Source: Prevotellamassilia timonensis (GTDB taxonomy: Bacteria; Bacteroidota; Bacteroidia; Bacteroidales; Bacteroidaceae). From it: DNA of 64,000 nucleotides. Shown in pieces: positions 1 through 64,000 of this stretch; positions within the stretch are counted from its first letter, which is position 1, and every line of letters starts with the position of its first letter. Made by a program: the position numbers and the translations under genes. The notes beneath the pieces were generated by a model. It was not told the origin of the DNA and did no database searches. It saw nothing but the letters and a program-made list of their open reading frames with translations. The stretch is from the NCBI RefSeq assembly GCF_900106785.1, contig NZ_LT629842.1:137694-201693 (forward strand), in the 5' to 3' direction.

Positions 1-461
1 GCATCGTCCTGTGCCTCGGCGGCACGCCCAAGTTGCAGGTTGGCTTCGGCGCGCGCCAAACGGGCATCGAAGTAGTTGGGGTAGTCCTTGATGACAGCGG
101 TAAGTTTTTCGACCGCTTGCACGTTTCGACCGCGTGCCATGTCTACCAATCCCAGGTTATACTTTATTATATGATTGCCTTCGGCAGCGGGACGCAGTTT
201 CAGTGCCTCATTAAACAAGGTTTCGGCCTGCCCCAAGGAGTCGGCGTATAGGGCGTTGAAGGCGCGCCGCAAATTGTCAACATACGCCAGGGAGTCAGAT
301 TGCTCACGCTTGTCGGTATGTTGCTCGCGTTTGTAGTCGTCCACCGTCTTCGACCTGATGCCTCCTTGTCCGCGTTGCAGGGGAATGATGGTCTGGGCAC
401 CGAGCGTGCCAGCAAGGAAGATGCTTGCAAACAATGCCAAGGGTCTTAATATATTGTTCAT
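1..461 (-). CDS. TPR-repeat secreted protein, 3' part cut by window edge
   Basis: The reading frame starts at ATG 461 and runs without a stop off the left edge, so only about 153 N-terminal residues are visible. It begins with a typical signal peptide (MNNILRPLALFASIFLAGTLGA), then a charged linker. From about residue 60 it has helical repeats with tetratricopeptide spacing (AEGNHIIKYNLGLVDMARG, then YFDARLARAEANLQLGRAAEA). TPR proteins are scaffolds for protein contacts. In Bacteroidetes exported ones often serve the envelope or the Bat (aerotolerance) cluster, but nothing here shows which. It lies downstream of maeB on the same strand, separated by a hairpin, so it is probably transcribed on its own. 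Function is not assigned. Confidence 0.75.
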   Translation of the reverse strand, partial: MNNILRPLALFASIFLAGTLGAQTIIPLQRGQGGIRSKTVDDYKREQHTDKREQSDSLAYVDNLRRAFNALYADSLGQAETLFNEALKLRPAAEGNHIIKYNLGLVDMARGRNVQAVEKLTAVIKDYPNYFDARLARAEANLQLGRAAEAQDD

Positions 462-487
462 AGCATACATATTGTGTAAAAGCGGCA

Positions 488-521
488 CAAGCGGCACTGC
501 ATACTCATGCTGTGCCGCTTG
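488..521 (-). terminator. hairpin after maeB
   Basis: Perfect 10-bp stem (CAAGCGGCAC paired with GTGCCGCTTG) around a 14-nt loop, in the gap between the maeB stop and the TPR gene start. On the minus strand it is followed by a short T-rich run. A factor-independent terminator for maeB is the simplest reading. Confidence 0.55.
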
Positions 522-555
522 TGTCTTTCTGTATTGTTGCGCTTATTTCTGTTTC

Positions 556-2838
556 TTACTTTCTCTTCTCCATCACGATGGCGTCAATCACGGCAACAGC
601 GGTGACATTGACGATGTCGCTTACCGAACTTTCGAAGTCGGTAAAGTGGATAGGCTTGTTAAGTCCCATTTGGATAGGGCCGACTACTTCGCCATCGTCT
701 TCAAGCGCCTTTACCATCTTGTATGATGAGTTGGCAGCAGAGAGGTTGGGGAAGATGAGTGTGTTGACATCTATGCCCTTGAGGCGGTTGAAGGGGTACT
801 TTTCATCGCGCAGGTCTTTGTCCATGGCAAAGTTGAGCTGCATTTCGCCGTCAATGGCCAAGTCGGGCATTTCGTTGTGCATGCGTTCAACCACGTGTTG
901 CACACTGAGTGCGCTGCCGTCGTTGTCTGAGCCAAAGTTTGAGTATGAAAGCATGGCGATAGACGGTGTACGGTTGAAGAAACGTACTGTTTCGGCAGAG
1001 AGGCGTGCAATGTCGTAGAGCGTGTCTTCGCTCGGGTGGCGGTTGACAAGTGTGTCGGCTACGAACAGAATGCCTTTCTTGGTGTTAATCAGGTGCATTG
1101 TGCCAAAGTGGTTGTAGCCTTCGCGCACACCAATAACCTCGCGTGCCACCTTGAAGGTGTTAGAGTATTTGGTGTAAAGACCCGTGATGAATGCATCGGC
1201 CTCGCCTGTCTCTACCATCATCATGCCAAAGTAGTTGCGCTCGTACATTTTGTCTTCAGCCTCTTGGGGGGTATAACCCTTGCGCTCCATTTTCTTGGCA
1301 AAGATTTGCGCATAGCGGTGGCGGCGCTCGTTTTGGGTGTCGTTGCGCAGATTGAGTATTTCAATGCCTTCGAGGTTGAGTTTCAGCTCTTCGGCAATTT
1401 TGCGTATTTGCACATCGTTGCCCAATAATATGGGGAAGCAGATGCCCTCCTCCTTAGCGCGCACAGCGGCTTCGAGCATGGTGGGGTGTGTGCCTTCGGC
1501 AAAAACCACACGCTTGGGGTTGCTGCGTGCTGTGTCGTAGAGGTTCTGGGTAAACTTGCTTTCTTGGCCCATCAATTCGCGCAGGTGCTGGCGGTAGGCT
1601 TTCCAGTCCTTGATAGGTGTGCGTGCCACTCCACTGTCCATTGCGGCTTTGGCAACGGCCATTGAAACTTCGGTAATCAAACGCGGGTCGACGGGTTTGG
1701 GAATAAAGTAGTCGGGGCCGAAGGTGAAGTTGCGCACGTGGTAGGCGCGGTTGACGATGTCGGGCACCGGACGACGCGCCAGGTCGGCAATGGCACGGGC
1801 CGCTGCCATCTTCATTTCTTCGTTGATGGCACTTGCTGCGGTGTCGAGTGCGCCACGGAAGATGTAGGGGAAACCAATTACATTGTTGATTTGGTTGGGA
1901 TAGTCGGTACGGCCTGTGCTCATCAGTACGTCAGGACGTGCTGCTGTGGCGTCTTCGTAAGAGATTTCGGGCACGGGGTTGGCCAGTGCAAAGATGATAG
2001 GATTGCTGGCCATAGAGCGTACCATGTCTTGTGTGAGTACATTGCCCTTTGACAAACCTACAAATACATCGGCGCCATTAACGGCTTCGGCCAAGGTGTG
2101 TACGTCGGTGCGTGTGGTGGCAAACTCACGCTTTTGCGCATTCAAATTGTCGCGGTCGGCTGTAATAACACCTTTGGAGTCGAGCATCACTACGTTCTCC
2201 TTTTTAGCACCAAAGGCACAGTAAAGGCGTGTGCACGATATGGCGGCTGCACCTGCACCATTGACAACAATCTTGACGTCTTCAATCTTTTTGCCAGCCA
2301 CTATAAGGGCGTTGATAAGGCCTGCTGCCGATATGATAGCCGTGCCGTGCTGGTCGTCGTGCATTACCGGTATGTCGAGTTCGGCCTTGAGGCGTTGTTC
2401 TATTTCGAAGCATTCGGGTGCTTTGATATCCTCGAGGTTAATACCGCCAAAGGTAGGCGCTATGGCTTTAACAGCGGCGATAAACTTTTCGGGGTCTTTT
2501 TCGTTCACCTCAATGTCAAAGGCATCGACGCCTGCATATATCTTGAACAAGAGACTCTTGCCTTCCATCACCGGTTTGCCGCTCATGGCGCCTATGTCGC
2601 CCAGTCCGAGCACGGCGGTGCCGTTAGAAATGACGGCTACCAAGTTGCCCTTGTTTGTATAGCGATAGGCATCGTGCGGGTCCTTTTGAATTTCAAGGCA
2701 AGGTTCTGCCACGCCTGGTGAGTATGCCAGCGAAAGGTCGGTTTGAGTGCGGTAGGGTTTTGTTGGTACAATTTCGATTTTACCGGGCTTGCCCATTTCG
2801 TGGTAGTGCAAGGCAGCCTCTTTTGTTATCTTTACCAT
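556..2838 (-). CDS. maeB: NADP-dependent malic enzyme with phosphotransacetylase-like domain
   Basis: This 760-residue protein has the two-domain form of bacterial MaeB. Residues 1 to about 430 are the malic enzyme part (SLAYSPGVAEPC near 36, nucleotide-binding VVNGAGAAAISC near 190). The C-terminal part from about residue 440 (VVFAEGTHPTMLEAA onward) resembles phosphate acetyltransferase. In this family that domain is catalytically silent and binds acetyl-CoA as an allosteric signal. The enzyme decarboxylates malate to pyruvate, making NADPH in the cytoplasm. Length and domain order are normal. It stands alone, with a hairpin downstream and a TAAATTTG -7 type box upstream at 2884-2891. The choice between NADP and NAD rests on family assignment, not on a residue read here. 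Confidence 0.95.
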   Translation of the reverse strand: MVKITKEAALHYHEMGKPGKIEIVPTKPYRTQTDLSLAYSPGVAEPCLEIQKDPHDAYRYTNKGNLVAVISNGTAVLGLGDIGAMSGKPVMEGKSLLFKIYAGVDAFDIEVNEKDPEKFIAAVKAIAPTFGGINLEDIKAPECFEIEQRLKAELDIPVMHDDQHGTAIISAAGLINALIVAGKKIEDVKIVVNGAGAAAISCTRLYCAFGAKKENVVMLDSKGVITADRDNLNAQKREFATTRTDVHTLAEAVNGADVFVGLSKGNVLTQDMVRSMASNPIIFALANPVPEISYEDATAARPDVLMSTGRTDYPNQINNVIGFPYIFRGALDTAASAINEEMKMAAARAIADLARRPVPDIVNRAYHVRNFTFGPDYFIPKPVDPRLITEVSMAVAKAAMDSGVARTPIKDWKAYRQHLRELMGQESKFTQNLYDTARSNPKRVVFAEGTHPTMLEAAVRAKEEGICFPILLGNDVQIRKIAEELKLNLEGIEILNLRNDTQNERRHRYAQIFAKKMERKGYTPQEAEDKMYERNYFGMMMVETGEADAFITGLYTKYSNTFKVAREVIGVREGYNHFGTMHLINTKKGILFVADTLVNRHPSEDTLYDIARLSAETVRFFNRTPSIAMLSYSNFGSDNDGSALSVQHVVERMHNEMPDLAIDGEMQLNFAMDKDLRDEKYPFNRLKGIDVNTLIFPNLSAANSSYKMVKALEDDGEVVGPIQMGLNKPIHFTDFESSVSDIVNVTAVAVIDAIVMEKRK

Positions 2839-2883
2839 ATAATAATAGGGTCGTTAAGAGTGTTAGTTGTTACTATTCGCAAG

Positions 2884-2891
2884 CAAATTTA
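2884..2891 (-). promoter_or_regulatory. -7 type promoter box of maeB
   Basis: On the minus strand this reads TAAATTTG, matching the Bacteroidetes -7 consensus TAnnTTTG, about 46 nt before the maeB ATG. No clear TTTG -33 box stands at the usual distance, so the call is moderate. Confidence 0.4.
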
Positions 2892-3010
2892 CGATTTTTG
2901 TTTTATCGTGCGCGCTTGGCTATGCACAATTTTACTATTTGCTCTCATTTTGTGAAAGGTTATGCAAGAGGAAAGAGAAAGTCGTGCTATGGCGGGGTAG
3001 GGGCTGGCAG

Positions 3011-3092
3011 TTCTAGATTATTCTAGTTGTTCTAGATTTTCTAGAATATCTAGAATATCTAGAATTTCTAGAATATCTAGAACGTCTAGAAC
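3011..3092. repeat. 9-bp tandem repeat built on the palindrome TCTAGA
   Basis: About nine consecutive units with a 9-bp period, core TTCTAGAAT or ATCTAGAAT; the outer units have drifted. Each unit carries the 6-bp palindrome TCTAGA or a decayed form, so the block is a ladder of evenly spaced palindromes. It lies between the 3' end of the four-helix-bundle gene and the maeB promoter. The 9-bp pitch is a multiple of three, but no open frame with a start uses it. Confidence 0.85.
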
Positions 3093-3130
3093 CTCTACTC
3101 ATACCATATTCTTCATGCTATGGCGGCGCC

Positions 3131-3889
3131 TCAAGCTTTGCCCTTTAGCTTTGCTATTTCAGCTTTAAGGGCGGCTATTTCATCGGCTTGCCGATAGTAA
3201 GCGGCCAGGGCGCGCTGTTTGAGGTTGTTGTAAGCCTTTTGCCATGCTTCTGCTTCAGACTGGGCTTGCTGCAATGCTTGCTTGATGGCAGGTAAACTTG
3301 TTTCTAACTGCTTGAGACGCTCGTCTTGCTTATTGCGGAACCCCGTGCGTGCACGGTGCATGCGCTCCTTTATGCCTCCCTGCGTGATGAATTCTTGCTC
3401 AAGTTTCTTTAAGAAACTCATCATCATCTTGTCTGTCATGTGGCAGAGCGTGAGCGCATAGTTGCACATCTGCTCGTCAGTCCACTGGTCAAAGTAGGGC
3501 GCGTAGTCTTGCAGCTTGTTATGGTAGCGGCAGTATTTGAGCATAGGCTCGTATTGAGAGTGCGATGCGGTGTAGATTTGCTTATGACGTGATTTGAGAT
3601 AATCCTCAAAGTCCTCGCGTAGCTCTTTTAACGAGGCGCGTGCCACGTTGAGCAGTTTCAGTTGCATCTCGGTTGACGTTACACCATCGGCAAGCCCTTC
3701 TACGATGTTTTGTTTGCACGAGCGTGCGGCCTGTATCATTTGGTCACGTGTGCGGTCCTTGTAAAGGTGTATAAATCTGTTGCAGAAGGCAAACGACAGC
3801 TGATAGATAACGTCAGACTTTTGATAGAAAAACAATACGTCCCAATTCGTTTGGCGGGTCAGTACTGGTTGTTCCTCGTAGTTTTCCAT
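3131..3889 (-). CDS. four helix bundle protein with C-terminal suffix (S23/bAvd-like)
   Basis: A 252-residue protein whose first 130 residues fit the S23/bAvd-like four-helix-bundle family: DVIYQLSFAFCNRFIHLY, then RDQMIQAARSCKQNIVEG, then LKLLNVARASLKELREDFEDYL. A longer C-terminal helical suffix follows, ending in a coiled coil (from about residue 195, QALQQAQSEAEAWQ to LKAEIAKLKGK). Relatives are encoded inside 23S rRNA intervening sequences or act as accessory variability determinants in diversity-generating retroelements. Here there is no reverse transcriptase and no rRNA, so it is a stand-alone gene of unknown role. It follows alaS after a terminator hairpin and is followed by the TCTAGA repeat. 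Confidence 0.8.
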   Translation of the reverse strand: MENYEEQPVLTRQTNWDVLFFYQKSDVIYQLSFAFCNRFIHLYKDRTRDQMIQAARSCKQNIVEGLADGVTSTEMQLKLLNVARASLKELREDFEDYLKSRHKQIYTASHSQYEPMLKYCRYHNKLQDYAPYFDQWTDEQMCNYALTLCHMTDKMMMSFLKKLEQEFITQGGIKERMHRARTGFRNKQDERLKQLETSLPAIKQALQQAQSEAEAWQKAYNNLKQRALAAYYRQADEIAALKAEIAKLKGKA

Positions 3890-3906
3890 GGCGTGTGTCG
3901 TTAAGC

Positions 3907-3956
3907 AAAAGGCTGGCGCAACAAATAGTATGCTCTATTTATCGCGTCAGCCTTTT
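3907..3956 (-). terminator. alaS terminator
   Basis: A 13-bp stem (left arm 3907-3919 starting AAAAGGCTG, right arm 3944-3956 ending CAGCCTTTT, one G-T pair) sits between the alaS stop and the next gene. The AAAA/TTTT flanks give a T-run on the minus strand. Confidence 0.75.
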
Positions 3957-3997
3957 CAATATATTGTATTATCTGATAACGAGTTGTGACACCCTTA

Positions 3998-6622
3998 TCA
4001 AGCCAGTGCTAAGTCAACCACCTTCTTTACGGCTTCTTCAAGTCCGCTGGCGTCTTTACCACCGGCAGTGGCAAAGTGGGGTGCACCGCCGCCGCCGCCC
4101 TTGATGAGCTTGGCTGCTTCGCGCACGAGTTGGCCCGCATTGAGCTTTTTGCTCTCAACAAGGTTCTTGCTTATCATGACAGTGAGCAAAGGCTTGCCTT
4201 CGTGTGTTGAACCAAACACGCACAAGGTGTCGTTGGGCAATATGCCTGACACTTGGAAGGCGAGGTCCTTGACGGCGTTAGGTTCGATAGCAGTAGGAAT
4301 GACATACTTGATCAGACGTACGCCGTCCACATCGGTGGCACTGGCCACGAGTTTGTCGCGCAAGGCAACAAGTTGCTCTTTCACATAGCTCTCAACCTGT
4401 TTCTTCAAACCGTCGTTCTCCTCAATCGTCTTCTTGATGACAGCGGTAAGGTCCTTGGCATTGTTGAAGAATGACTTGAGGTTGCTCATTACGTCTTGCT
4501 GTGCGTAGACGCTCTCCTCGGCAGCCTCGCCAGTGATGGCTTCGATACGGCGTACGCCGGCGGCCACACTGCTTTCGCTAACGATGCGGAACAGGCCAAT
4601 GCGTCCGGTGCTCTTGGCATGGCAACCACCGCAAAATTCTACGCTGCTGCCAAATTGTACCACGCGCACCTTGTCGCCATACTTTTCGCCAAACAGGGCG
4701 ATAGCACCAAGTTTCTTGGCCTCCTCCATGGGCACGTCGCGGTGGTCTTGCAATGGAATGTCCTCGCGTATGCGGCGATTGACGATGCGCTCCACCTGGC
4801 GTAATTCCTCGGGAGTAACCTTCTGGAAGTGTGAGAAGTCGAAACGCAAGTAGTCGGGGGTGCAAAGTGAACCTTTTTGCTCCACATGCGTGCCGAGCAC
4901 CTCGCGCAACGCCTGGTCGAGCAAGTGGGTTGCGGTGTGGTTGGCCTCACTGCCGCGGCGCATCTTTACGTTCACCTCAGCATGGAAGGTAGCCTTGGCG
5001 TCGGCGGGCAATTTCTTTGTAAGGTGTATTGGCAAGTTGTTCTCGCGCTTGGTGTCGAATATCTCCACCTTGTCGTTGCCAGCCACGAGTACGCCTTGGT
5101 CGCCTACCTGACCACCCATTTCGGCATAGAAAGGAGTTTGGTCGAGCACCAATTCGTAGTAAGTTTGCTTTTTCTGTTGCACACGGCGGTAGCGCAAAAT
5201 GTGGCAGTCGCACTCCGTTACGTCCCAACCCTTAAATTCTGTTTCACCTTCGGCAAGGATTACCCAGTCGTCGGTTTCAACAGCCGCAGCGTTGCGGGCA
5301 CGTTCCTTTTGCTTTTGCATTTCGGTGTTAAAGCCTTCCTCGTCAACCTCCATGCCATTTTCGTGGCAGATGAGTTCAGTCAAGTCGAGCGGGAAACCAT
5401 AAGTGTCGAACAGTGTAAAGGCCTTTTCGCCGTCAACCACCGTCTTGCCCTCCTTCTTGGTCTGTGCAATCACGTTTTCAAGCATGTTGATACCAGTTGA
5501 AAGCGTGCGGAGAAAACTCTCCTCCTCCTCTTGCATCACACGGCCGATAAGCACCTGCTGTGCCTTGAGTTCGGGGAAAGCTTCGCCCATTTCATGCACC
5601 AAGGTAGGTACGAGTTTGCAAAGGAAAGCTTCGCGCTGGCCCAAGAAAGTGTAGGCATAACGCACGGCACGGCGCAAAATGCGGCGTATCACATAGCCAG
5701 CCTTGGCATTTGACGGCAACTGGCCATCAGCTATTGAAAATGAAATGGCACGCAAGTGGTCGGCAATTACGCGCATGGCCACATCAATCTTCTCGTCCTT
5801 GCCATATTCAAAGCCCGACAATTCGCCAATCTTCTTGATGATGGGCTGGAATATGTCGGTATCGTAGTTAGAGTTCTTGCCTTGAATAGCACGCACCAGT
5901 CGCTCAAAGCCCATGCCCGTATCAATCACATTCATGCCCAGTGGCACGAGCGAACCATTGGCTTTACGCTCAAACTGCATGAACACGATGTTCCAGATTT
6001 CGATAACCTGGGGGTCGTCCTTGTTCACGAGTTCACGTCCTGGCACCTTGGCCTTTTCCTCGGGTGTACGGCTGTCAAGGTGTATTTCTGAGCAGGGGCC
6101 GCAGGGACCTGTGTCGCCCATTTCCCAAAAGTTGTCGTGCTTGTTGCCGTCAATAATGTGGTCGGCAGGCACGTGCTTGGCCCAATACTTGGCAGCCTCG
6201 TCATCGCGGCTGAGGCCTTCTTCCTTCGAACCCTCAAACACCGTCACGTACAAGTCCGCCGGGTTAAGGTGCAACACGTCAACCAAATACTCCCAGGCAT
6301 AGTCAATGGCACCCTCCTTAAAGTAGTCGCCAAAGCTCCAGTTGCCAAGCATCTCAAACATGGTGTGGTGGTACGTGTCATGTCCAACCTCCTCCAGGTC
6401 ATTGTGCTTACCGCTCACGCGCAAGCACTTTTGCGAGTCGGCGCGGCGGCGTGGCTCGGGGTCGCGTTGGCCAAGGATAATATCTTTCCACTGGTTCATA
6501 CCAGCGTTGGTAAACATCAGAGTGGGGTCGTCCTTAATCACCATCGGAGCAGACGGCACAATGGTGTGTCCCTTCGACTCGAAAAACTTCTTGTACGAGT
6601 CGCGGATTTCGTTAGCTGTCAT
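3998..6622 (-). CDS. alaS: alanine-tRNA ligase
   Basis: An 874-residue class II aminoacyl-tRNA synthetase that charges tRNA-Ala. Visible parts in order: the catalytic domain ([22 protein letters not shown] at the N-terminus, [34 protein letters not shown]), the editing domain zinc motifs (HTATH near 560 and CGGCH near 665), and the glycine-rich C-Ala end ([16 protein letters not shown]). The frame is open 27 codons further upstream, but that stretch contains the promoter. The start was therefore set at the MTANEIRD methionine; the codon before it is also ATG. Length is normal. Followed by a terminator hairpin, so probably monocistronic. Confidence 0.97.
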
Positions 6623-6660
6623 CATTATTATAATGCGTTTCTTCTTTTTAGTTTTGTTTG

Positions 6661-6691
6661 CAAAGTTAGTGCAAACGATATGTAGTGCAAA
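6661..6691 (-). promoter_or_regulatory. alaS promoter
   Basis: On the minus strand TTTG (6688-6691), exactly 19 nt, then TAACTTTG (6661-6668), a full match to the Bacteroidetes primary sigma consensus. It predicts a start near 6654 and an A-rich leader of about 30 nt, and it supports the shorter alaS start. Confidence 0.8.
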
Positions 6692-6783
6692 GCAAAAGCC
6701 CAAAAAACTTGCTCACGGAGCAACCAGTATGCCCAAAATACCGGTCAAACCCCTCCGACAGCGCAAAAAAAGACACGCAAATG

Positions 6784-6813
6784 CTTGTATTTCAGAAAAA
6801 AGCAGTACATTTG
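6784..6813 (+). promoter_or_regulatory. rplU-rpmA promoter
   Basis: CTTG at 6784-6787 and TACATTTG at 6806-6813, spaced 18 nt. This agrees with the Bacteroidetes -33/-7 pattern and drives the ribosomal protein pair. Confidence 0.7.
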
Positions 6814-6819
6814 CAGCCG

Positions 6820-6900
6820 ATTTAGAGTCCGCTGGGGCCAAACAAGAGACTGCGGGTGCAGTCCGCCTCCCGGAAAAACCCGTTTATACATATAATACAA
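6820..6900 (+). promoter_or_regulatory. structured 5' leader of rplU (candidate autoregulatory RNA)
   Basis: The roughly 80-nt untranslated leader holds a perfect 6-bp hairpin with a 4-nt loop (GACTGC, GGGT, GCAGTC at 6848-6863). AGTCCGC occurs twice, which allows an alternative pairing, and a GGG/CCC pair lies close before the start codon. Ribosomal protein leaders of this sort often bind the encoded protein. No match to a named family was recognised by eye. Confidence 0.4.
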
Positions 6901-7218
6901 ATGTACGCAATCGTAGAGATTAACGGTCAGCAGTTCAAAGCAGAAGAGGGCAAGAAGCTCTATGTAAACCACATCTGCGGTGCCGAAAACGGCCAGACTG
7001 TTGAATTTGACAACGTGTTGTTGATTGACAACAACGGCGACGTAAAGGTAGGTGCTCCTACTGTAGAAGGCGCCAAGGTAGTATGCGAAGTAGTATCTCC
7101 GCTCGTTAAGGGTGAGAAGGTGCTCGTTTTCCACAAGAAGCGCCGCAAGGGCTATCGCAAGCTCAATGGCTATCGCCATCAGTTCACTGAAGTGACAATC
7201 AAGAACGTAATTGCTTAA
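6901..7218 (+). CDS. rplU: 50S ribosomal protein L21
   Basis: 105 residues beginning [22 protein letters not shown] and holding the L21 signature near the C-terminus ([22 protein letters not shown]). It binds 23S rRNA in the large subunit. An in-frame start 15 codons upstream (6856) lies inside the leader RNA and is rejected, because L21 proteins begin with MYAIV. Paired with rpmA 22 nt downstream, as in most bacteria. Confidence 0.98.
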
Positions 7219-7240
7219 TCCTTAAAAGTTTTAGAAAGAA

Positions 7241-7501
7241 ATGGCACACAAGAAAGGTGTAGGTAGTTCTAAGAACGGTCGTGAATCGGCTTCACAGAGA
7301 TTAGGCGTTAAGATTTGGGGTGGTCAGACCTGCGTTGCTGGTAACATCATCGTACGCCAGCGCGGTACTGTACACTATCCTGGTAAGAACGTAGGCATGG
7401 GTAAGGATCACACTCTCTTCGCCCTTGTTGACGGTGTAGTTACCTTCCACCGCGGTCAGCGCGACCGCAGCGTAGTTTCAGTTGAAGAAGCTAACGCTTA
7501 A
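7241..7501 (+). CDS. rpmA: 50S ribosomal protein L27
   Basis: 86 residues starting [20 protein letters not shown], the basic glycine-rich N-terminal tail that reaches the peptidyl transferase centre in L27 proteins, followed by the compact beta domain ([29 protein letters not shown]). The tail begins directly at methionine and lacks the cleaved leader seen in many Firmicutes L27. Cotranscribed with rplU and followed by a strong terminator. Confidence 0.98.
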
Positions 7502-7544
7502 CGCACTACATCAGTAAGAGACTCCTACTGAAAAAAGCATTCAA

Positions 7545-7588
7545 AAGCGGATATGCTCCCACACATAGCGGGGGCAGTCCGCTTTTTT
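7545..7588 (+). terminator. rplU-rpmA terminator
   Basis: Stem AAGCGGA (7545-7551) with TCCGCTT (7578-7584) running into six T. It begins about 45 nt after the rpmA stop. Confidence 0.8.
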
Positions 7589-7612
7589 GCTGCACAATAG
7601 TCATATAACAAA

Positions 7613-8143
7613 ATGGGTAGTTATATTATAAAAGAGGCCATGCCTGATGATGCTCAGGTGATAATGCAGCTTGTTGATGTGGCGCGCCGCACGATGCAAG
7701 AGAATGGTAACCCCTGCCAATGGCCAGAGGGTTATCCGTCAAGCGCAGTCATAGATGACGACTTGCAGCGTGGCGACTGCTATATTGTATGCGACGCCGC
7801 AGGCAAAGTGGTTGGTTCGTTTGTGTTGCGTCAAGGCCCCGACCCGTCATACGGGCACATATACGAGGGTAAATGGTTAGACGACAGCATGCCTTATTAC
7901 GTGATACATCGTGTGACGAGTTTGCCAGCTGCGCACGGCGTGTTTTCGGCCATAGTAAGTTACTGCATACAGCACTCCGACAATTTGCGCATCGACACCC
8001 ATCGCGATAACCACATAATGCGGCATTTGGTTGAGAAATACGGCTTTACCTATTGCGGAATAATCCATTTAAGTCGTGCACGTAGCGCAGAAAGATTAGC
8101 TTATCAAATGATAAGCCGCAATGTTTGTAAAGTACCGCAATGA
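7613..8143 (+). CDS. GNAT-family N-acetyltransferase
   Basis: 176 residues with the look of a GCN5-related acetyltransferase: an N-terminal beta strand and helix (IIKEAMPDDAQVIMQLVDVARRTM), a central strand with a YIVCDAAGKVVGSFVLR core, and a C-terminal cofactor-side region ending in RHLVEKYGFTYCGIIHL. The ending 'Gly-Phe-x-x-x-Gly' is typical of small-molecule GNATs. The classical acetyl-CoA loop (Q/R-x-x-G-x-G/A) is not obvious. Substrate unknown. It stands alone after the rpmA terminator and converges on the nucleotidyltransferase gene across a shared terminator. Confidence 0.7.
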   Translation: MGSYIIKEAMPDDAQVIMQLVDVARRTMQENGNPCQWPEGYPSSAVIDDDLQRGDCYIVCDAAGKVVGSFVLRQGPDPSYGHIYEGKWLDDSMPYYVIHRVTSLPAAHGVFSAIVSYCIQHSDNLRIDTHRDNHIMRHLVEKYGFTYCGIIHLSRARSAERLAYQMISRNVCKVPQ

Positions 8144-8181
8144 ATTTGCAGCGTTTTGCCAAATGCCGGAAATAAACACTG

Positions 8182-8231
8182 AGGGCGTGTCAAGAAAGAG
8201 AAATAAGCCTCTCTTCTTGGACACGCCCTTA
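8182..8231. terminator. bidirectional terminator
   Basis: A long stem between two convergent genes. GGGCGTGTC (8183-8191) pairs with GACACGCCC (8220-8228) and is extended inward by CAAGAAAGAG with CTCTCTTCTTG (one bulge). T-runs occur on both sides, so it can serve the plus-strand GNAT gene and the minus-strand nucleotidyltransferase. Confidence 0.85.
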
Positions 8232-8258
8232 AGCATTTGTTAGTTTGTTCTGTATGTA

Positions 8259-9170
8259 TTAGAACATCTTTTCGGGATAAACACCGTCGTCGGCCAGCTT
8301 CTGGAACTTGGCTACTACGCCCGGACGATCCTCGGGATAAGTTACGCCAAACCACTTCGAGGTAGTGTCGAGCACCTCGCAAGTAGCCTTACCCTTGTGG
8401 ATAAGTTCGTCTACCATCAAAGGAATGAAGAATTCGCTCTTGAGGTTCTCCATGTTCTTCGGGTCTGAAAGGAAAGTCTTGAAGAACTCCTTGCTGTAAG
8501 CAAAGTAGTCGGGAGTAAAGCCCCAGAAGTTCATTGACACAGGAGTGTTGTCGGGGATAGACACCCATTCGTCGTTGTCGCCAAGATACTTAACCACACC
8601 GTCGAAGCGCTGGATCTTAGTGCGTTCAACTACTGATGTAAGGTGGTGGTTAGCGTCGTTCTCGCACACGCCACGGCTTACGGTACCGCTGTCTGAAAGG
8701 GTGTTGCCTACGCGGAAGCCTACCATAGAGTACTTGCCGGTTGAGCCTTCGGGCAGTTCAGAGAGCCATTTGCCCATTACCTGGAAAGCGTCGCGGTCAT
8801 AAAAGTCGTCGCAGTTGATTACGGCAAACGGCTCGTTGATTACGCTTTCGCCCATCATCAAGGCGTGGTTAGTACCCCAAGGCTTTGTACGCTCTGCAGG
8901 ACAGGTGAAACCTTCGGGCAGTGCATCGAGGCTCTGGAATACGAGTTCGCAAGGAATGTGGCCTTCGTACTTTGAAAGGACGATGCGACGGAAATCTTCT
9001 TCAAAATCCTTGCGGATAACGAATACCAACTTGCCGAAGCCTGCGTGAATGGCATCGTAAATTGAATAGTCCATGATGGTTTCGCCGTGAGGGCCGAGTT
9101 CATCAAGTTGCTTCAAGCCGCCGTAGCGGCTACCCATGCCTGCTGCCAGGAGAAAAAGTGTAGGTTTCAT
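8259..9170 (-). CDS. sugar-phosphate-type nucleotidyltransferase
   Basis: 303 residues starting MKPTLFLLAAGMGSRYGGLKQ. This is the nucleotide-binding signature (LAAGxGxRxGxxK) of the NTP-transferase fold used by enzymes that join a nucleotide to a sugar phosphate. Other family features are a metal-site aspartate pair in VINCDDFYDRDAF and ETIMDYSIYDAI near residue 35. No hexapeptide (left-handed helix) tail follows, so it is a stand-alone transferase domain. Which sugar it uses cannot be read here. The frame is open 21 codons further up, but the start was placed at MKPTL because the fold begins there and a promoter lies at 9283-9313. It may be monocistronic. Confidence 0.88.
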   Translation of the reverse strand: MKPTLFLLAAGMGSRYGGLKQLDELGPHGETIMDYSIYDAIHAGFGKLVFVIRKDFEEDFRRIVLSKYEGHIPCELVFQSLDALPEGFTCPAERTKPWGTNHALMMGESVINEPFAVINCDDFYDRDAFQVMGKWLSELPEGSTGKYSMVGFRVGNTLSDSGTVSRGVCENDANHHLTSVVERTKIQRFDGVVKYLGDNDEWVSIPDNTPVSMNFWGFTPDYFAYSKEFFKTFLSDPKNMENLKSEFFIPLMVDELIHKGKATCEVLDTTSKWFGVTYPEDRPGVVAKFQKLADDGVYPEKMF

Positions 9171-9282
9171 TTTGATTTGAAAGATATTATGTGTTGTTAG
9201 ATGTATTGTCGCATTTGTCTGGTGTGCATGCACAGAGCTTTGTCACGCTGCATGTAGCACTTTGACTTGTCAAGTTGCAATG

Positions 9283-9313
9283 CAAAAGTAACAAATTATC
9301 ATGAAAGCGCAAA
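9283..9313 (-). promoter_or_regulatory. promoter of the nucleotidyltransferase gene
   Basis: On the minus strand TTTG (9310-9313), 19 nt, TACTTTTG (9283-9290): a full match to the Bacteroidetes consensus, with a leader of about 105 nt. Confidence 0.75.
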
Positions 9314-9405
9314 TTACAAGCCCGCCTTATTTATAAATATTTATTGCTGTCCGGCGAAACGTAACCATGCTAACAGACTCAAGCATCAAGCACCAAACGC
9401 TACCT

Positions 9406-9515
9406 CTAATGGGGGCGACGCGTCTCGCGTCGGGGTAAGAAAAAGCTATTATTTAGCAGCGTTCGTGTTTTCCTCTTTTCTCTATACCGACGCGGGACGC
9501 GTCGCCCCCATTAGT
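9406..9515. repeat. REP/BIME-like element, reverse spacer orientation
   Basis: Two GC-rich hairpins face each other: GGGGGCGACGCG with TCTCGCGTCGGGG on the left and the inverted form on the right, ending CCCATTAGTGCTTGCG. The spacer between them is the conserved family spacer, here in the opposite orientation to the copies at 18.2 and 36.5 kb. On the left the flank (from about 9349) reads GCTGTCCGGCGAAACGTAA, the end motif shared by other elements. This explains most of the gap 9171-9603. Confidence 0.85.
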
Positions 9516-9603
9516 GCTTGCGTTTTTTTGCAGCCCCCACCCAAAGCCCCCCAAACGCTACTTTTTCCAGCTTAGAACCTTTATAAATAGGACTTCATGC
9601 GCT

Positions 9604-10740
9604 TTATTCCTCACAATACGGCTTGAGCACGAAATTCACGCCTGTAGCTGCGGCATCTTGTGGGGTGTCGGTGTGCTGATACATCGTGCCTTGCAGTATG
9701 GGGTAGCCTTGTGTCGTCACATCGTTGGCGGGCTGGGCCACTTGTTGCATCGAAAAGTAGCACCCCTCGCCCTTAGCCACATACACCAGTGGCCCCCATT
9801 GCATGGCAGTCTGGTTGTAGACGGGTGCCATGCGGTTATGGTCGGGTGTGGTGGCTGGCTTGATGTATTGTGCTTGTAGTGGCAGGTCAATGTACACCTC
9901 GTCAAGGTTGCGCCAGGTGCGGGTAATGCTTACATAGCCCTTTGAGTCGATAGTGAGCGGTGAAAGTTCGTGACCGTTCACATAGATAGTGGTTTGCGTT
10001 GGCTCGGCGCCTACATATATATAAGGAGTGTTAGGGCGTTGAGCTGTCCAGTCGGGCATACGCACACGCATCGTCATGGCAATGCCTTGGGCGGGCATGT
10101 GCATGAAACGGAATTTTACGCTGCCCGAGCGTGGCATGTCGGTTATTTGGTCGAGTGTGAAACTTCCCTCCTGATGCGGAATGCGTGTGGTGCTGTTAGC
10201 GTAGAGGTTGACGTACAAGTCACCCTCGTTGCTGGTGGCATACATCATGCCCGGCAGGCAGAGCAACATTTGCGCCGCCTGCAGTTTGTCGATGGTGCCG
10301 CGTGGCTCGAGCGAATCATTCACAGTGTGCATGACGGCGTTGAATATGGCCCTTTCGGCATAGTCCATGTAGTCGGCGTGCCCTTGTGTCAGAAATAGTT
10401 GGCGCGCCAGGTCAATCCACCGCGCGGCAGCCAGCCCTTGCGGTGCACCGAGGTCTGTGCCCGAACCGCCCACGCAGTTGCGGTCGTGGGTGCCGTTTTC
10501 CCATTGCTTGAAGGCCTGCTTGCGTTGCTGCCATTCCAGTCGTGTCAGACGCAGATAGGGTGGGGCAATGGTCGAGTCTGTTTGGTAGGCCAGTGTGCGC
10601 AAGTCGTGGCCGTCGTAGCCCCAAGTGGCCACACTGTCAGCCGGCACAAAGCGCAACGGACGTTTGAGCCAGGGCGTGGCGGCCGACAGACTAAGGGCTG
10701 AGAGTGTAAAGGCTATGATAAGCGTGAGAGTCTTTTTCAT
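9604..10740 (-). CDS. secreted GH127-like (DUF1680) protein, apparently lacking the active site
   Basis: 378 residues with a clean signal peptide (MKKTLTLIIAFTLSALSLSAA). The middle and C-terminus resemble beta-L-arabinofuranosidase family GH127: DYMDYAERAIFNAVM, then GDLYVNLYANSTTRI, then GYVSITRTWRNLDEVYIDLPL, then QWGPLVYVAKGEG. It is much shorter than the usual 600-800 residues. The family's metal and catalytic residues, a Glu-x-Cys element before the helix and a Cys-Cys-Pro-Pro-Asn motif before GDLYVNLY, are absent: here one reads GLAAARWIDLARQ and LLCLPGMMYATSNEG. It may be a pseudoenzyme or binding protein, or a relic trimmed by deletions. No neighbour suggests a polysaccharide locus. 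Confidence 0.65.
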   Translation of the reverse strand: MKKTLTLIIAFTLSALSLSAATPWLKRPLRFVPADSVATWGYDGHDLRTLAYQTDSTIAPPYLRLTRLEWQQRKQAFKQWENGTHDRNCVGGSGTDLGAPQGLAAARWIDLARQLFLTQGHADYMDYAERAIFNAVMHTVNDSLEPRGTIDKLQAAQMLLCLPGMMYATSNEGDLYVNLYANSTTRIPHQEGSFTLDQITDMPRSGSVKFRFMHMPAQGIAMTMRVRMPDWTAQRPNTPYIYVGAEPTQTTIYVNGHELSPLTIDSKGYVSITRTWRNLDEVYIDLPLQAQYIKPATTPDHNRMAPVYNQTAMQWGPLVYVAKGEGCYFSMQQVAQPANDVTTQGYPILQGTMYQHTDTPQDAAATGVNFVLKPYCEE

Positions 10741-10887
10741 TGTGTGTCAGTGTAGTGCGTTGCAAAAGTATAAATTAAAATCTGCTTAGCCTTTATGTTG
10801 CTGCCATATTTAGCTCCACGTATGAGGCGGTACACTTATTTCGCCTTATTTAATAGCTTTTATGTGTAGGCTTTCGCTTTTTCTGTC

Positions 10888-10895
10888 TACTTTTG
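10888..10895 (+). promoter_or_regulatory. -7 type promoter box before the outer-membrane protein gene
   Basis: TACTTTTG matches TAnnTTTG and lies about 70 nt before the ATG at 10966. No clear -33 box at the usual distance. Confidence 0.4.
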
Positions 10896-10965
10896 CACAT
10901 ATACAACAATGCGCTGGCGCGGATAGTTCATTGGCATCTTGTGCCGGCGTGTGCTAATTATAATT

Positions 10966-11676
10966 ATGAAACGCTTGATACTTTGTGTGTTGTGCCTGTT
11001 GGCAGGCTTTACAAGCCTTATGGCACAAACCAAGAATGATAATTCGTCGCAGCACCGCGTGTGGAATGACGCCTTTATGCAGCAACAGCGTGCCGACTCG
11101 TTGACGCGCGACTCATTAACCCGCGACTCGCTGAGTGTGCCACTGCCCGCGGAGAGTGGCATCACCGCCGAACTGCCGTGGAATGTGCCCGTGGTCAACC
11201 TTGGTGCCTATGGCATGGGCGGTTATGGTGCCTTGTATAATGATTGGGGTTGGCGCCTGCACGAGGGCTTCAATGCCCAATTTGGCTTGAGTGTCAGTGC
11301 CGGTCTTGGCAAGCATGCCCCCAAGGGCGTGGGCTTTGGCCAAACGGCGGCCTTTGCCTACCTCAAGCCGCTCACCCCGCGCCTGTCGGTGGCAGCCGGC
11401 GTGTTTGCCACCAACTTTGACTGGGGCAGTTGGCGGCGTACCGATGTGGGCATAGGCGGTGTGGTGGCTTACAAGGTGAACGACAACATCAACTTGTACG
11501 CTTATGGTCAGAAAACCTTTTTGCCCCGGCAGACCGACCTGTGGGGCCGCCAAGTGCGGCGCGACCCCTTCCCCGTGTTTTTCGATGTGCCGCGCGACCG
11601 CATAGGGGCAGCGGCAGAGTTCAAAATAGGTAACAACGCCATGATAGGCGTGAGTGTGGAACACCGTAGTTATTGA
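10966..11676 (+). CDS. outer-membrane beta-barrel-like protein, function unknown
   Basis: 236 residues from ATG 10966; an earlier in-frame start at 10939 only adds residues in front of the signal peptide. MKRLILCVLCLLAGFTSLMAQ is a signal peptide. A linker follows with the tandem repeat DSLTRDSLTRDSLS. The rest alternates aromatic and small residues in amphipathic strands (GAYGMGGYGALYNDWGWRLH, LSVAAGVFATNFDWGSW, NINLYAYGQKTF, AAAEFKIGNNAMIGVSVEH), the pattern of a small outer-membrane barrel. The last strand does not end in the usual terminal Phe but in Tyr. The helicase gene follows 54 nt downstream and could be cotranscribed, though the two functions look unrelated. No family name is assigned. 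Confidence 0.65.
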   Translation: MKRLILCVLCLLAGFTSLMAQTKNDNSSQHRVWNDAFMQQQRADSLTRDSLTRDSLSVPLPAESGITAELPWNVPVVNLGAYGMGGYGALYNDWGWRLHEGFNAQFGLSVSAGLGKHAPKGVGFGQTAAFAYLKPLTPRLSVAAGVFATNFDWGSWRRTDVGIGGVVAYKVNDNINLYAYGQKTFLPRQTDLWGRQVRRDPFPVFFDVPRDRIGAAAEFKIGNNAMIGVSVEHRSY

Positions 11677-11730
11677 CAGACTCAACCCGTTGACTCATCA
11701 CCCCGTCAACTCAAAACTATTAAGAAAAAG

Positions 11731-13647
11731 ATGAATAAAGACGTATCGCTTGTTCAGCAGCTGGCTCTGTTGAAGAAGGAGTACGAATATGAGAAACAGA
11801 CATTCCAGCACGACACCGAAATGATGGGCATCGACCGCAAGGTGAAGCGTGGCGACTGCTGGTTCCCTATAACGGTCGGGCGCAGTTATTATAACTCGCT
11901 CGACCGCTTTGTGGTTGAAATAATGCGTCCGTCGGGCACCGACATAGAGCACAACTTTGAGTATGGGCGCCAGGTATGTTTCTTCTCGCAAGATGGTGCC
12001 GGCTTGCTGCATTACCTCAGTTTCCAGGCCACGGTGAGCTATGCCGAAGCCGACCGTATGGTGGTGGAACTGCCGGGCGAGGGTGCTTTGGCACAATTAC
12101 AGAGTTTGGAGCGTGCTGGTGTGCAGTTGCATTTCGACGACTATTCGTATCGAGTGATGTTCGATGCCCTGCACCATGTGATAGAGGCAAAGGGCAACCG
12201 TCTGGCGGCCTTGCGCGACATGTTTCACTCTGCGGCCCCCGTCAGTTGGGGCGCTGAGAGCGCCGTGCCGTTGCGGTTGCCGTGGATCAATGCATCACAG
12301 GAGGCGGCTGTGCGCGATGTGTTGCGTGCCAAGGACGTGCTGATAGTGCATGGCCCTCCCGGTACGGGCAAGACCACCACCCTGGTTGAGGCTGTGAGCG
12401 AGGTGCTGCGCCGCGAACCACAGGTGATGGTCTGTGCACAGAGCAACACCGCGGTTGACTGGATGTGTCAGCAGTTGGCCGACCGCGGCATATCGGTGTT
12501 GCGCATTGGCAACCCCAGCCGCGTGACTGAGGCCATGCTGGCCAACACCTACGAGCACCGCTTTGAGTCGCACCCCGACTATCCCGATTTGTGGCAAGTG
12601 CGCCGCAGCATACGTCAACTTTATAGCATGCCGCGCAAGGGGCGGGGTGAGAACTTTCATCAAAAAATAGCCCGGTTGCGCGAGCGTGCTGACGAATTGG
12701 AAATGCGCATACGCCATGCCTTGTTCGACCAAAGCCGCGTGATAGCCTGCACGCTTACGGGGGCCGCCAACCAGCTGCTTGCCGGACAACACTACCATAC
12801 ATTGTTCATCGACGAGGCAGCACAGGCACTCGAGGCCGCCTGTTGGATACCCTTGCAAAAGGCCGACCGCGTGATACTGGCTGGCGACCACCAGCAACTG
12901 CCCCCCACTGTGAAGTGTGCCGAGGCCATGCGCGGTGGTTTGGGCCGCACGCTCATGGAGCAGGTGGCACACTGCAAGCCTGAGGTGGTGAGGTTGCTGC
13001 GTGTGCAGTATCGCATGAACGAGGCGCTGATGCGTTTCTCGTCCGAATGGTTCTACCACGGACAGCTCGAGGCTGCGCCCGAGGTGCGCAATCGCTCATT
13101 GCTCGACTATATTGACGACCCCTTGGTGTGGGTTGACACCGACCAGGCCCATCTTGAGGGCGAGGCTGTGCCTGAAGCCGACAATGAGGGCGTGGTGTTG
13201 AACCACGAACAGTTTGTGGGCAGTTCGTACGGTCGCATCAACAAGCGCGAGGCCGAACTTACCATGCAGACGCTCAAGGCGTATGTAGAGCGCATGGGGC
13301 GCCACCGCTTGTTGGAGGAGCGTGTCGATTTCGGCATTATTTCGCCCTACCGTGCCCAGGTGCAGTATTTGCGTGGATTGATAAAGCGCGATGCTTATTT
13401 GCGTCCGCTGCGCGCGCAGATTACTGTGAACACAGTCGATGCCTTTCAGGGGCAGGAGCGCGATGTAGTGATGGTGAGCTTGGTGCGTGCCAACGAGGCG
13501 GGTCAGATAGGTTTCTTGTCTGACCTCAGACGCATGAATGTGGCCATAACCCGTGCCCGCTACAAACTCGTCATACTCGGTTCGGCGCAAACGCTTTGCA
13601 AGCACACGTTTTACAAAAAACTGTTTGACAGCTGCCAGCACGTATAG
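11731..13647 (+). CDS. superfamily 1 helicase of the UPF1/IGHMBP2 type
   Basis: 638 residues with the SF1 helicase motif set: Walker A GPPGTGKTTT near 208, motif Ia CAQSNTAVDWM, motif II DEAAQALE near 361, motif III GDHQQLPPT near 385, motif IV QYRMNEAL near 426, motif V DAFQGQERDVV near 570 and motif VI MNVAITRARYKL near 601. An N-terminal domain of about 190 residues precedes the motor (YNSLDRFVVEIMRPSG), as in IGHMBP2-like proteins that unwind RNA or DNA 5' to 3'. The bacterial role is undefined. The gene ends in a perfect hairpin terminator. An upstream decamer-like stretch (AACCCGTTGACTCATCACCCCGTCAACTC in part) is seen just before the start. Confidence 0.92.
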   Translation: MNKDVSLVQQLALLKKEYEYEKQTFQHDTEMMGIDRKVKRGDCWFPITVGRSYYNSLDRFVVEIMRPSGTDIEHNFEYGRQVCFFSQDGAGLLHYLSFQATVSYAEADRMVVELPGEGALAQLQSLERAGVQLHFDDYSYRVMFDALHHVIEAKGNRLAALRDMFHSAAPVSWGAESAVPLRLPWINASQEAAVRDVLRAKDVLIVHGPPGTGKTTTLVEAVSEVLRREPQVMVCAQSNTAVDWMCQQLADRGISVLRIGNPSRVTEAMLANTYEHRFESHPDYPDLWQVRRSIRQLYSMPRKGRGENFHQKIARLRERADELEMRIRHALFDQSRVIACTLTGAANQLLAGQHYHTLFIDEAAQALEAACWIPLQKADRVILAGDHQQLPPTVKCAEAMRGGLGRTLMEQVAHCKPEVVRLLRVQYRMNEALMRFSSEWFYHGQLEAAPEVRNRSLLDYIDDPLVWVDTDQAHLEGEAVPEADNEGVVLNHEQFVGSSYGRINKREAELTMQTLKAYVERMGRHRLLEERVDFGIISPYRAQVQYLRGLIKRDAYLRPLRAQITVNTVDAFQGQERDVVMVSLVRANEAGQIGFLSDLRRMNVAITRARYKLVILGSAQTLCKHTFYKKLFDSCQHV

Positions 13648-13671
13648 TGCGATGGGGGGGTAAACGTAAAG

Positions 13672-13716
13672 AAAGTTATGCAAATTTGGAATGCCATTCC
13701 AAATTTGCATAACTTT
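13672..13716 (+). terminator. helicase gene terminator
   Basis: Perfect 21-bp palindrome (left arm 13672-13692, right arm 13696-13716) with a 3-nt loop GCC, about 25 nt after the helicase stop, ending in TTTT. The symmetric A and T flanks would also stop transcription coming from the right. Confidence 0.85.
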
Positions 13717-13854
13717 TGCGCGTCATTGTGTAGTCGTATGGGTACAGTTTCCTGTCCGACGGCGCAAACAAAGTTATAGCTTCTATATAACAAAGTTCAA
13801 ATATCATCTTTGTTATTATCTCAACTTGTTTGACATTCTGGCAAAGGGAACTGT

Positions 13855-14204
13855 CCGGTAAAACCATACTGATATTGTCGCTCACGGATCGCACCGATTG
13901 CACGGATTTTTTAGCTCGTGCAACGTGCTTTAGCACCACGGAGATGACGGATTTTACGGATTTTGTGAGCATTGCATGCTCACTTCGCTATTGGCCCGTA
14001 ACGTACCCGTGGCGAAATACGTTAGCACAGATTGTGTAGTAAGGGACCTGGTTGCAGCAACGAGCTAATGGCGAAGTGAGCATGCAATGCTCACAAAATC
14101 CGTAAAATCCGTCATCTCCGTGGTGCTAAAGCACGTTGCACGAGCTAAAAAATCCGTGCAATCGGTGCGATCCGTGAGCGATAATATCAGAATGGTTTCA
14201 CCGG
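13855..14204. repeat. large inverted repeat with ~137-bp arms
   Basis: The left arm (13855 to about 13990) and right arm (about 14066 to 14204) are near-perfect reverse complements, separated by about 75 nt. The outer ends read CCGGTAAAACCATACTGATA and, inverted, TGGTTTCACCGG, so the CTGTCCGGTAAAAC end motif seen elsewhere is present. The arms contain short internal repeats (TACGGATTTT, GACGGATTTT). No open frame of note. It looks like a non-autonomous element able to fold into one long hairpin. Confidence 0.85.
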
Positions 14205-14218
14205 ACTGCAATAACTAA

Positions 14219-14355
14219 ATAATAATAGCTGCATCTTTTCCCCGGGACGCGTCGCCCCCATTAGTGCTTGCGTTTTGTGCTTGCATTTAGTGTTCGCGTT
14301 TAGTGCTTGAGTTCGTTCGCGTGTTTACATTTCACCGAACAGCAATAATTTATAA
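14219..14355. repeat. half copy of the REP/BIME-like element with its flank
   Basis: Starts with the right half of the family spacer (TAATAATAGCTGCATCTTTT) and one hairpin (CGGGACGCGTCGCCCCCATTAG). The flank follows, with repeated GTGCTTGCGTTT-type units, ending in TTTCACCGAACAGCAATAA. The left half is missing. It abuts the large inverted repeat. Confidence 0.7.
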
Positions 14356-14391
14356 AAGGAACAAGACAAAAAAGTTGCACTTGGGACCATC

Positions 14392-14871
14392 TACCATACT
14401 ACAAAAGCTTTACTTACCGTGCATCTTACACAAACACGTTGCAACTCATTGGCTATCAATACTTTTCTCAGTGTAAGATGTTACTGAATCCACCTACACG
14501 CAACCTGCACAATCTACACACCCCATATACTGCCGCACGTCACAAACACGGGAGGGCGATATCACAACATAGGGGAGCAGAAAAGTCTGTTGCTCCGACA
14601 GATTTTTCTACGTCCCTTTGGCGTAAACCCCGCCGCATACGTCCAAACCGACTGCGAAGCAAAGGGGTGGGGTGTGTAAGATGTGTGCAGGGGCGTGTAA
14701 GATACTTTGAAATCATCTTACACTCTTGAAACCTCTGTGTATCAACTTGCTACGCACAAAAAGTGTAAGATGGCAGTAAAAGCACATGCACTCTTTTATA
14801 AGAGGAATGACGGGGAGGGAACAAATATTTGTGTACAAGTTGTACACTTCTTTTGATGGGTGCAATGCCTT
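14392..14871. repeat. 480-bp dispersed element, copy A
   Basis: Homologous over its whole length, inverted, to 34975-35453. Both copies are about 480 bp and similar by eye at roughly four bases in five. The word GTGTAAGATG or its complement occurs six times (near 14422, 14471, 14674, 14695, 14714, 14763). The centre (14568-14616) is identical in both copies and folds as a long hairpin: GGGA, AGAAAA and TCTGT pair with ACAGA, TTTTCT and TCCC around the loop TGCTCCG. A further palindrome GTGTACAAGTTGTACAC lies near 14831. No coding frame is conserved between the copies. Confidence 0.85.
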
Positions 14872-14880
14872 GGTAATGCA

Positions 14881-14924
14881 AAGGCTCACAGACAGTCGTG
14901 TATTTAATGCTGTCTGTGAGCCTT
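14881..14924. terminator. strong hairpin at the edge of element A
   Basis: Perfect 15-bp stem: AAGGCTCACAGACAG at 14881-14895 pairs with CTGTCTGTGAGCCTT at 14910-14924, with a 14-nt loop and T-rich sequence after it. No gene reads into it, so it may end a transcript that starts in element A. A half of the same sequence stands at about 35563, near copy B. Confidence 0.5.
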
Positions 14925-14978
14925 CATTTAGTGTATGCACATTGCATCTTTCCCGCGTCCAGAGGTTGCTGAAAAATG

Positions 14979-15008
14979 CCCCGACGCGGGACGCGTCGCC
15001 CCCATTAG
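14979..15008. repeat. single REP hairpin
   Basis: One hairpin unit of the family (CCGACGCGGGACGCGTCGCC then CCCATTAGAGGTAGCG) with no partner. It lies 50 bp past the stop of the S46 peptidase gene. Confidence 0.75.
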
Positions 15009-15059
15009 AGGTAGCGTTTGCAGCTTGAGTTCGTAAGTATGTGAAACCAACAATGTGTG

Positions 15060-17201
15060 TTACTTCAAGTCAAGTTCGTCAAGCACATAGCTGCTGCCGC
15101 CAAACTTGTCGATGATGAAGAGCACGTAGCGGATATCCACGTTGATGCAACGCTGCAAAGCAGGGTTGAACTTGAGGTCGGAACTGAGGCTCTCGATGTT
15201 GCCGTCGAAGGCCAGACCAATGAGTTCGCCTTTGGCGTTGAGCACACCCGAACCCGAGTTGCCACCAGTGATGTCGTTGTTTGAAAGGAAGCATGTGGGC
15301 AACTTGCCGTCCTCGCGGGCGTAGCGTCCAAAGTCCTTGGCTTGATACATGGTGCGCAACTTCTCGTTGATAAAGTAGTCGCTCTCAGTTTTGCTCTCTT
15401 TCTCAAACATACCGTCGAGCACGGTGTGCCAGTCGTAGTAAACGGCATCGCGTGGTTTGAGGTCGGTAATGTGGCCATAAGTCATGCGCAGCGTAAAGTT
15501 GGCATCGGGGGCCTTGCTCCAGTCGTACATTTCGCAAAGGCCACGCACATACACCTTGTCCAGTGCACTGCGTTTGGCAGCGTAGGCAGCGAGTGCACCG
15601 TTCAGGTTGTCGGCACGGTAGCTGTTAAATGCAGCCATTTGCTGGTAGAGCGGGTCGTTCTCGATAAGGCTGAAGTCATTCTTGGCCAGAGCATCGGCCA
15701 GTTTGGTGCTGTCGGTAAATACCGACTGGCTGTACACCTTGTCGATGAATGCACTCCAATCCTTGCCATCGGCCATGTAGGCAGGCACGGCATTAAGTTT
15801 GTGATTCTTGATAAAGTAAGGTGTGAGCAGTTTCACCTTGCCCTTGTCAATGTCGAGGTTGAGCGGCTTGATGGTGCTCAAGTATTCGCGCATAATGCTT
15901 TGCTTGGCCGCCTCGATGTCCTTGGCCTTGCCATTTTTCAGAGCCTTGCCATAAGCATCAAGTGTATGTTTCGACATCCACAGGCTTTGGTCGGCCAGCG
16001 TGATGCGGTAGAGTGAAGCGTCGTGCACCAGGTCGAGGTTGGCAGCGCAGAGGGCGTCGATGCTGTCGATGACGGTAGCATACTCAGCCTTGCCGCTCTG
16101 CTTGGCAAAGGCACGGAAACGGGCCTCTTCGGCTTTCTTCTGGTCGATAAGGTGAGTCTTCTCCACCGACTCGTTCATGCCGCCAAAGTTTTTGATGCTG
16201 TTACCCCATGAAAAGTATTCGTCCTCAAGCAACAAGCGCAGTGAGTCGCTTTGGTCCATGAGGTCCTTGTAGTATTTGAGCAGCGGATTGCCGGCCAACA
16301 CGATGGGAGCATTGGTGCCCTGGCAGCGCAAGTTGACCTCGGAGGCAGTAAGGTAGCGCGAGGTAGAACCGGGGAAACCCATAATCATGGTGTAGTCGCC
16401 CTTGTCAACACCCTTGAGCGAGATGGGCAAGTATTTTTTCACCTTGAGTGGCACGTTATGCTCGCTGTAGGCTGCAGGTTCGCCATTTTTGTCGGCATAG
16501 ATGCGGAACATGGCAAAGTCGGCGTTCTGGCGTGGCCATACCCAGTTGTCGCTATTGCCACCAAACTGTCCGATGTTATAGGGCGGATTGGCCACAAGGC
16601 GCACGTCCTGATAGGTCTGTTCGTAGAATATGTAGAACTGGTTGCCACCGAAGTAGGGCACAATGCGTGCATTCATACCCTTCTTCTTGCCAAGGTCGCT
16701 CTTTTTGAGCATCTTGGCAGCGAGCGGTTCAAGAAAACCATAGCTCTGCATGGTATACTCGTCGGCCTTTTTCTTTTTAGCTTCGGCGTTCACTTGTTTA
16801 GTTACATCGGCAATGCGCACCACGAAGGTGAATGTCAAGCTTTCGGGTGTGCGCAGTTCCTCAGCGCGGTTGTGCGCAAAGTAACCGTCCTTCATGTAGT
16901 CGTGGCCAATGCCGCTCATCTGGTGCACGTAGCTGAAACCGCAGTGGTGGTTGGTGAGCACAAGGCCGTCGGGACTTACCACCTCGCCGGTGCAGCCACC
17001 GCCAAATATGCCGATGCACTCGCGCAATGAGGGCGCAGTCTCGCTATAAAGCGCTTCGGGTGGCAGTTGCAGGCCAGCCTTGCGCAGCGAGTCCTCGAGG
17101 TGTTGTTGTTTCATAAGTTTGAGCAGCCACATGCCCTCGTCGGCACGTGCGCCCGTCAGGCTCAGCAGCAGGGCCGAGCACAAAAGTAATAACTTCTTCA
17201 T
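15060..17201 (-). CDS. S46 family dipeptidyl-peptidase, DPP7 type
   Basis: 713 residues with a signal peptide (MKKLLLLCSALLLSLTGARA). This is a chymotrypsin-like S46 peptidase of Bacteroidetes that takes dipeptides off the N-termini of peptides in the periplasm. The catalytic His lies in NHHC near 86 and the Ser in GGNSGSGV near 649. The specificity position that is Arg (FDR) in Asp/Glu-specific DPP11 reads Phe-Asp-Gly here (near 665-667), as in Porphyromonas DPP7, which prefers hydrophobic residues at P1. The gene name dpp7 fits but is given as a type only. Length is normal. It probably feeds peptides to an amino-acid-fermenting metabolism. The TetR gene lies 136 bp upstream on the same strand. 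Confidence 0.93.
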   Translation of the reverse strand: MKKLLLLCSALLLSLTGARADEGMWLLKLMKQQHLEDSLRKAGLQLPPEALYSETAPSLRECIGIFGGGCTGEVVSPDGLVLTNHHCGFSYVHQMSGIGHDYMKDGYFAHNRAEELRTPESLTFTFVVRIADVTKQVNAEAKKKKADEYTMQSYGFLEPLAAKMLKKSDLGKKKGMNARIVPYFGGNQFYIFYEQTYQDVRLVANPPYNIGQFGGNSDNWVWPRQNADFAMFRIYADKNGEPAAYSEHNVPLKVKKYLPISLKGVDKGDYTMIMGFPGSTSRYLTASEVNLRCQGTNAPIVLAGNPLLKYYKDLMDQSDSLRLLLEDEYFSWGNSIKNFGGMNESVEKTHLIDQKKAEEARFRAFAKQSGKAEYATVIDSIDALCAANLDLVHDASLYRITLADQSLWMSKHTLDAYGKALKNGKAKDIEAAKQSIMREYLSTIKPLNLDIDKGKVKLLTPYFIKNHKLNAVPAYMADGKDWSAFIDKVYSQSVFTDSTKLADALAKNDFSLIENDPLYQQMAAFNSYRADNLNGALAAYAAKRSALDKVYVRGLCEMYDWSKAPDANFTLRMTYGHITDLKPRDAVYYDWHTVLDGMFEKESKTESDYFINEKLRTMYQAKDFGRYAREDGKLPTCFLSNNDITGGNSGSGVLNAKGELIGLAFDGNIESLSSDLKFNPALQRCINVDIRYVLFIIDKFGGSSYVLDELDLK

Positions 17202-17337
17202 TATATTGTATGTGTGGGTTTGCCAATAAACAACTTGGTCACTGTCGCCAGGGGTAAAACGTTACCCCGGCTTAATGATGGGTGGGGCAGGACCTTTGCA
17301 TAGGCTTTGGCCTTCCCCCCCTCTCTCTCCAGTGCCT

Positions 17338-17973
17338 TCAGAGTGCGTTATTCTCGGCCAGGAATTGGTCAATCATTTCCACCCCCTTCAGGGTGGCGCA
17401 CCCGCGTATGTAGGGCAGAATGGTGTTAAGAAATATCTCGCCTTGCGAGTATTGGTCAGCCAGTCCGTTTTGTATGCACACCTCCATTGTGGACAACAAG
17501 AGGCGTGTGATGATGTGAAAGTTGACGCCTTCGCGAAAAAGGCCCTGTTTGATGCCTCTCTCTAAAAAGCTCACGGCTTCGTCCTCCTGTTGCTGCTTGT
17601 TGCGTGCAATATGTTCCTTTATGCGTGGATATTTGGTCAGGTCGGCGAAGAAACTTGGCACAATCTCGTCAAACTCCTTCATCTTTGCCTTGAATATGAT
17701 AAGCAAAAAGTCGAGCACATTGGCCGACTGCGATATGATGGCGGCCAAATGGGTGCGCACGTCGCCCTCGTGTTTGATGACACAGGCAAGCAGCAAGTCC
17801 TCTTTGTCGGTAAATAGTTGGTATAGTGTGCGTTTCGACATCGACAACTTATGCGCAATGTCGTCCATTGTGACATTGCGTATGCCTTGTGCGTGAAACA
17901 TCTGCGTGGCTGTTTCAATCACCGAGTTGCGTGCGTCTTCACGCTGTGTGTTAGTTTGACTTTGAGCGGTCAT
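17338..17973 (-). CDS. TetR/AcrR family transcriptional regulator
   Basis: 211 residues. The N-terminal helix-turn-helix is typical: ARNSVIETATQMFHAQGIRNVTMDDIAHKLSMSKRTLYQLFTDKEDLL, cut here for length after SMSKRTLYQLF in the family pattern. The C-terminal ligand domain is helical and family-specific. The frame stays open to 18210, but that extension (MYFSPFSIPTRDASPPL) runs into REP repeat sequence and carries no domain. The start was therefore set at MTAQSQTN, ATG 17973. A TACATTTG box at 18036-18043 could be its -7 element. The target is unknown; the nearest downstream gene is the S46 peptidase, and no drug pump lies beside it. Confidence 0.85.
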   Translation of the reverse strand: MTAQSQTNTQREDARNSVIETATQMFHAQGIRNVTMDDIAHKLSMSKRTLYQLFTDKEDLLLACVIKHEGDVRTHLAAIISQSANVLDFLLIIFKAKMKEFDEIVPSFFADLTKYPRIKEHIARNKQQQEDEAVSFLERGIKQGLFREGVNFHIITRLLLSTMEVCIQNGLADQYSQGEIFLNTILPYIRGCATLKGVEMIDQFLAENNAL

Positions 17974-18132
17974 ATGACTTGCTGTTTGTAGGAGCCATGT
18001 AGTACTTGGCGCCGGTTGGCAGAGGCTTTGTGATGCAAATGTACAAACTTTTCTGTAACTAAGTAATGGTGAAAGAATAAGTTGGCCAATTTTGACCTGT
18101 ATTTTTGTTGGTTCCGTAATTTGGAAGAGGGA

Positions 18133-18296
18133 GAAACGCGCTGCAAAAAACGCAAGCACTAATGGGGGCGACGCGTCTCGCGTCGGGATAGAGAAAGGAG
18201 AAAAATACAAACTATACTAAATAATAGCTGCATCTTTTCCCGACGCGGGACGCGTCGCCCCCATTAGTGCTTGCGTTTTTTACAGCGCGTTTCAGG
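18133..18296. repeat. REP/BIME-like element, full copy with extended arms
   Basis: The facing hairpins (CGACGCGTCTCGCGTCGGG on the left, its inverse on the right) enclose the spacer GATAGAGAAAGGAG to AATAATAGCTGCATC. In this copy the inverted symmetry extends outward through GCAAGCACTAATGG to GAAACGCGCTGCAAAAAACG and its complement, giving the longest arms of the family. It fills much of the gap 17974-18434; the remainder shows nothing clear. Confidence 0.85.
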
Positions 18297-18434
18297 CAAC
18301 TTAAAATGCAACAAAAACGGTCGCGTTTTTGATGCCAATTTTGAACACCCTACCAGTAAGGGCAAAAGCATTACTGTGTGCTTTGGACTTTTAACGGGCA
18401 GCAGTATTACTTTCCGCCATTACCAAGTGCCGCG

Positions 18435-20357
18435 TCAGCGTGGCGATTGCCAAAAATAGTCGGCATTGGTAGTGTTATAGCCAGAGTAACCGGGAGCATT
18501 GACACCCTTGAGCGTGATATATTGCGGTTGCCAGCGACAGGCCTTTCCCTCGTTGTTGGCGCCAAAGCGCAGGGGTGTGTTAATGTAGTAAAGGTTCTTG
18601 CACATGTATTGGCGCAGGTATTCGTCAACGTTTGTTTTGTTCTCGTGGTTCCAGTTGGCATAGTCGTTGATAAAGAGCGGACTGCCTTTGACAAGCCTTT
18701 CACGCACCTCGCCGGGGTGCAGCAACAACCCGTTCTCGTCCATGACATAAGCGTCCCAAGTAGGGTCCATCCACACCCATTTTTGCAGAGAGTCGCTCCA
18801 TGCCACACAGATGACATGGCAGTCGCTATCCTCGGTATAGTCCTTGGGCACACAAACGAGGTAACGTGCTGGAATGCCTACCGACTGGTACATTTCGCAG
18901 AGCATGATGGCCATGAACCGGCAGTTGTAACTGCGCTTCTCGCTTTGAGCCAGCGCATAAAGGTCGGGCGCATTGTAGGCACATTTCGGCCAATCGCTGC
19001 TGCCGTCGTGCCTTATGTGGTCGTGCAGCCAGGTCATGATGCGCTTCATGCGGTCGATGTCGCTGCCTTGGCCTGCTATGCTGTCAACCTTGAGCAGGCG
19101 GCGCGTGCGTTGCAACAGACTGTCGGCAGGGGTGTCATAGACAAATGCGGGCAGGTCAGTATGGGTTTGATCGTATGCGCCGGCATCAATTAACTCTTGG
19201 CGATAGATGGCTGTCGGTCTGTTGTCAAGGGCTTGCGCCAGTGAGTCTGTGGCGTCTTTGTAGGGCTCAAAATTATGTATCTTGGCCAACAGGTGCATTG
19301 TACGTATGACCGAATATGCCTGACCTGCTATTATAGGGTTGTCCACTTGTAGCATGCGCTTGCCCCATTGCATAATGCTTGCGTAGGTTTCGGGCCACAG
19401 TTTGTAGTTTGCCCGCTGGGTGCTGTCGGCATTGGCCAGCCAATCATCGTCGAGCGTGTTAATAATCAGCGCGTTGTTGGTGTAATGGGTAAATGCTTGG
19501 CACGCCTCGGGCTGCGTACATTGTGCCGAAAGACAAAAGCCGTTGATCGTGATGTCGTGCAGTTTGTCACACTTTGCGGCAATGGCGGGCCCGTCAATTG
19601 ACAGCGTGATGTGGTTAAAGTGAATGCTTTGCAGTTCGGGACATTGGCTGAAAGTGTAAGGGGCTACAAAGCCTGTGATACCATTAAAGTTTACTGTGCG
19701 CAAACTTGGCCAACCCACAAATGTGTATGATGGCACGCGGTCAACATCAGCCACTTCGACGTGTGACAAATTATTGCAATAGGCAAAGGCTCGGTTAAGC
19801 ACATCGGTGCTGACATTGTGGCATTTGCCCGTATATACGGTGGTGAGCTTCATGTTCAGCTTATAGGCATCTTTGGCCAGAACCACGTAGTCGGGCAGTT
19901 TGACAGTGCGTATATGGGTGTTGGCAAAGGCTCTTGTGCCGATGCTGTCGGTAAGGGCCGGTAGCAATATGGAGTCAATGGGGCACTCGTCAAACAAGCC
20001 TGCGGGTATGGCATGGGCCGAGGTGATGGCATAGCTCGTGTTGTCTTTTGTCAAGAAGGGCTTCCCTCCTGTGGCAAAAGTGACCTGTTGCAAGTCTAAC
20101 TGATGTGTTATGGCAGGCACAGCGTTGCCCGCCGTGTCGCGTCCACAGAGTTTTCGCAGGTAGGCAAGGTCAGCGTTATTGAGCGTGCCTTCAATGCGCA
20201 GACCTTGTTTGCGTTGCAATTTGGCCTCCTTTACGCGTGCAGATAATGTGCCGCACCGTTTGACTTTTACTTTCAGGTAGTTATCGGCATACGCCGAACA
20301 CGGCAGGGCCGCAAGGCATAAGTATGCCACAATGGTTCTAATGTTTGGAAAGTGCAT
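18435..20357 (-). CDS. secreted LRR (BspA-like) protein with transglutaminase-like domain
   Basis: 640 residues with a signal peptide (MHFPNIRTIVAYLCLAALPCSAYA). Residues about 120-270 hold irregular leucine-rich repeats of the BspA/LRR_5 kind (IGTRAFANTHIRTVKLPD, RAFAYCNNLSHVEVAD, FVGWPSLRTVNFNG). From about 440 comes a transglutaminase-like (papain-fold) domain. Its triad can be read: Cys in SYNCRFMAIMLCEM, His in DCHVICVAWS and Asp in WMDPTWDAYV. Such domains are found in bacterial proteases, amidases or cross-linking enzymes. Which applies here is unknown. It has no obvious operon partner. A decamer tandem repeat lies directly upstream of its start. Confidence 0.82.
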   Translation of the reverse strand: MHFPNIRTIVAYLCLAALPCSAYADNYLKVKVKRCGTLSARVKEAKLQRKQGLRIEGTLNNADLAYLRKLCGRDTAGNAVPAITHQLDLQQVTFATGGKPFLTKDNTSYAITSAHAIPAGLFDECPIDSILLPALTDSIGTRAFANTHIRTVKLPDYVVLAKDAYKLNMKLTTVYTGKCHNVSTDVLNRAFAYCNNLSHVEVADVDRVPSYTFVGWPSLRTVNFNGITGFVAPYTFSQCPELQSIHFNHITLSIDGPAIAAKCDKLHDITINGFCLSAQCTQPEACQAFTHYTNNALIINTLDDDWLANADSTQRANYKLWPETYASIMQWGKRMLQVDNPIIAGQAYSVIRTMHLLAKIHNFEPYKDATDSLAQALDNRPTAIYRQELIDAGAYDQTHTDLPAFVYDTPADSLLQRTRRLLKVDSIAGQGSDIDRMKRIMTWLHDHIRHDGSSDWPKCAYNAPDLYALAQSEKRSYNCRFMAIMLCEMYQSVGIPARYLVCVPKDYTEDSDCHVICVAWSDSLQKWVWMDPTWDAYVMDENGLLLHPGEVRERLVKGSPLFINDYANWNHENKTNVDEYLRQYMCKNLYYINTPLRFGANNEGKACRWQPQYITLKGVNAPGYSGYNTTNADYFWQSPR

Positions 20358-20372
20358 GGTATGTAGTAATGA

Positions 20373-20450
20373 GTTGATGAGTTGATAAGTTGATAAGTTG
20401 ATAAGTTGATAAGTTGACGGGTTGACCCGTCACCCCGTCACCCCGTCAAC
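20373..20450. repeat. tandem decamer GATAAGTTGA block
   Basis: At least four consecutive exact 10-bp units (GTTGATAAGT) followed by variants ending in GTTGACGGGTTGACCCGTCA. It lies 15 bp upstream of the LRR-transglutaminase start, inside its expected promoter or leader zone. Related degenerate decamers occur before several other genes. Confidence 0.8.
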
Positions 20451-20463
20451 CGTAATACATAAA

Positions 20464-20499
20464 ACGTCTGCATTGTAGCTCGTGCTGCAATGCAGACGT
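20464..20499 (-). terminator. terminator of the etfBA-acyl-CoA dehydrogenase operon
   Basis: Perfect 12-bp stem ACGTCTGCATTG (20464-20475) and CAATGCAGACGT (20488-20499), about 60 nt after the dehydrogenase stop. Confidence 0.65.
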
Positions 20500-20558
20500 G
20501 ATATGTGTTGGTGTTCAAACCAATGTTAATAGGAACACCCCTGCTTTAGTGTCGTGGC

Positions 20559-22268
20559 TTATGCCTGCACGTAGTCGTTGATGTCGGCAGGGTTGAGGTT
20601 CATTACAAAGGTGTGGTGCTTGGCAATTTCAGCCTCTGCAAAGTTGGCATACACACGCACGCTCTTGCCAAACATGTCGGCATTGGCAGTGGCGTTGTGC
20701 AGCAACAAGTGGAGCATGATGACATCGGCAGCCATCTCCACAAGGTGACGGGCGCAAAGGTCGTGGAAGGGCTGGTCGGCCGCTTCCTTCACGTGGGCCA
20801 CAGCCTCCTCAAACTTGTCGGCCATAGCCTTGGCACGTGCCTGTATGCCCTTCAATTCCTCGCTCACTTCGGCCTGCTCAAACTCACGCATCTGTGCCAG
20901 ATACGAGCCATTGGTCACATAGCGTATGGCTGCCACCACTTGCAGTTGCGTGGTGCCCTCGTAGATAGAGGTGATGCGGGCGTCGCGGTAGTAGCGCTGA
21001 ATAGGATACTCCATCATAAAGCCCGAACCGCCGTGAATTTGAATGGCGTCGTAGGTGTTCTGGTTGCAGTACTCCGAGTTCATGCCCTTGGCCAGCGGGG
21101 TGAGTGAGTCGGCCAGTTTGGCATACTTCTTTTGCTCCTTGCGCTCCTCGGGCTCGAGTTTGCGCTCGCGGGCAATGTCGTCGAGTGCCTTGTAGATGTC
21201 TACATAGCGTGAGCACTGGTAGAGCAGGGCACGACCGGCGTCGAGCTTGGCCTTCATGAGTGCCAGCATGTCGTAAACGGCCGGGAAGTTGATAATGGCC
21301 TTGCCAAACTGCTCGCGGTCGCGGGCGTATGCCAAACCTTCGTTGTAGACAGCCTGCGATATGCCCACGCTCTGTGCCGCAATGCCCAGGCGGGCACCAT
21401 TCATCAGCGCCATCACATACTTGATGAGGCCCAGCTTGCGGTCGCCGCAGAGTTCGGCCTTGGCATTTTTGTACACCAGCTCGCAGGTGGGGCTGCCATG
21501 AATGCCGAGCTTGTTTTCGATGCGGCGCACGTTCACACCGCCTTCGTTTTTGTCGTAAATGAACATTGACAGACCACGGCCGTCGGTAGTGCCCTCCTCA
21601 GAGCGGGCCAGCACCAGGTGCAGGTCGGCATCGCCATTCGTAATAAAGCGCTTTACGCCATTGAGCAGCCAGCAGCCCTCCTCCTCAGAGTAGGTGGCCT
21701 TGAGCATCACGTGCTGAAGGTCCGAACCGGCGTCGGGCTCGGTAAGGTCCATCGACATGGTTTCGCCTGCGCAGATGCGCGGAATGAAACGGCTGTGCTG
21801 GTCCTCGTTGCCAAACTCGTAAAGTGTCTCAATACAATCCTGTAAACTCCAGATGTTGCCAAATCCGGCATCGCTTGCAGCCACCAACTCGGCACACATG
21901 GTGTAGGGCGTGATGGGGAAGTTAAGACCGCCAAAGCGGCGTGGCATGGTCATACCGTTGAGGCCAGCCTTGACCATGGCGTCAAGATTGGCAGCTGTGC
22001 CGCTGGCGTAATGTACGCGGTCGCCCTCATGGTGAGGCCCTTCAAGGTCTACGCCCTCAGCATTGTCGGCAATGGTAGTGCCGGCCAGTTCGCCGGTGAT
22101 GTCGAGCACGCGGTCGTAGTTGTCCATCGCGTCGTCAAAGTCGAGCGGCGCATAGTCATATTCGTCCTTGTCGCGGAAGTTGCGCTCTTTAAGTTCCACG
22201 ATACGCTTCATGAGCGGGTGGTTAAGCTCAAAGCGCAGTTCTGCGTGGTCAGTATAATTATTTGCCAT
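20559..22268 (-). CDS. acyl-CoA dehydrogenase
   Basis: 569 residues. The flavin-binding and acyl-CoA folds are clear: RRFGGLNFPITPYTMCAELVAASDAGFGN, MDLTEPDAGSDLQHV, ITNGDADLHLVLARSEEG, and the C-terminal QIHGGSGFMMEYPIQRYYRDARI followed by IYEGTTQ, which contains the usual catalytic Glu. A long C-terminal helical extension (about 100 residues) follows, as in the larger bacterial subfamily. It oxidises an acyl-CoA to the enoyl-CoA and passes electrons to EtfAB, whose genes lie just upstream with a 4-nt gap. The start at MANNYTDH was chosen because the upstream extension overlaps etfA's end. Chain-length preference cannot be read. Confidence 0.93.
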   Translation of the reverse strand: MANNYTDHAELRFELNHPLMKRIVELKERNFRDKDEYDYAPLDFDDAMDNYDRVLDITGELAGTTIADNAEGVDLEGPHHEGDRVHYASGTAANLDAMVKAGLNGMTMPRRFGGLNFPITPYTMCAELVAASDAGFGNIWSLQDCIETLYEFGNEDQHSRFIPRICAGETMSMDLTEPDAGSDLQHVMLKATYSEEEGCWLLNGVKRFITNGDADLHLVLARSEEGTTDGRGLSMFIYDKNEGGVNVRRIENKLGIHGSPTCELVYKNAKAELCGDRKLGLIKYVMALMNGARLGIAAQSVGISQAVYNEGLAYARDREQFGKAIINFPAVYDMLALMKAKLDAGRALLYQCSRYVDIYKALDDIARERKLEPEERKEQKKYAKLADSLTPLAKGMNSEYCNQNTYDAIQIHGGSGFMMEYPIQRYYRDARITSIYEGTTQLQVVAAIRYVTNGSYLAQMREFEQAEVSEELKGIQARAKAMADKFEEAVAHVKEAADQPFHDLCARHLVEMAADVIMLHLLLHNATANADMFGKSVRVYANFAEAEIAKHHTFVMNLNPADINDYVQA

Positions 22269-22272
22269 TGTT

Positions 22273-23295
22273 TTACTTGCTGTTACTCTTGTAATACTTG
22301 ATAAGTTTAGGTACAACTTCTTCAACCGAGCCTGTGATGATGTAGTCGGCTATTTGGTTGATGGGGGCCTCGGGGTCGGTGTTGATAGAGATGATGATGC
22401 CGCTCTCTTTCATGCCGGCCACGTGCTGAATGGCACCGCTTATGCCGCAGGCAATGTACACCTTGGGACGGACGGTCACACCTGTCTGGCCAATTTGCAG
22501 GTCGTGCTCGCAGTAGCCGGCATCAACGGCTGCACGGCTGGCACCAACCTCGCCGTGGAGTTCCTCTGCCAACTTGCGCAACAAGTCAAAGCCCTCTTTT
22601 GAGCCTACACCGTAGCCGCCGGCCACAATGATGGGCGCTCCCTTCAAGTTGTTCTTGGCCTTCTCCACATGGCGTTCAATCACCTTGACCACGTAGTCTG
22701 TCTCGGGCACAAATTTAGCCACGTCTTCATACACAATCTCGCCATTGTAGTATTCGGCCACCTTCTCGGCCTTCATCACGCCAGAGCGCACGGTGGCCAT
22801 TTGGGGACGGTGGTCGGGATTAACGATGGTGGCCACAATGTTGCCACCAAAGGCCGGACGAATTTGGTAGAGCAAGTTGTCGTAGTGCTTCTTGTTCTTC
22901 TTGTCGTCAAAATCGCCAATCTCGAGTGCCGTACAGTCGGCAGTAAGTCCGCTGGTGAGCGATGACGACACGCGCGGACCGAGGTCGCGGCCAATGACCG
23001 TGGCCCCCATCAGGCAGATTTGCGGTTTCTCTTGCTTGAACAGGTTGACCAAAATGCTTGTGTGAGGCTTTGAGGTGTAGGGAAAGAGTCCTTCGGCATC
23101 AAACACGTGCAGCTTGTCCACGCCGTATGACAGGATATCCTTTTCAACGTGTCCCTTAATGCCAGTGCCAGCCACTACGGCCTCGAGCTGCACACCCAGC
23201 TCGTTGGCAAGTTTGCGACCCTTGGTCAGGAGTTCGAAAGACACTTCCTCAACCGTGGTCTTATCTATTTCGCAATATACAAATACGTTATTCAT
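22273..23295 (-). CDS. etfA: electron transfer flavoprotein subunit alpha
   Basis: 340 residues. The C-terminal FAD-binding signature is complete: GGYGVGSKEGFDLLRKLAEELH, GEVGASRAAVDAGY, QIGQTGVTVRPKVYIACGISGAIQHVAGM and SINTDPEAPINQIADY. With EtfB it forms a heterodimer carrying one FAD. It takes electrons from the acyl-CoA dehydrogenase encoded downstream, or passes them to it in bifurcating versions. It lies 6 nt after etfB and 4 nt before the dehydrogenase gene, so the three are surely one transcript. Confidence 0.96.
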   Translation of the reverse strand: MNNVFVYCEIDKTTVEEVSFELLTKGRKLANELGVQLEAVVAGTGIKGHVEKDILSYGVDKLHVFDAEGLFPYTSKPHTSILVNLFKQEKPQICLMGATVIGRDLGPRVSSSLTSGLTADCTALEIGDFDDKKNKKHYDNLLYQIRPAFGGNIVATIVNPDHRPQMATVRSGVMKAEKVAEYYNGEIVYEDVAKFVPETDYVVKVIERHVEKAKNNLKGAPIIVAGGYGVGSKEGFDLLRKLAEELHGEVGASRAAVDAGYCEHDLQIGQTGVTVRPKVYIACGISGAIQHVAGMKESGIIISINTDPEAPINQIADYIITGSVEEVVPKLIKYYKSNSK

Positions 23296-23301
23296 AGTGC
23301 T

Positions 23302-24174
23302 TTATCCAATAGTGTGGCTGTCCAACAATTCTTTTACTAAACTCTCCACATCGGCATCGCTGCCAGTGAGGCGCTTGCTTTCCTTGGCCTTGAACACGAT
23401 GTTCTGCACGGCCTTCACCTTGGTGGGTGAGCCGGCCAGACCGCATTGGGCAAGGTCGCCGTCTACATCGGCCACACTCCATTGGGCAATGGTCAGATAA
23501 GGCTTCTTGTCATACTCCTCGGCATAAGGCAGCCCTTCGGCGGGGCGCTCCATGGGGGCAGAAGCACGTTTGTATTTCATCACCAGTTTGGCGTTGCACG
23601 GACGGCAGGGCGCCGCGTTGCCGTTAACGGTCAGCAAAATGGGCATCGGTGCTTCCACACGCTCTATGCCACCGTCAATGTGGCGTGTTACCACCACCTT
23701 GCCGTCCTTCACCTCGTCCACACTTGTGACGTAGGTCACCTGGTTGAGGTCAAGTTTCTGGGCCACCTGCGGGCCTACCTGTGCGGTGTCGCCGTCAATG
23801 GCCTGGCGGCCGCCCAGCACGATGTCGGGCACACCAATCTTCTTGATGGCCTGTGCCAGTGCATAGCTCGTGGCCAGCGTGTCGGCACCGGCAAAAGCAC
23901 GGTCGGTGAGCAAATAGCCACCGTCGGCGCCGCGATAAAGACCTTCGCGAATGACCTCAGTGGCACGCGGAGGGCCCATTGTCAGAATATGTACTGTCGA
24001 ACCGGGGTTCTGCTCCTTCAGGCGCAGGGCCTGCTCAAGAGCGTTGAGATCTTCAGGATTAAAGATGGCAGGCAGAGCGGCACGGTTGACTGTGCCCTCG
24101 GGAGTCATCGCGTCCTTGCCCACATTGCGGGTGTCGGGTACTTGCTTGGCAAGCACAACAATTTTCAGACTCAT
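23302..24174 (-). CDS. etfB: electron transfer flavoprotein subunit beta
   Basis: 290 residues beginning MSLKIVVLAKQVPDTRNVG and holding the EtfB core (DLNALEQALRLKEQNPGSTVHILTMGP, GGRQAIDGDTAQVGPQVAQKL). The last part (MKYKRASAPMERP) is also typical. The beta subunit carries a second nucleotide, AMP in the ordinary type or FAD in the bifurcating type; this was not resolved here. First gene of the etfB-etfA-dehydrogenase operon. The start was moved 27 codons downstream of the longest frame because only there does the family sequence begin and a purine-rich ribosome site (AGAAAGAGAAAGAT) precede it. Confidence 0.95.
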   Translation of the reverse strand: MSLKIVVLAKQVPDTRNVGKDAMTPEGTVNRAALPAIFNPEDLNALEQALRLKEQNPGSTVHILTMGPPRATEVIREGLYRGADGGYLLTDRAFAGADTLATSYALAQAIKKIGVPDIVLGGRQAIDGDTAQVGPQVAQKLDLNQVTYVTSVDEVKDGKVVVTRHIDGGIERVEAPMPILLTVNGNAAPCRPCNAKLVMKYKRASAPMERPAEGLPYAEEYDKKPYLTIAQWSVADVDGDLAQCGLAGSPTKVKAVQNIVFKAKESKRLTGSDADVESLVKELLDSHTIG

Positions 24175-24289
24175 ATCTTTCTCTTTCTGTATGTTGTTAA
24201 GATTGTTATTACTCAGCTTTTTGTGCCTTGCAAACGATGTGCATACCTTGTGCAAGGCATGGCAAAATTACTCTTTTCTGTTAATCATG

Positions 24290-24297
24290 CAAAGTTA
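24290..24297 (-). promoter_or_regulatory. -7 box of the etfB operon promoter
   Basis: TAACTTTG on the minus strand, identical to the alaS -7 box, about 116 nt before the etfB ATG. The -33 region is not obvious. Confidence 0.5.
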
Positions 24298-24398
24298 ACT
24301 TGTCGTTTTTTGCTGCTCGCGCCAACATCGTGGCATTTCGGAACACGCAAAAGGGGCTTTCCTGGTTTCGCCAATGCGCCCCCTAAATCAACTATAGC

Positions 24399-24473
24399 GG
24401 GCTGACGCCGTAGCGTTGCTTGTTAGCTGCTAACGCGCCAAGCAACTAACAACCCCCGCTACGGCGTCAGCCC
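24399..24473. repeat. GGGCTGACGCCGTAGCG hairpin
   Basis: Perfect 17-bp arms (24399-24415 and 24457-24473). Inside them is a second stem of TTGCTTGTTAG type. Similar words occur near 34690, 48916-48962 and 57093. It holds no gene and lies between the etfB and rplS promoters. Confidence 0.8.
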
Positions 24474-24555
24474 ATTAGCAATTTAGCACATTGCCACATT
24501 AAGCGCTGGTTTTATTGGAAATCAATAATTTCGAGCACATTTTTTGCCTCAAAGC

Positions 24556-24586
24556 ATTGCCGAGCGCATAAAAAGTCGTAAATTTG
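24556..24586 (+). promoter_or_regulatory. rplS promoter
   Basis: ATTG at 24556-24559, 19 nt, TAAATTTG at 24579-24586; agrees with the Bacteroidetes pattern. Confidence 0.65.
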
Positions 24587-24680
24587 CACCGCTTTTCCAC
24601 CAAGCCGCTGTCGGGATGCAGAGTTCCCCGTTAAGCTGGGTCGGGACGGACAACAATACATTTAATTACCCATCAAAGAA
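24587..24680 (+). promoter_or_regulatory. structured 5' leader of rplS (candidate autoregulatory RNA)
   Basis: A leader of about 90 nt rich in complementary G and C runs: CGGGATGCAGAGTTCCCCG can form a hairpin, and GTCGGGA occurs in the left half while GTCGGGAC recurs on the right. Ribosomal protein L19 leaders are known regulators in several phyla. A specific family match was not made. Confidence 0.35.
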
Positions 24681-25046
24681 ATGGCAGATTTAATTAAGAT
24701 TGCTGAAGAAGCTTTTGCTACCGGCAAGCAGTTCCCCAAGTTCAAGGCAGGTGACACTGTAACAGTAGCATACAAAATCGTCGAAGGTAACAAGGAGCGT
24801 ATCCAGTTGTATCGCGGTGTTGTTATCAAAATCAACGGTCACCAGGACAAGAAGCGTTTCACAGTGCGCAAGATGTCTGGTACTGTAGGTGTTGAACGTA
24901 TCTTCCCCATCGAATCACCGAACATCGAAAGCATCGAGGTGAACAAGATTGGTAAAGTACGTCGTGCCAAGTTGTACTACCTCCGTGCCCTCACCGGCAA
25001 GAAGGCTCGTATCAAGGAAAAGCGCACTGCGCTCAAGAACGACTAA
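24681..25046 (+). CDS. rplS: 50S ribosomal protein L19
   Basis: 121 residues: [29 protein letters not shown] at the start, then [14 protein letters not shown] and [25 protein letters not shown], the L19 signature. L19 sits at the 30S-50S interface. It stands alone here, with its own promoter, leader and terminator, rather than after trmD as in many proteobacteria. Confidence 0.98.
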
Positions 25047-25105
25047 TTTACGTTCACACACATATTTCTGGTGTCTTCAAGGGATATCACGAAATAAAAA
25101 GAACA

Positions 25106-25140
25106 AACTCCGCAACCCCGAACGGGTTGTGGAGTTTTTT
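25106..25140 (+). terminator. rplS terminator
   Basis: Stem AACTCC-GCAACCC paired with GGGTTG-GGAGTT, loop CGAAC, then seven T. A classic factor-independent terminator 60 nt after the stop. Confidence 0.88.
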
Positions 25141-25144
25141 TGTT

Positions 25145-25297
25145 ATTGCTGCCCGGTAAAGCGTAAACATGCGAACGGACTCAAGCATCAAACGCTACCG
25201 TGATGGGGACTTACTTTTTCAAAAAAATCATCTGCAACGCCTGTTTATGGGCATTGCAGATAAACTTTCCATCTTGTTTTGTGTCTTACCGGACAGC
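25145..25297. repeat. small element with CTGyCCGGTAA terminal inverted repeats
   Basis: The left end reads GCTGCCCGGTAAAGCGTAAAC and the right end CTTACCGGACAGCACTAATAG, inverted relative to each other. Inside are the family words (GGACTCAAGCATCAAACGCTACC) but no GC-rich hairpin pair. No gene. Confidence 0.6.
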
Positions 25298-25323
25298 ACT
25301 AATAGCAAATCTATTGGAAAGTG

Positions 25324-26817
25324 TTATTTAATGATCTTCCATTCGCCTCCATTACGTGAGCCTCCGATGCGAATTATCCGACCACTTTGTTTCAACTTTT
25401 TGATATGGTAAGCAACGCCATCTTCAGTTATGCCACATACAGACGCTATCTCCTTGGCAGTTACCTTGGGATTGTTACCTATTATTTTGAAAATAGTTTC
25501 CGTAGTATTGGTAGTTGTTTCCGTAGTATTAGTAGTAGTTTCCGTAGTGATATTTTTGCTGTTTCCCAGTTTAAGATATGTCTCAATCCGATCAGGGTTA
25601 TTCTTTTCCTCAACTATAGGTGTACTCCAACCATTGTCTTTCCAACCTTTCGCTATTACATCTGCACCAGTGCCACCTTTCTCGCCAATACCCAAGAAAA
25701 CAAACATCTTTTGAATGACAGGATTTCTGCACACACTGTGTCCTCCTTCGTAGTATTCTTCCATGCTCACAAGCATTGTACCTGGGTTTGACAATACTAT
25801 ACGGTCGAAATACCTGTCTATAACAATGTTGCCTCTCACTGTATATGCTGCATGAATGAGACTGTTGGCAAAAGCTTCTCGCAAAGCTACATGAGCCGTG
25901 GTTGTGTTGTTCCTCATCTGCTTATTGTCAAGGCTGAATGGTACTGGCAAAGCGTGTTGTAGTAATGGTAGAACACGGGTAAAAAACTGGTAAAGGTTGG
26001 CTTCCCACGTTCCATCGGGATATATACGATTTGTCCAACGTATCTGAGGGTCATCACTCAGATGTTCACGATAGTCGGGAAAAAACTCTTGGCAACACTC
26101 AGGGTCGGTAATGCTGTTGGTCTTGCCGAACATAAGCATTCCTGCAACTGTAAAACCTTCGGTTGAAGTGGCTCTATCTTTACGATAGGCACCAATATTT
26201 TCCATAAACTGTTTGTCGTCTATCTCTGTCCAAGGATGATTTTCGTGTTTGATATTGTATGCACGACGGTACTGGTGTAGAGTCGGCATATCAATGTCAT
26301 CAATGGAATATCCTCGTAGGATTCGAGAATCAGCAGATGCCTTCATGTTGTTGGCATCTGAATACATCTGCTTTATCTCATCATCAGTACAGAGATAATC
26401 GCCCTCATCTCTACGTTTGTAGGTGTGTCCAAATGGTGTGAGCGTAAGATGTATCGGACGCAAATCGTATTGAGCGCGAGGTATCCTGAAGGCAAGTAGA
26501 TATTGCCCTCCGTCAGTCTTTATTTCTTCTATGTCGCTCTCAACCAACAGCGGAATATTCACGCACGATTTATTGTGTGCGTCGTCCCAAAACTGTTTCC
26601 TGTATTTTGCAATAAGTTCCTCAGAAAGACCGTCTGGCGTGAATTTATGATTTTTCTCTTTCACTCCCAAGACAATTGTTCCGCCGTTAGTGTTGGCTAA
26701 TGCAGAGAAAGAACGCCAAAATTCAGCTTTTGGAAAACCGCCAGCAGCTGACTTGTATTCCACTTCGGTGTCTTCCTTCAGTTGGAGTTTTAAGCGTATT
26801 TGATCTGCTATGTTCAT
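25324..26817 (-). CDS. AlbA_2/Schlafen-type ATP-binding regulator with winged helix
   Basis: 497 residues. The N-terminal AlbA_2 (divergent AAA_4) domain is seen in KEDTEVEYKSAAGGFPKAEFWRSFSALANTNGGTIVLGV, cut to its recognisable core VEYKSAAGGFPKAEFW and NGGTIVLGVKE. A middle ATPase-like part has VALREAFANSLIHAAY and DRIVLSNPGTM, as in the COG2865 family. A C-terminal winged helix (TAKEIASVCGITEDGVAYHIKKL) ends the protein. Such proteins are taken to be ATP-dependent DNA-binding regulators; several are linked to defence. Between ATPase and winged helix lies a repeated Thr-Glu-Thr-Thr-Asn linker coded by 21-bp tandem repeats. Palindromic boxes upstream suggest autoregulation. Its AT-rich base use differs from its neighbours. 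Confidence 0.82.
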   Translation of the reverse strand: MNIADQIRLKLQLKEDTEVEYKSAAGGFPKAEFWRSFSALANTNGGTIVLGVKEKNHKFTPDGLSEELIAKYRKQFWDDAHNKSCVNIPLLVESDIEEIKTDGGQYLLAFRIPRAQYDLRPIHLTLTPFGHTYKRRDEGDYLCTDDEIKQMYSDANNMKASADSRILRGYSIDDIDMPTLHQYRRAYNIKHENHPWTEIDDKQFMENIGAYRKDRATSTEGFTVAGMLMFGKTNSITDPECCQEFFPDYREHLSDDPQIRWTNRIYPDGTWEANLYQFFTRVLPLLQHALPVPFSLDNKQMRNNTTTAHVALREAFANSLIHAAYTVRGNIVIDRYFDRIVLSNPGTMLVSMEEYYEGGHSVCRNPVIQKMFVFLGIGEKGGTGADVIAKGWKDNGWSTPIVEEKNNPDRIETYLKLGNSKNITTETTTNTTETTTNTTETIFKIIGNNPKVTAKEIASVCGITEDGVAYHIKKLKQSGRIIRIGGSRNGGEWKIIK

Positions 26818-26885
26818 TGTATATTTTGAGCATTAAAATGACTATGCTTCGACTAAGTTTTTAAGCTACGATATCTGTTGGGTTC

Positions 26886-26975
26886 CGTCAAAATTCGACG
26901 TAATTATTATCGTTCCGACGGATAGACTTAAGCTTTGACGGAAATACATTGCTTTTCGTCAAAATTCAACGGATT
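26886..26975 (-). promoter_or_regulatory. repeated GTCAAAATTCGACG boxes before the AlbA_2 gene
   Basis: CCGTCAAAATTCGACG near 26887 and TCGTCAAAATTCAACG near 26957 are direct repeats; CTTTGACGGAAATAC between them is an inverted partial copy. They lie 70-160 nt upstream of the start, where an operator would be. The link to this regulator is inferred from position. Confidence 0.4.
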
Positions 26976-27113
26976 ATTACAAAAGGTGCCAATTACAACC
27001 ATCTGTTTTAATCATCTTTTCCCAATTCATAGCCTTAAACAAATCTCCCAATAGTCGTAGTAGTTGTTTTTCCGCCTTATTTTGTAAGGCATATTAGCCA
27101 ATGGCAGCGGAGC

Positions 27114-29630
27114 TTAGAACGGGTAACCAATGGCGAAGTGCAGGCCGAGGCCGTCCTTAAAGCGCTCGATGTTATAAAAGCCCGATTTGGCAGTTTGGTA
27201 GGGCGCGTGCAGGGCAATGCCCACGTCAAAGCGCAACACCAAAAAGTTGAGGTCGTAACGCAAACCGGCACCCGTGCCGAGCGCAATGTGCTTGATGGTA
27301 GATGTGGTGATTTGTGAGCCTGGGCGCATAGGGTCGTTGCGCAGCGTCCACACATTGCCTGCATCGAGGAATATGGCTCCGTGCAGGTCACCAATCAAGC
27401 GGGCACGCAGTTCGGCGTTAGCCTCCAGCTTTACATCGCCTGTTTGGTCCATGTACGAGTATTTCGAGTTAACCGGGCGATATGAGCCAGGACCGAGGGA
27501 ACGCACGGTGAAGGCACGTACACTGTTGGCGCCGCCCACATAGAATTGGTCTACATAGGGTGCACTGTTGCTATTGCCGTAGCTGTATATAATGCCTCCA
27601 AACACACGTGTGGCAATGTTGATGTCCTTTGTCAGCTTAAACAGCTTGTGTGCCTCGGCTGTAAACTTTACGTATTGCGCAAAGGGGTTGCCAAACAACT
27701 CCTTGTTCTTTTTATTAAACTTCTGTCCGGCGGCAGCGTAAATGGCCGAGGTAATGTTGCCCGCCTCCTTGAAGGCAAGCTGCACCCACCAAGGGTTGGT
27801 GCGCCACGAGCGGCTTTGGTAAGTAAAGGAGTAGCTGAGCGATGGCACAAACTGGTCGCGCATCGACACATACAGGGCCGGGTTGGCATTCATTATAGAG
27901 TCGAAGGTGTGCGTCGTGTGGTTCAGTTTGTCAAAGTCGAGGCTGAAGAGTGTCAGGTCGTGCTGTGCCGTCTCGCGTTTGTACCAATGATAATTGGCGC
28001 TGAGGCCCATGCTCACCATGTTGAAAAAGCGCGAGCGGTTCTTCCAGTCAGCATCAAAGGCAAACTGCGTGGTGGCTGGAAAGCGCACCCGTCTGCGGCT
28101 GATGCCAGGGAATACAAAGCGTGGAAATTTGAAAGCCAGCTGTGTGCCCAGTTCATAAGAATTGAGCAGCGAGTTGCGCCCGTTGGCACCAGCCCCCGTT
28201 TGCCACTCATACGAGCCAAAAATCTTGAACGACACCTTTTCGCCCCCTCTGAAGGCGTTGCGCTTGGCCAGTTCATACGATATGCCCGGGCCCACCTGTT
28301 GGTTGCTCTTCAGCGTGGCATTCATTTCGAATGTCGAGTCGTACAGTTTGTCCATCACCGCCGACACCACGAGGTCGAGCGTGTCACAAGTGGCAGTAGT
28401 GTCGCGTGGCACATAACTCACGTCCATTTGGCTCAGCACCCCGAGCTGGCCAAGTTTCTCAACCGTCATCTTCTGGTCGCTCAAGCGGTACATCTCCCCC
28501 TTGCGGTGTGTAATGGCATGGCGCCACATGTTGGCGCGCAGTGGCATCTTTTTGCCAGCAAAGTAGTAAGTGTAGCGGCGTCGCACAAGTTGTGTGTCGA
28601 GCGGTTCGCCGTCGTAGTTGCGAATGCTGATATATGCGCGCCCCATATACCATGGGTGGTCCGCCTTGGCCGGTCGGTTGTCTACGGGCATAACCTGCAG
28701 CTGCACAAAGTTTTTGCGTTGTGTCGTGTCAGCGCGGAACGTTGTGTAGTTAGCATTAAAGTAATAGTAGCCATTGTTGCGCAGCAGCGTTTCAATGCGC
28801 GTCTGCTCCCCCGACAGGTTCACCACGCTAAAGGCATCGCCCGTTTTCAGCAGTTTGTCCTGCTCGTGCAGCCTGATGAGGCTGTCCATGGGGGCAGGGT
28901 AGTTCAAGTACGCTATCGAGTCAAGACGGTAAAGCTGCCCGGCCCGCACATTATATGCCACCTTCGCCTTTTTCGGGTTCTTCAACGACAGAATGTTATA
29001 GTCCACCTTGCCATGAAAGTAGCCATAGTTGTGCAGCGTGTTGGTTGCCACCTTGGCACGCATCTCGGGACTTACCTGGCTCACAAGCACTGGTTCGGTG
29101 CCAAAAGTCTTGTATATCCATTTGCCCAGTCCGCCTTGGGCGTCATACAACCCGTTGTGCACCCAGAGTCCGATTTTCCAGGGCCAGCTCATGGTAGACG
29201 AGCCAAATATGGCATTGTTGGGCGGATAAGCCAGCACGGCGTCCACCTCGGTTTTGGCAGTGGCAAAATCAGCCTCAGTCTGTGCTTGTGCCGCCTTTTG
29301 CGCCTTGCGTTCCTCCTTAGTCAGTTTCTTTTTGTTATTAACAAGCAGTTCGTCGGCCCCCAGTGTGCTCTTGCCTTCGATTACACTGTTAATTTTCGAC
29401 ACCGCGTCGGCCACCGCCGTAATCACCCCCACCGAGTCGCGTCCCTTTTTTCGCATCATGGCCGGGTCGTCGGCGTAGGTTATTTTGTCAATGCCCGTAT
29501 ACAGTTGTTCGTCGTCGGGCAAGGCGCGTGTAGTTGAGCAGCCAGCCAGCGCGAGCAGCAGTCCGCAGAGTAACAAGCCGCACGGCACATTGCAAAGTTT
29601 ATGTTTGTATGTCATCATGTAGTGCTTCAT
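27114..29630 (-). CDS. BamA/TamA-family outer-membrane barrel, lipoprotein type
   Basis: 838 residues. The N-terminus ends in a lipobox (LALAGC, Cys near 30), then ALPDDEQLYTGIDKITY. This start pattern belongs to the Bacteroidetes TamA-like Omp85 proteins. A POTRA-like region follows (GDAFSVVNLSGEQTRIETLLRNNGYYYFN; only parts quoted), then a 16-strand type barrel with QFYVGGANSVRAFTVRSLGPGSY and LRYDLNFLVLRFDVGIALHAPY near the end. It ends in Phe, as outer-membrane barrels usually do. The gene starts 2 nt after the tamB stop (TGATAATG), so it is translationally coupled. Together they probably move outer-membrane proteins or lipids. Confidence 0.9.
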   Translation of the reverse strand: MKHYMMTYKHKLCNVPCGLLLCGLLLALAGCSTTRALPDDEQLYTGIDKITYADDPAMMRKKGRDSVGVITAVADAVSKINSVIEGKSTLGADELLVNNKKKLTKEERKAQKAAQAQTEADFATAKTEVDAVLAYPPNNAIFGSSTMSWPWKIGLWVHNGLYDAQGGLGKWIYKTFGTEPVLVSQVSPEMRAKVATNTLHNYGYFHGKVDYNILSLKNPKKAKVAYNVRAGQLYRLDSIAYLNYPAPMDSLIRLHEQDKLLKTGDAFSVVNLSGEQTRIETLLRNNGYYYFNANYTTFRADTTQRKNFVQLQVMPVDNRPAKADHPWYMGRAYISIRNYDGEPLDTQLVRRRYTYYFAGKKMPLRANMWRHAITHRKGEMYRLSDQKMTVEKLGQLGVLSQMDVSYVPRDTTATCDTLDLVVSAVMDKLYDSTFEMNATLKSNQQVGPGISYELAKRNAFRGGEKVSFKIFGSYEWQTGAGANGRNSLLNSYELGTQLAFKFPRFVFPGISRRRVRFPATTQFAFDADWKNRSRFFNMVSMGLSANYHWYKRETAQHDLTLFSLDFDKLNHTTHTFDSIMNANPALYVSMRDQFVPSLSYSFTYQSRSWRTNPWWVQLAFKEAGNITSAIYAAAGQKFNKKNKELFGNPFAQYVKFTAEAHKLFKLTKDINIATRVFGGIIYSYGNSNSAPYVDQFYVGGANSVRAFTVRSLGPGSYRPVNSKYSYMDQTGDVKLEANAELRARLIGDLHGAIFLDAGNVWTLRNDPMRPGSQITTSTIKHIALGTGAGLRYDLNFLVLRFDVGIALHAPYQTAKSGFYNIERFKDGLGLHFAIGYPF

Positions 29631-29632
29631 TA

Positions 29633-32600
29633 TCAGTTCTTGCCAGCTGTTTTCTTTTTACTCTTGTTGCGGAATATAAAGAGTTCGCCCAGTTTATCAG
29701 TTTTGCGGCGCAGCACAAGGCCGGCTCCCGTCTTGGTCAGCTGTCCTTCGAGCGGGTCTTGCGTGTCGCGGTCGTAGAAAGCCTTCACGTAGCGTGTGGC
29801 ACCCTGGTCAAGGCGGTATTCCACCGACACATTATTTATAAAGCTCTCCGCCGAGTTCGTGGCATCGGCCCCAGTCGACACCTTGCCGCCAATAATCACA
29901 CTGATGCGGTTGCCCCAGAAGCGTTTGGCAAACTGGAATGAGTAGTCCGTGGTCGAAGTGCCCGTTTGCGATGTGCCGCTCTCCACGCCCAGGTTAATGT
30001 CGATGGTTTTGAGAGCCGACCCCGCAATGTTCTGTATTTCGCTTTGCAAAAAGGCATTCAGCGCATTGTTGGCCTTAAAGCCCGAGCCCGACATCATCGT
30101 TTCGTCGGTCATGTACATGCCCGTGGCCATCATCGTTACCGCAGCCTTGCCGCGCTGTTCGGCCGACATGCTGGCCAGTTGGTTCTGAATGTTAAGGTCC
30201 TCGGGTGCCTCAATCGTAAACTCCAGTCCCATGTCGTTGAGCGGTTTGGTTATTTTTACTCCCACGTCAAAGGCCACCGAGCGTTGTCTATCGTCCTCAG
30301 TCACCACCGCCTTGGTGCGCTCCTTGGCAGCGATGTTAAGCGTCGGGTTCATGACATCACCCGTAAACTGCACAGACGACCCCTGTACAATTTGGAATGT
30401 TTTGAGCGGAATGACAGGCAGCTGATACTTCATTTCGCCGCTGTTGGTTGTAAAGAGTCCCGTCATGCGCATATCGCCCTGTTGCGTCATGCGCAGCGTC
30501 ATGTCGCCGCCGCCCTCCAGTTTTACATAGCTCTGTCCGTCGTCGCTCAGGTTGCAGTGGAAGATGGCCGCATCGCTGATGCTAATGCCCATTGTGATGT
30601 CCATGCCGCCGTCCACAGCCTTTTCGGGTTGTACCGTCTGTGTGGAGTCCTTAAAGTTGGTAAACTGCACCAAGTCGTGCAAACGGTCGTCCACCGACAG
30701 CGGCGAGTCCTTTAATATATAAGTCACGTCCGTGCGGTCGAGCACCTCCAGTTTGCCGCGCAACGACAAGTTGTCGGTAGTGCCCTTCAGTGTGCCCACA
30801 TAGTTGGCATACACCTTGCCAAAGAGCATTGACTGCGCCTTTTTGCGCGTGTTGATAAGTTCAAAGTTGTTCGCCCTCATGGCAAAGTCCATGCGCATAC
30901 GTTCAAAGTCCGACATGTCAAATGTACCGTTCAGTACCATAGGCTCCTTACCTGTTGAGAACAGGCGGTAATCGCTGAAAATGATGCGGCTGTCCTTAAT
31001 GTCGAGTGCCCGTTCGTCTGTGCGCAAGTCAAAGCCATACACGTCCGAGTAAATGTGTGCCGAGTCGAGGTCGAGCGAGCCGTTAATCACAGGCTTGTCC
31101 AGTGAACCATTCACCCTCAGGTCACCTCCCGCAATGCCCTTGAGCACCACGTCGGTGCCGGCCATAAAGCCGTTAAGCATTTGCAGCGGAAAGTCGTGCA
31201 GCTGTGCGTCGCCCTCAAAGGTGCCACCGTTGCGGTCAAAGTAAGTACCGTTGCATGCCAGCACCTCCTTGCCGTTAGAGCTGATAAAGGCCGAGGCCTG
31301 GTGTTCGCCGCCCGTTTTGGGCAGATACACGGCATCGATGCCCACATTGCCTAAAGGCATGTCCTCATACTTAAAGTTGTCAGCAGTGAGCGATGCCATG
31401 GCCGACAACTGCTTGTGCTGGCTGTCGTCCGTCACGTGCACATCGCCGCTCAGCATGCCGCTCAGTTTGGGCATATAGGGCAGTACAGCCGAAAGTTCGC
31501 CCAGGTTCACCTGGTTCACACTCACCGTCAGGTCGTTCACCGAGTCCTTGGGTTCACCATATATTTTAAGGCCCGTGCCGTCGTCGGCCAGCAAGTCCAC
31601 GTCGGCCCGTATGCTGTTGTCCTTGCCAAGGAATATGTAGTTATCCTTGTTCACCTTAAAGTTGCGGTAAGCCAGCACTGGATTTTCGGGATAAAGGTGA
31701 ATGTTCATTCCGCCGTCAACCAGAGCCGCCTGCAGTCCCACGTCCACACCGCGTTCGCCCTCGCTGTCGTAGTAACTCAGTTCGATGCCCGCCCCCGAGC
31801 GCATGACATACGACCTCATGCGCACCTCGAGCGGGTTAGGGTTCTTCTTGCCGTTCTTCACCAAGCCGCGCATCTGCACACCGGTCGAGTCCTGAAATAT
31901 ATGCGTGTCGATGGTGTCGAGCAGCAGTGCGCCCACATTCAGCGCCCCCATGCGTGCATCGCCCGTCATGCCCACATGTGGGTCGGTGTTAAGGTTGACG
32001 TAAGCCGACGAGAAAGAGTAGCCCTTCATGCGGGCAATGTTGTAGAGCGGATTGTCGCGTCCGGCGTCAAGGTAAAAGGCCATGACGGGCAGGTACGTTT
32101 TAAGTCTTTCCTGGTCAATGTTATAAGTCTTCGCCTCCTTTTGCAGTTCGTTGGCAAAGCGTGCCAAGTGCGTGCCAAGGTGCGGTATGTCGCCCTTGGC
32201 CCCAAGGCGCAGTCTCAAGTCTCCGGCCGAAATGTTGGCAGTGGTCGTGTCGCGACTTGTGGCCAGGTCAAACAATATGTCCTTGGCCATGGCACTCATG
32301 CGCTGTGTGGTAAAGTGGTTGTTGGCAATGCTGCCGCTCAGCGCGTAGGCCGTAAAAGCCTTGTTGGCAGTGGCCTTGATGTCGATGTCGGTACCAAAAT
32401 ACAGCGTGTCGGCCGTCACCCCAAGTTTTTTCAAGTCAATGTTAGGCAGCGAAGCCTTCACCGCCACCTCGTAGTTATGTCGGCCGAGCAGCGCCTCAAT
32501 GTGGCCATTGCCCTGCAGCAGCGGGTTGTCGGCCTCAAAGTGTGCCACCGCCTTGCCTCCGCGTAAATTGGCTTTGACACTGATGCCCCCAAGCGGATAG

Positions 32601-34225
32601 CGCTCATAGCTTAGCGCGTCCACCTTGGCGTCAGCTGTCAGCGAGGCCCGTGGCGACATCACGTCCCACCCCGAGCCCGAAGCCCGCAGTGAGCCGCTGA
32701 ATGGTCCCACCGGCACACCGCGCACAATGCTGGCTATGGGCAGTTGGTGCGCCGTGGCCGCCACCCTGTACGTTTCGCGTTTAACGTCCAGTTTAGCCTT
32801 GGCCGCCAGTGAGCCGCGTCCAATGCCCGCCTTGATGTCAGCATCGTAGCGGCTGCCGTTAAACGCCGCCTTGCCGCGCAGACTCAGTCCATCGGGCACA
32901 TTGATGCTCTGTTTGAGCGACGCCGGCATAAGTTGGCGCACAGCGGCCATACTCTTGGTGCGCAGGTTAAAGTTGAACTTGCCGTTGCGCCAGTCCTTCG
33001 TCACATAGTTGGTGTAGCCGTTGGCCGAAGTCTGCAGCACCCCGGGCATGTTTAGCGTGAGCGAGGGCAGCCTCAGGTGGTCAATGTTACCGCTCACGGT
33101 GCCCTTAATGGCTAGCGGCTTGTGCGGCAGCGCGCGCAAATAAGCCTTGTCCACATACCCCGTGGTCAGGGTGCGTATGTCGTCATAGCCAATGCTGGCG
33201 TCAACCATGGCCTGGCAGTGTCCGCCCTTGCCTGCGCTGAACGCCTTGAAGTCGAAGGCCACATCGGCATCAATGCGCGAGGCCGGAGTGCGCAGTTGCA
33301 GAGCCGGCAATCGCAGTTGCGTAGTGTCCATGTACACACTGCCGCTCAGCCGCGTCACGTCAAGTCCGCACTTCTCGTGCAGCGTCAGTCCGCGCAGTCC
33401 GGCTCGCAACACCCCCTCATTGTTATAGCTCAGTGTGTCGAGCATGAGCGTTAAGCGTTTCACCGCTATGTGGTTAGGGTCGATGCCCGCCACGGGCTTA
33501 ATGTAGGGAATGTCGTAGTTTACATCACAGTCTTGCAGTTGCAGCGTCTTCACCGCATAGTAGTTGCGTCCCGTGTCAAAGGCCCCGCCGCGCAGTGCGG
33601 CCCGTCCCAGGTTGGCATAAATGCGCATCGAGTCGCCCGGCATTTGCAAGTGCACTTTGCTGCGTTCAATATCCACCTTCTTCACTGCAATGTTCCATTT
33701 CGCCTTGCTCTCGGTAGTATCCTTTTTGGCCGTGTCGCTCAGTGTTACATAAATGTCGGCATCGTGCAGACGGGCATGGTCCAGGTTAACGAGTTCTTTT
33801 TCCCAGTCCACGCCGTGTGCGGCCGCTGTCAGTTGGCCCGCATGTCCCTTAATGCGAGTGTCCGAAATGTAGCTTTTCGTGTCAATCACCAGTCCATACA
33901 GTTCAAAACCGTCCACATCGGCCCGTCCCTCAAACAGAGGCATGAGTTTAACGTTCAACCGCAGACGGTCGGCATTGAGCAGTGTGTCGCCTTTTTCAAC
34001 GGCAGTCATGTGGTGTACGGCCAGGTCGAGTGGAAAGGCCAGTCTCACTTTGTCAATGCGCACGTCCATGCCCAAGTTGCCCGACAGGTAGTTGGCCACT
34101 TGGTGCACAGCAAAGTTTTGCACGGGGGGTATGTATAGCAGTATGGCTAACAACAAAAAAAGCGCGATGGGGGTAGCCACCGTTATGCCGAGCCATTTAA
34201 GTGCTTTCTTTATAGGTTTCTTCAT
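29633..34225 (-). CDS. tamB: TamB-type translocation and assembly module protein
   Basis: 1530 residues from ATG 34225. One N-terminal membrane segment (KKALKWLGITVATPIALFLLLAILLYIPP in essence) anchors it in the inner membrane. The rest is a long repetitive beta structure crossing the periplasm (AsmA/TamB kind, with LPSLTLNMPGVLQTSANG, LGNVGIDAVYLP), and the C-terminal TamB/DUF490 domain is clear (MSAEQRGKAAVTMMATGMY near 1390, ETIDINLGVESGTSQTG type). It works with the Omp85 partner encoded immediately downstream. In other bacteria TamB-like proteins carry phospholipids or aid protein insertion. Length is at the upper end, usual for Bacteroidetes. A -7 box so near the ATG suggests a leaderless mRNA. 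Confidence 0.92.
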   Translation of the reverse strand: MKKPIKKALKWLGITVATPIALFLLLAILLYIPPVQNFAVHQVANYLSGNLGMDVRIDKVRLAFPLDLAVHHMTAVEKGDTLLNADRLRLNVKLMPLFEGRADVDGFELYGLVIDTKSYISDTRIKGHAGQLTAAAHGVDWEKELVNLDHARLHDADIYVTLSDTAKKDTTESKAKWNIAVKKVDIERSKVHLQMPGDSMRIYANLGRAALRGGAFDTGRNYYAVKTLQLQDCDVNYDIPYIKPVAGIDPNHIAVKRLTLMLDTLSYNNEGVLRAGLRGLTLHEKCGLDVTRLSGSVYMDTTQLRLPALQLRTPASRIDADVAFDFKAFSAGKGGHCQAMVDASIGYDDIRTLTTGYVDKAYLRALPHKPLAIKGTVSGNIDHLRLPSLTLNMPGVLQTSANGYTNYVTKDWRNGKFNFNLRTKSMAAVRQLMPASLKQSINVPDGLSLRGKAAFNGSRYDADIKAGIGRGSLAAKAKLDVKRETYRVAATAHQLPIASIVRGVPVGPFSGSLRASGSGWDVMSPRASLTADAKVDALSYERYPLGGISVKANLRGGKAVAHFEADNPLLQGNGHIEALLGRHNYEVAVKASLPNIDLKKLGVTADTLYFGTDIDIKATANKAFTAYALSGSIANNHFTTQRMSAMAKDILFDLATSRDTTTANISAGDLRLRLGAKGDIPHLGTHLARFANELQKEAKTYNIDQERLKTYLPVMAFYLDAGRDNPLYNIARMKGYSFSSAYVNLNTDPHVGMTGDARMGALNVGALLLDTIDTHIFQDSTGVQMRGLVKNGKKNPNPLEVRMRSYVMRSGAGIELSYYDSEGERGVDVGLQAALVDGGMNIHLYPENPVLAYRNFKVNKDNYIFLGKDNSIRADVDLLADDGTGLKIYGEPKDSVNDLTVSVNQVNLGELSAVLPYMPKLSGMLSGDVHVTDDSQHKQLSAMASLTADNFKYEDMPLGNVGIDAVYLPKTGGEHQASAFISSNGKEVLACNGTYFDRNGGTFEGDAQLHDFPLQMLNGFMAGTDVVLKGIAGGDLRVNGSLDKPVINGSLDLDSAHIYSDVYGFDLRTDERALDIKDSRIIFSDYRLFSTGKEPMVLNGTFDMSDFERMRMDFAMRANNFELINTRKKAQSMLFGKVYANYVGTLKGTTDNLSLRGKLEVLDRTDVTYILKDSPLSVDDRLHDLVQFTNFKDSTQTVQPEKAVDGGMDITMGISISDAAIFHCNLSDDGQSYVKLEGGGDMTLRMTQQGDMRMTGLFTTNSGEMKYQLPVIPLKTFQIVQGSSVQFTGDVMNPTLNIAAKERTKAVVTEDDRQRSVAFDVGVKITKPLNDMGLEFTIEAPEDLNIQNQLASMSAEQRGKAAVTMMATGMYMTDETMMSGSGFKANNALNAFLQSEIQNIAGSALKTIDINLGVESGTSQTGTSTTDYSFQFAKRFWGNRISVIIGGKVSTGADATNSAESFINNVSVEYRLDQGATRYVKAFYDRDTQDPLEGQLTKTGAGLVLRRKTDKLGELFIFRNKSKKKTAGKN

Positions 34226-34229
34226 GTTG

Positions 34230-34260
34230 CAAAGATAGTGCAAACCGAGAGCAATACAAA
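34230..34260 (-). promoter_or_regulatory. tamB-tamA promoter
   Basis: TTTG (34257-34260), exactly 19 nt, TATCTTTG (34230-34237) on the minus strand. The -7 box ends 5 nt from the first base of the tamB ATG, so transcription should begin at or next to the start codon. Confidence 0.75.
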
Positions 34261-34282
34261 ACAAGCTTGCTTGTTTTTACTC

Positions 34283-34599
34283 AACTTCCGGATTTAGCAA
34301 GTGCGGGCTGAATCATCGTGCAAGGCGAATGCAATCAAGCTTGCTTGAATTGCTGAGCCGCAGCCGATGATGTCAATAAAGGCCCAAGTATTTACTTAGC
34401 CCAGGGCAAGCGAAGCGGCACCCTGGGTTGATATGAACGCAAAAGTTACGCCCTGTAAGGGCAGAAGTAACAGAGCTTTTACTTTTGCCCTTACAGGGCG
34501 CGACTGCTTCAACACGCGATACCCAGGGTGCCGCTTCGCTTGCCCTGGGCTATGAAGAACATTGGGCCTTCAGCCCGCACTTGCTAAATCCGAAACTTT
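34283..34599. repeat. AAGTTTCGG-type inverted element, copy 1
   Basis: Outer ends: GGATTTAGCAAGTGCGGGCTGAA and its inverse before GAAACTT. Inside are CCAGGGCAAGCGAAGCGGCAC with CCTGGG, facing its inverse, and in the centre CCCTGTAAGGGCA facing TGCCCTTACAGGG. Three nested symmetric pairs in about 315 bp. The centre is shorter than in the copies at 55.4 and 58.5 kb. No coding frame. Confidence 0.85.
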
Positions 34600-34607
34600 A
34601 GTTATGT

Positions 34608-34930
34608 AGCTTATGTTTTCCGCGCTAAGCGGCTGACACAAACGTTATATCTTATGTTCTTTTGTTCTTATGTCCTCCGCGTTAGCGGTTCGCTACGGCG
34701 TCAGCCCTTATGTTTCTTTGGCCACGCGGACGTTAGTCCGTGGCCAGCCGCGCAGCGGCCTTTTGTGTATCTTATGTAAACTTATGTTGCTTATGTTTTC
34801 CGCGCTAAGCGGCTAACACGAACGTAAATTCTTTTGTTCTTATGTCCTTTTGTTCTTATGTTCTCCGCGTTAGCGGCAAACCTTATAGAGCGTAGCATTC
34901 TGTTAAGCATTCGTTTCATGGTAGTCAATA
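34608..34930. repeat. mosaic of short repeats (CTTATGTTTTCCGCGCTAAGCGG)
   Basis: CTTATGTTTTCCGCGCTAAG occurs twice (near 34612 and 34790); TATGTTCTCCGCGTTAGCGG-like units about three times. One GGCTAACGCC-type hairpin and GGACGTTAGTCCGTGGCCA lie between them. No gene. The block sits between the copy-1 element and element B, making a run of about 1.6 kb of non-coding repeats. Confidence 0.7.
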
Positions 34931-34974
34931 CAATTTGCTTTATTACAAAAGTAAAGTGCTGCAAAGGTAACACC

Positions 34975-35453
34975 GAGGCATTGCATTCAACAAAAAAAGT
35001 GTACAATTTGTACACAAATATTTGTCCTCTCCCCGTTATCCCTCTTGTAAAAGAGTGCGTGCGTTTTTACTGCCATCTTACACTTTTTGTGCGTAATAGA
35101 TTGATATACAGAGGTTTCAAGAGTGTAAGATGATTTCAAGGTATCTTACACACCCCTGCACACATCTTACACACTACACCCCGCAGCCAAGTAGCCGATT
35201 TGTACGTATGCGGTGGGCCTTACACCACTGGGACGTAGAAAAATCTGTCGGAGCAACAGACTTTTCTGCTCCCCTATGCCGTGACATCGCCCTCCCGTGC
35301 TTGTGCCGTATGGCAGCGTGTGGGGTGTGTAGGATGCGTGTAGGTGATATTGGCAGCATCTTACACTAAGCAAAGTGTTGACAATCAATGAGTTGCAGCG
35401 TGTTAGTGTAAGATGCAAGATACACTGTAAGTAAAGCTTTTGTAGTATGGTAA
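34975..35453. repeat. 480-bp dispersed element, copy B (inverted relative to A)
   Basis: Reverse-complement counterpart of 14392-14871. The 49-nt core hairpin is identical, and again six GTGTAAGATG-type words occur (near 35073, 35123, 35143, 35163, 35358 and 35406). The flanks differ from those of copy A except for REP half units nearby. The end at 34965-34975 carries GCAAAGGTAA, which on the minus strand is a TTACCTTTGC promoter-like box pointing away from the element. No conserved coding frame. Confidence 0.85.
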
Positions 35454-35536
35454 AAGCCCCGCAAGCACTAAACGCAAGCACTAAACGCTACCACTAAACG
35501 CAAGCACTAATGGGGGCGACGCGTCCCGCGTCGGGC
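35454..35536. repeat. REP half copy with repeated AACGCAAGCACT units
   Basis: Four units of CTAAACGCAAGCA or CTAAACGCTACCA lead into one GC-rich hairpin (GGGGGCGACGCGTCCCGCG). The right half is absent. Together with element B it resembles the arrangement beside element A. The stretch from 35537 to 35892 has only short GTTAACCCGTTAAC-type decamers before the next start codon. Confidence 0.75.
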
Positions 35537-35892
35537 ATTAAGGAAAAGACTCATACTCCAAATAAAGGCTCACAAACAGTGCTAATTACAGGCGCAGTTT
35601 ATGCTATACGACATAAATTAAGGAGTTTTATAGTGATTAAGGCAGTGCCAAAGTGCGCAAACTGTTTACATTTGCGGTGTCTGAAATATAAAGTACTACA
35701 CACACTTAACCCGTTGGTGGAAACCTTGGTTAACGGGTTAACAATTTGACAGGTAAACAAGTAAGTATGCCATGCGCTGCTTATCATGTCAAGACTTGAA
35801 TAGTTAGCAACTTAAAAAGGCTTGAAAAACTTACCCGTTAACCCGTTAACTCGTCGACTTGTTTACCAACACATTATTGCAACCTACTATTT

Positions 35893-36378
35893 ATGAAAAA
35901 GTTAGCATTCTTACTCATAATGGCCCTTGGCACACTTACGGCCTCGGCCCAAAAGACACCCCATGCCATTGGTGCGCACTTTGGTGGCTCAACCATCGAC
36001 CTTGAATACCAATATCACTTTAGCAAGCGCAACTTCCTCGATCTGACAGCGGGCGTGTTCAACCTCAGCGACGGCTTTGCCCTGCAGGGCGTTTACAACT
36101 GGAACATCAAGCAGTGGCCCGGCTGGACGCCACGTTTCGCCACATGGAAACTGTGGGGCGGCTTTGGTGCTGGCGTAGGCTATTACGACCACGACGACTA
36201 CGAGGGTGCATTCCTCGGTCCGGTAGGCACATTAGGGTTTGGCTTTACGCTGAAAGATGTGCCTTTGACCCTTGGTGTGGACTATCGCCCCATGGTAGCC
36301 ATCAACTTTGGTCATGGTGATGCCTTGATAGACCGCGGTTTCCGCAATATCGGTGTCACGCTGACATACAGATTTTAG
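35893..36378 (+). CDS. small outer-membrane beta-barrel protein, function unknown
   Basis: 161 residues with a signal peptide (MKKLAFLLIMALGTLTASAQ). Alternating strands follow (HFGGSTIDLEYQYHF, FLDLTAGVFNLSDGFALQGVYNWNI, KLWGGFGAGVGYYDH, GTLGFGFTLKDVPLTLGVDYRP), and the protein ends in ITLTYRF-like GVTLTYRF, the terminal Phe expected of a barrel recognised by BamA. It is too small for transport of large substrates; eight strands seem likely. It has its own terminator. Decamer repeats containing GTTAACCCGTTAAC lie just upstream. No family was recognised with certainty. Confidence 0.75.
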   Translation: MKKLAFLLIMALGTLTASAQKTPHAIGAHFGGSTIDLEYQYHFSKRNFLDLTAGVFNLSDGFALQGVYNWNIKQWPGWTPRFATWKLWGGFGAGVGYYDHDDYEGAFLGPVGTLGFGFTLKDVPLTLGVDYRPMVAINFGHGDALIDRGFRNIGVTLTYRF

Positions 36379-36394
36379 CACAACGTGTGCTGCG

Positions 36395-36442
36395 TCCGCC
36401 GTCTTGCCCGAAAGTCATTCGGGTGAGGCGGCGGAGGTTTTT
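36395..36442 (+). terminator. terminator of the small barrel gene
   Basis: 15-bp stem with G-T pairs (CCGCCGTCTTGCCCG at 36396-36410 with CGGGTGAGGCGGCGG at 36420-36434), then GGTTTTT. Confidence 0.8.
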
Positions 36443-36527
36443 GGGTGCGTATTTATTATAAACGTAAAGTGCGAACGGTTTCAAGCATCAAACGCAAGCA
36501 CCAAACGCAGGCACCAAACGCAAGCAC

Positions 36528-36635
36528 TAATGGGGGCGACGCGTCTCGCGTCGGGATAGAGAAAGGAGGAAAATACGTACTCTACTAAATAATAGCTGCA
36601 TATTTTCCCGACGCGGGACGCGTCGCCCCCATTAG
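36528..36635. repeat. REP/BIME-like element, first of a tandem pair
   Basis: Full copy: two facing hairpins around the spacer (GATAGAGAAAGGAGGAAAAT to AATAGCTGCATATTTT). Preceded by three AACGCAAGCACC-type units. Confidence 0.9.
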
Positions 36636-36681
36636 TGCTTGCGTTTCTTCAAGCACCAAACCCCGCCACAAAACGCTAGCT

Positions 36682-36790
36682 CTAATGGGGGCGACGCGTC
36701 TCGCGTCGGGATAGAGAAAGGAGGAAAATACGTACTCTACTAAATAATAGCTGCATATTTTCCCGACGCGAGACGCGTCGCCCCCATTAG
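36682..36790. repeat. REP/BIME-like element, second of a tandem pair
   Basis: Spacer identical to the copy 46 bp upstream, which points to a recent local duplication or gene conversion. One hairpin has GAGACGCG instead of GGGACGCG. Followed to about 36910 by alternating GTGCTTGCGTTT and AGAGGTAGCGTTT units and the end motif TTTACCGGGCAGCCC. Together the two copies explain the gap 36443-36910. Confidence 0.9.
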
Positions 36791-36918
36791 TGCTTGCGTT
36801 TGGTGCTTGCGTTTAGAGGTAGCGTTTGGTGCTTGCGTTTAGAGGTAGCATTGGGTGCTTGCATTTGGTGCTTGCGTCCGTTCACATATTTACGTTTTAC
36901 CGGGCAGCCCAAAAAGAA

Positions 36919-36953
36919 TTAATGGAGGCTGCGTCTCCACGAGCCTCCATTAA
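36919..36953. terminator. orphan hairpin TTAATGGAGGCT
   Basis: Perfect 12-bp stem (36919-36930 with 36942-36953), loop GCGTCTCCACG. No gene reads into it from the left except through the repeat block. A second strong hairpin before aroC follows at 37048. It may be a leader or remnant. Confidence 0.4.
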
Positions 36954-37047
36954 CCAACACAAAAACTAAACTAGACTTAACTAAACTATTTGAAAGCGTT
37001 ATCATCACGACAACTTGATAATGCAAATATATAACAATGTTATTAAC

Positions 37048-37089
37048 AAACAAAGGTTTTGCAAAGAAAACTTTACAAAACCTTTGTTT
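37048..37089 (-). terminator. aroC terminator
   Basis: 14-bp stem built on CAAAGGTTTTG (37051-37061) and CAAAACCTTTG (37076-37086), directly touching the aroC stop codon, T-rich on the minus strand. Confidence 0.75.
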
Positions 37090-38166
37090 TTAACATTTTG
37101 ACGTGCTGTTCAGCATAATATTATCGAGAATAACCATGGCCGCCATGGCCTCGACAATGGGCACGGCGCGGGGTAATACACAGGGGTCGTGGCGGCCACG
37201 GGCCTTGAGGGTAGTGGGCTGTCCGTTGATGTCGACCGTTTGCTGCTCGCGCAACAGGGTGGCCACGGGTTTGAAGGCTACACGGAAGTAGATGTCCTGC
37301 CCGTTGCTCAGTCCGCCCTGAATGCCGCCGCTGTGGTTGGTGCGGGTGGTGATGCCGCCGTGGCCGTCGGGCACAAACACGTCGTTTTGCTCACTGCCGC
37401 GTGCGCTGACTCCGGCAAAGCCCTCGCCATATTCAAAACCCTTGACGGCATTGATGCCAAGCATGGCGGCTCCAAGCTGTGCATGCAACTTGCCGAAGGC
37501 TGGTTCGCCAAGTCCTACGGGGCAGCCTTCGATAACACCAGTGATGATGCCGCCAATGGTGTCGCCCTCGGCCTTGACGGTGCTGATGAGCTCGGCCATT
37601 TGTCGGGCTGCAGCAGGGTCGGGGCAGCGCACGGGGTTGCGCTCAATTTCGGCAAAGTCGTAATCCTTGTAACTGCCGCTCAGTGCGATGGAACCTACTT
37701 GTGAGGTGTAGGCTGTGATGCGTATGCCCTTTTGGCGCAGCACCATCTTGGCAAAGGCTCCGCCTACCACGCGGGCTATGGTTTCGCGTGCCGAGGTGCG
37801 TCCGCCGCCGCGGTGGTCGCGTATGCCGTACTTGGTTTGATAGGTGAAGTCGGCATGTGAGGGACGGAACACTCGGCGCATGTTGTCGTAGTCGGACGAA
37901 TGCTGATTTTCGTTGCGTACCAAAAAACCTATGGGGCAACCGGTGGTTGTGCCCTCAAACACGCCCGAAAGGATTTCGACTTTGTCGCCCTCCTTGCGGT
38001 CGGTGGTGAGTTTGCTCTGACCGGGTTTGCGGCGGTCGAGTTCGTGTTGTAAAAAGTCCATGTCAACCTTTATGCCGGCTGGCATGCCGTCGATGACGCC
38101 GCCTATGCCGGGCCCGTGGCTCTCGCCAAAGGTTGTGAGGCGGAATATTTGGCCAAAAGTGTTCAT
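37090..38166 (-). CDS. aroC: chorismate synthase
   Basis: 358 residues beginning [20 protein letters not shown], the start of chorismate synthases. Family signatures follow: [43 protein letters not shown], and [20 protein letters not shown]. It converts 5-enolpyruvylshikimate 3-phosphate to chorismate with reduced FMN, the last step before the aromatic amino acid branches. Length is normal. No other aro gene is beside it. Tandem decamers (GGGTTAACAAGTTG types) fill the upstream 38167-38310 region. Confidence 0.97.
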
Positions 38167-38355
38167 GTAGTAGGGGGGAAAAGGGTTAGTGGGTTAATGG
38201 GTTATGGTGTAACGGGTTAACAAGTTGTTTGGCTCACTTGGTTAGGCTTCGCTGTGTCAAACAGTCGTTACCAGCCCTGTGTGAGGTACAAAACATATCA
38301 ACTTGTTAACCCGTTATCCTGTCATGTTGCTAAGCAGGTATTTTCGAACACCTAT

Positions 38356-39009
38356 TTACTTGTGGCAACCGCAACCTTCGCCGTGTTCGTGCTTGCCGCA
38401 GCATTCGCCTTCGCCATGCTCGTGCTTGCCGCAGCAGCCTTCGCCGTGTTCGTGGTGATGGCCACCGCAACCGCCTTCACAACCGCCTTCGCAGTCGCCG
38501 CCGCAGTTGCAGCCTTCGTGGTTGATGAGCGCTTGAATTTCCTCGTTAGTGGCATCGCGCATGGTTACAACCTGGCCCTTGAAGTGGAGGTCCTTGCCGG
38601 CGAGCGGGTGGTTGAGGTCGATGATGACGGTGTTGTCTTTGAGCTCGAGCACAAGTCCCTGAAAGCGCATGCCGTCGGCATTAACCAGGGGCAGTACGGC
38701 GCCGGGGTAAACCATGTCTTTGTCGAAGCGGCCGTTGATGGCAAATGTCTCCTTGGGCAATTCGATGACGTGGTCCTGCTCGTAGGGGCCATAAGCCTCG
38801 TCAACTTTCAGCACAAAGTCGAAAGCTTCGCCTTCGGTTAGGGCCAGTATCTTGTTTTCAAAAGAGTCGAGTGCAATGCCAAGGCCCGAGATAAACTGGA
38901 AGGGGTGCTCGATGGGAGCCTTCTCAACCAATTCGTGAATGCCTTTGTCGTTGTCGGTGTACAGTTCGTATGCTACTGTTACATACTTGTTCGGTGTCTG
39001 TTGTTCCAT
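38356..39009 (-). CDS. slyD: SlyD-like FKBP-type peptidyl-prolyl isomerase with metal-binding tail
   Basis: 217 residues. Residues 1-160 form the FKBP plus inserted-flap layout of SlyD (VTVAYELYTDNDKGIHELVEKA, GLGIALDSFENKILALTEGEAFDFVLKVDEAYG shown in part, AINGRFD, HPLAGKDLHFKGQVV). The last 50 residues are almost only Cys, His, Gly, Glu: CNCGGDCEGGCEGGCGGHHH, then three HEHGEG units with CC pairs. SlyD tails bind nickel and serve NiFe hydrogenase or urease maturation in some bacteria; here zinc or copper is also possible. It acts in the cytoplasm as folding helper. Upstream dnaX is separated by 88 bp. Confidence 0.93.
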   Translation of the reverse strand: MEQQTPNKYVTVAYELYTDNDKGIHELVEKAPIEHPFQFISGLGIALDSFENKILALTEGEAFDFVLKVDEAYGPYEQDHVIELPKETFAINGRFDKDMVYPGAVLPLVNADGMRFQGLVLELKDNTVIIDLNHPLAGKDLHFKGQVVTMRDATNEEIQALINHEGCNCGGDCEGGCEGGCGGHHHEHGEGCCGKHEHGEGECCGKHEHGEGCGCHK

Positions 39010-39097
39010 AAATAATAGTTGGTGCGTCTGGCCCGTGGCAAGTACGCAATGTTATGGGGCGTTAGCCCTTTTATTGATAATAAGATGATGCTTGTGC

Positions 39098-40972
39098 TTA
39101 TGCCAGTTCGAGGTCGAACTCCTTGCGCAGCATTTCGAGTGCGGGATAGCGTTGCAACATCGACTTGTAGCGCTCAAGACGGCTTGTGGCGCGGCGCGGC
39201 ATGTTGTTGGGTGCTATTTCAAAGTGCAGCGTGATGTAGTCGTTGCGCAGTTGTGTACGCAGATAGTTCATCAGCGATATTTGCTCTTGGCGCATGGTGG
39301 CCTCTACCAGTTCGTTTTCGACCACCGCCTTAACGCTCCAGGTTTCGGTGTCGAGTTTGAGCGGCATGCTTTTCATGCGGCCGGCGGTGGCAGCCTTCTC
39401 CTTGGGCAGCTGCTGTGCGTAGCGAAACCAGTAGTAGGTCAGGCGGTCGTCGTTGAAAGGCGTATTAAGCTTTTCGGCCGGCTGTTGCGCGGTGGTGGCC
39501 TGTGTGGCTCTGGTGGCTGCTGGCGCTTTGCCCGTGTTGTTCTGCTTTTGCAGCTCCTCGCGTATGGACAGCACTTTGACATTGTGTGTGATGCGCTTGC
39601 CGCTGTTATTGGACGCGGCAACGAGTTGCTGGTAGGTGCTTTGTGTGGCCAATATGCCGCTGGGGGTATTGGCAGGGCTTGCTGCAGCCGGTGTTTGCGC
39701 GGCAGGTTGTGCGGTGGCAGTGTGAGGGGTGGTACCGTTGGCGGCAGGGCGTGCGGCAGCCACTTGGGGCGTGGTGGTGGAGATGGGGCGCGCAGCTACG
39801 GCTGAGCCAGCGGCTGCATGCTTGAATATGGGTTTAAGTCGTCGTGTAGGGCGACGCCCACACCCCGTGTCGTCATCGCCCACGGCTGCTTGTGCCACCT
39901 CTATCAGCGTGAGCTCTACCAGCAGGCGCTTGTTGCGGGCTGTGCTGTAATGCCTGTCGCAGTCGTTGCACAGCTTGAGGGCGCGGTAGAGCAGTTTAGG
40001 CTCGCAGCGCTTGGCTTGCTCGTGGTAGTTTTGGCGCACACGCTCGCTCACATCGAGCAAGGGGAGCGTCTGCTCGTCGCGGCTCATGAGCAGGTTGCGG
40101 AAGTGGGTGGCCAATCCGCCAATGAAGTAGTTGGCCTCGAACCCTCGGTTGAGTATGTTGTTGAGCTTTGTCATGGCCGTGGGAATGTCGCCTTTGATGA
40201 GCGTGTCGGTCATGCCAAAGTATTCGTCGTAGTCGAGCACGTTGAGGTCTTCGATCACCTTTTGGTAGGTGATGTTCCCCTCGCAGTAGCTTGTCACCTG
40301 GTCGAATATGGAGAGCGCATCGCGCATGCCGCCATCGGCCTTTTCGGCAATGACGTGCAGTGCTTCGGGCTCGTAGGTGATGCCCTCCTTGCCAGCCACA
40401 TATTCGAGGTGCTTGATGGTGTCGGCCACGGTGATGCGTGCAAAGTCGTATATCTGGCAGCGGCTCAATATGGTGGGCATGATTTTGTGCTTTTCGGTAG
40501 TGGCAAGCACAAATATGGCGTGTGCGGGCGGCTCTTCAAGCGTTTTGAGAAAGGCATTGAATGCAGCCTGCGAGAGCATGTGCACCTCGTCGATGATAAA
40601 CACCTTGTAGCGTCCTATCTGTGGGGGAATTTGCACTTGTTCAATCAATCCGCGAATGTCATCGACACCATTGTTAGATGCGGCATCAAGCTCGTGTATG
40701 TTGTATGAACGTTGCTCGTTGAAGGCTTTGCAACTTTCGCATTCGTTGCAAGCTTCGCCGTTGGGAGTGGGCGAGAGGCAGTTGATGGTTTTTGCAAAAA
40801 TACGCGCACAGGTGGTTTTGCCCACACCCCTTGGCCCGCAAAACAGGTAGGCGTGTGCCAATTTGCCTTGCGATATGGCGTTTTTGAGTGTAGTGGTAAG
40901 TGCGTGCTGGCCAACCACGCTGTCGAAGGTGGCGGGCCGGTATTTTCGTGCAGATACGATATAGTTGCTCAT
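39098..40972 (-). CDS. dnaX: DNA polymerase III subunit gamma/tau
   Basis: 624 residues from MSNYIVSARKYRPATFDSVVGQ. The clamp-loader ATPase is complete: Walker A GPRGVGKTTCA, a four-Cys zinc module (CLSPTPNGEACNECESC), Walker B VFIIDEVHML, sensor 1 ATTEKHKI and the SRC motif LSRCQIYDF. The region 370-470 is low-complexity Ala, Thr and Pro, followed by a C-terminal domain about 150 residues long, where tau contacts the polymerase. A nine-residue longer frame start was not used because SNYIVSARKYRP is the family N-terminus. No A-rich frameshift signal was found. Divergent from marC. Confidence 0.96.
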   Translation of the reverse strand: MSNYIVSARKYRPATFDSVVGQHALTTTLKNAISQGKLAHAYLFCGPRGVGKTTCARIFAKTINCLSPTPNGEACNECESCKAFNEQRSYNIHELDAASNNGVDDIRGLIEQVQIPPQIGRYKVFIIDEVHMLSQAAFNAFLKTLEEPPAHAIFVLATTEKHKIMPTILSRCQIYDFARITVADTIKHLEYVAGKEGITYEPEALHVIAEKADGGMRDALSIFDQVTSYCEGNITYQKVIEDLNVLDYDEYFGMTDTLIKGDIPTAMTKLNNILNRGFEANYFIGGLATHFRNLLMSRDEQTLPLLDVSERVRQNYHEQAKRCEPKLLYRALKLCNDCDRHYSTARNKRLLVELTLIEVAQAAVGDDDTGCGRRPTRRLKPIFKHAAAGSAVAARPISTTTPQVAAARPAANGTTPHTATAQPAAQTPAAASPANTPSGILATQSTYQQLVAASNNSGKRITHNVKVLSIREELQKQNNTGKAPAATRATQATTAQQPAEKLNTPFNDDRLTYYWFRYAQQLPKEKAATAGRMKSMPLKLDTETWSVKAVVENELVEATMRQEQISLMNYLRTQLRNDYITLHFEIAPNNMPRRATSRLERYKSMLQRYPALEMLRKEFDLELA

Positions 40973-40998
40973 GTTGCGATACGGATGACTAAGTTGCA

Positions 40999-41006
40999 CA
41001 AAGGTA
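40999..41006 (-). promoter_or_regulatory. -7 box of dnaX
   Basis: TACCTTTG on the minus strand 26 nt before the dnaX ATG. No good -33 box. Confidence 0.5.
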
Positions 41007-41037
41007 GTGTTTTTTTTTGATATGTGTGCGACGGCAA

Positions 41038-41069
41038 ATTGCTAAGTTGAAAAAAAGGCAGTACCTTTG
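41038..41069 (+). promoter_or_regulatory. marC promoter
   Basis: ATTG at 41038-41041, 20 nt, TACCTTTG at 41062-41069. Back to back with the dnaX promoter. Confidence 0.6.
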
Positions 41070-41085
41070 TGCCGTCAATTAACCC

Positions 41086-41165
41086 AGCCCCGTTGGCATA
41101 CTTGATTGGCGGACTGGCGGTGCGAGGCGTTGCCGGCCGGGTATTTTCGGTCCTGCCATGGGGCT
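41086..41165 (+). promoter_or_regulatory. highly structured leader RNA before the MarC gene
   Basis: An outer stem closes about 80 nt: AGCCCC (41086-41091) and TGGCA (41094-41098) pair with TGCCA (41154-41158) and GGGGCT (41160-41165), 11 pairs with small internal bulges. Inside lie GGCGGTGCGAGGCGTTGCC and CCGGGTATTTTCGG, which can form inner arms. The shape, a closed multi-arm leader 39 nt upstream of the ATG, is that of a riboswitch or protein-bound leader. I could not match it to TPP, FMN, cobalamin, fluoride or manganese riboswitch cores. Confidence 0.45.
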
Positions 41166-41203
41166 TAAGGGTGGCTCTAATAATAGTAAACCATTATAGC
41201 AAA

Positions 41204-41812
41204 ATGTCATTCTCTTACATCTTTTCGCGATTAGACGTGCAGCAGATAGCAAGTGCTTTTATCGTATTGTTTGCCGTCATCGATGTATTGGGGTCGACCC
41301 CTGTGTTTATCACCCTTAAGCAGCAGGGGCGCCCTGTCAATGCTTGGAAGGCTACGCTCATCTCTCTTGGCTTGTTGCTTGGCTTCTTTTTTGCCGGTGA
41401 TGCCATGCTGCGACTGTTCAACGTAGATATTGCCTCATTTGCCGTGGCAGGTTCGTTGGTCATATTTCTCATGTCGCTTGAGATGATACTTGATGTGGTG
41501 ATATTTAAGAATATGGGCCCTATCAAGTCGGCCACGCTCATACCGGTGGTGTTCCCCCTGTTGGCAGGTGCGGGTTCGTTTACAACACTGTTGTCGCTGC
41601 GTGCAGAGTATGCCACCGTCAACATATTGATAGGTTTGTTGCTCAACATGATTTTTGTATTTATCGTGTTGAAAGCTACCGAGAAGGTGGAGCGCATCAT
41701 ATCGCCCGCAGCCATCTACCTGTTGCGCAAATTCTTCGGCATCATTCTGCTGGCCATATCGGTACGTTTGTTTACCGCAAACCTGAGCACCCTGATGCAG
41801 AATTTGGGGTAG
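41204..41812 (+). CDS. MarC-family integral membrane protein
   Basis: 202 residues with six hydrophobic segments: QIASAFIVLFAVIDVLGSTP, ATLISLGLLLGFFFAGDAML, FAVAGSLVIFLMSLEMIL, VVFPLLAGAGSFTTLLSL, ILIGLLLNMIFVFIVLK and KFFGIILLAISVRLFT. The family name comes from the E. coli mar region, but a drug-resistance role was not upheld there, and the function remains unknown. The start was set at MSFSYIFSR; a 45-codon longer frame runs through the structured leader and has no family match. Single gene with own promoter and strong terminator. Confidence 0.9.
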   Translation: MSFSYIFSRLDVQQIASAFIVLFAVIDVLGSTPVFITLKQQGRPVNAWKATLISLGLLLGFFFAGDAMLRLFNVDIASFAVAGSLVIFLMSLEMILDVVIFKNMGPIKSATLIPVVFPLLAGAGSFTTLLSLRAEYATVNILIGLLLNMIFVFIVLKATEKVERIISPAAIYLLRKFFGIILLAISVRLFTANLSTLMQNLG

Positions 41813-41941
41813 CAGAGTGTGCAGACGAAATGTCGTTCGTTGCCATTTCTGAGGTGGGGAAGCTTTAACGAATTGAATGATGGTTAAGAGAACCCTCCAA
41901 TAGAATAGCCATGCTTTGTATGAAGCGTTATGGGGCTAAAA

Positions 41942-41987
41942 TCAAAGGGAATGCCTTGATTTCTGAAAATCAAGGCATTCCCTTTGA
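41942..41987. terminator. perfect hairpin downstream of marC
   Basis: 21-bp perfect stem (41942-41962 and 41967-41987) around CTGA. It lies 130 nt past the marC stop. Symmetric, so it could also act on transcripts coming from the right. Confidence 0.65.
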
Positions 41988-42121
41988 CTGTGTTTGCAAT
42001 GGTCTTATATAAATAGTCAAAATGCACTCGAAATTCTGTTCTGATTGTAAAAAGACGTGTTCAGACAAATACTCTGTGTAAATGTGGTTCTCAAAAACAT
42101 AATTTGCATTTGGGAAAACGA

Positions 42122-42235
42122 TAGCGTGCGAACAAGCGCAAGCACCAAACTCTACCATTAAACGCGACCATTAAACGCTACCTCTAATGGGACGCGTCGC
42201 CCCCATTAGTGCTTGCGTCTTGTAGTAGCGTTTAG
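42122..42235. repeat. collapsed REP/BIME-like element
   Basis: Leading units (GCGCAAGCACCAAACTCTACC and two ATTAAACGC units) reach CTCTAATGGGACGCGTCGCC then CCCATTAGTGCTTGCG. The left hairpin and spacer have been lost, leaving both ends fused, a likely deletion between arms. Decamers (CTGTTAACCCGTTAACTTG) follow to about 42290. The stretch 41990-42120 shows nothing. Confidence 0.75.
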
Positions 42236-42302
42236 TGCTTTACCTGTTAACCCGTTAACTTGTCAACTTGTTTACTAATTCCGCCAACGCGTAAACCTTA
42301 TG

Positions 42303-43334
42303 TTATTCAACCTTCTTGGCCGTTTCAATTATTGTATCCACCCCGCGCTGGTAATCCTCGTCGGTTATGTCGACCTTCATGTCGGGGTCGATACCCATTT
42401 CGGTCAGTTGCATCTGGCGGTCGTACATGGGGCAGGCCGAGAAACGTATGCCCCAACCGTTGGGCAGTTCGGCATTGAACGGCATGCCCGCACCACCGCC
42501 AGTGCGGTCGCCCACGATGGTGACGTTGGGCAGCCCTTTAAGAAACATGACAAAGCTGTTGGCGGCACTGTAGGTGCGGCGATTGGTGAGCACAGCCACC
42601 TTGCGCTGCCAGCGCAGCCCCTCAAATGGCTTGATGCGTATGGCCTCGGGGGTGGAGAAAGCGTTGTGGGCGGAGCCCGTTTTGTGACACATATAGCCCC
42701 CAATAATTTCGTCGTTGATGAAGAGTGAGGCCAGCTTTTCGGCAGAGGTGAGCATACCGCCACCATTGCTGCGCACGTCAACAATCAGCATGGTGCAGGT
42801 GCTGAGGTAGCTCATTATTTCGTGCAAGTTGCCGCTGCCAAAGGCGTAGTCGAAGGAGGCGCAGCGTATGTAGCCCACATTGTCGGGCAGAATGCGGTAT
42901 TTCAGTCCGCTGGTTTGTTGGTACTCGTCGCTGCGGCCAAGGTAGCGGCGCTCAAGCGAGTCGCTTTGGTTCATGGGGTAATCGTCAAACCACCGCCCAT
43001 AGCGGCTCACATTGTGGGCGGCCGACAAATTGACGTGGCCGTCGCGCAATTCGCAGGTCATGTTGGAGAGCACTTCAAACAGTTGTTTGTCAGTCATCTG
43101 CTCGTTTATCATGGCAGCATAGCGGCTGTGCACATTGTCCCAGTCCAGACCATAAGCCTCCTTTTTATAGTCGAAAAAGCAGTAGCGCGTGTTGAGTGTT
43201 TGCCACAGTGCCTCAAAATTGCCCCGCTTGTTGTTGTCGGGCACACTTTCGGTTACGCATGAGGTCAGCAGGCAGGTGCAAACCATCAGCGTGGCGTATG
43301 TGATGAGGCGCAGAAACTTATATACTTTTGTCAT
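42303..43334 (-). CDS. S41 family peptidase, lipoprotein
   Basis: 343 residues. A lipobox (CLLTSC, Cys near 26) anchors it. An N-terminal cap domain (FEALWQTLNTRYCFFDYKK, DGHVNLSA) leads to the C-terminal tail-specific protease fold: VGYIRCASFDYAFG, LIVDVRSNGGGMLTSAEKLASLF, VAVLTNRRTYSAANSFVMFLKGLPN, with the nucleophile Ser expected in the TYSAANSF segment, and GDRTGGGAGMPFNAELPNGW. No PDZ domain is evident, so it is the short S41 form common in Bacteroidetes. Its start overlaps the DUF3316 stop by 4 nt, so it ends a three-gene operon starting with DedA. Confidence 0.9.
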   Translation of the reverse strand: MTKVYKFLRLITYATLMVCTCLLTSCVTESVPDNNKRGNFEALWQTLNTRYCFFDYKKEAYGLDWDNVHSRYAAMINEQMTDKQLFEVLSNMTCELRDGHVNLSAAHNVSRYGRWFDDYPMNQSDSLERRYLGRSDEYQQTSGLKYRILPDNVGYIRCASFDYAFGSGNLHEIMSYLSTCTMLIVDVRSNGGGMLTSAEKLASLFINDEIIGGYMCHKTGSAHNAFSTPEAIRIKPFEGLRWQRKVAVLTNRRTYSAANSFVMFLKGLPNVTIVGDRTGGGAGMPFNAELPNGWGIRFSACPMYDRQMQLTEMGIDPDMKVDITDEDYQRGVDTIIETAKKVE

Positions 43335-44215
43335 AGCCGTACCAGTTTGCGTGTGTAACCTATCATGAATGTATGGCGCCAGGCGTGTCGCTTGAGTCCG
43401 CCTAATTTGCTTTGGCGTACATCGGCCAAATAGCCTAACGTGATGCGGGCCCTTTTGACGGGAAGCACCACCTCAGACAGCAGCCTTGCCGTAGGGCAGT
43501 TGCCGGGGTGAGTAAAGTGTATGATGCCCGACGAGTGGCCAAGCGAAAATATTTCGTAATACGACTGCCCATATTCGGGGGCGAATTGCACCCCCATCAT
43601 TTGGGCATCAACCTGCACACGCGCCAAGGTAGGTTTCTTGAAAAGCGCAAAGTGATATTCGGCCAGTCCCGAGGCACAGAGCGCCAGGCCCAGGCGCCCT
43701 TGTGCGGGATTGTTGCCATTGCGCGTGTTGTAAGTAAAGCCGCCCGAGCCCTCGAGTAGTCCGCCGGCAGCCAAACGCCAGTGGCGGGTTGGGCGCCAGT
43801 TGTAGTGCCAGCCGCCGCTGGCGGTAAATTCGGTGTCAAGGTATTTGCCATCGTCGGTGGGCGATTGGGCATAAGCGCCATGCACGCTGTATAGCCCAGC
43901 CACTGTAACATGGCCGCGCCCCCAGTGCGCCAATCGTTCGGTGCGGTTGAGCACGACGAGGTTGGTGCCGTGATAGGTGAGTGGCGACAGGTAGGTGTCG
44001 AGCAAACTGGCGCTGCCTGCTCCCCACAACCATTGTCGTTCGGTGGTGTGCGGTATGTCGGGAGTGTGCAGTGTGCTGGTAGCGCACGTGTCGCAACGGT
44101 TGGTTGGGGCATTGTGAGGGCGTGCCGGCACTGCTGCCAAAGCACGACTTTGCGCCCCGGCCATCATGGTGATGGCCAAGGCGCAAAGCCAAGTGTAAAC
44201 TATGCGTGTGAGCAT
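43331..44215 (-). CDS. DUF3316 family protein, exported
   Basis: 294 residues with a signal peptide (VYTWLCALAITMMAGAQSRALA). The rest is strand-rich with many aromatic residues (WLWGAGSASLLDTYLSPLTYHG, GHVTVAGLYSVHGAYAQS, YYEIFSLGHSSGIIHFTHPGN, ARITLGYLADVRQSKLGG) and matches, from memory, the DUF3316 family of Bacteroidetes outer-membrane proteins. A barrel or barrel-associated role is likely; no substrate is known. It sits between dedA (31 nt) and the S41 peptidase (4-nt overlap), implying joint expression. Confidence 0.75.
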   Translation of the reverse strand: MLTRIVYTWLCALAITMMAGAQSRALAAVPARPHNAPTNRCDTCATSTLHTPDIPHTTERQWLWGAGSASLLDTYLSPLTYHGTNLVVLNRTERLAHWGRGHVTVAGLYSVHGAYAQSPTDDGKYLDTEFTASGGWHYNWRPTRHWRLAAGGLLEGSGGFTYNTRNGNNPAQGRLGLALCASGLAEYHFALFKKPTLARVQVDAQMMGVQFAPEYGQSYYEIFSLGHSSGIIHFTHPGNCPTARLLSEVVLPVKRARITLGYLADVRQSKLGGLKRHAWRHTFMIGYTRKLVRL

Positions 44216-44246
44216 TGTATGGTATATGAAAGAAAGGGGGTGGGGG

Positions 44247-44885
44247 TTACTTGCTCTTTTTAAGTCCCTTGTAGGCGAGGAATGCCACCACCACTACGGC
44301 ACAGGCCAATATGACATAGCCAATTTCGTGACTGTAGCGTGAAGCAAGTTCGGCCACGTCCTTGGTCGTTTTAAGGTCGGTTTGAGTGTGAATGATGTAG
44401 CCCAGCGAGGCCAGTACGGAGTTCCACACGCCAGCGCCCAGAGTGGTGAAGAGCAGAAAGCGCCACACATTCATGCCAGCCAAACCGGCCGGAATGCTGA
44501 TAAGCTGTCGAACGGCGGGCACCAGGCGGCCAAAGAAGGTGGACGTGGCGCCGTGCTCGCGGAAGAAAGCCTCGGCATGTTCCACCTTGGCGCGGTCGAT
44601 AAGGCACATGTGGCCCAGGCGGCTGTCGGCAAAGCGGTACACTATGGGGCGTCCTAACCACTTGGCCAGATAATAGTTGACAAGGGCACCCACATCGGCA
44701 CCCAGCGTGGCTATCACTATCACCATTATGATGTTGAGGTGGCTGTCGTCCATCATGGCAAGGAATGCCGCGGGGGGCACTACCACCTCGGAGGGAAATG
44801 GTATGAACGAACTCTCGATAGCCATGAACACAAACACCCACCAGTAGTTGAGGTTGTTCAGTACAAAGTCAATAAGGAATTGCAT
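44247..44885 (-). CDS. DedA family membrane protein
   Basis: 212 residues. Two family hallmarks are intact: the acidic site in AIESSFIPFPSEVVVPPAA and the arginine motif FFGRLVPAVRQLISIPAGLAGM. Several membrane segments surround them, and the last (IGYVILACAVVVVAFLAYKGL) ends in a lysine tail. DedA proteins are recently linked to flipping undecaprenyl phosphate or phospholipids across the inner membrane, and to proton-motive force. First gene of the DedA-DUF3316-S41 operon, so the operon may serve the envelope. Confidence 0.93.
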   Translation of the reverse strand: MQFLIDFVLNNLNYWWVFVFMAIESSFIPFPSEVVVPPAAFLAMMDDSHLNIIMVIVIATLGADVGALVNYYLAKWLGRPIVYRFADSRLGHMCLIDRAKVEHAEAFFREHGATSTFFGRLVPAVRQLISIPAGLAGMNVWRFLLFTTLGAGVWNSVLASLGYIIHTQTDLKTTKDVAELASRYSHEIGYVILACAVVVVAFLAYKGLKKSK

Positions 44886-45033
44886 GTGTGTCTTATATCA
44901 GTAATTAAGTGTGAGTAAATATAAGTGGATAGTTGCCAGGGTGAGAAGTTAACGGGTAAGTTTGCCCGATATTTTAAGTTTCTGACTATCTGACTTTAAC
45001 CTGTCTCGAGTTTCGGCTTTAGGTTTGCACGGG

Positions 45034-45232
45034 CTGAAAGACGCTACCACCAAACGCAAGCACTAAGCGCTACCACCAAACGCAACCATCAAACGCTAGC
45101 TCTAATGGGGGCGACGCGTCCCGCGTCGGGATAGAGATAGGAGTTAAATACGAGCGCTACTACTGCTAATAATAGCTGCATATTTTTCCGACGCGAGACG
45201 CGTCGCCCCCATTAGAGGTAGCGTTTTCAGAC
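45034..45232. repeat. REP/BIME-like element with leading units
   Basis: Leading ACGCTACCACCAAACGCAAGCACTAAG-type units (three or four, in part) reach the left hairpin (CGACGCGTCCCGCGTCGGG, from 45110). The spacer is a diverged version (GATAGAGATAGGAG to AATAATAGCTGCATATTT), and the right hairpin has GAGACGCG. The rest of the gap 44886-45353 holds only decamers (GTTAACCCATAAAC types) near 45300. Confidence 0.85.
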
Positions 45233-45353
45233 CGTACTCGTCTAAAATCCGAAACTTGGGTGACATAATAAGTAGCGTAAGGCATACTTACTTGTCAACC
45301 CGTTACCCATTAACCTGTTAACCCATAAACCAAGCATTCTGCCAACGGGCGTG

Positions 45354-45893
45354 CTATGGATTGGCAGCAGTAACCTTCTGCACTCTGATGCCCACATCGG
45401 CAATGCCGGGCAGTATTTCGCGGCGCATGATGTGGCTGATGCTGATGTCGGCACTGGCGCCGGCAGCGATTTGCTGTTGTTGCCAAGGCATGTCGTATTG
45501 GTAGATGGTCACGCCGTGCCCGTTGGGGTCGCCGCGTTGGTTGGTGAGTTTGAACATCACCGTGTCACACAATTCGCGGTTGGGGTTGTGCCAATGCTGG
45601 CGAACCACCAGCCACAGCGACTGAAAGGGGTAGGGCGTTGACGACGACGTGCGCACCCCGAGGTCGATGCGGTATGTGCCGGCAGTCTTTACCGTGTCAA
45701 CGTGAAATTTCAGCGTGTCGCCGGGTTCCCAGCCCTCCACCGGGGTAGAGCAGTAGTTAAATGCCAAAGGCTTGTCTTCACAACCCGTCATGATGCCGGC
45801 CAGGGCACTCAACCCACAAAGCAACGCAGCCATGCAAAGCGGTTTGCACAGTGCGTTCGGTGTGTGTAGTATGTATTTAGCCAATGTATTCAT
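45354..45893 (-). CDS. gldH: gliding motility lipoprotein GldH
   Basis: 179 residues from ATG 45893. A six-codon longer frame begins with TTG and was not used. The signal peptide ends at GIMTGC, a lipobox-like sequence with Cys near 38. The mature part matches GldH: FNYCSTPVEGWEPGDTLKFHV, YPFQSLWLVVRQHWHNPN, RREILPGIADVGIRVQKV. In Flavobacterium GldH is required for gliding. Non-gliding Bacteroidales keep it, so it must do more, perhaps in envelope or type 9 secretion upkeep. It follows ricT by 36 nt in the order holB-ricT-gldH known from other Bacteroidetes. Confidence 0.9.
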   Translation of the reverse strand: MNTLAKYILHTPNALCKPLCMAALLCGLSALAGIMTGCEDKPLAFNYCSTPVEGWEPGDTLKFHVDTVKTAGTYRIDLGVRTSSSTPYPFQSLWLVVRQHWHNPNRELCDTVMFKLTNQRGDPNGHGVTIYQYDMPWQQQQIAAGASADISISHIMRREILPGIADVGIRVQKVTAANP

Positions 45894-45929
45894 GCCACCA
45901 ATTCGTGTCAACTAATATCGAACATCTGC

Positions 45930-47351
45930 TTATGCCTCGGGCATATCAGGTTTAGTGTTGCCTTGCGGTCTGTTGTTGCGGTTGTTGTCGCGTCGTTCGC
46001 GTCGGTTGTTGTCATTGCGTCGCCGGTTGTTGTCGCGTCGTTCGCGTCGTGGCGGCTGTCCGCCTTCGCCTTCGTTGCCTTGTTTGTTCTCGGCAGTGTT
46101 GCGCTCCTTGTTGTTGCGTTCGTTGTTGCGGCGGTCGCGTCGGTTGTTGCGGCCCTTGTTGCGTCGCGCCTTGTCAAAGCGTGTAAGGTCATCTTGTTCA
46201 GCCAGGTCGACGGGGCGTTTTGGCTCAGCAGATGCCTCGTTCGTCAGCGACTCCGGTTTCTCGCCCGCAGCGTTCATAGCCAGCACCTCTTTGGCGCGCT
46301 CGGCGCTGATGGTCACCAGGTTGGCAGCCAGTCGGCGGTCGGAACTATAGGTCACCTCGCCGGCCAGAATGTCGGCTTTGAAGAAGTAGAATGTACCGTC
46401 CAGCGTTTCGAGCGTGGCATTGCGTTCAGGCAGTTTGCGTGCCGCCTCCATGTAGGTGTCCACCTCGTAGTTGAGGCAGCATTTCAGTTTGGCACACTGC
46501 CCCGCAAGTTTCTGCGGATTGGGCGTGATGTCTTGAAAACGTGCCGCAGCAGTGCTCACCGAACTAAAGTTCTTCATCCACGTAGCGCAGCACAACTCAC
46601 GTCCGCACGGACCGATACCGCCAATGCGACCGGCCTCTTGTCGTGCGCCAATCTGCTTCATTTCTATGCGCACGCGGAAAGCCTCGGCCAGCACTTTAAT
46701 CAGTTTCCTGAAGTCAACGCGTGCATCGGCAATATAATAAAATATAGCCTTGTTGCCATCGCCTTGATATTCCACGTCGCCAATTTTCATTTGCAGCTCC
46801 AGGTCCTTGGCTATTTGTCGCGAGCGTATCATAGTGTCGTGCTCGCGCGCCTTGGCCTCCTCATACTTCTCCATGTCGGCAGGGCGTGCCTTGCGGTAGA
46901 TGCGCTTTATTTCGAAGTTAGGCTTGAGGTTAGCCTTCTGCATTTGCAGCAACACCAGTTTGCCTGTGAGCGACACCACGCCGATGTCGTGGCCCGGTTG
47001 CGCTTCAACAGCCACAATGTCGCCCTTTTGCAGGTCGAGGTGGTTGTCGTTGCGATAAAAGCCCTTGCGGGTGTTTTTGAACTGTACCTCAACAAAGTCC
47101 GTTGTGTCAACATTCCCCGGCACATCAGCCAGATAGTCGTACGAGTTGAGTTGGTGGTCGCTGCGTCCGCAGCCATTGGCCGGCAGTCCGCGCAGGTTGC
47201 TATCGCCCCATTTGCAAAAGTCGCGTCCTTTGCAGTGGCAGTTGTCCTCGCAGCCAGCCGTGCAGCCGTCGCCCGAACAGTGCAGGCAAGTGTCTGCCTG
47301 GTTCAGTGCGTCGTCTGTGGTGTTTGCGGGTATGTTGTTATCTTGAGTCAT
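45930..47351 (-). CDS. ricT: RicT/YaaT-type PSP1 domain protein with Arg/Asn-rich tail
   Basis: 473 residues from ATG 47351; the longer frame starts with TTG. The N-terminal 60 residues are Cys-rich (ADTCLHCSGDGCTAGCEDNC). The PSP1 domain (about 80-330) holds FVEVQFKNTRKGFY, IFYYIADARVDFRKLIKVLAEAFR (in part) and GRIGGIGPCGRELCCATWM, plus CAKLKCCLNYEVD; these Cys are the iron-sulfur ligands of RicT in Bacillus. The final 80 residues are an Arg-Asn-Asp repeat (RRDNNRRRNDNNRRERRDNN). RicT in Bacillus acts with RicA and RicF to steer RNase Y; the partners are not here. The tail could bind RNA. It lies between holB and gldH. Confidence 0.9.
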   Translation of the reverse strand: MTQDNNIPANTTDDALNQADTCLHCSGDGCTAGCEDNCHCKGRDFCKWGDSNLRGLPANGCGRSDHQLNSYDYLADVPGNVDTTDFVEVQFKNTRKGFYRNDNHLDLQKGDIVAVEAQPGHDIGVVSLTGKLVLLQMQKANLKPNFEIKRIYRKARPADMEKYEEAKAREHDTMIRSRQIAKDLELQMKIGDVEYQGDGNKAIFYYIADARVDFRKLIKVLAEAFRVRIEMKQIGARQEAGRIGGIGPCGRELCCATWMKNFSSVSTAAARFQDITPNPQKLAGQCAKLKCCLNYEVDTYMEAARKLPERNATLETLDGTFYFFKADILAGEVTYSSDRRLAANLVTISAERAKEVLAMNAAGEKPESLTNEASAEPKRPVDLAEQDDLTRFDKARRNKGRNNRRDRRNNERNNKERNTAENKQGNEGEGGQPPRRERRDNNRRRNDNNRRERRDNNRNNRPQGNTKPDMPEA

Positions 47352-47390
47352 TTTATGATAGAAAGGTTTAGACAAACAGCGCTGTTTTTA

Positions 47391-47573
47391 AGTAGGTGTT
47401 CAAAATTATTTTATACAATCAATAGGTGTCATTTTCACATTGAAAGCACATTCTCGAGACGCATCTGTTTCCTTCGGCCTCGGTCACATAGCCCGCTATG
47501 CTCCCTCACCCGAAGGAAACATCTGCGCCCCGATAATGCACTTTCAATGTAAAAATAATTTTGAACACCTACT
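47391..47573. repeat. ~183-bp inverted element between ricT and holB
   Basis: The outer arms read AGTAGGTGTTCAAAATTATT on the left and its inverse, ending at the holB stop. Inside are CATTGAAAGCACATT facing AATGCACTTTCAATG, and GCATCTGTTTCCTTCGG facing CCGAAGGAAACATCTGC. The central 40 nt are non-symmetric. It separates holB from ricT in an otherwise conserved gene order, so it is a probable insertion. The right arm touches the holB stop codon. Confidence 0.85.
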
Positions 47574-48703
47574 TATTGAATCAGCAGCATGATCATTTTT
47601 AGCGAAAAGTCGAAGAACACCATGTTGGCGTTCACATTCTGCTCAATGTCGCGTTGTGCTGCCGCTATTTCGTCACTGATGCCAATCACGTTGCGTTCGT
47701 TGATAAAACGTGCAAAGTTAACGGCAAAGTCGGCCTCTTGTTTGTTCATGTAGTTGAGGTCGGCATTATGAAAGTTATATATAAAGTTTTCGCGCACCAA
47801 GCGTTGTGCATAGTCAAGGAAAGCCTTTTGCTTTTCGCGTCCCCAGCCGGCCAGTTGTTGTGACCACTCATACAAGTCCTTAATTTTGCGCATATAGCAC
47901 AGGCGCATGAACAGCACAAACAGGTCGAAGAATTGCGCTTTGTCGGCATTCATTGTCACCTGGTCGAGTGCGTTCACAAAACTGCCGTTGGCAGCGCGTG
48001 CCACCATGCGTGCGTCGTCGGGTTGCAAGCCATTATGCTGTTGCAGCGCATTGGCTATGTCGTCGGCCGAAAGCGGTGCAAAATCAATGCGTTGTGTGCG
48101 GCTCAGTATGGTAGTGAGCAGCAGTTCGGGGTGATCGGCCGTTAGAATGAACACCGTTTGCGAGGGAGGCTCTTCAAGCACCTTGAGCAATTTGTTGGCA
48201 CATTCGGCATTCATCTGTTCGGCCAGCCACATCACTACTACGCGGTAGCCCCCTTGGCTGCTCACGTTGGCCAGTTTGCCAATGATGTTGTCGGCTTCGG
48301 CCACATTGATGAGTGACTGCTGCTTCTCCACCCCCATGCGTTTGAGCCACGTTTGCCGGCTGAAGTAAGGCGTTTCAGCTATTTGCTTGCGCCATTCGGG
48401 CAGATACTGGTCGCTCACCACGGTGCCAGCCTTGCCAGTGGGCTTGATGGTAGGAAATATAAAGTGCAAGTCGGGGTGAGCCAGTTTGGCTGCCATGTGA
48501 CAGGCTTGGCATTGGCCGCAGGGTTCGCCTTCCGCCGTAGGGTGTTGGCACAACAGTCGCTGTGCCATAGCCAGTGCCATGGGCAGTTTGCCGCAGCCCT
48601 CGTTGCCGGCAAATAGCATGGCATGAGGCACGCGGTTCTCGTCAAGCATCTGTTTGAGTTGACGCTTGACGTTGGCTTGTCCTATTACATCACTGAATAG
48701 CAT
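47573..48703 (-). CDS. holB: DNA polymerase III subunit delta prime
   Basis: 376 residues: MLFSDVIGQANVKRQLKQML at the start, a Walker-A-like loop GNEGCGKLPMA where the usual Thr after Lys is Leu, a zinc module (CQHPTAEGEPCGQCQAC), and the SRC-like LSRTQRIDF. The altered loop fits the delta-prime role, in which nucleotide binding is not needed. It works with DnaX in the clamp loader that puts beta clamps on DNA. It precedes ricT and gldH, from which it is split by an inverted element. Confidence 0.93.
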   Translation of the reverse strand: MLFSDVIGQANVKRQLKQMLDENRVPHAMLFAGNEGCGKLPMALAMAQRLLCQHPTAEGEPCGQCQACHMAAKLAHPDLHFIFPTIKPTGKAGTVVSDQYLPEWRKQIAETPYFSRQTWLKRMGVEKQQSLINVAEADNIIGKLANVSSQGGYRVVVMWLAEQMNAECANKLLKVLEEPPSQTVFILTADHPELLLTTILSRTQRIDFAPLSADDIANALQQHNGLQPDDARMVARAANGSFVNALDQVTMNADKAQFFDLFVLFMRLCYMRKIKDLYEWSQQLAGWGREKQKAFLDYAQRLVRENFIYNFHNADLNYMNKQEADFAVNFARFINERNVIGISDEIAAAQRDIEQNVNANMVFFDFSLKMIMLLIQ

Positions 48704-48739
48704 GGGCTGTGTTATATTGCTTTTAATTGGTGCAATTTA

Positions 48740-49045
48740 ATGCAATGTGCACAAAGTTACCACTTGCCGCCGAATGTGCAAAGCGTTTGCGGGCTAATTT
48801 GCTCGCAATGCTCGTTAATGTGGCAGCAATGTGCTAATATGCTAATGCGGCAATATGCTAATGCGCTAATGTGGCGCTCGCTATGCTCGCTAATGTGCCG
48901 TGCAAAAAAACAAAAGGGTTGACGCCCAAGGCGCTATATAGATAGCGCAACGGCGTCAGCCCATTAACACATTTGCGAGCAAAGCGAGCGTCACATTGCC
49001 ACATTAGCATATTGCCACATTAGCACATTGCCTTGCGTAGCGAGC
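48740..49045. repeat. GCTAATGTGGC word repeats with central hairpin
   Basis: The words GCTAATGTG, GCTAATATG and GCTAATGCG follow each other on the left. Their complements CACATTAGC and CACATTGCC stand on the right (48960-49045). In the centre is the hairpin GGGTTGACGCC (48916-48926) with GGCGTCAGCCC (48952-48962). It looks like a larger degenerate inverted element; no gene. It fills the gap 48704-49046. Confidence 0.7.
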
Positions 49046-49046
49046 A

Positions 49047-49679
49047 TCAGTATTTCATATAATCAGGCAACGGCTCCTTGAGTGCTTCGTCATATTTAGC
49101 ACCGAGCAGTTGCTTCATAAGTGGCAGCACATACTTGTGCACAACTTTCTCGTTAAGCTGGTGTTCGGCTTCAATGCGCTCTGCATGGTCGTAATACTTG
49201 GTAAATGTAGCGTATGTATTGGCCGAGTTTACTGTTTTGTCGTTGATGCCGAAAAGGCCGTAGCACAGTTTGCGGTCGTCGGGTGTAATGTCTTCAAACT
49301 GTTTGCGCTCCATTTGGTTAAAGTGCTTGATGATGTCAGCCGTCACCTTGAAGGTCTTGGCACTGTCCTTGCGTCCGTTCAGCCACTTGTGCTCACCCGT
49401 GTGCAGCACTTTGCTCATGGTCGACATGCGGAAGGCCGGGTTGACACAAATGCGCAAGTGCCCGTGCATTTGTTGGGCGTACATGCCGCCCATGCTCGTG
49501 CCCATAACAAGGTCGGGCTGTTCGGTCTCCACCAAGTTTTGCAAAAAGGGGAGAGCCTCTTCGGGGTCGACGGGAATGTCGGGCGCTATGATTTCAGCCG
49601 ATGGAAAAATCTTGCGCAATAATTGTACGGTGCCCGAGGCACCTGACGATGCAAAGCCGTGAAAGTAGATTAGTTTCAT
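49047..49679 (-). CDS. YqiA/YcfP-family alpha/beta hydrolase
   Basis: 210 residues starting MKLIYFHGFASSGASGT. The nucleophile elbow is GTSMGG (Ser near 63); the Pro-x-Leu-Val-MGTSMGGMYA context fits the YqiA/YcfP esterases. A late His is expected in the C-terminal third; RIEAEHQLNEKVVHKYVLPLM includes the candidate. Cytoplasmic small esterase of unknown substrate. No neighbour suggests a pathway. It is followed directly by a repeat region and preceded by its own short leader; there is no obvious promoter box. Confidence 0.85.
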   Translation of the reverse strand: MKLIYFHGFASSGASGTVQLLRKIFPSAEIIAPDIPVDPEEALPFLQNLVETEQPDLVMGTSMGGMYAQQMHGHLRICVNPAFRMSTMSKVLHTGEHKWLNGRKDSAKTFKVTADIIKHFNQMERKQFEDITPDDRKLCYGLFGINDKTVNSANTYATFTKYYDHAERIEAEHQLNEKVVHKYVLPLMKQLLGAKYDEALKEPLPDYMKY

Positions 49680-49884
49680 TGTGTAGTGAATTTAGTTGTA
49701 AAGCAAATATGACTGTCCGGTAAGACTCCGAAGCGCAGCTTTTCCCGTCTTACCCCCTATAAATAGTACTTCACGCTTTTTATTTCAAAAAATAAGCCCA
49801 GTTTTTTTACTATGTATGGTAGCAGAAGCTATTATTGGCATAAAAGCAGACATGAAATACGGTGACGGTCACGTCGTTTATGAC

Positions 49885-49935
49885 AGGTTTTAATGCTTTT
49901 GCCCTTACAGGGCGCGACTGCACTAACACCGGGGG
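49885..49935. repeat. fragment of the AAGTTTCGG-type element
   Basis: TTTTGCCCTTACAGGGCGCG, followed by ACTGCACTAACACC, is the right central arm of the family; the rest is missing. It abuts a REP element. Confidence 0.6.
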
Positions 49936-49956
49936 ACCCAAGCATCAAACGCAACC

Positions 49957-50070
49957 TCTAATAGGGGCGACGCGTCTCGCGTCGGGAAAATATGCAGCTT
50001 TATTTAGTAGAGTTCGTATTTCCCTCCGTTCTCTATCCCGACGCGGGACGCGTCGCCCCCATTAGTGCTT
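49957..50070. repeat. REP/BIME-like element, reverse spacer orientation
   Basis: Hairpins as in the other copies. The spacer reads GGGAAAATATGCAGC to TCCGTTCTCTATCCCG, the reverse complement of the spacer at 36.5 kb, so the whole element is inverted relative to those. Fills part of the gap 49680-50204; 49690-49885 has only a CTGTCCGGTAAGAC end motif near 49711. Confidence 0.85.
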
Positions 50071-50106
50071 GCGTTTTTTAAGCAGTCAATCTGTCCCCAC
50101 AAATAA

Positions 50107-50139
50107 GACGGAGCTACAGCACCATGCCGTAGCTCCGTC
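50107..50139 (-). terminator. terminator of the fucosidase-GH16 operon
   Basis: Perfect 11-bp stem GACGGAGCTAC and GTAGCTCCGTC, about 65 nt after the GH16 stop. T-rich on the minus strand. Confidence 0.7.
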
Positions 50140-50204
50140 AAAATTACTAATTATTATTCTAATAAGTAGGATTTCACTCCTTCTTAGTGCTCATATTCGT
50201 GCGA

Positions 50205-53200
50205 TCAAGGTACCAACACCTTGCTGCCGTTCACAAGGTAGATGCCCTTGTTCACATGCAAATCCTTGTTGCCCTGTACCATATCGGCAAATACCACTCG
50301 GCCTTGGAGGTCGAAGATTTGCACCTTAGTAGCCTGGGCTGCAACCAAACGAATGTTGCCCGGAGTTACATAGTAGTCGAGAGCAGAGGTCTTTGTGGCA
50401 GAGTTGGCGCCAGTTGCATGCTTGTCAGTTTGGTAAACGCGCACCCAGTCAAACTTGGTTTCGTAGGTGAAGTTCAAATCAGGCGCAGCAGCCCAACCAC
50501 CATTACCTACGCTCTGGTTGAGAATGAGGTAGAAGGGTTGGTCAAAGGGCCATTGAGCTTTTATCTTGTTTTCGTCGGTGAGGTCAGTCTTGCGGGCGTA
50601 AGAGAACACCTGCTTGCCATCGAGATACCAAGTGAGCAAGTCCTCAGTCCATTCCAGGCCAAATACGTGGTATTCGCCCAGTGTGGCGGTTGAGTTGCCG
50701 GTCTTTGCAGGGTTGTTGCCTTGTCCCATACATTCTGCGCCATCCTTAGTGCTGTTAGCCCACTTAGTGTGGATAGTGTGGTGGGTTTGAGTTTGAGCGT
50801 CAATCTGTTCCCAAATGTCAATCTCGCCGCTGTAAGGCCAGCCACCGTAAACAGAGTTGTTAGGCATCATCCAGAAAGCGGGGAAGTTACCAGCGTGACC
50901 AATGGTCATAAGGCGGCCTTCAACCTTGCCGTAAGTGAATTTAACCTTGTTAGACGATTCAATGGAGCCGCTAATCATTTGCTGTTTGTTGCCATTGCCG
51001 TCCTTTTCGCCGTCGTGCGTATTCTTCAAGCAGCGCAATACAAGTTTGCCGTCCTCAATCCAACCAGTTTCTTTCTGGCCGGCTTCGGTTTGTGCACAGA
51101 AGCGCTTCCATGTGGGATTTTCCCGGCTTGAACGGCTCCAATACTTAGAATCGGGCTGGCTACCGTTTTCACCATCAAATTCCTCGCCGAACACGAGCTT
51201 GTACTCAGAACCATTGTCCTCGAAGTTGGCTGTGATGCGCACGTCGCCATCAACGTTTTCGGCGGGTACGGTATATTTGCCGTCAACCAATGTAGCGGTG
51301 TATTCGCTCCATTGCTTCTTGCCGTCAACCGTCTGTTCGCCGTCAAGATTTTCACCATGACGCACCACAATGCTTGTTGCTGAGTAGTTCTCGTCAAGAC
51401 CAACAGCTTGCACTGCAATTTCCTGGCCCTTCAAGATAGATTCAGACAGACCAGTGTTGTTGGCACCAACGATAGAACCGTTAGTGGTTCTGACGTCAAG
51501 CTTTGCCATGGGGTATTCGTCAACAACTTCAAAGTTGAAGTCTACAACGTAACCACCGTTCTCGTTAATCTGGTTCTTGCCATCGGCATTGTTGTAGTGT
51601 CCTGCGGGGTCGATGTCGTCCCAGTCAATCTTTACGCGGGCACGATACTTGCCTTTGGGCAAACCTTGTGGTAACGAGAATTGCGGGATAGAGTTGGTTG
51701 CATTAAACAGACCATTCCTTGCATCGTTGTTTGCGTTCTCGCCACGGCTGTTCTTGTTGTTGTAGTACAAGTACGAGAGCATTTCGCCGTTCCAAGCAGG
51801 TGTGCCATCGGCATTGACAGCTGTGCTGAATGTGCCATTGTTATCCAAGTCCACGTACAGGTAGACATGCATATAGGCATTTTTGTTAGGCGTGTAGTTG
51901 ACGTTAGTAGTAATCACGTCACCATCCTTAACGTAAACAGATCTGTTGCTGAAGTCTTGGTAAACTAACTTGCTTGTCGGTGTTAACTTTTGAGCTGTAG
52001 ATTGGGTAGTGGTGTTGAATGACAGGCTGTTTAATGCGCGGTCAGTACGTGTTATTTTCAAATCCTTTGGGAAATTCAGCGCATAGTCTCCCTTCGAACC
52101 AGCATCATCGGTCACATATTCGGGTGTTACCATCACATCACCGTCCACATATTCGGCCGGGATAGTGTAAAGGTTGTCCTTCACCATGTAAGCCGGTACG
52201 GTCACGTCAATGTACTGCGGTGTCTCGTTTACCAATGAATCGCCAGTCAGGTTGTAACCGTGGCGAATGGTGAAGCGGCTCAGTCTGAATCCGTCACCAG
52301 GCTTGAACTTGATAGTGTATGCCTTGCCAAACTCGATTTGTGTGCCATCGAGTGTAGAGCCATCGGCTTTCAGCACCTCACCATTTGTACCAGCGGCACT
52401 CTGGCCACGTGAGATGTTCACCTTGTCGCCATGCACATTGAGACGGGTGTCAATTACCACACCGCTGTTGTGTTTAATATTATTGGCTTCGGTAGTGTTG
52501 CCACCAGCGTCAATTTCGTCCCAGTCTACCTTGAAGCGCAAGCGGTAGAAGCCCGGTGTGAGGTCTGCGGGCAAGGTAAAGTCGGGCAATGCAGTGGTGT
52601 TGCAATTGCCAGTGCCAGCGCCAATGCTATTCTTGTTCTTGTAGTTTGAGTAGCTCAATACATCGCTGCTGGTGGCCGGTGTGCCGTCAGCGTTGAGTGA
52701 TGTGTTGAATTTACCATCGTTGTTACGGTCAAGGTACAAGTAGGCATTCATCCAGCCACCCGTATATTGTACAGAGGCTGAGAGCTTTTCGCCAGCTTTG
52801 GCCTTGATAGACTGAGACAGGCGGTCTTGATACAAACGCTTGTCGCTCTGCTGGTTGGTGCTGATGGTCTGTGTGCCGTCGGCACTTGTGATTGTCGCGC
52901 CGCTGGTGTAACGGTTGTTGTTCTCCTTTGTAGCAGTCTTGTCAAAGTTTATAGGATAAACGTTGTATTCGATGCGCGTCAATGCCGAGCCATTAACCTC
53001 GATGTCATCGATATAAGTCACAAAGTCCTCGTTGAGGTCGTGTGTAGATTCTACATCGGGAGCGAACACCAGACTGTGCACATTCACACCGCTTGCGCCA
53101 GTGAGGGCAAACACGGCATCGAACCATTTGTCGGTGTACACCTTGCTCTTGCAAGTAGCTTCAACCTGCACCACTTCCTTCGACTGCCAAGGGCGGTCCT

Positions 53201-53591
53201 GGCGTGAGCCAAGTGCAAAGCACATTACGCGGCCGCTTTTGGGCTTGCGCATCTTCACGTGCACATATTGAGGCGTTTGCGACAGTTTGATAGTGTCCTT
53301 CAGTGTGACGCGCACACCGAAAGTGTTGCTGCCCCAGCGTGAGCGTTGGAAGGCCAGCACGTGGTCAGACATATTGGTGTCGCCGGCCAAGGCGTCCTTT
53401 TCCTTATAAGGGTTGGCTATAACCTTTACATTGCCTTCGAGTGCACCGGTGCGGAAGGGAGATTTTTCCCACGTATCGAACACACCCAGCTTGGTGTAGC
53501 CTTCGTTTTCTGTTTCAAAGTTGATGCTCTGTGCGTTGGCGGCCAAAGGCAGAGTCAGTGCGGCCAGAGCTATATAGTGTTTCACTTTCAT
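50205..53591 (-). CDS. secreted GH16 beta-glucanase with two GEVED domains and sorting-type C-terminus
   Basis: 1128 residues. A signal peptide (MKVKHYIALAALTLPLAANA) is followed by a carbohydrate-binding-like region, then two GEVED domains (around 275-390 and 570-690; LYLDRNNDGKFN, LYVDLDNNGTFS, KVDWDEID, KIDWDDID). The GH16 domain spans about 790-1050, with the catalytic GEIDIWEQID near 921-925, where the first and last Glu are nucleophile and acid/base. GH16 enzymes with this motif are typically laminarinases (beta-1,3-glucan). The end (IFDLQGRVVFADMVQG, KGIYLVNGSKVLV) looks like a type 9 secretion sorting domain. It follows the fucosidase by 23 bp. Confidence 0.9.
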   Translation of the reverse strand: MKVKHYIALAALTLPLAANAQSINFETENEGYTKLGVFDTWEKSPFRTGALEGNVKVIANPYKEKDALAGDTNMSDHVLAFQRSRWGSNTFGVRVTLKDTIKLSQTPQYVHVKMRKPKSGRVMCFALGSRQDRPWQSKEVVQVEATCKSKVYTDKWFDAVFALTGASGVNVHSLVFAPDVESTHDLNEDFVTYIDDIEVNGSALTRIEYNVYPINFDKTATKENNNRYTSGATITSADGTQTISTNQQSDKRLYQDRLSQSIKAKAGEKLSASVQYTGGWMNAYLYLDRNNDGKFNTSLNADGTPATSSDVLSYSNYKNKNSIGAGTGNCNTTALPDFTLPADLTPGFYRLRFKVDWDEIDAGGNTTEANNIKHNSGVVIDTRLNVHGDKVNISRGQSAAGTNGEVLKADGSTLDGTQIEFGKAYTIKFKPGDGFRLSRFTIRHGYNLTGDSLVNETPQYIDVTVPAYMVKDNLYTIPAEYVDGDVMVTPEYVTDDAGSKGDYALNFPKDLKITRTDRALNSLSFNTTTQSTAQKLTPTSKLVYQDFSNRSVYVKDGDVITTNVNYTPNKNAYMHVYLYVDLDNNGTFSTAVNADGTPAWNGEMLSYLYYNNKNSRGENANNDARNGLFNATNSIPQFSLPQGLPKGKYRARVKIDWDDIDPAGHYNNADGKNQINENGGYVVDFNFEVVDEYPMAKLDVRTTNGSIVGANNTGLSESILKGQEIAVQAVGLDENYSATSIVVRHGENLDGEQTVDGKKQWSEYTATLVDGKYTVPAENVDGDVRITANFEDNGSEYKLVFGEEFDGENGSQPDSKYWSRSSRENPTWKRFCAQTEAGQKETGWIEDGKLVLRCLKNTHDGEKDGNGNKQQMISGSIESSNKVKFTYGKVEGRLMTIGHAGNFPAFWMMPNNSVYGGWPYSGEIDIWEQIDAQTQTHHTIHTKWANSTKDGAECMGQGNNPAKTGNSTATLGEYHVFGLEWTEDLLTWYLDGKQVFSYARKTDLTDENKIKAQWPFDQPFYLILNQSVGNGGWAAAPDLNFTYETKFDWVRVYQTDKHATGANSATKTSALDYYVTPGNIRLVAAQATKVQIFDLQGRVVFADMVQGNKDLHVNKGIYLVNGSKVLVP

Positions 53592-53614
53592 ATATATCAG
53601 TGTTTAGAGTAGAT

Positions 53615-55192
53615 TTAATAGATAGAGAGCGTGTGAAGGGTGGGGCAGGCGCGGCTGTCGGTAATGCTGATTTTAACATACTTAGCCTGTGTGCCGGCAT
53701 CGTAGCTGTTGTTAGTGCTGCCGTTGAGCGGAATGATACGCTTATAGCCCACAGTGGTAGTTTGAATGTTGCCACCCTTCTTTGTCCAGTGTTCGCCATC
53801 GGTACTTGTCTCGACAGTGAAGCCCTTGATGCGCTGTCCTAACTGAATGTACTCTTGCAGAGCTACATAGTGAATGGTTTGAACCGAGGGGAGCTCTACT
53901 GTGATTACAGCAGTGTTCTGAGCGTCGTTGCAAGCCCAGTAGGTAGTAGAGTCGCCGTCAATCATGTTCTTGGCATCGTAGGTGCGGTGTGCACCTGCGC
54001 TACGTGTATCGGTGGCAGTAATCTTTACGCCATCAGCCTTGGCCAGGTCGTTGCCCAGTCGGGTGCGGAGCATCTCGCCCAGTGTCTTCAAGTTAGCTAC
54101 TTGGTCGTCGGAAAGAAGGCCTGCCTGGTTGGGCGGGAAGTTGAGGATAAGTGTAGCGTTGCGGCCAACTGTCTCCAAGTACATTTTGAACAGTTCGTTG
54201 GCAGACTTGCAACCCTCGTTGCCTACAACAATGTTACCATTGCCATCAACTTTCTTGCCACCTTCGTGGTAGAACCAGCCGCCAATGGTTGCCTTGGCAT
54301 CGCTCTCGCCGGGGAACCACTTCCAAGCGTTCATGTCGCCGCTTGTACCGTCGCCCATCGACCAGCAAGTTTCGCCGGCCCAGCCAGCTTCGTTGCCAAT
54401 CCAGCGAGCCTCGCCGCCAGTACCCCACAGAATGATGTTGGGGCAGGCATTGTGGATAGAGTCGCGCAGGTTGGGAATGTCGTAATAGCGTGTGGCGTTG
54501 TCGATGCTGCGTGTCTCGTTGGCACCGCCATAGTAGCCGTTGCTGCCGGTAGCACCGTCAAACCACATCTCAAACTGGTCGGCACCATATTCCACCATCT
54601 CGGCGCATTGTGCAAAGAACACCTTCTTGGCATAGTCGTCGGTGTAGTTGCCGTTGGCGTCTTTTTTGCCCCAATATTCACTGTTGCGGTCCCAGGGCGA
54701 GATGTAGAAGCCGTATTTCATGCCCAAATCCTTGGCAGCTGCCGCAAATTCCTTGGGTATGTTGGTTTTCTTTGCATTGGCATTGCTGCTACTCGTCACG
54801 TTGTGTTTGGTAGTCTTGGTAGGCCACAGACAGAAACCGTCGTGGTGCTTTACTACGGCTATACCGCCGCGCATACCACCTGCCTTGACAGCTTCGAGCC
54901 ATTGGCGCGGATTAGGCACAGCGGTAGGTGCAAATATGCTCTCGTTTTCGCTGCCGTCGCCCCATTCCTTGTAGGTGTAGGTGTTCATGCCATAGTGGAA
55001 GAAGGCGTAGAACTCCGTTTGGTTCCACTTGAGCTGGCGCTCTGTGGGAACGGGAAATACCGGACGCGGTTCGTTGTCAGCATTAGCCGGCTGTTTGTTG
55101 ACCAAGGTAAATTCAGAACTTTGTGCGTGGCTGGCAAGGGGTGCTGCCGCCATCAAGCAAAGTGCTGAAAGCATGATGGAAACTTTTTTCAT
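53615..55192 (-). CDS. alpha-L-fucosidase (GH29) with F5/8-type C-terminal domain
   Basis: 525 residues with a signal peptide (MKKVSIMLSALCLMAAAPLASHA). The GH29 barrel holds EFYAFFHYGMNTYTYKEWGDG, VVKHHDGFCLWPT, KYGFYISPWDR and FEMWFDGATG near 210, where Asp is the predicted nucleophile. The family acid/base is not conserved by sequence. The C-terminal part (about 390-525) is a discoidin-like F5/8C domain (YWACNDAQNTAVITVELP, KGFTVETSTDGEHWTKKGG) that may bind sugar. It removes fucose from glycans, probably at the cell surface or periplasm. GH16 follows 23 bp later, so the two act on the same transcript. No SusC/SusD genes lie beside it. Confidence 0.92.
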   Translation of the reverse strand: MKKVSIMLSALCLMAAAPLASHAQSSEFTLVNKQPANADNEPRPVFPVPTERQLKWNQTEFYAFFHYGMNTYTYKEWGDGSENESIFAPTAVPNPRQWLEAVKAGGMRGGIAVVKHHDGFCLWPTKTTKHNVTSSSNANAKKTNIPKEFAAAAKDLGMKYGFYISPWDRNSEYWGKKDANGNYTDDYAKKVFFAQCAEMVEYGADQFEMWFDGATGSNGYYGGANETRSIDNATRYYDIPNLRDSIHNACPNIILWGTGGEARWIGNEAGWAGETCWSMGDGTSGDMNAWKWFPGESDAKATIGGWFYHEGGKKVDGNGNIVVGNEGCKSANELFKMYLETVGRNATLILNFPPNQAGLLSDDQVANLKTLGEMLRTRLGNDLAKADGVKITATDTRSAGAHRTYDAKNMIDGDSTTYWACNDAQNTAVITVELPSVQTIHYVALQEYIQLGQRIKGFTVETSTDGEHWTKKGGNIQTTTVGYKRIIPLNGSTNNSYDAGTQAKYVKISITDSRACPTLHTLSIY

Positions 55193-55355
55193 AAAGTAGA
55201 TTGATTAGGAGATTAGAGCCGTGTCGTGGCGTGGTGGCCAGTCTGAAAAAGGCCGGTGCCATGTCATGCTCATAGGTATTTGTTTTTAGATTATTCGTTG
55301 GCGAATGGGGGGTGGGTTAAGGGGTTGGTTAAAAACTAATAGACTAACAGACAGA

Positions 55356-55694
55356 AGTTTCGGATTTGACAAGGGCGGGCTGAAAGCCCAATGAAGCATA
55401 TAGCCCAGGGCAAGCGTAGCGGCACCCTGGGTTCCCGCATAGTAGAGTCTCCGCGCCCTGTAAGGGCAAAAGCTTTAACCCTTTATGATGTTATTCTTGC
55501 TTGATGGCTGATTTAGCGGTCTTAAAGTGGAACATCGTATGTATATTTTGTTCAATACTTGCGCCATGTCCTAAAGCTTTTGCCCTTACAGGGCGCGACT
55601 GTTCCAACACGCGATACCCAGGGTGCCGCTTCGCTTGCCCTGGGCTATGTGCTCCATTGGGCTTTCAGCCCGCCCTTGCTAAATCCGAAACTTG
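55356..55694. repeat. AAGTTTCGG-type inverted element, copy 2
   Basis: Ends AAGTTTCGGATTTGACAAGG and the inverse. Nested arms: GGGCGGGCTGAAAGCCCAATG, CCAGGGCAAGCGTAGCGGCA with CCTGGG, and GCCCTGTAAGGGCAAAAGC with its inverse. The centre (about 55475-55570) carries non-symmetric sequence shared with copy 3, including TGATTTAGCGGTCT and TGTATATTTTGTTCAA. No coding frame. It explains most of the gap 55193-55739. Confidence 0.9.
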
Positions 55695-55739
55695 AGAACT
55701 AATAGATTAACAGATTAACCTGTATCCGAAACTTCCGTT

Positions 55740-56219
55740 TTAACCAGGGTAATTGAGGTTAGCCTCGGTAGCGCAATTCAGCGTATTGTCGAGGTATAAC
55801 TGGGCCTCATACCGCGCCATGGGCAGGTCTTGCAGCAGGTAGTTGCCACAGTCGCGCTCGGTGGCGCCGGGAATGTCGCCCTTGTATTGTGCTATAAACT
55901 CAAACGTCTCTTGCATCAGTGGCAGCACGTCGCGGCTTGTGAGGTCGCCTTTCACAATGAGGTAGTTGCCCGTAAGGCAGCCCATGGGCCCCCAGTACAC
56001 TATGCGGTCCTTCCACACGGGGTGGTTGCGCAGAAAGGTGGCTGCCAAATGCTCGATGGTGTGAATGGCACCTTGTCCGAGAGCCGGCTCGCGGTTGGGC
56101 AGTTTCATGCGTACATCGAAGGTAGTGACCACCTCGCCGCCCACCTCGTCCTTGCGGCTTACGTAGATGCCGCGGTTAAGACGTGTATGGTCAATGGTAA
56201 AACTTGGTATCTTGTTCAT
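55740..56219 (-). CDS. luxS: S-ribosylhomocysteine lyase
   Basis: 159 residues. The metal ligands are visible in HTIEHL (near 53-58) and in ERDCGNYL. The catalytic Cys is in YWGPMGCLTGNY. LuxS cleaves S-ribosylhomocysteine to homocysteine and 4,5-dihydroxy-2,3-pentanedione, the precursor of autoinducer-2. mtnN, which makes the substrate, is 13 bp upstream on the same strand, so both steps of S-adenosylhomocysteine recycling are coexpressed. Length is normal. The CDS is followed by a repeat element. Confidence 0.97.
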   Translation of the reverse strand: MNKIPSFTIDHTRLNRGIYVSRKDEVGGEVVTTFDVRMKLPNREPALGQGAIHTIEHLAATFLRNHPVWKDRIVYWGPMGCLTGNYLIVKGDLTSRDVLPLMQETFEFIAQYKGDIPGATERDCGNYLLQDLPMARYEAQLYLDNTLNCATEANLNYPG

Positions 56220-56232
56220 TGCTGTGTGAATG

Positions 56233-56925
56233 TCAAATGTTGGTGAGTGCTTCGAGCAGAGCCTTGGTCACGCCAAATGAGCGGTCGGCCATGGTGCCCC
56301 AAAAGTTTTGGTACTGGTCGAAGTGCTTGTCGGCTCCTGGGGTGTCGCTGATGATGCGGAAACTCAGGAATGGCACATCATACAGGTAGCACACTTGGGC
56401 CAGCGCACCGCTTTCCATGTCAACGGCCAATCCGTCGGGGTAGCGGCTTTTGATTTTGTCAAGCTGTGTGCGGTCGGTAATGAATTGGTCGCCGCTGCAT
56501 ATCAGTCCGCCGTGCAGTTTCGTTTCGGTCGTAATGCCCATGGCAGCCTTGTACAGTTTGGCATCGGCCTCATAGTAAAGGGGGAGTCCCTGCACCTGGC
56601 CGAGTTCCGACTCGGGACCGCAGTCTACATCATGGTAGGCCACCTTTTGTCCGGCCACCACGTCCATCACGCCGAGGCATTTGTCTATGCCACCAGCCAC
56701 GCCGGTGTTGATGAGTGCGTCGGGGTGGTATCTTTTAATCAGTTCAACGGCCCCCACAGCGGCATTAACCTTGCCAATGCCGCTCTCCATCAGTACGAGC
56801 TTTTGTCCGTTGAGTTTGCCTTCGACAAAGGCAAATCGTCCGTCATGTACCTCGTTTACATCAGCGAGCAGGCCCACAATTTGCTCGTGTTCCTTGTGCA
56901 TGGCGTTGATGATAGCAATCGTCAT
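56233..56925 (-). CDS. mtnN: 5'-methylthioadenosine/S-adenosylhomocysteine nucleosidase
   Basis: 230 residues with the nucleosidase fold: MTIAIINAMHKEHEQIVGLL, VLMESGIGKVNAAVGAVELI, ALINTGVAGGIDKCLGVMDVV, GDQFI and VDMESGALAQVCYLYDVPFLSFRIISD, including the substrate-holding Glu in DMESGA and the catalytic Asp in IISDTPG. It removes adenine from S-adenosylhomocysteine or methylthioadenosine, handing S-ribosylhomocysteine to LuxS. First gene of the pair. A good promoter lies about 55 nt upstream. Confidence 0.96.
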   Translation of the reverse strand: MTIAIINAMHKEHEQIVGLLADVNEVHDGRFAFVEGKLNGQKLVLMESGIGKVNAAVGAVELIKRYHPDALINTGVAGGIDKCLGVMDVVAGQKVAYHDVDCGPESELGQVQGLPLYYEADAKLYKAAMGITTETKLHGGLICSGDQFITDRTQLDKIKSRYPDGLAVDMESGALAQVCYLYDVPFLSFRIISDTPGADKHFDQYQNFWGTMADRSFGVTKALLEALTNI

Positions 56926-56977
56926 AAGTTTTATGTTTTGTGTTGCAAAGCTTTGTATTAGTTCCTCTTCTTGCGCG

Positions 56978-57009
56978 CAAAGTTACTCTTTTTTACCCTA
57001 ATTTGCAAA
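56978..57009 (-). promoter_or_regulatory. mtnN-luxS promoter
   Basis: TTTG (57006-57009), 20 nt, TAACTTTG (56978-56985) on the minus strand. Confidence 0.7.
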
Positions 57010-57060
57010 GTAAGTGTGAAGAAATGGGGAGTTTAGTATGAAAATTAACTTAATGTGTAC

Positions 57061-57660
57061 GCGCGTAGTGCTCGTAGATGTGTGGGTGTGCAGATGGGCT
57101 GACACCGTAGCGGGTTATGCGTGTGGTGCGCGTTGTGCTCGCAAATGTGTGGGTGTGCAGATGTGTAGATACCGGTGAAAAACCTACACTAACTGTTTTT
57201 TGTAAAACTGTCTGCACTCTGCACTTTTTGCCGTAAGTGTACTGATTATCAATGGGAAAAATAGTGTAGGTAGTGTGTAGAATAGTCTGCACTGTGTCTG
57301 CACACTGTTGTAATCAGGTTAACACTTAGTGTAGACAAGTGCAGACAAGTGTAGGCAAGTGCAGGTAGTTGCTTGCACTGTGTCTGCACGGTGGCATTTG
57401 TCTTTGTCGGGGGTGGAATATCTGTTCGTACTTGGCGGACGGCAGGGTAACGGGAGGCCGTTGCGTCAATCCGTCCGAACGCATTTTCTGTATGCCGTGA
57501 CAGAAAAACATGGCTCCCGTTGCGCAAAAAAATACACTGCCAGTGCAGAATGGTGCAGATGGCAGTGCAAGTAATTTTTGATGTTGTCTACACTACTTTA
57601 ATGCTTGATTATCAATGCGTTATATGGTAAAAGTGTAGAGTGCAGACAAATTGTCGAAAA
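57061..57660. repeat. element C: diverged relative of the 480-bp family (candidate)
   Basis: A gap of about 770 bp filled with the words GTGCAGAC, GTGTAGAC and TGTCTGCAC (ten or more, both orientations). TGATTATCAATG stands at both sides (near 57243 and 57605), and a central hairpin TTTTCTGT-ATGCCGTG-ACAGAAAA lies within ACGGGAG and CTCCCGT flanks. Layout and hairpin resemble elements A and B, but the repeated word differs and no long alignment was seen. GGGCTGACACCGTAGCGGG lies at the left end. No gene. Confidence 0.55.
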
Positions 57661-57692
57661 AATGTTTTAGGGGGTGGAGAGTGTGATTTCTT

Positions 57693-58364
57693 TTACCCGA
57701 ACACCGTCCAGAGTTTGTTGCCCTCAGGGTAGGGGGCGTCCACAGCAATGAGTTTGTGGCTCACGGGGTGCTCAAACTCAATGTGGCGGGCGTGCAGACA
57801 AATGGAACCATCGGGGTTGGAACGCGGTGCACCATATTTCAGGTCGCCCTTGATGACACAGCGCATGGCTGCCAACTGGCAGCGTATTTGGTGGTGGCGG
57901 CCGGTGTGCAAATTAACCTCGAGCAGGTGGTAGCGGTCAGAACTGCCAATGAGACGGTAGTCGAGCACAGCCTTTTTGCTGCCCGGCACCTCCTGGCGGT
58001 GGGCATAAGCCTTGTTCTGCTTTTCGTTGCGTGTGAGCCAGTGTGTGAGGGTGCTAGATGGCTCTGCCGGGGCGGCGCATACAATGGCGTGGTACGTCTT
58101 GTGGATTTTGCCTCCCACGCGAAACATTTCGTTGAGTCGTGCCAGGGCCTTGCTGGTGCGTGCAAACACTACCACACCGCTGACGGGACGGTCGAGACGG
58201 TGTACAACACCCAGAAAAACCTCGCCGGGCTTGTTGTACTTGTGCTTGATGTAAGCCTTCACCTCGTCGGCCAATGTGCGGTCGCCCGTTTTGTCACCTT
58301 GCACAATCTCGCCGGGGGCTTTGTTGACGATGATGACGTGGTTGTCTTCGTATAGAACAGTCAT
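57693..58364 (-). CDS. RluA-family pseudouridine synthase
   Basis: 223 residues. The catalytic motif GVVHRLDRPVSGVVVFA is intact, with the Asp in HRLDR. Further family parts are NKAPGEIVQGDKTG at the N-terminus, ALARLNEMFR, HLLEVNLHTGRHHQIRCQLA and the ending RHIEFEHPVSHK. No N-terminal S4 domain, so it is a RluA/C/D-like core of the smaller kind. It isomerises uridine in rRNA or tRNA; the target site cannot be read. No operon partner: repeat elements lie on both sides. Confidence 0.93.
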   Translation of the reverse strand: MTVLYEDNHVIIVNKAPGEIVQGDKTGDRTLADEVKAYIKHKYNKPGEVFLGVVHRLDRPVSGVVVFARTSKALARLNEMFRVGGKIHKTYHAIVCAAPAEPSSTLTHWLTRNEKQNKAYAHRQEVPGSKKAVLDYRLIGSSDRYHLLEVNLHTGRHHQIRCQLAAMRCVIKGDLKYGAPRSNPDGSICLHARHIEFEHPVSHKLIAVDAPYPEGNKLWTVFG

Positions 58365-58476
58365 GTGTTTTCAAGAGATAAGAAGTGTAGAAACAGAAAA
58401 GTGTAAAAGATGATAGCTCCGGAGTGCTCACCTTTTACACTTTGTGATGTTGCGTGTTGGCGGATTTCAATTATTG

Positions 58477-58803
58477 AAGTTTCGGATTAAACAAGGGCGG
58501 GCTGAAAGCCCAATGTAGCACAGAGCCCAGGGCAAGCGAAGCGACACCCTGGGGCTCCCGCATAATAGAGTCTCCGCGTCCTGTAAGGGCAAAAGCTTTA
58601 ACCCTTTATGTTGTCATTCTTACTTGATAGCTGATTTAGCGGTCTGTATGTATATTTTGTTCAACAGTTGCGCCATGTTTTAAAGCTTTTGCCCTTACAG
58701 GGCGCGACTGCTCCAACACGTGTACCCAGGGTGTCGCTTCGCTTGCCCTGGGCTATGTGCTACATTGGGCTTTCAGCCGGCCTTTGCTAAATCCGGAACT
58801 TGA
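58477..58803. repeat. AAGTTTCGG-type inverted element, copy 3
   Basis: Same nested order as the copy at 55.4 kb with close similarity in the centre (CTTTAACCCTTTATG, TGATTTAGCGGTCTG, TATATTTTGTTCAAC). The outer right arm is slightly decayed (CAGCCGGCCTTTGC). The left part abuts the RluA-like gene's upstream region, and the right end touches the fabG stop. Explains the gap 58365-58808. Confidence 0.9.
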
Positions 58804-58808
58804 GTCAA

Positions 58809-59555
58809 TTACATATTCATACCGCCATCAACCTGAATAACCTGTCCGCTGACATAGCTTGACATGTCAGAGGCGAGGAAGGTAGCCACGTTGGCAATGT
58901 CCTCGGGCTGGCCGCCGCGACGGAGGGGGATAGCTTTCATCCACTCCTTGCGCACGTCCTCGCTGAGGGCAGCAGTCATGGCAGTTTCGATAAAGCCCGG
59001 TGCAATGGCGTTGGCACGTATGCCGCGGCTGCCCATTTCCTGAGCCACGCTCTTGGCCAGGGCGATGAGGCCGGCCTTTGATGCAGCGTAGTTGCTCTGT
59101 CCGGCATTGCCGTGAACACCAACTACTGAGGCCATGTTGATGATAGAGCCCTTGCGCTGACGCATCATGATGGGTGTGCAGGCATGGATAAAGTTGAAGG
59201 CCGACTTGAGGTTGACAGCAATCACGGCGTCCCACTGCTGCTCAGTCATGCGGAGCATGAGGCCGTCCTTGGTGATGCCGGCGTTGTTTACCAAGATGTC
59301 GATAGAACCGAAGTCCTCCTTTATTTTGTTTACCACCTCGGCAGTCTCTTCAAAGTTGGCTGCGTTTGAGGCGTATGCCAGGCACTTTACGCCTTTGGCT
59401 TCGATTTCCTTGCGTGTTTCCTCACCATTCTCGTCAATTTTGAGGTCGGTGAATGCAATGTTGGCGCCTTCTTCGGCAAACTTCAGGGCAATGGCTTTGC
59501 CAATGCCGCGTGCAGCACCTGTGATAAGGGCTGTTTTACCTGTAAGTAATCCCAT
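58809..59555 (-). CDS. fabG: 3-oxoacyl-ACP reductase
   Basis: 248 residues, short-chain dehydrogenase. NADPH site TGAARGIGKAIALKF, the NNAG motif (VNNAGITKDGLMLRM), catalytic Ser in INMASVVGVHGNAGQ, and YAASK (Tyr and Lys); the C-terminal FLASDMSSYVSGQVIQVDGGMNM is the FabG ending. The enzyme reduces beta-ketoacyl-ACP in fatty acid elongation. The start at MGLLTGKTALITG was chosen over a frame 16 codons longer, since the fold begins there. It lies downstream of the second TetR gene on the same strand (about 210 bp with decamer repeats between). Confidence 0.95.
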   Translation of the reverse strand: MGLLTGKTALITGAARGIGKAIALKFAEEGANIAFTDLKIDENGEETRKEIEAKGVKCLAYASNAANFEETAEVVNKIKEDFGSIDILVNNAGITKDGLMLRMTEQQWDAVIAVNLKSAFNFIHACTPIMMRQRKGSIINMASVVGVHGNAGQSNYAASKAGLIALAKSVAQEMGSRGIRANAIAPGFIETAMTAALSEDVRKEWMKAIPLRRGGQPEDIANVATFLASDMSSYVSGQVIQVDGGMNM

Positions 59556-59592
59556 TTTAATGATGATGTTACGCGTTGGTGAATTTAGTAGA

Positions 59593-59715
59593 TAGGTTGA
59601 CAAGTTAACACATTGACGGGGTTAACAAGTAGGATTGTCCTTTAACACGGTTGGTGGTGCTTACTTGTTAGCTTGGCCAGTTTGTTAACCCGTTAACCAA
59701 TAATTCTGCCAACGG
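59593..59715. repeat. GTTAACGGGTT / AAGTTGACGG decamer block
   Basis: Degenerate decamers (GTTGACAAGTTAACACATTG, GGGTTAACAAG, GTTAACCCGTTAACC). They lie 40-160 nt upstream of the fabG ATG. Similar blocks sit near 38200, 42250, 45300, 35830 and 63890. Confidence 0.6.
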
Positions 59716-59764
59716 GTTGATGTTATTATGTATAATCTATGTGCGGATTTTGTTTGCTGTGTTG

Positions 59765-60361
59765 TTACATGACGGCAGGCGGCATGTTGAGCACGCGCAT
59801 TACGATGCCTTTCACAATGGGGTAGGTTTCGTCCTCAGACAGGCCCACGCCCAGGCGGTCGTAGATGTATGGCACTTCGAGCCCCTTTACCGAGTAGTAC
59901 ACGATGTCGGCCATGAGTCCTACGTTTTCGATGCGGAAGCGTCCTTTGTCAACGCCCTCTTGCAGCACCTTTTGCAGGATGCGGTGTTCTTCGACGTCAA
60001 AAGCTTTGCGCACCTTTTCTACCATCCAGATGTTGCGGAAGAACTCTGCGCGCAGTGTGCCGTTGCGTGCCACGGTGTCGCGTATGATGCTCAGGTGGGT
60101 GTAGATGAGTGTGAATATCTTCTCTTCAGGCTCAACGTCCATGGAGGCCACCTCGTCCATCTTTTCAGACAGGCGTTCGAGTTCCTCCTCTATTACGGCA
60201 TAGTAAATCTCCTCTTTGTTGCGGAAGTACGTGTAGAGTGTGCGTCGTCCGCGTCCAGAGGCAGCAGCGATATCATTCATTGTCGTGGCCTCAAGCCCTT
60301 TGTGGGCGAAGAGTTCGCGTGCCACTTCGAGTAACTTTTGTCGCGTTTTTGTGATAGACAT
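59765..60361 (-). CDS. TetR/AcrR family transcriptional regulator
   Basis: 198 residues with a full N-terminal helix-turn-helix: KLLEVARELFAHKGLEATTM, NDIAAASGRGRRTLYTYFRN and KEEIYYAVIEEELERL. The C-terminal half is helical. It lies upstream of fabG on the same strand, so a lipid-related signal such as acyl-CoA is possible, though this is inference from position. It has one of the best promoters in the window. Its protein is unlike the first TetR (17.3 kb) outside the DNA-binding part. Confidence 0.9.
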   Translation of the reverse strand: MSITKTRQKLLEVARELFAHKGLEATTMNDIAAASGRGRRTLYTYFRNKEEIYYAVIEEELERLSEKMDEVASMDVEPEEKIFTLIYTHLSIIRDTVARNGTLRAEFFRNIWMVEKVRKAFDVEEHRILQKVLQEGVDKGRFRIENVGLMADIVYYSVKGLEVPYIYDRLGVGLSEDETYPIVKGIVMRVLNMPPAVM

Positions 60362-60412
60362 ATTCCGTGATTTACATCTTTATGTTAAAAGCACACTTTT
60401 GCTTTCAGTGTG

Positions 60413-60443
60413 CAAAGTTAGTGCAAGGCGCGCGAAATACAAA
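60413..60443 (-). promoter_or_regulatory. promoter of the second TetR gene
   Basis: TTTG (60440-60443), 19 nt, TAACTTTG (60413-60420): a perfect consensus match on the minus strand. Confidence 0.75.
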
Positions 60444-60519
60444 ACGAATGTCTTAAAACTTTCGTTTTTATTTCCGAGCCGCTTAGCTCGCGAATGGTCT
60501 CAAGCACAAAACTCAAGCT

Positions 60520-60580
60520 CTAATGGGGGCGACGCGTCTCGCGTCGGGATTTTTTCAGCAGCCTCGTCCCGCGTCATCGG
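60520..60580. repeat. truncated REP/BIME-like element
   Basis: Left hairpin complete (GGGGGCGACGCGTCTCGCGTC), then a shortened, altered interior (TTTTTTCAGCAGCCTCG) and a mutated right hairpin (TCCCGCGTCATCGG). It ends 15 bp before the glycosyltransferase stop. Confidence 0.75.
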
Positions 60581-60595
60581 AAAAAGATGCTGCAA

Positions 60596-61528
60596 TTATT
60601 TCAACACGCAAGACAGCAGCCACCTGGTGAAGCGTTGCATGATGAGCCAACGGAATAAGGAATACTTGAATGTGTAATGATTGTTGGGAAAAGGGTACAG
60701 TTCGTGCGTGGCAAGGCGGGTTAACAAGGCATTGACAGACGTGGTGCCATGGGTGTGGCGCAGCGTGTTGTAAACCAGCTCCATGGCAAGGGTGGCCACA
60801 CGGCGCTCAAGTCCGTAATGCGCATCGGTGGAGTGGGGCAGGGCTTGCAGACGGTAAATGATCTGTTCGAAAGTACAGAGATTGTGCAAAGTGTCGGCCC
60901 TGTTGGTACGGGTGGTGATGGAGCCTTGACGCCGGCGGTAAAAATAAGGCGTGGCAGTGGCGTCGTAAATGCGCTGCGCCTTTATAAAAAGTTGGGTGGT
61001 AAATTCCACATCTTCGTGCACGATGCCAGGCGTGAAACGCAGTTTGCCTAACAAATTGCGTTTGAACATGTAGCCACAAGCAGCCGAACGCATGTTGCGA
61101 AGAGCCATGTAGCCGTTTCCGGTAAATGGGCCGTCGGGGGTGGTCCATGTAGTAGCCACCTCCTTGCGTGTCATGTGAAAGGCCAGCAGGTCGGCATCGT
61201 GTGCAAGGGCAAAGTCTATGGCCGCTTTGTAGCTGTGGGCAAACAGGAAGTCGTCGGCATCAACAAATTGCAGGTAGGTGCCGTGGGCGTGGGCGATGCC
61301 AGTGTTGCGTGCCGCCGACAGTCCTTGGTTGGGTTGGTGGAGGCAGGTGATGCGTTGGCGCCACGTTTCGGGCCATTGTGCTGTGATGTCGTGCGTGTTG
61401 CCGTCGTCCACCACAATCACTTCGTAGCTGCCGCCGGGCAACTGCATGTCGAAAAGGTGCTGCAAGCACTCGGCAAGCATCTTGTCGGGCACGTTATAGA
61501 CGGGTATGATGAATGTGATGTGGGGCAT
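60596..61528 (-). CDS. family 2 glycosyltransferase
   Basis: 310 residues of the GT-A fold: MPHITFIIPVYNVPDKMLAEC at the start, the nucleotide-sugar Asp in VIVDDGNTHD, GLSAARNTGIAHAHGTYLQF, and the metal-binding DADDF. The C-terminal half is less conserved (FTPGIVHEDVEFTTQLF has the ED pair often acting as base). It adds a sugar, probably to a surface glycan; the acceptor is unknown. No other glycan gene is adjacent. It follows the WYL regulator after an inverted repeat, so it is probably separate. Confidence 0.9.
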   Translation of the reverse strand: MPHITFIIPVYNVPDKMLAECLQHLFDMQLPGGSYEVIVVDDGNTHDITAQWPETWRQRITCLHQPNQGLSAARNTGIAHAHGTYLQFVDADDFLFAHSYKAAIDFALAHDADLLAFHMTRKEVATTWTTPDGPFTGNGYMALRNMRSAACGYMFKRNLLGKLRFTPGIVHEDVEFTTQLFIKAQRIYDATATPYFYRRRQGSITTRTNRADTLHNLCTFEQIIYRLQALPHSTDAHYGLERRVATLAMELVYNTLRHTHGTTSVNALLTRLATHELYPFPNNHYTFKYSLFRWLIMQRFTRWLLSCVLK

Positions 61529-61546
61529 GGGACTGGGGAGGGTATA

Positions 61547-61659
61547 TGTGCAAATGTGCAGATATGCAAATGTGCAGATGAAGAATGCTTTATGTAATCA
61601 AACGCAACAGGTTAAGGCGTCTGATTATCTGCACATCTGCATATCTGCACATTTGCACA
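61547..61659. terminator. 32-bp inverted repeat between WYL and GT2 genes
   Basis: The left arm (about 61548-61580) and right arm (about 61627-61659) are complementary with one mismatch, built on GTGCAAATGTGCAGATATGC. It can end the WYL transcript. The words GCACATTTGCA and GCAGATATGC repeat within each arm. Confidence 0.6.
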
Positions 61660-61683
61660 TTCGCGAGCATGCTCGCGCGTTAT

Positions 61684-62583
61684 TTATTTGCTTGCAATTT
61701 TGGCTATTCGGCGCTTCATGTAATCGGCAAACTCGGGCGAATCGACAATTTTGATGTCCTCGTAAAGGCCCAATACAAAGCGGCCGATGCCAAGATAGCT
61801 GCAAACTTCGGTGTCGAGGCGGTGGCAGCCGTTCTTGGTGGGCGAGAGTTGGCGCTGCGCGTCAGGGTACTCTTCAAGCAATACGTTGGTGGCAAGCTGT
61901 CCAAGTACCAACGACACTGGTATGCGCTGCTCGCCGGTAAAGCCGAACAGATCGTTGAAGAAAGGCGCATGGTCGCTCTTGTGCGACCACAGCAAATCGA
62001 GCATCTCGGTGCTGCCAATGCGGCTTATCTTAAAAGTCTTGTTCATGTTGGTGGTCAACTCAAAGCACCGCACCTCGTTGTTCTGGTTGATGAACATGTA
62101 AGGCTCGACAATGCGGTTGCTCACTTTGTTGCTTGACCCTGAACGATAGTCTTTCAACACCAAAATGCGCTCCTGGCGTATGGCTTGGAATATGGTGGTG
62201 ATGTTTTGCGCCACGTGGTTGTCAACACCATGGCGTGCCAATACTTCGGTGTCGTAGAGCTTGGCCAGTTTCTCGCGCAGGGCGCGAACTTGAAACGAGT
62301 TGTCGTAGACAGAATTAAGTACTTGGCTGATGGTGAGTGCTTCGTCCTCGGAGAACTGAATGTCGCTTGCGATGTCGCGGAAGAAGGGCGATAGCGGGTC
62401 GAGACGATAGCGTGACCCCTCCTTTTTGACAATGAAGCCCATGTTCTTGAAGGCATCAATATATCGGTAAATGGTGCGTCGGCTCATGCACAACTTTTGC
62501 CCCACCTCCTCAATCGTCATCGTGTAATTCTGTGTCAGCAACACCATGAGGCGCAGCTGACGGGCAAATTTTTCGAGTTCCAT
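61684..62583 (-). CDS. WYL-domain transcriptional regulator
   Basis: 299 residues. The N-terminal winged helix (MTIEEVGQKLCMSRRTIYRYIDAFKNMGF in essence, residues 20-55) is followed by a beta linker. The central to C-terminal WYL-like part is at about 135-225 (ILVLKDYRSGSSNKVSNRIVEPYMFI, RCFELTTNMNKTFKISRI). The usual W-Y-L triplet is not preserved as such; NEVRCFELT takes its place. A WCX-like end (PVSLVLGQLATNVLLEEYP) completes it. These proteins sense ligands or nucleic acids and often control DNA repair or defence. The target here is unknown, and it is not next to a defence system. Confidence 0.82.
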   Translation of the reverse strand: MELEKFARQLRLMVLLTQNYTMTIEEVGQKLCMSRRTIYRYIDAFKNMGFIVKKEGSRYRLDPLSPFFRDIASDIQFSEDEALTISQVLNSVYDNSFQVRALREKLAKLYDTEVLARHGVDNHVAQNITTIFQAIRQERILVLKDYRSGSSNKVSNRIVEPYMFINQNNEVRCFELTTNMNKTFKISRIGSTEMLDLLWSHKSDHAPFFNDLFGFTGEQRIPVSLVLGQLATNVLLEEYPDAQRQLSPTKNGCHRLDTEVCSYLGIGRFVLGLYEDIKIVDSPEFADYMKRRIAKIASK

Positions 62584-62752
62584 TTCTTTTTGTTGCTAAT
62601 CCTGATAATCGTATAATGCGGCGCGAATATACAAACTTTTTCGTACAATGGTCCGCTATTATAGAGTATTAGCACAAAAAAATGCTTTTATTGCCCAAAA
62701 CGAGGGCTGTGCTCAAAGGACGGCTCTAAAAAATCTGTTATTAGGGACCATA

Positions 62753-63715
62753 CTAAAGCGCCTCGAGCAGATGTTTGAGCACTACCGTGGCAGATATTTC
62801 GCGGTTGGCAGCCTCGGGTATGACGAGCGAGCGCGGCGACTCGATGACATCGTCTGTTACAATCATGTTGCGGCGCACGGGCAGGCAGTGCATGAACTGT
62901 GCGTTGTTGGTGACAGCCATGTGAGCCTCGTCTACCGTCCACGACATGTCCTTTGACAGAATTTTGCCGTAGTCGTCGGCGTTGGCCACACCCGGGCAAC
63001 TCCAGTTCTTGGCATATACAAAGTCAGCCCCTTTGAGAGCCTTGAGCTGGTCGTACTCCACATGTGCATCGCCCACAAACAAGGGGTCGAGCTCGTAGCC
63101 GTGGGGGTGTGTCACCACAAAGTCGACGTCGGCAGCGCGCATCCATTCGGCAAAACTGTTGGGTACGGCCTGTGGCAGGGCGCGGGGGTGGGGTGCCCAG
63201 GTGAGCACCACCTTGGGACGCTTGGTCTCCTTGTGTTCCTCGATGGTGATGAGGTCGGCAAAGGCTTGCAGCGGGTGGGCAGTGGCACTCTCCATTGAGA
63301 ATACCGGGCGGCCGCTGTATTTGATAAACTGCGACAGAATGTTTTCGGCATAGTCGGCCTGACGGTTGGTCAAACCGGCAAAGGTGCGCACACCAATGAT
63401 GTCGCAGAATGATGCCATGACGGGGATAGCCTCGAGCAGATGTTCGCTTTTGTCGCCGTCCATCACCACACCGCGCTCTGTCTCAAGTTTCCATGCGCCC
63501 TGGTTAACATCGAGCACCATGACGTCGAGTCCCAAGTTGCGGGCGGCTTTCTGGGTAGAAAGACGTGTGCGGAGCGAGTTGTTGAAAAAGATGAGCAAAG
63601 CCGTTTTGTGGTGGCCAAGATGTTCGTATTTGTAGCGGTCGGCCTTTATTTCGGCCGCTTCGGCCAACGCGAGGTCAAGCGGACCGAGGTCGTTAACGTG
63701 CAAGAAAGTCTTCAT
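62753..63715 (-). CDS. N-succinylornithine carbamoyltransferase (argF' type)
   Basis: 320 residues from MKTFLHVNDLGP, ATG 63715. The carbamoyl-phosphate motif FFNNSLRTRLSTQKA is near 43-57 and HCLPVRRNMIVTDDVIESP near the C-terminus. The family takes acylated ornithine: Xanthomonas enzymes with Glu at the specificity site use N-acetylornithine, and the Bacteroides fragilis enzyme with Pro at residue 90 uses N-succinylornithine. Residue 90 here is Ser (GDKSEH), which in swap experiments I recall also gives succinyl specificity. It works in arginine synthesis. Other arg genes are not beside it. A TACATTTG box lies at 63783-63790. Confidence 0.93.
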   Translation of the reverse strand: MKTFLHVNDLGPLDLALAEAAEIKADRYKYEHLGHHKTALLIFFNNSLRTRLSTQKAARNLGLDVMVLDVNQGAWKLETERGVVMDGDKSEHLLEAIPVMASFCDIIGVRTFAGLTNRQADYAENILSQFIKYSGRPVFSMESATAHPLQAFADLITIEEHKETKRPKVVLTWAPHPRALPQAVPNSFAEWMRAADVDFVVTHPHGYELDPLFVGDAHVEYDQLKALKGADFVYAKNWSCPGVANADDYGKILSKDMSWTVDEAHMAVTNNAQFMHCLPVRRNMIVTDDVIESPRSLVIPEAANREISATVVLKHLLEAL

Positions 63716-63830
63716 AAGTATTAATGTTGTATATTGTGCTGCGGAACGCATTGTTGCGCACCGCACATATTGTGTTTGTGGGCAAATGTAACACTAAATT
63801 CTGTATACTTTGATGCATATTCACTAAATG

Positions 63831-63862
63831 TTTGGCTGTGGTTGCAAAAAGTAGTACTTTTG
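63831..63862 (+). promoter_or_regulatory. promoter of the right-edge gene
   Basis: TTTG (63831-63834), 20 nt, TACTTTTG (63855-63862). Points right, toward the start codon at 63987. Decamers (AGTTGACAAGTTGAAAAGTT) lie in the leader, 63890-63935. Confidence 0.6.
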
Positions 63863-63986
63863 CTAATATAACGCGTTGGCGGAATTAGTAAACAAGTTGA
63901 ATAGTTGACAAGTTGAAAAGTTGACGGGTTGACTCATCAACTAATTACACCAGCGTATGATCATATCCCTCATAATATCGACAGAA

Positions 63987-64000
63987 ATGAAAAAGACACT
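63987..64000 (+). CDS. start of a gene cut by the window edge
   Basis: ATG at 63987 followed by AAA AAG ACA CT, reading Met-Lys-Lys-Thr, the usual beginning of an exported protein. The promoter and leader upstream support a real start. Nothing more can be said from four codons. Confidence 0.45.

Follow-up and report, generated by a model that had tools for sequence, protein, structure and literature searches.

We found that the two 480-bp repeats of the analyzed window, a 64,000-nt stretch of the Prevotellamassilia timonensis genome, belong to a set of about 145 non-coding DNA modules, a number extrapolated from one contig. Each module has a hairpin between mirrored binding-site-like repeats (iterons), and the modules are spread at quasi-even intervals of about 24 kb along the chromosome of this gut-type bacterium. 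This arrangement looks unlike ordinary jumping DNA and suggests an unrecognised way of marking or organising a bacterial chromosome. We read the module as a DNA-level, origin-like protein-assembly site, spread partly by a helicase-encoding element, and we give this reading a probability of about 0.45.

The first-pass annotation had described the two repeats as inverted non-coding copies with an identical 49-nt hairpin core, and this observation was confirmed, although it was a small part of what is present. The segments 14392-14871 (+) and 34975-35453 (-) aligned end to end, and the identical core was exactly 49 nt. The core folded far better than shuffled sequences (z -6.1, 0/200), with 12 pairs next to the loop TGCTCCG (one of them G-T) followed by 4-5 outer pairs across two mismatches. 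As had been claimed, the loop was complementary to the stem base, through a 6-nt GGAGCA in the 5' arm. The six copies of GTGTAAGATG claimed for each repeat were five exact occurrences plus one with a single mismatch, and two of the six were on the opposite strand. Three further corrections were required: the 480 bp is the 5' part of a unit that reaches 1.91 kb with a gene; the whole 480 bp is itself an imperfect palindrome, in which positions 31-385 match their own reverse complement, centred on the hairpin; and the window contains a third, diverged member that had not been seen. The three members lie at about 14.6, 35.25 and 57.4 kb of the window, and their features are as follows.

14376-14871 (+): module copy 1 (family A), with inverted iterons, hairpin and operator/promoter region; the gene is absent (3' truncated); profile hit at 14376-14819, E 3.8e-64
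14422-14431 (-): iteron 1, CATCTTACAC (outer, left)
14471-14480 (+): iteron 2, GTGTAAGATG
14568-14616 (+): 49-nt invariant core with hairpin; loop TGCTCCG at 14591-14597
14674-14683 (+): iteron 3, GTGTAAGATG
14695-14704 (+): iteron 4, GTGTAAGATA (one mismatch)
14714-14723 (-): iteron 5, CATCTTACAC
14763-14772 (+): iteron 6, GTGTAAGATG (outer, right)
14831-14847 (no strand): palindrome GTGTACAAGTTGTACAC, shared with the VapE-carrying families; likely operator
34975-35490 (-): module copy 2 (family A); profile hit at 35486-35028, E 2.4e-74
35230-35278 (-): 49-nt core of copy 2; loop TGCTCCG at 35249-35255
34999-35015 (no strand): palindrome GTGTACAAATTGTACAC of copy 2, followed by a Bacteroidales-type promoter (TTTTTTTG ... 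TTACCTTTG)
34888-34919 (-): 5' remnant of the VapE-like helicase gene (ATGAAACGAATGCTTAACAGAATGCTACGC), cut off by another repeat
57148-57698 (-): module 3 (diverged, other family), with GTCTGCAC/GTGCAGAC iterons, TTGATAATCA motifs and a degenerate hairpin; nhmmer E 2.9e-58

The 480-bp repeat has about 50 copies in the genome, a 3.48-Mb assembly of 17 contigs that is 99.4% complete. At least 40 full-length copies were found at 81-85% identity, and a search with up to 3 mismatches gave 48 core hits against 0 for the reversed pattern. No copy was found in 36 genomes of the same genus or 24 of the same order, and these 60 genomes together with phages and plasmids gave no DNA match to the 480 bp. 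One stricter pattern search of the own genome was too strict to be useful. No strand or gene-orientation preference of the copies was found.

Aligned flanks of the copies run on through a palindrome (GTGTACAANTTGTACAC) and a Bacteroidales-type promoter into a gene. Three copies are complete over 1.91 kb and encode an intact 455-residue protein, with ORFs called by simple rules. The protein is a VapE-like SF3 helicase (PF05272, 5.2e-26), and its AlphaFold2 model (pLDDT 81) was closest to PriRep1, the replication helicase of staphylococcal pathogenicity islands, solved with DNA (Foldseek match to 7pds, E 1e-16, TM 0.6). The dN/dS between intact copies was 0.09-0.16, so the gene is kept functional. 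The other copies are truncated at the 3' side, and only 10 right ends were found against 49 left ends. Circular-permuted integration was rejected, as all copies share the left end. Four loci share one identical internal deletion (841-1793), so a non-autonomous form has itself multiplied. The conserved unit ends at the helicase stop codon, and the flanks differ between copies. No terminal inverted repeat or target duplication was evident at the six ends inspected, and no transposase or integrase was seen. One intact unit (locus L050, contig C17 at 888.4-890.3 kb) sits between two arms of another long inverted repeat (ccgtgcaatcggtgcgatccgtgagcgataatatcagaatgg), as if inserted in its loop, and the same sequence occurs at 14.1-14.2 kb of the window.

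Four more VapE genes (67% identical) are each preceded by a different non-coding region of the same design (families B and C): mirrored iterons (in one, five NTCTGCAC boxes at 11-bp steps), a TGATTATCA motif, a 22-26-pair hairpin with loop TGCTCCG or TGCTCTG, the same palindrome, and a promoter. The inverted iterons lie upstream of the gene in families A and B, whereas family C was weaker by motif count. Scans of genomes and viral sequences with the close VapE alignment returned nothing, and a viral pattern scan gave 7 hits, about what we estimate chance would give. A wider VapE scan gave 80 Bacteroidales loci, but none has the hairpin and none shows GTGTARR enrichment, so hairpin plus VapE is not a general VapE feature.

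To understand whether the stem is maintained by compensating changes, as the first-pass annotation had proposed as a test of a structured RNA, we compared stems within and between families. Within family A, stem changes break pairs without compensation, the very outcome that had been named as refuting: the 5' arm is nearly invariant and the 3' arm drifts. In contrast, between families A, B and C, 13 of 23 stem pairs change on both sides (0/500 shuffles; slid controls far lower), and 17 of 23 do so in a wider set partly chosen by structure. The loop/stem-base complementarity proposed as a pseudoknot was 6 nt in family A but only 3 nt in B and C, and the loop orientation relative to the gene is reversed in family C. 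We therefore read the hairpin as a DNA feature; the covariation between families may reflect selection for a cruciform, or palindrome correction during replication.

Across 49 copies the iteron columns had a diversity of 0.017 against 0.19 elsewhere, and no shifted mask reached this (0/469). The contrast held in 24 copies without the gene body, with 0.012 against 0.116 changes per site, and singleton changes were also rarer in iterons (4 vs 89; p 0.003). Gene-less copies are therefore not simply decaying.

A structure model found about 90 hairpin modules in the genome. The further ones examined carry no VapE remnant, and those checked lie among ordinary host genes. These sites never lay closer than 8.9 kb, where random placement expects about 18 shorter gaps. 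To exclude a search artefact, we scanned contig C17 of the same genome, all but its last 32 kb (1.2 Mb, about a third of the genome), first directly and then with a full-module sequence profile. The profile gave 50 modules at E<=1e-10, most below 1e-40, and none in the reversed sequence. The mean gap was 23.8 kb, the minimum 9.4 kb and the coefficient of variation (CV) 0.469, while the lowest CV in 100,000 random placements was 0.577 and the largest random minimum gap 4.6 kb. A hard 9.4-kb exclusion alone would give a CV of about 0.59 (p 0.06). One partial hit (910650, E 8e-9) lies 3.4 kb from a module, and its inclusion gives a CV of 0.489; hits within 700 bp were merged, so tandem copies would be missed. 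Gaps between family A and other families obey the same floor. As a control, clusters of a small REP on the same contig were clumped (CV 1.53).

We also found spaced modules in a second species of the genus (genome G069, a fragmented, 86% complete assembly), in which no VapE was detected. Its module is about 394 bp long and occurs in at least 40 copies, mostly 66-77% identical to the query copy, with sharp GTGTGCAAT ends, conserved blocks and a 23-pair hairpin with a 7-nt loop; no compensation was found within this family either. In 389 kb it occurs 19 times with a mean gap of 20.0 kb and a CV of 0.215 (0/20,000 random placements as even). The sequence differs, while the architecture and spacing recur. 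Module positions were not demonstrably conserved between species (42 ortholog pairs).

The GC skew of C17 switches sign once, at about 775 kb, so the modules are not the chromosome's main replication origins. A weak skew saw-tooth in phase with the modules is superimposed on this switch (right-minus-left jump about +0.03; slope p 0.001 by circular shift) and exceeds matched intergenic controls (p 0.003), but it was not seen in G069, where only 14 modules could be examined. It is compatible with auxiliary fork starts or with gene arrangement, and we do not lean on it.

The first-pass interpretation, a structured RNA or a protein-recognition element spread by a mobile mechanism and perhaps tied to a REP-type transposase, was supported only in part. 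A dispersed protein-recognition element that has spread is supported by the copy number, the near-invariant iterons and the shared deletion form; the structured RNA and the REP-type transposase are not supported. The helicase gene and the regular spacing could not be seen in the first pass. In our reading, inverted sets of iterons flank a cruciform-capable hairpin, the anatomy of an iteron origin, and modules of several sequence families form a quasi-periodic array. The computations themselves establish the anatomy, number, spacing and conservation, the VapE/SF3 helicase gene attached to seven modules (families A, B and C) with its resemblance to a satellite replication initiator, and the spread of family A by copying. 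The rest is inference: an iteron-binding protein, the VapE helicase or a partner that coevolves with it, would load on the modules and open or bridge the DNA, and the array would serve a chromosome-scale role (organisation, anchoring or auxiliary helicase loading) that keeps each module in place and modules apart. VapE is only a candidate for the cognate protein; no host protein that binds the modules was identified, and binding was not assayed. In this view, the sequence dialect of the array turns over between species while spacing and architecture persist, and family A is the dialect most recently spread here, together with its helicase gene. Most modules outside families A-C carry no helicase gene, remnant or operator, and the second species has no detectable VapE, so VapE may be a passenger. 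The boldest form of this view, somewhat more tentative still, is that species of this Bacteroidales genus carry a chromosome-wide array, about every 20-24 kb, of origin-like modules with a species-specific dialect, read by an SF3-type helicase or a coevolving binding protein, which gives the chromosome a regularly spaced set of helicase-loading or topological anchor sites.

The main rival, possible and only slightly less favored, is a selfish helicase-encoding mobile element of satellite or transposon type, with the 480 bp as its replication origin and left end and VapE as its initiator; gene-less copies would be moved in trans, and target immunity around existing copies would give the even spacing. 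The three intact copies under purifying selection, the 5'-anchored truncations, the deletion derivatives, the scarcity of right ends and the absence of TGCTCCG-type copies from relatives favor it, and by inference saturating insertion with a 10-15 kb exclusion zone would also give low-variance gaps. The 9.4-kb minimum gap fits such a zone, but neither a mechanism nor cross-family recognition is known, so the gap does not decide between immunity and host selection, and no population data were examined. Against this rival, no transposase, integrase, inverted termini or target duplication was seen, unlike families exclude each other, very diverged gene-less modules keep full-length anatomy and iterons instead of decaying, and the array also exists in a species without detected VapE. 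A structured RNA or attenuator transcribed from each copy, with the hairpin and pseudoknot as the functional fold, is unlikely: the strong predicted hairpin and the covariation between families speak for it, but compensation within families is lacking, the pseudoknot is not conserved, the mirror-image iterons outside the hairpin are the most constrained part, the anatomy reads as double-stranded binding sites, the hairpin lies on the opposite strand relative to the gene in family C, and an Rfam scan of the window gave no match. Transcription was not looked at, as RNA-seq data were lacking.

A giant REP/BIME-like element mobilised by a RAYT (Y1) transposase is very unlikely. Whether the repeat tracks a REP-type transposase had been put forward as a check, and we found that the genome's only Y1-type transposase gene, a RAYT (locus L297:3271-3891 (-), contig C15 at about 260.77-261.39 kb; flanks 2850-4440), is flanked on both sides by arrays of a different small repeat, the 509-copy ACGCGTCGCCCCCATTAG, in inverted pairs of CCCGACGCGAGACGCGTCGCCCCCATTAG: a clean RAYT/REP pair in Bacteroidales. 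In G069, the RAYT (locus L298:3074-3862 (+), within 2860-5084) is likewise flanked by long arrays of a different REP (TAGTAGTACCACGTCCATTGACGTGGTACTCAG), with one copy of that species' spaced module 0.25 kb away. A module does lie within about 0.7 kb of the RAYT gene in both genomes, and REP arrays often sit next to modules; however, REP copies are clumped and modules evenly spaced. The REP-transposase idea therefore applies to that other repeat.

Compared with known systems, the SaPI/PICI-type satellite replication module (PriRep/Rep helicase plus iteron origin) also has an SF3/AAA+ helicase next to inverted iterons, and SaPI replication initiators have helicase and primase activity (PMC7145576). 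In contrast, no integrase, att sites, packaging or interference genes or other island genes accompany the unit described here, most of the about 145 modules in one chromosome lack the gene, and a central hairpin with a conserved heptamer loop and even spacing are present. MITEs and non-autonomous insertion sequences are likewise multi-copy, intergenic, gene-less derivatives of a gene-bearing unit, and a shared internal deletion was found here; however, the only gene of this unit is VapE-like, no terminal inverted repeats or target duplications were seen, iterons are constrained in dead copies and spacing is even. REP/BIME elements are palindromic intergenic repeats in hundreds of copies, and a RAYT is present, but it tracks another repeat, and the modules are more than ten times longer than REPs and evenly spaced. 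Chromosome-organising site arrays (matS, parS, Noc sites) also consist of many dispersed copies of a protein-binding site, and the non-random spacing found here fits such an array; those sites are short (10-30 bp) motifs, whereas each site here is about 480 bp with iterons and a hairpin, and the sequence differs completely between species of one genus. We know of no bacterial chromosome with a complex, roughly 480-bp repeated site at near-even 20-24 kb intervals, and a limited literature search found none. If the array is host-selected, it exposes a layer of chromosome organisation with fast-changing sequence dialects; if it comes from target immunity, it is an SF3-helicase-driven mobile element of a kind not described, with cross-family immunity.

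Additionally, another multi-copy hairpin repeat, TATCGGGGGACAGAAACCCTCAC...GGGAACATCTGCGCCCCGATA, flanked by AAGTAGGTGTTCAAAAT inverted ends, was found on C17 at 432311, 942372 and 1014975 (loci L326, L352 and L355) and looks like a separate MITE. Another genome examined, G016, carries short (about 100 bp) palindromic repeats (AGTGTAGTCCCAGAAATTTCTAT CGCTACG ATAG...) in many copies, for example at 22693, 55675, 63289 and 76972 of its contig C1; these are shorter, irregularly and more closely spaced, and were not counted as the same thing.
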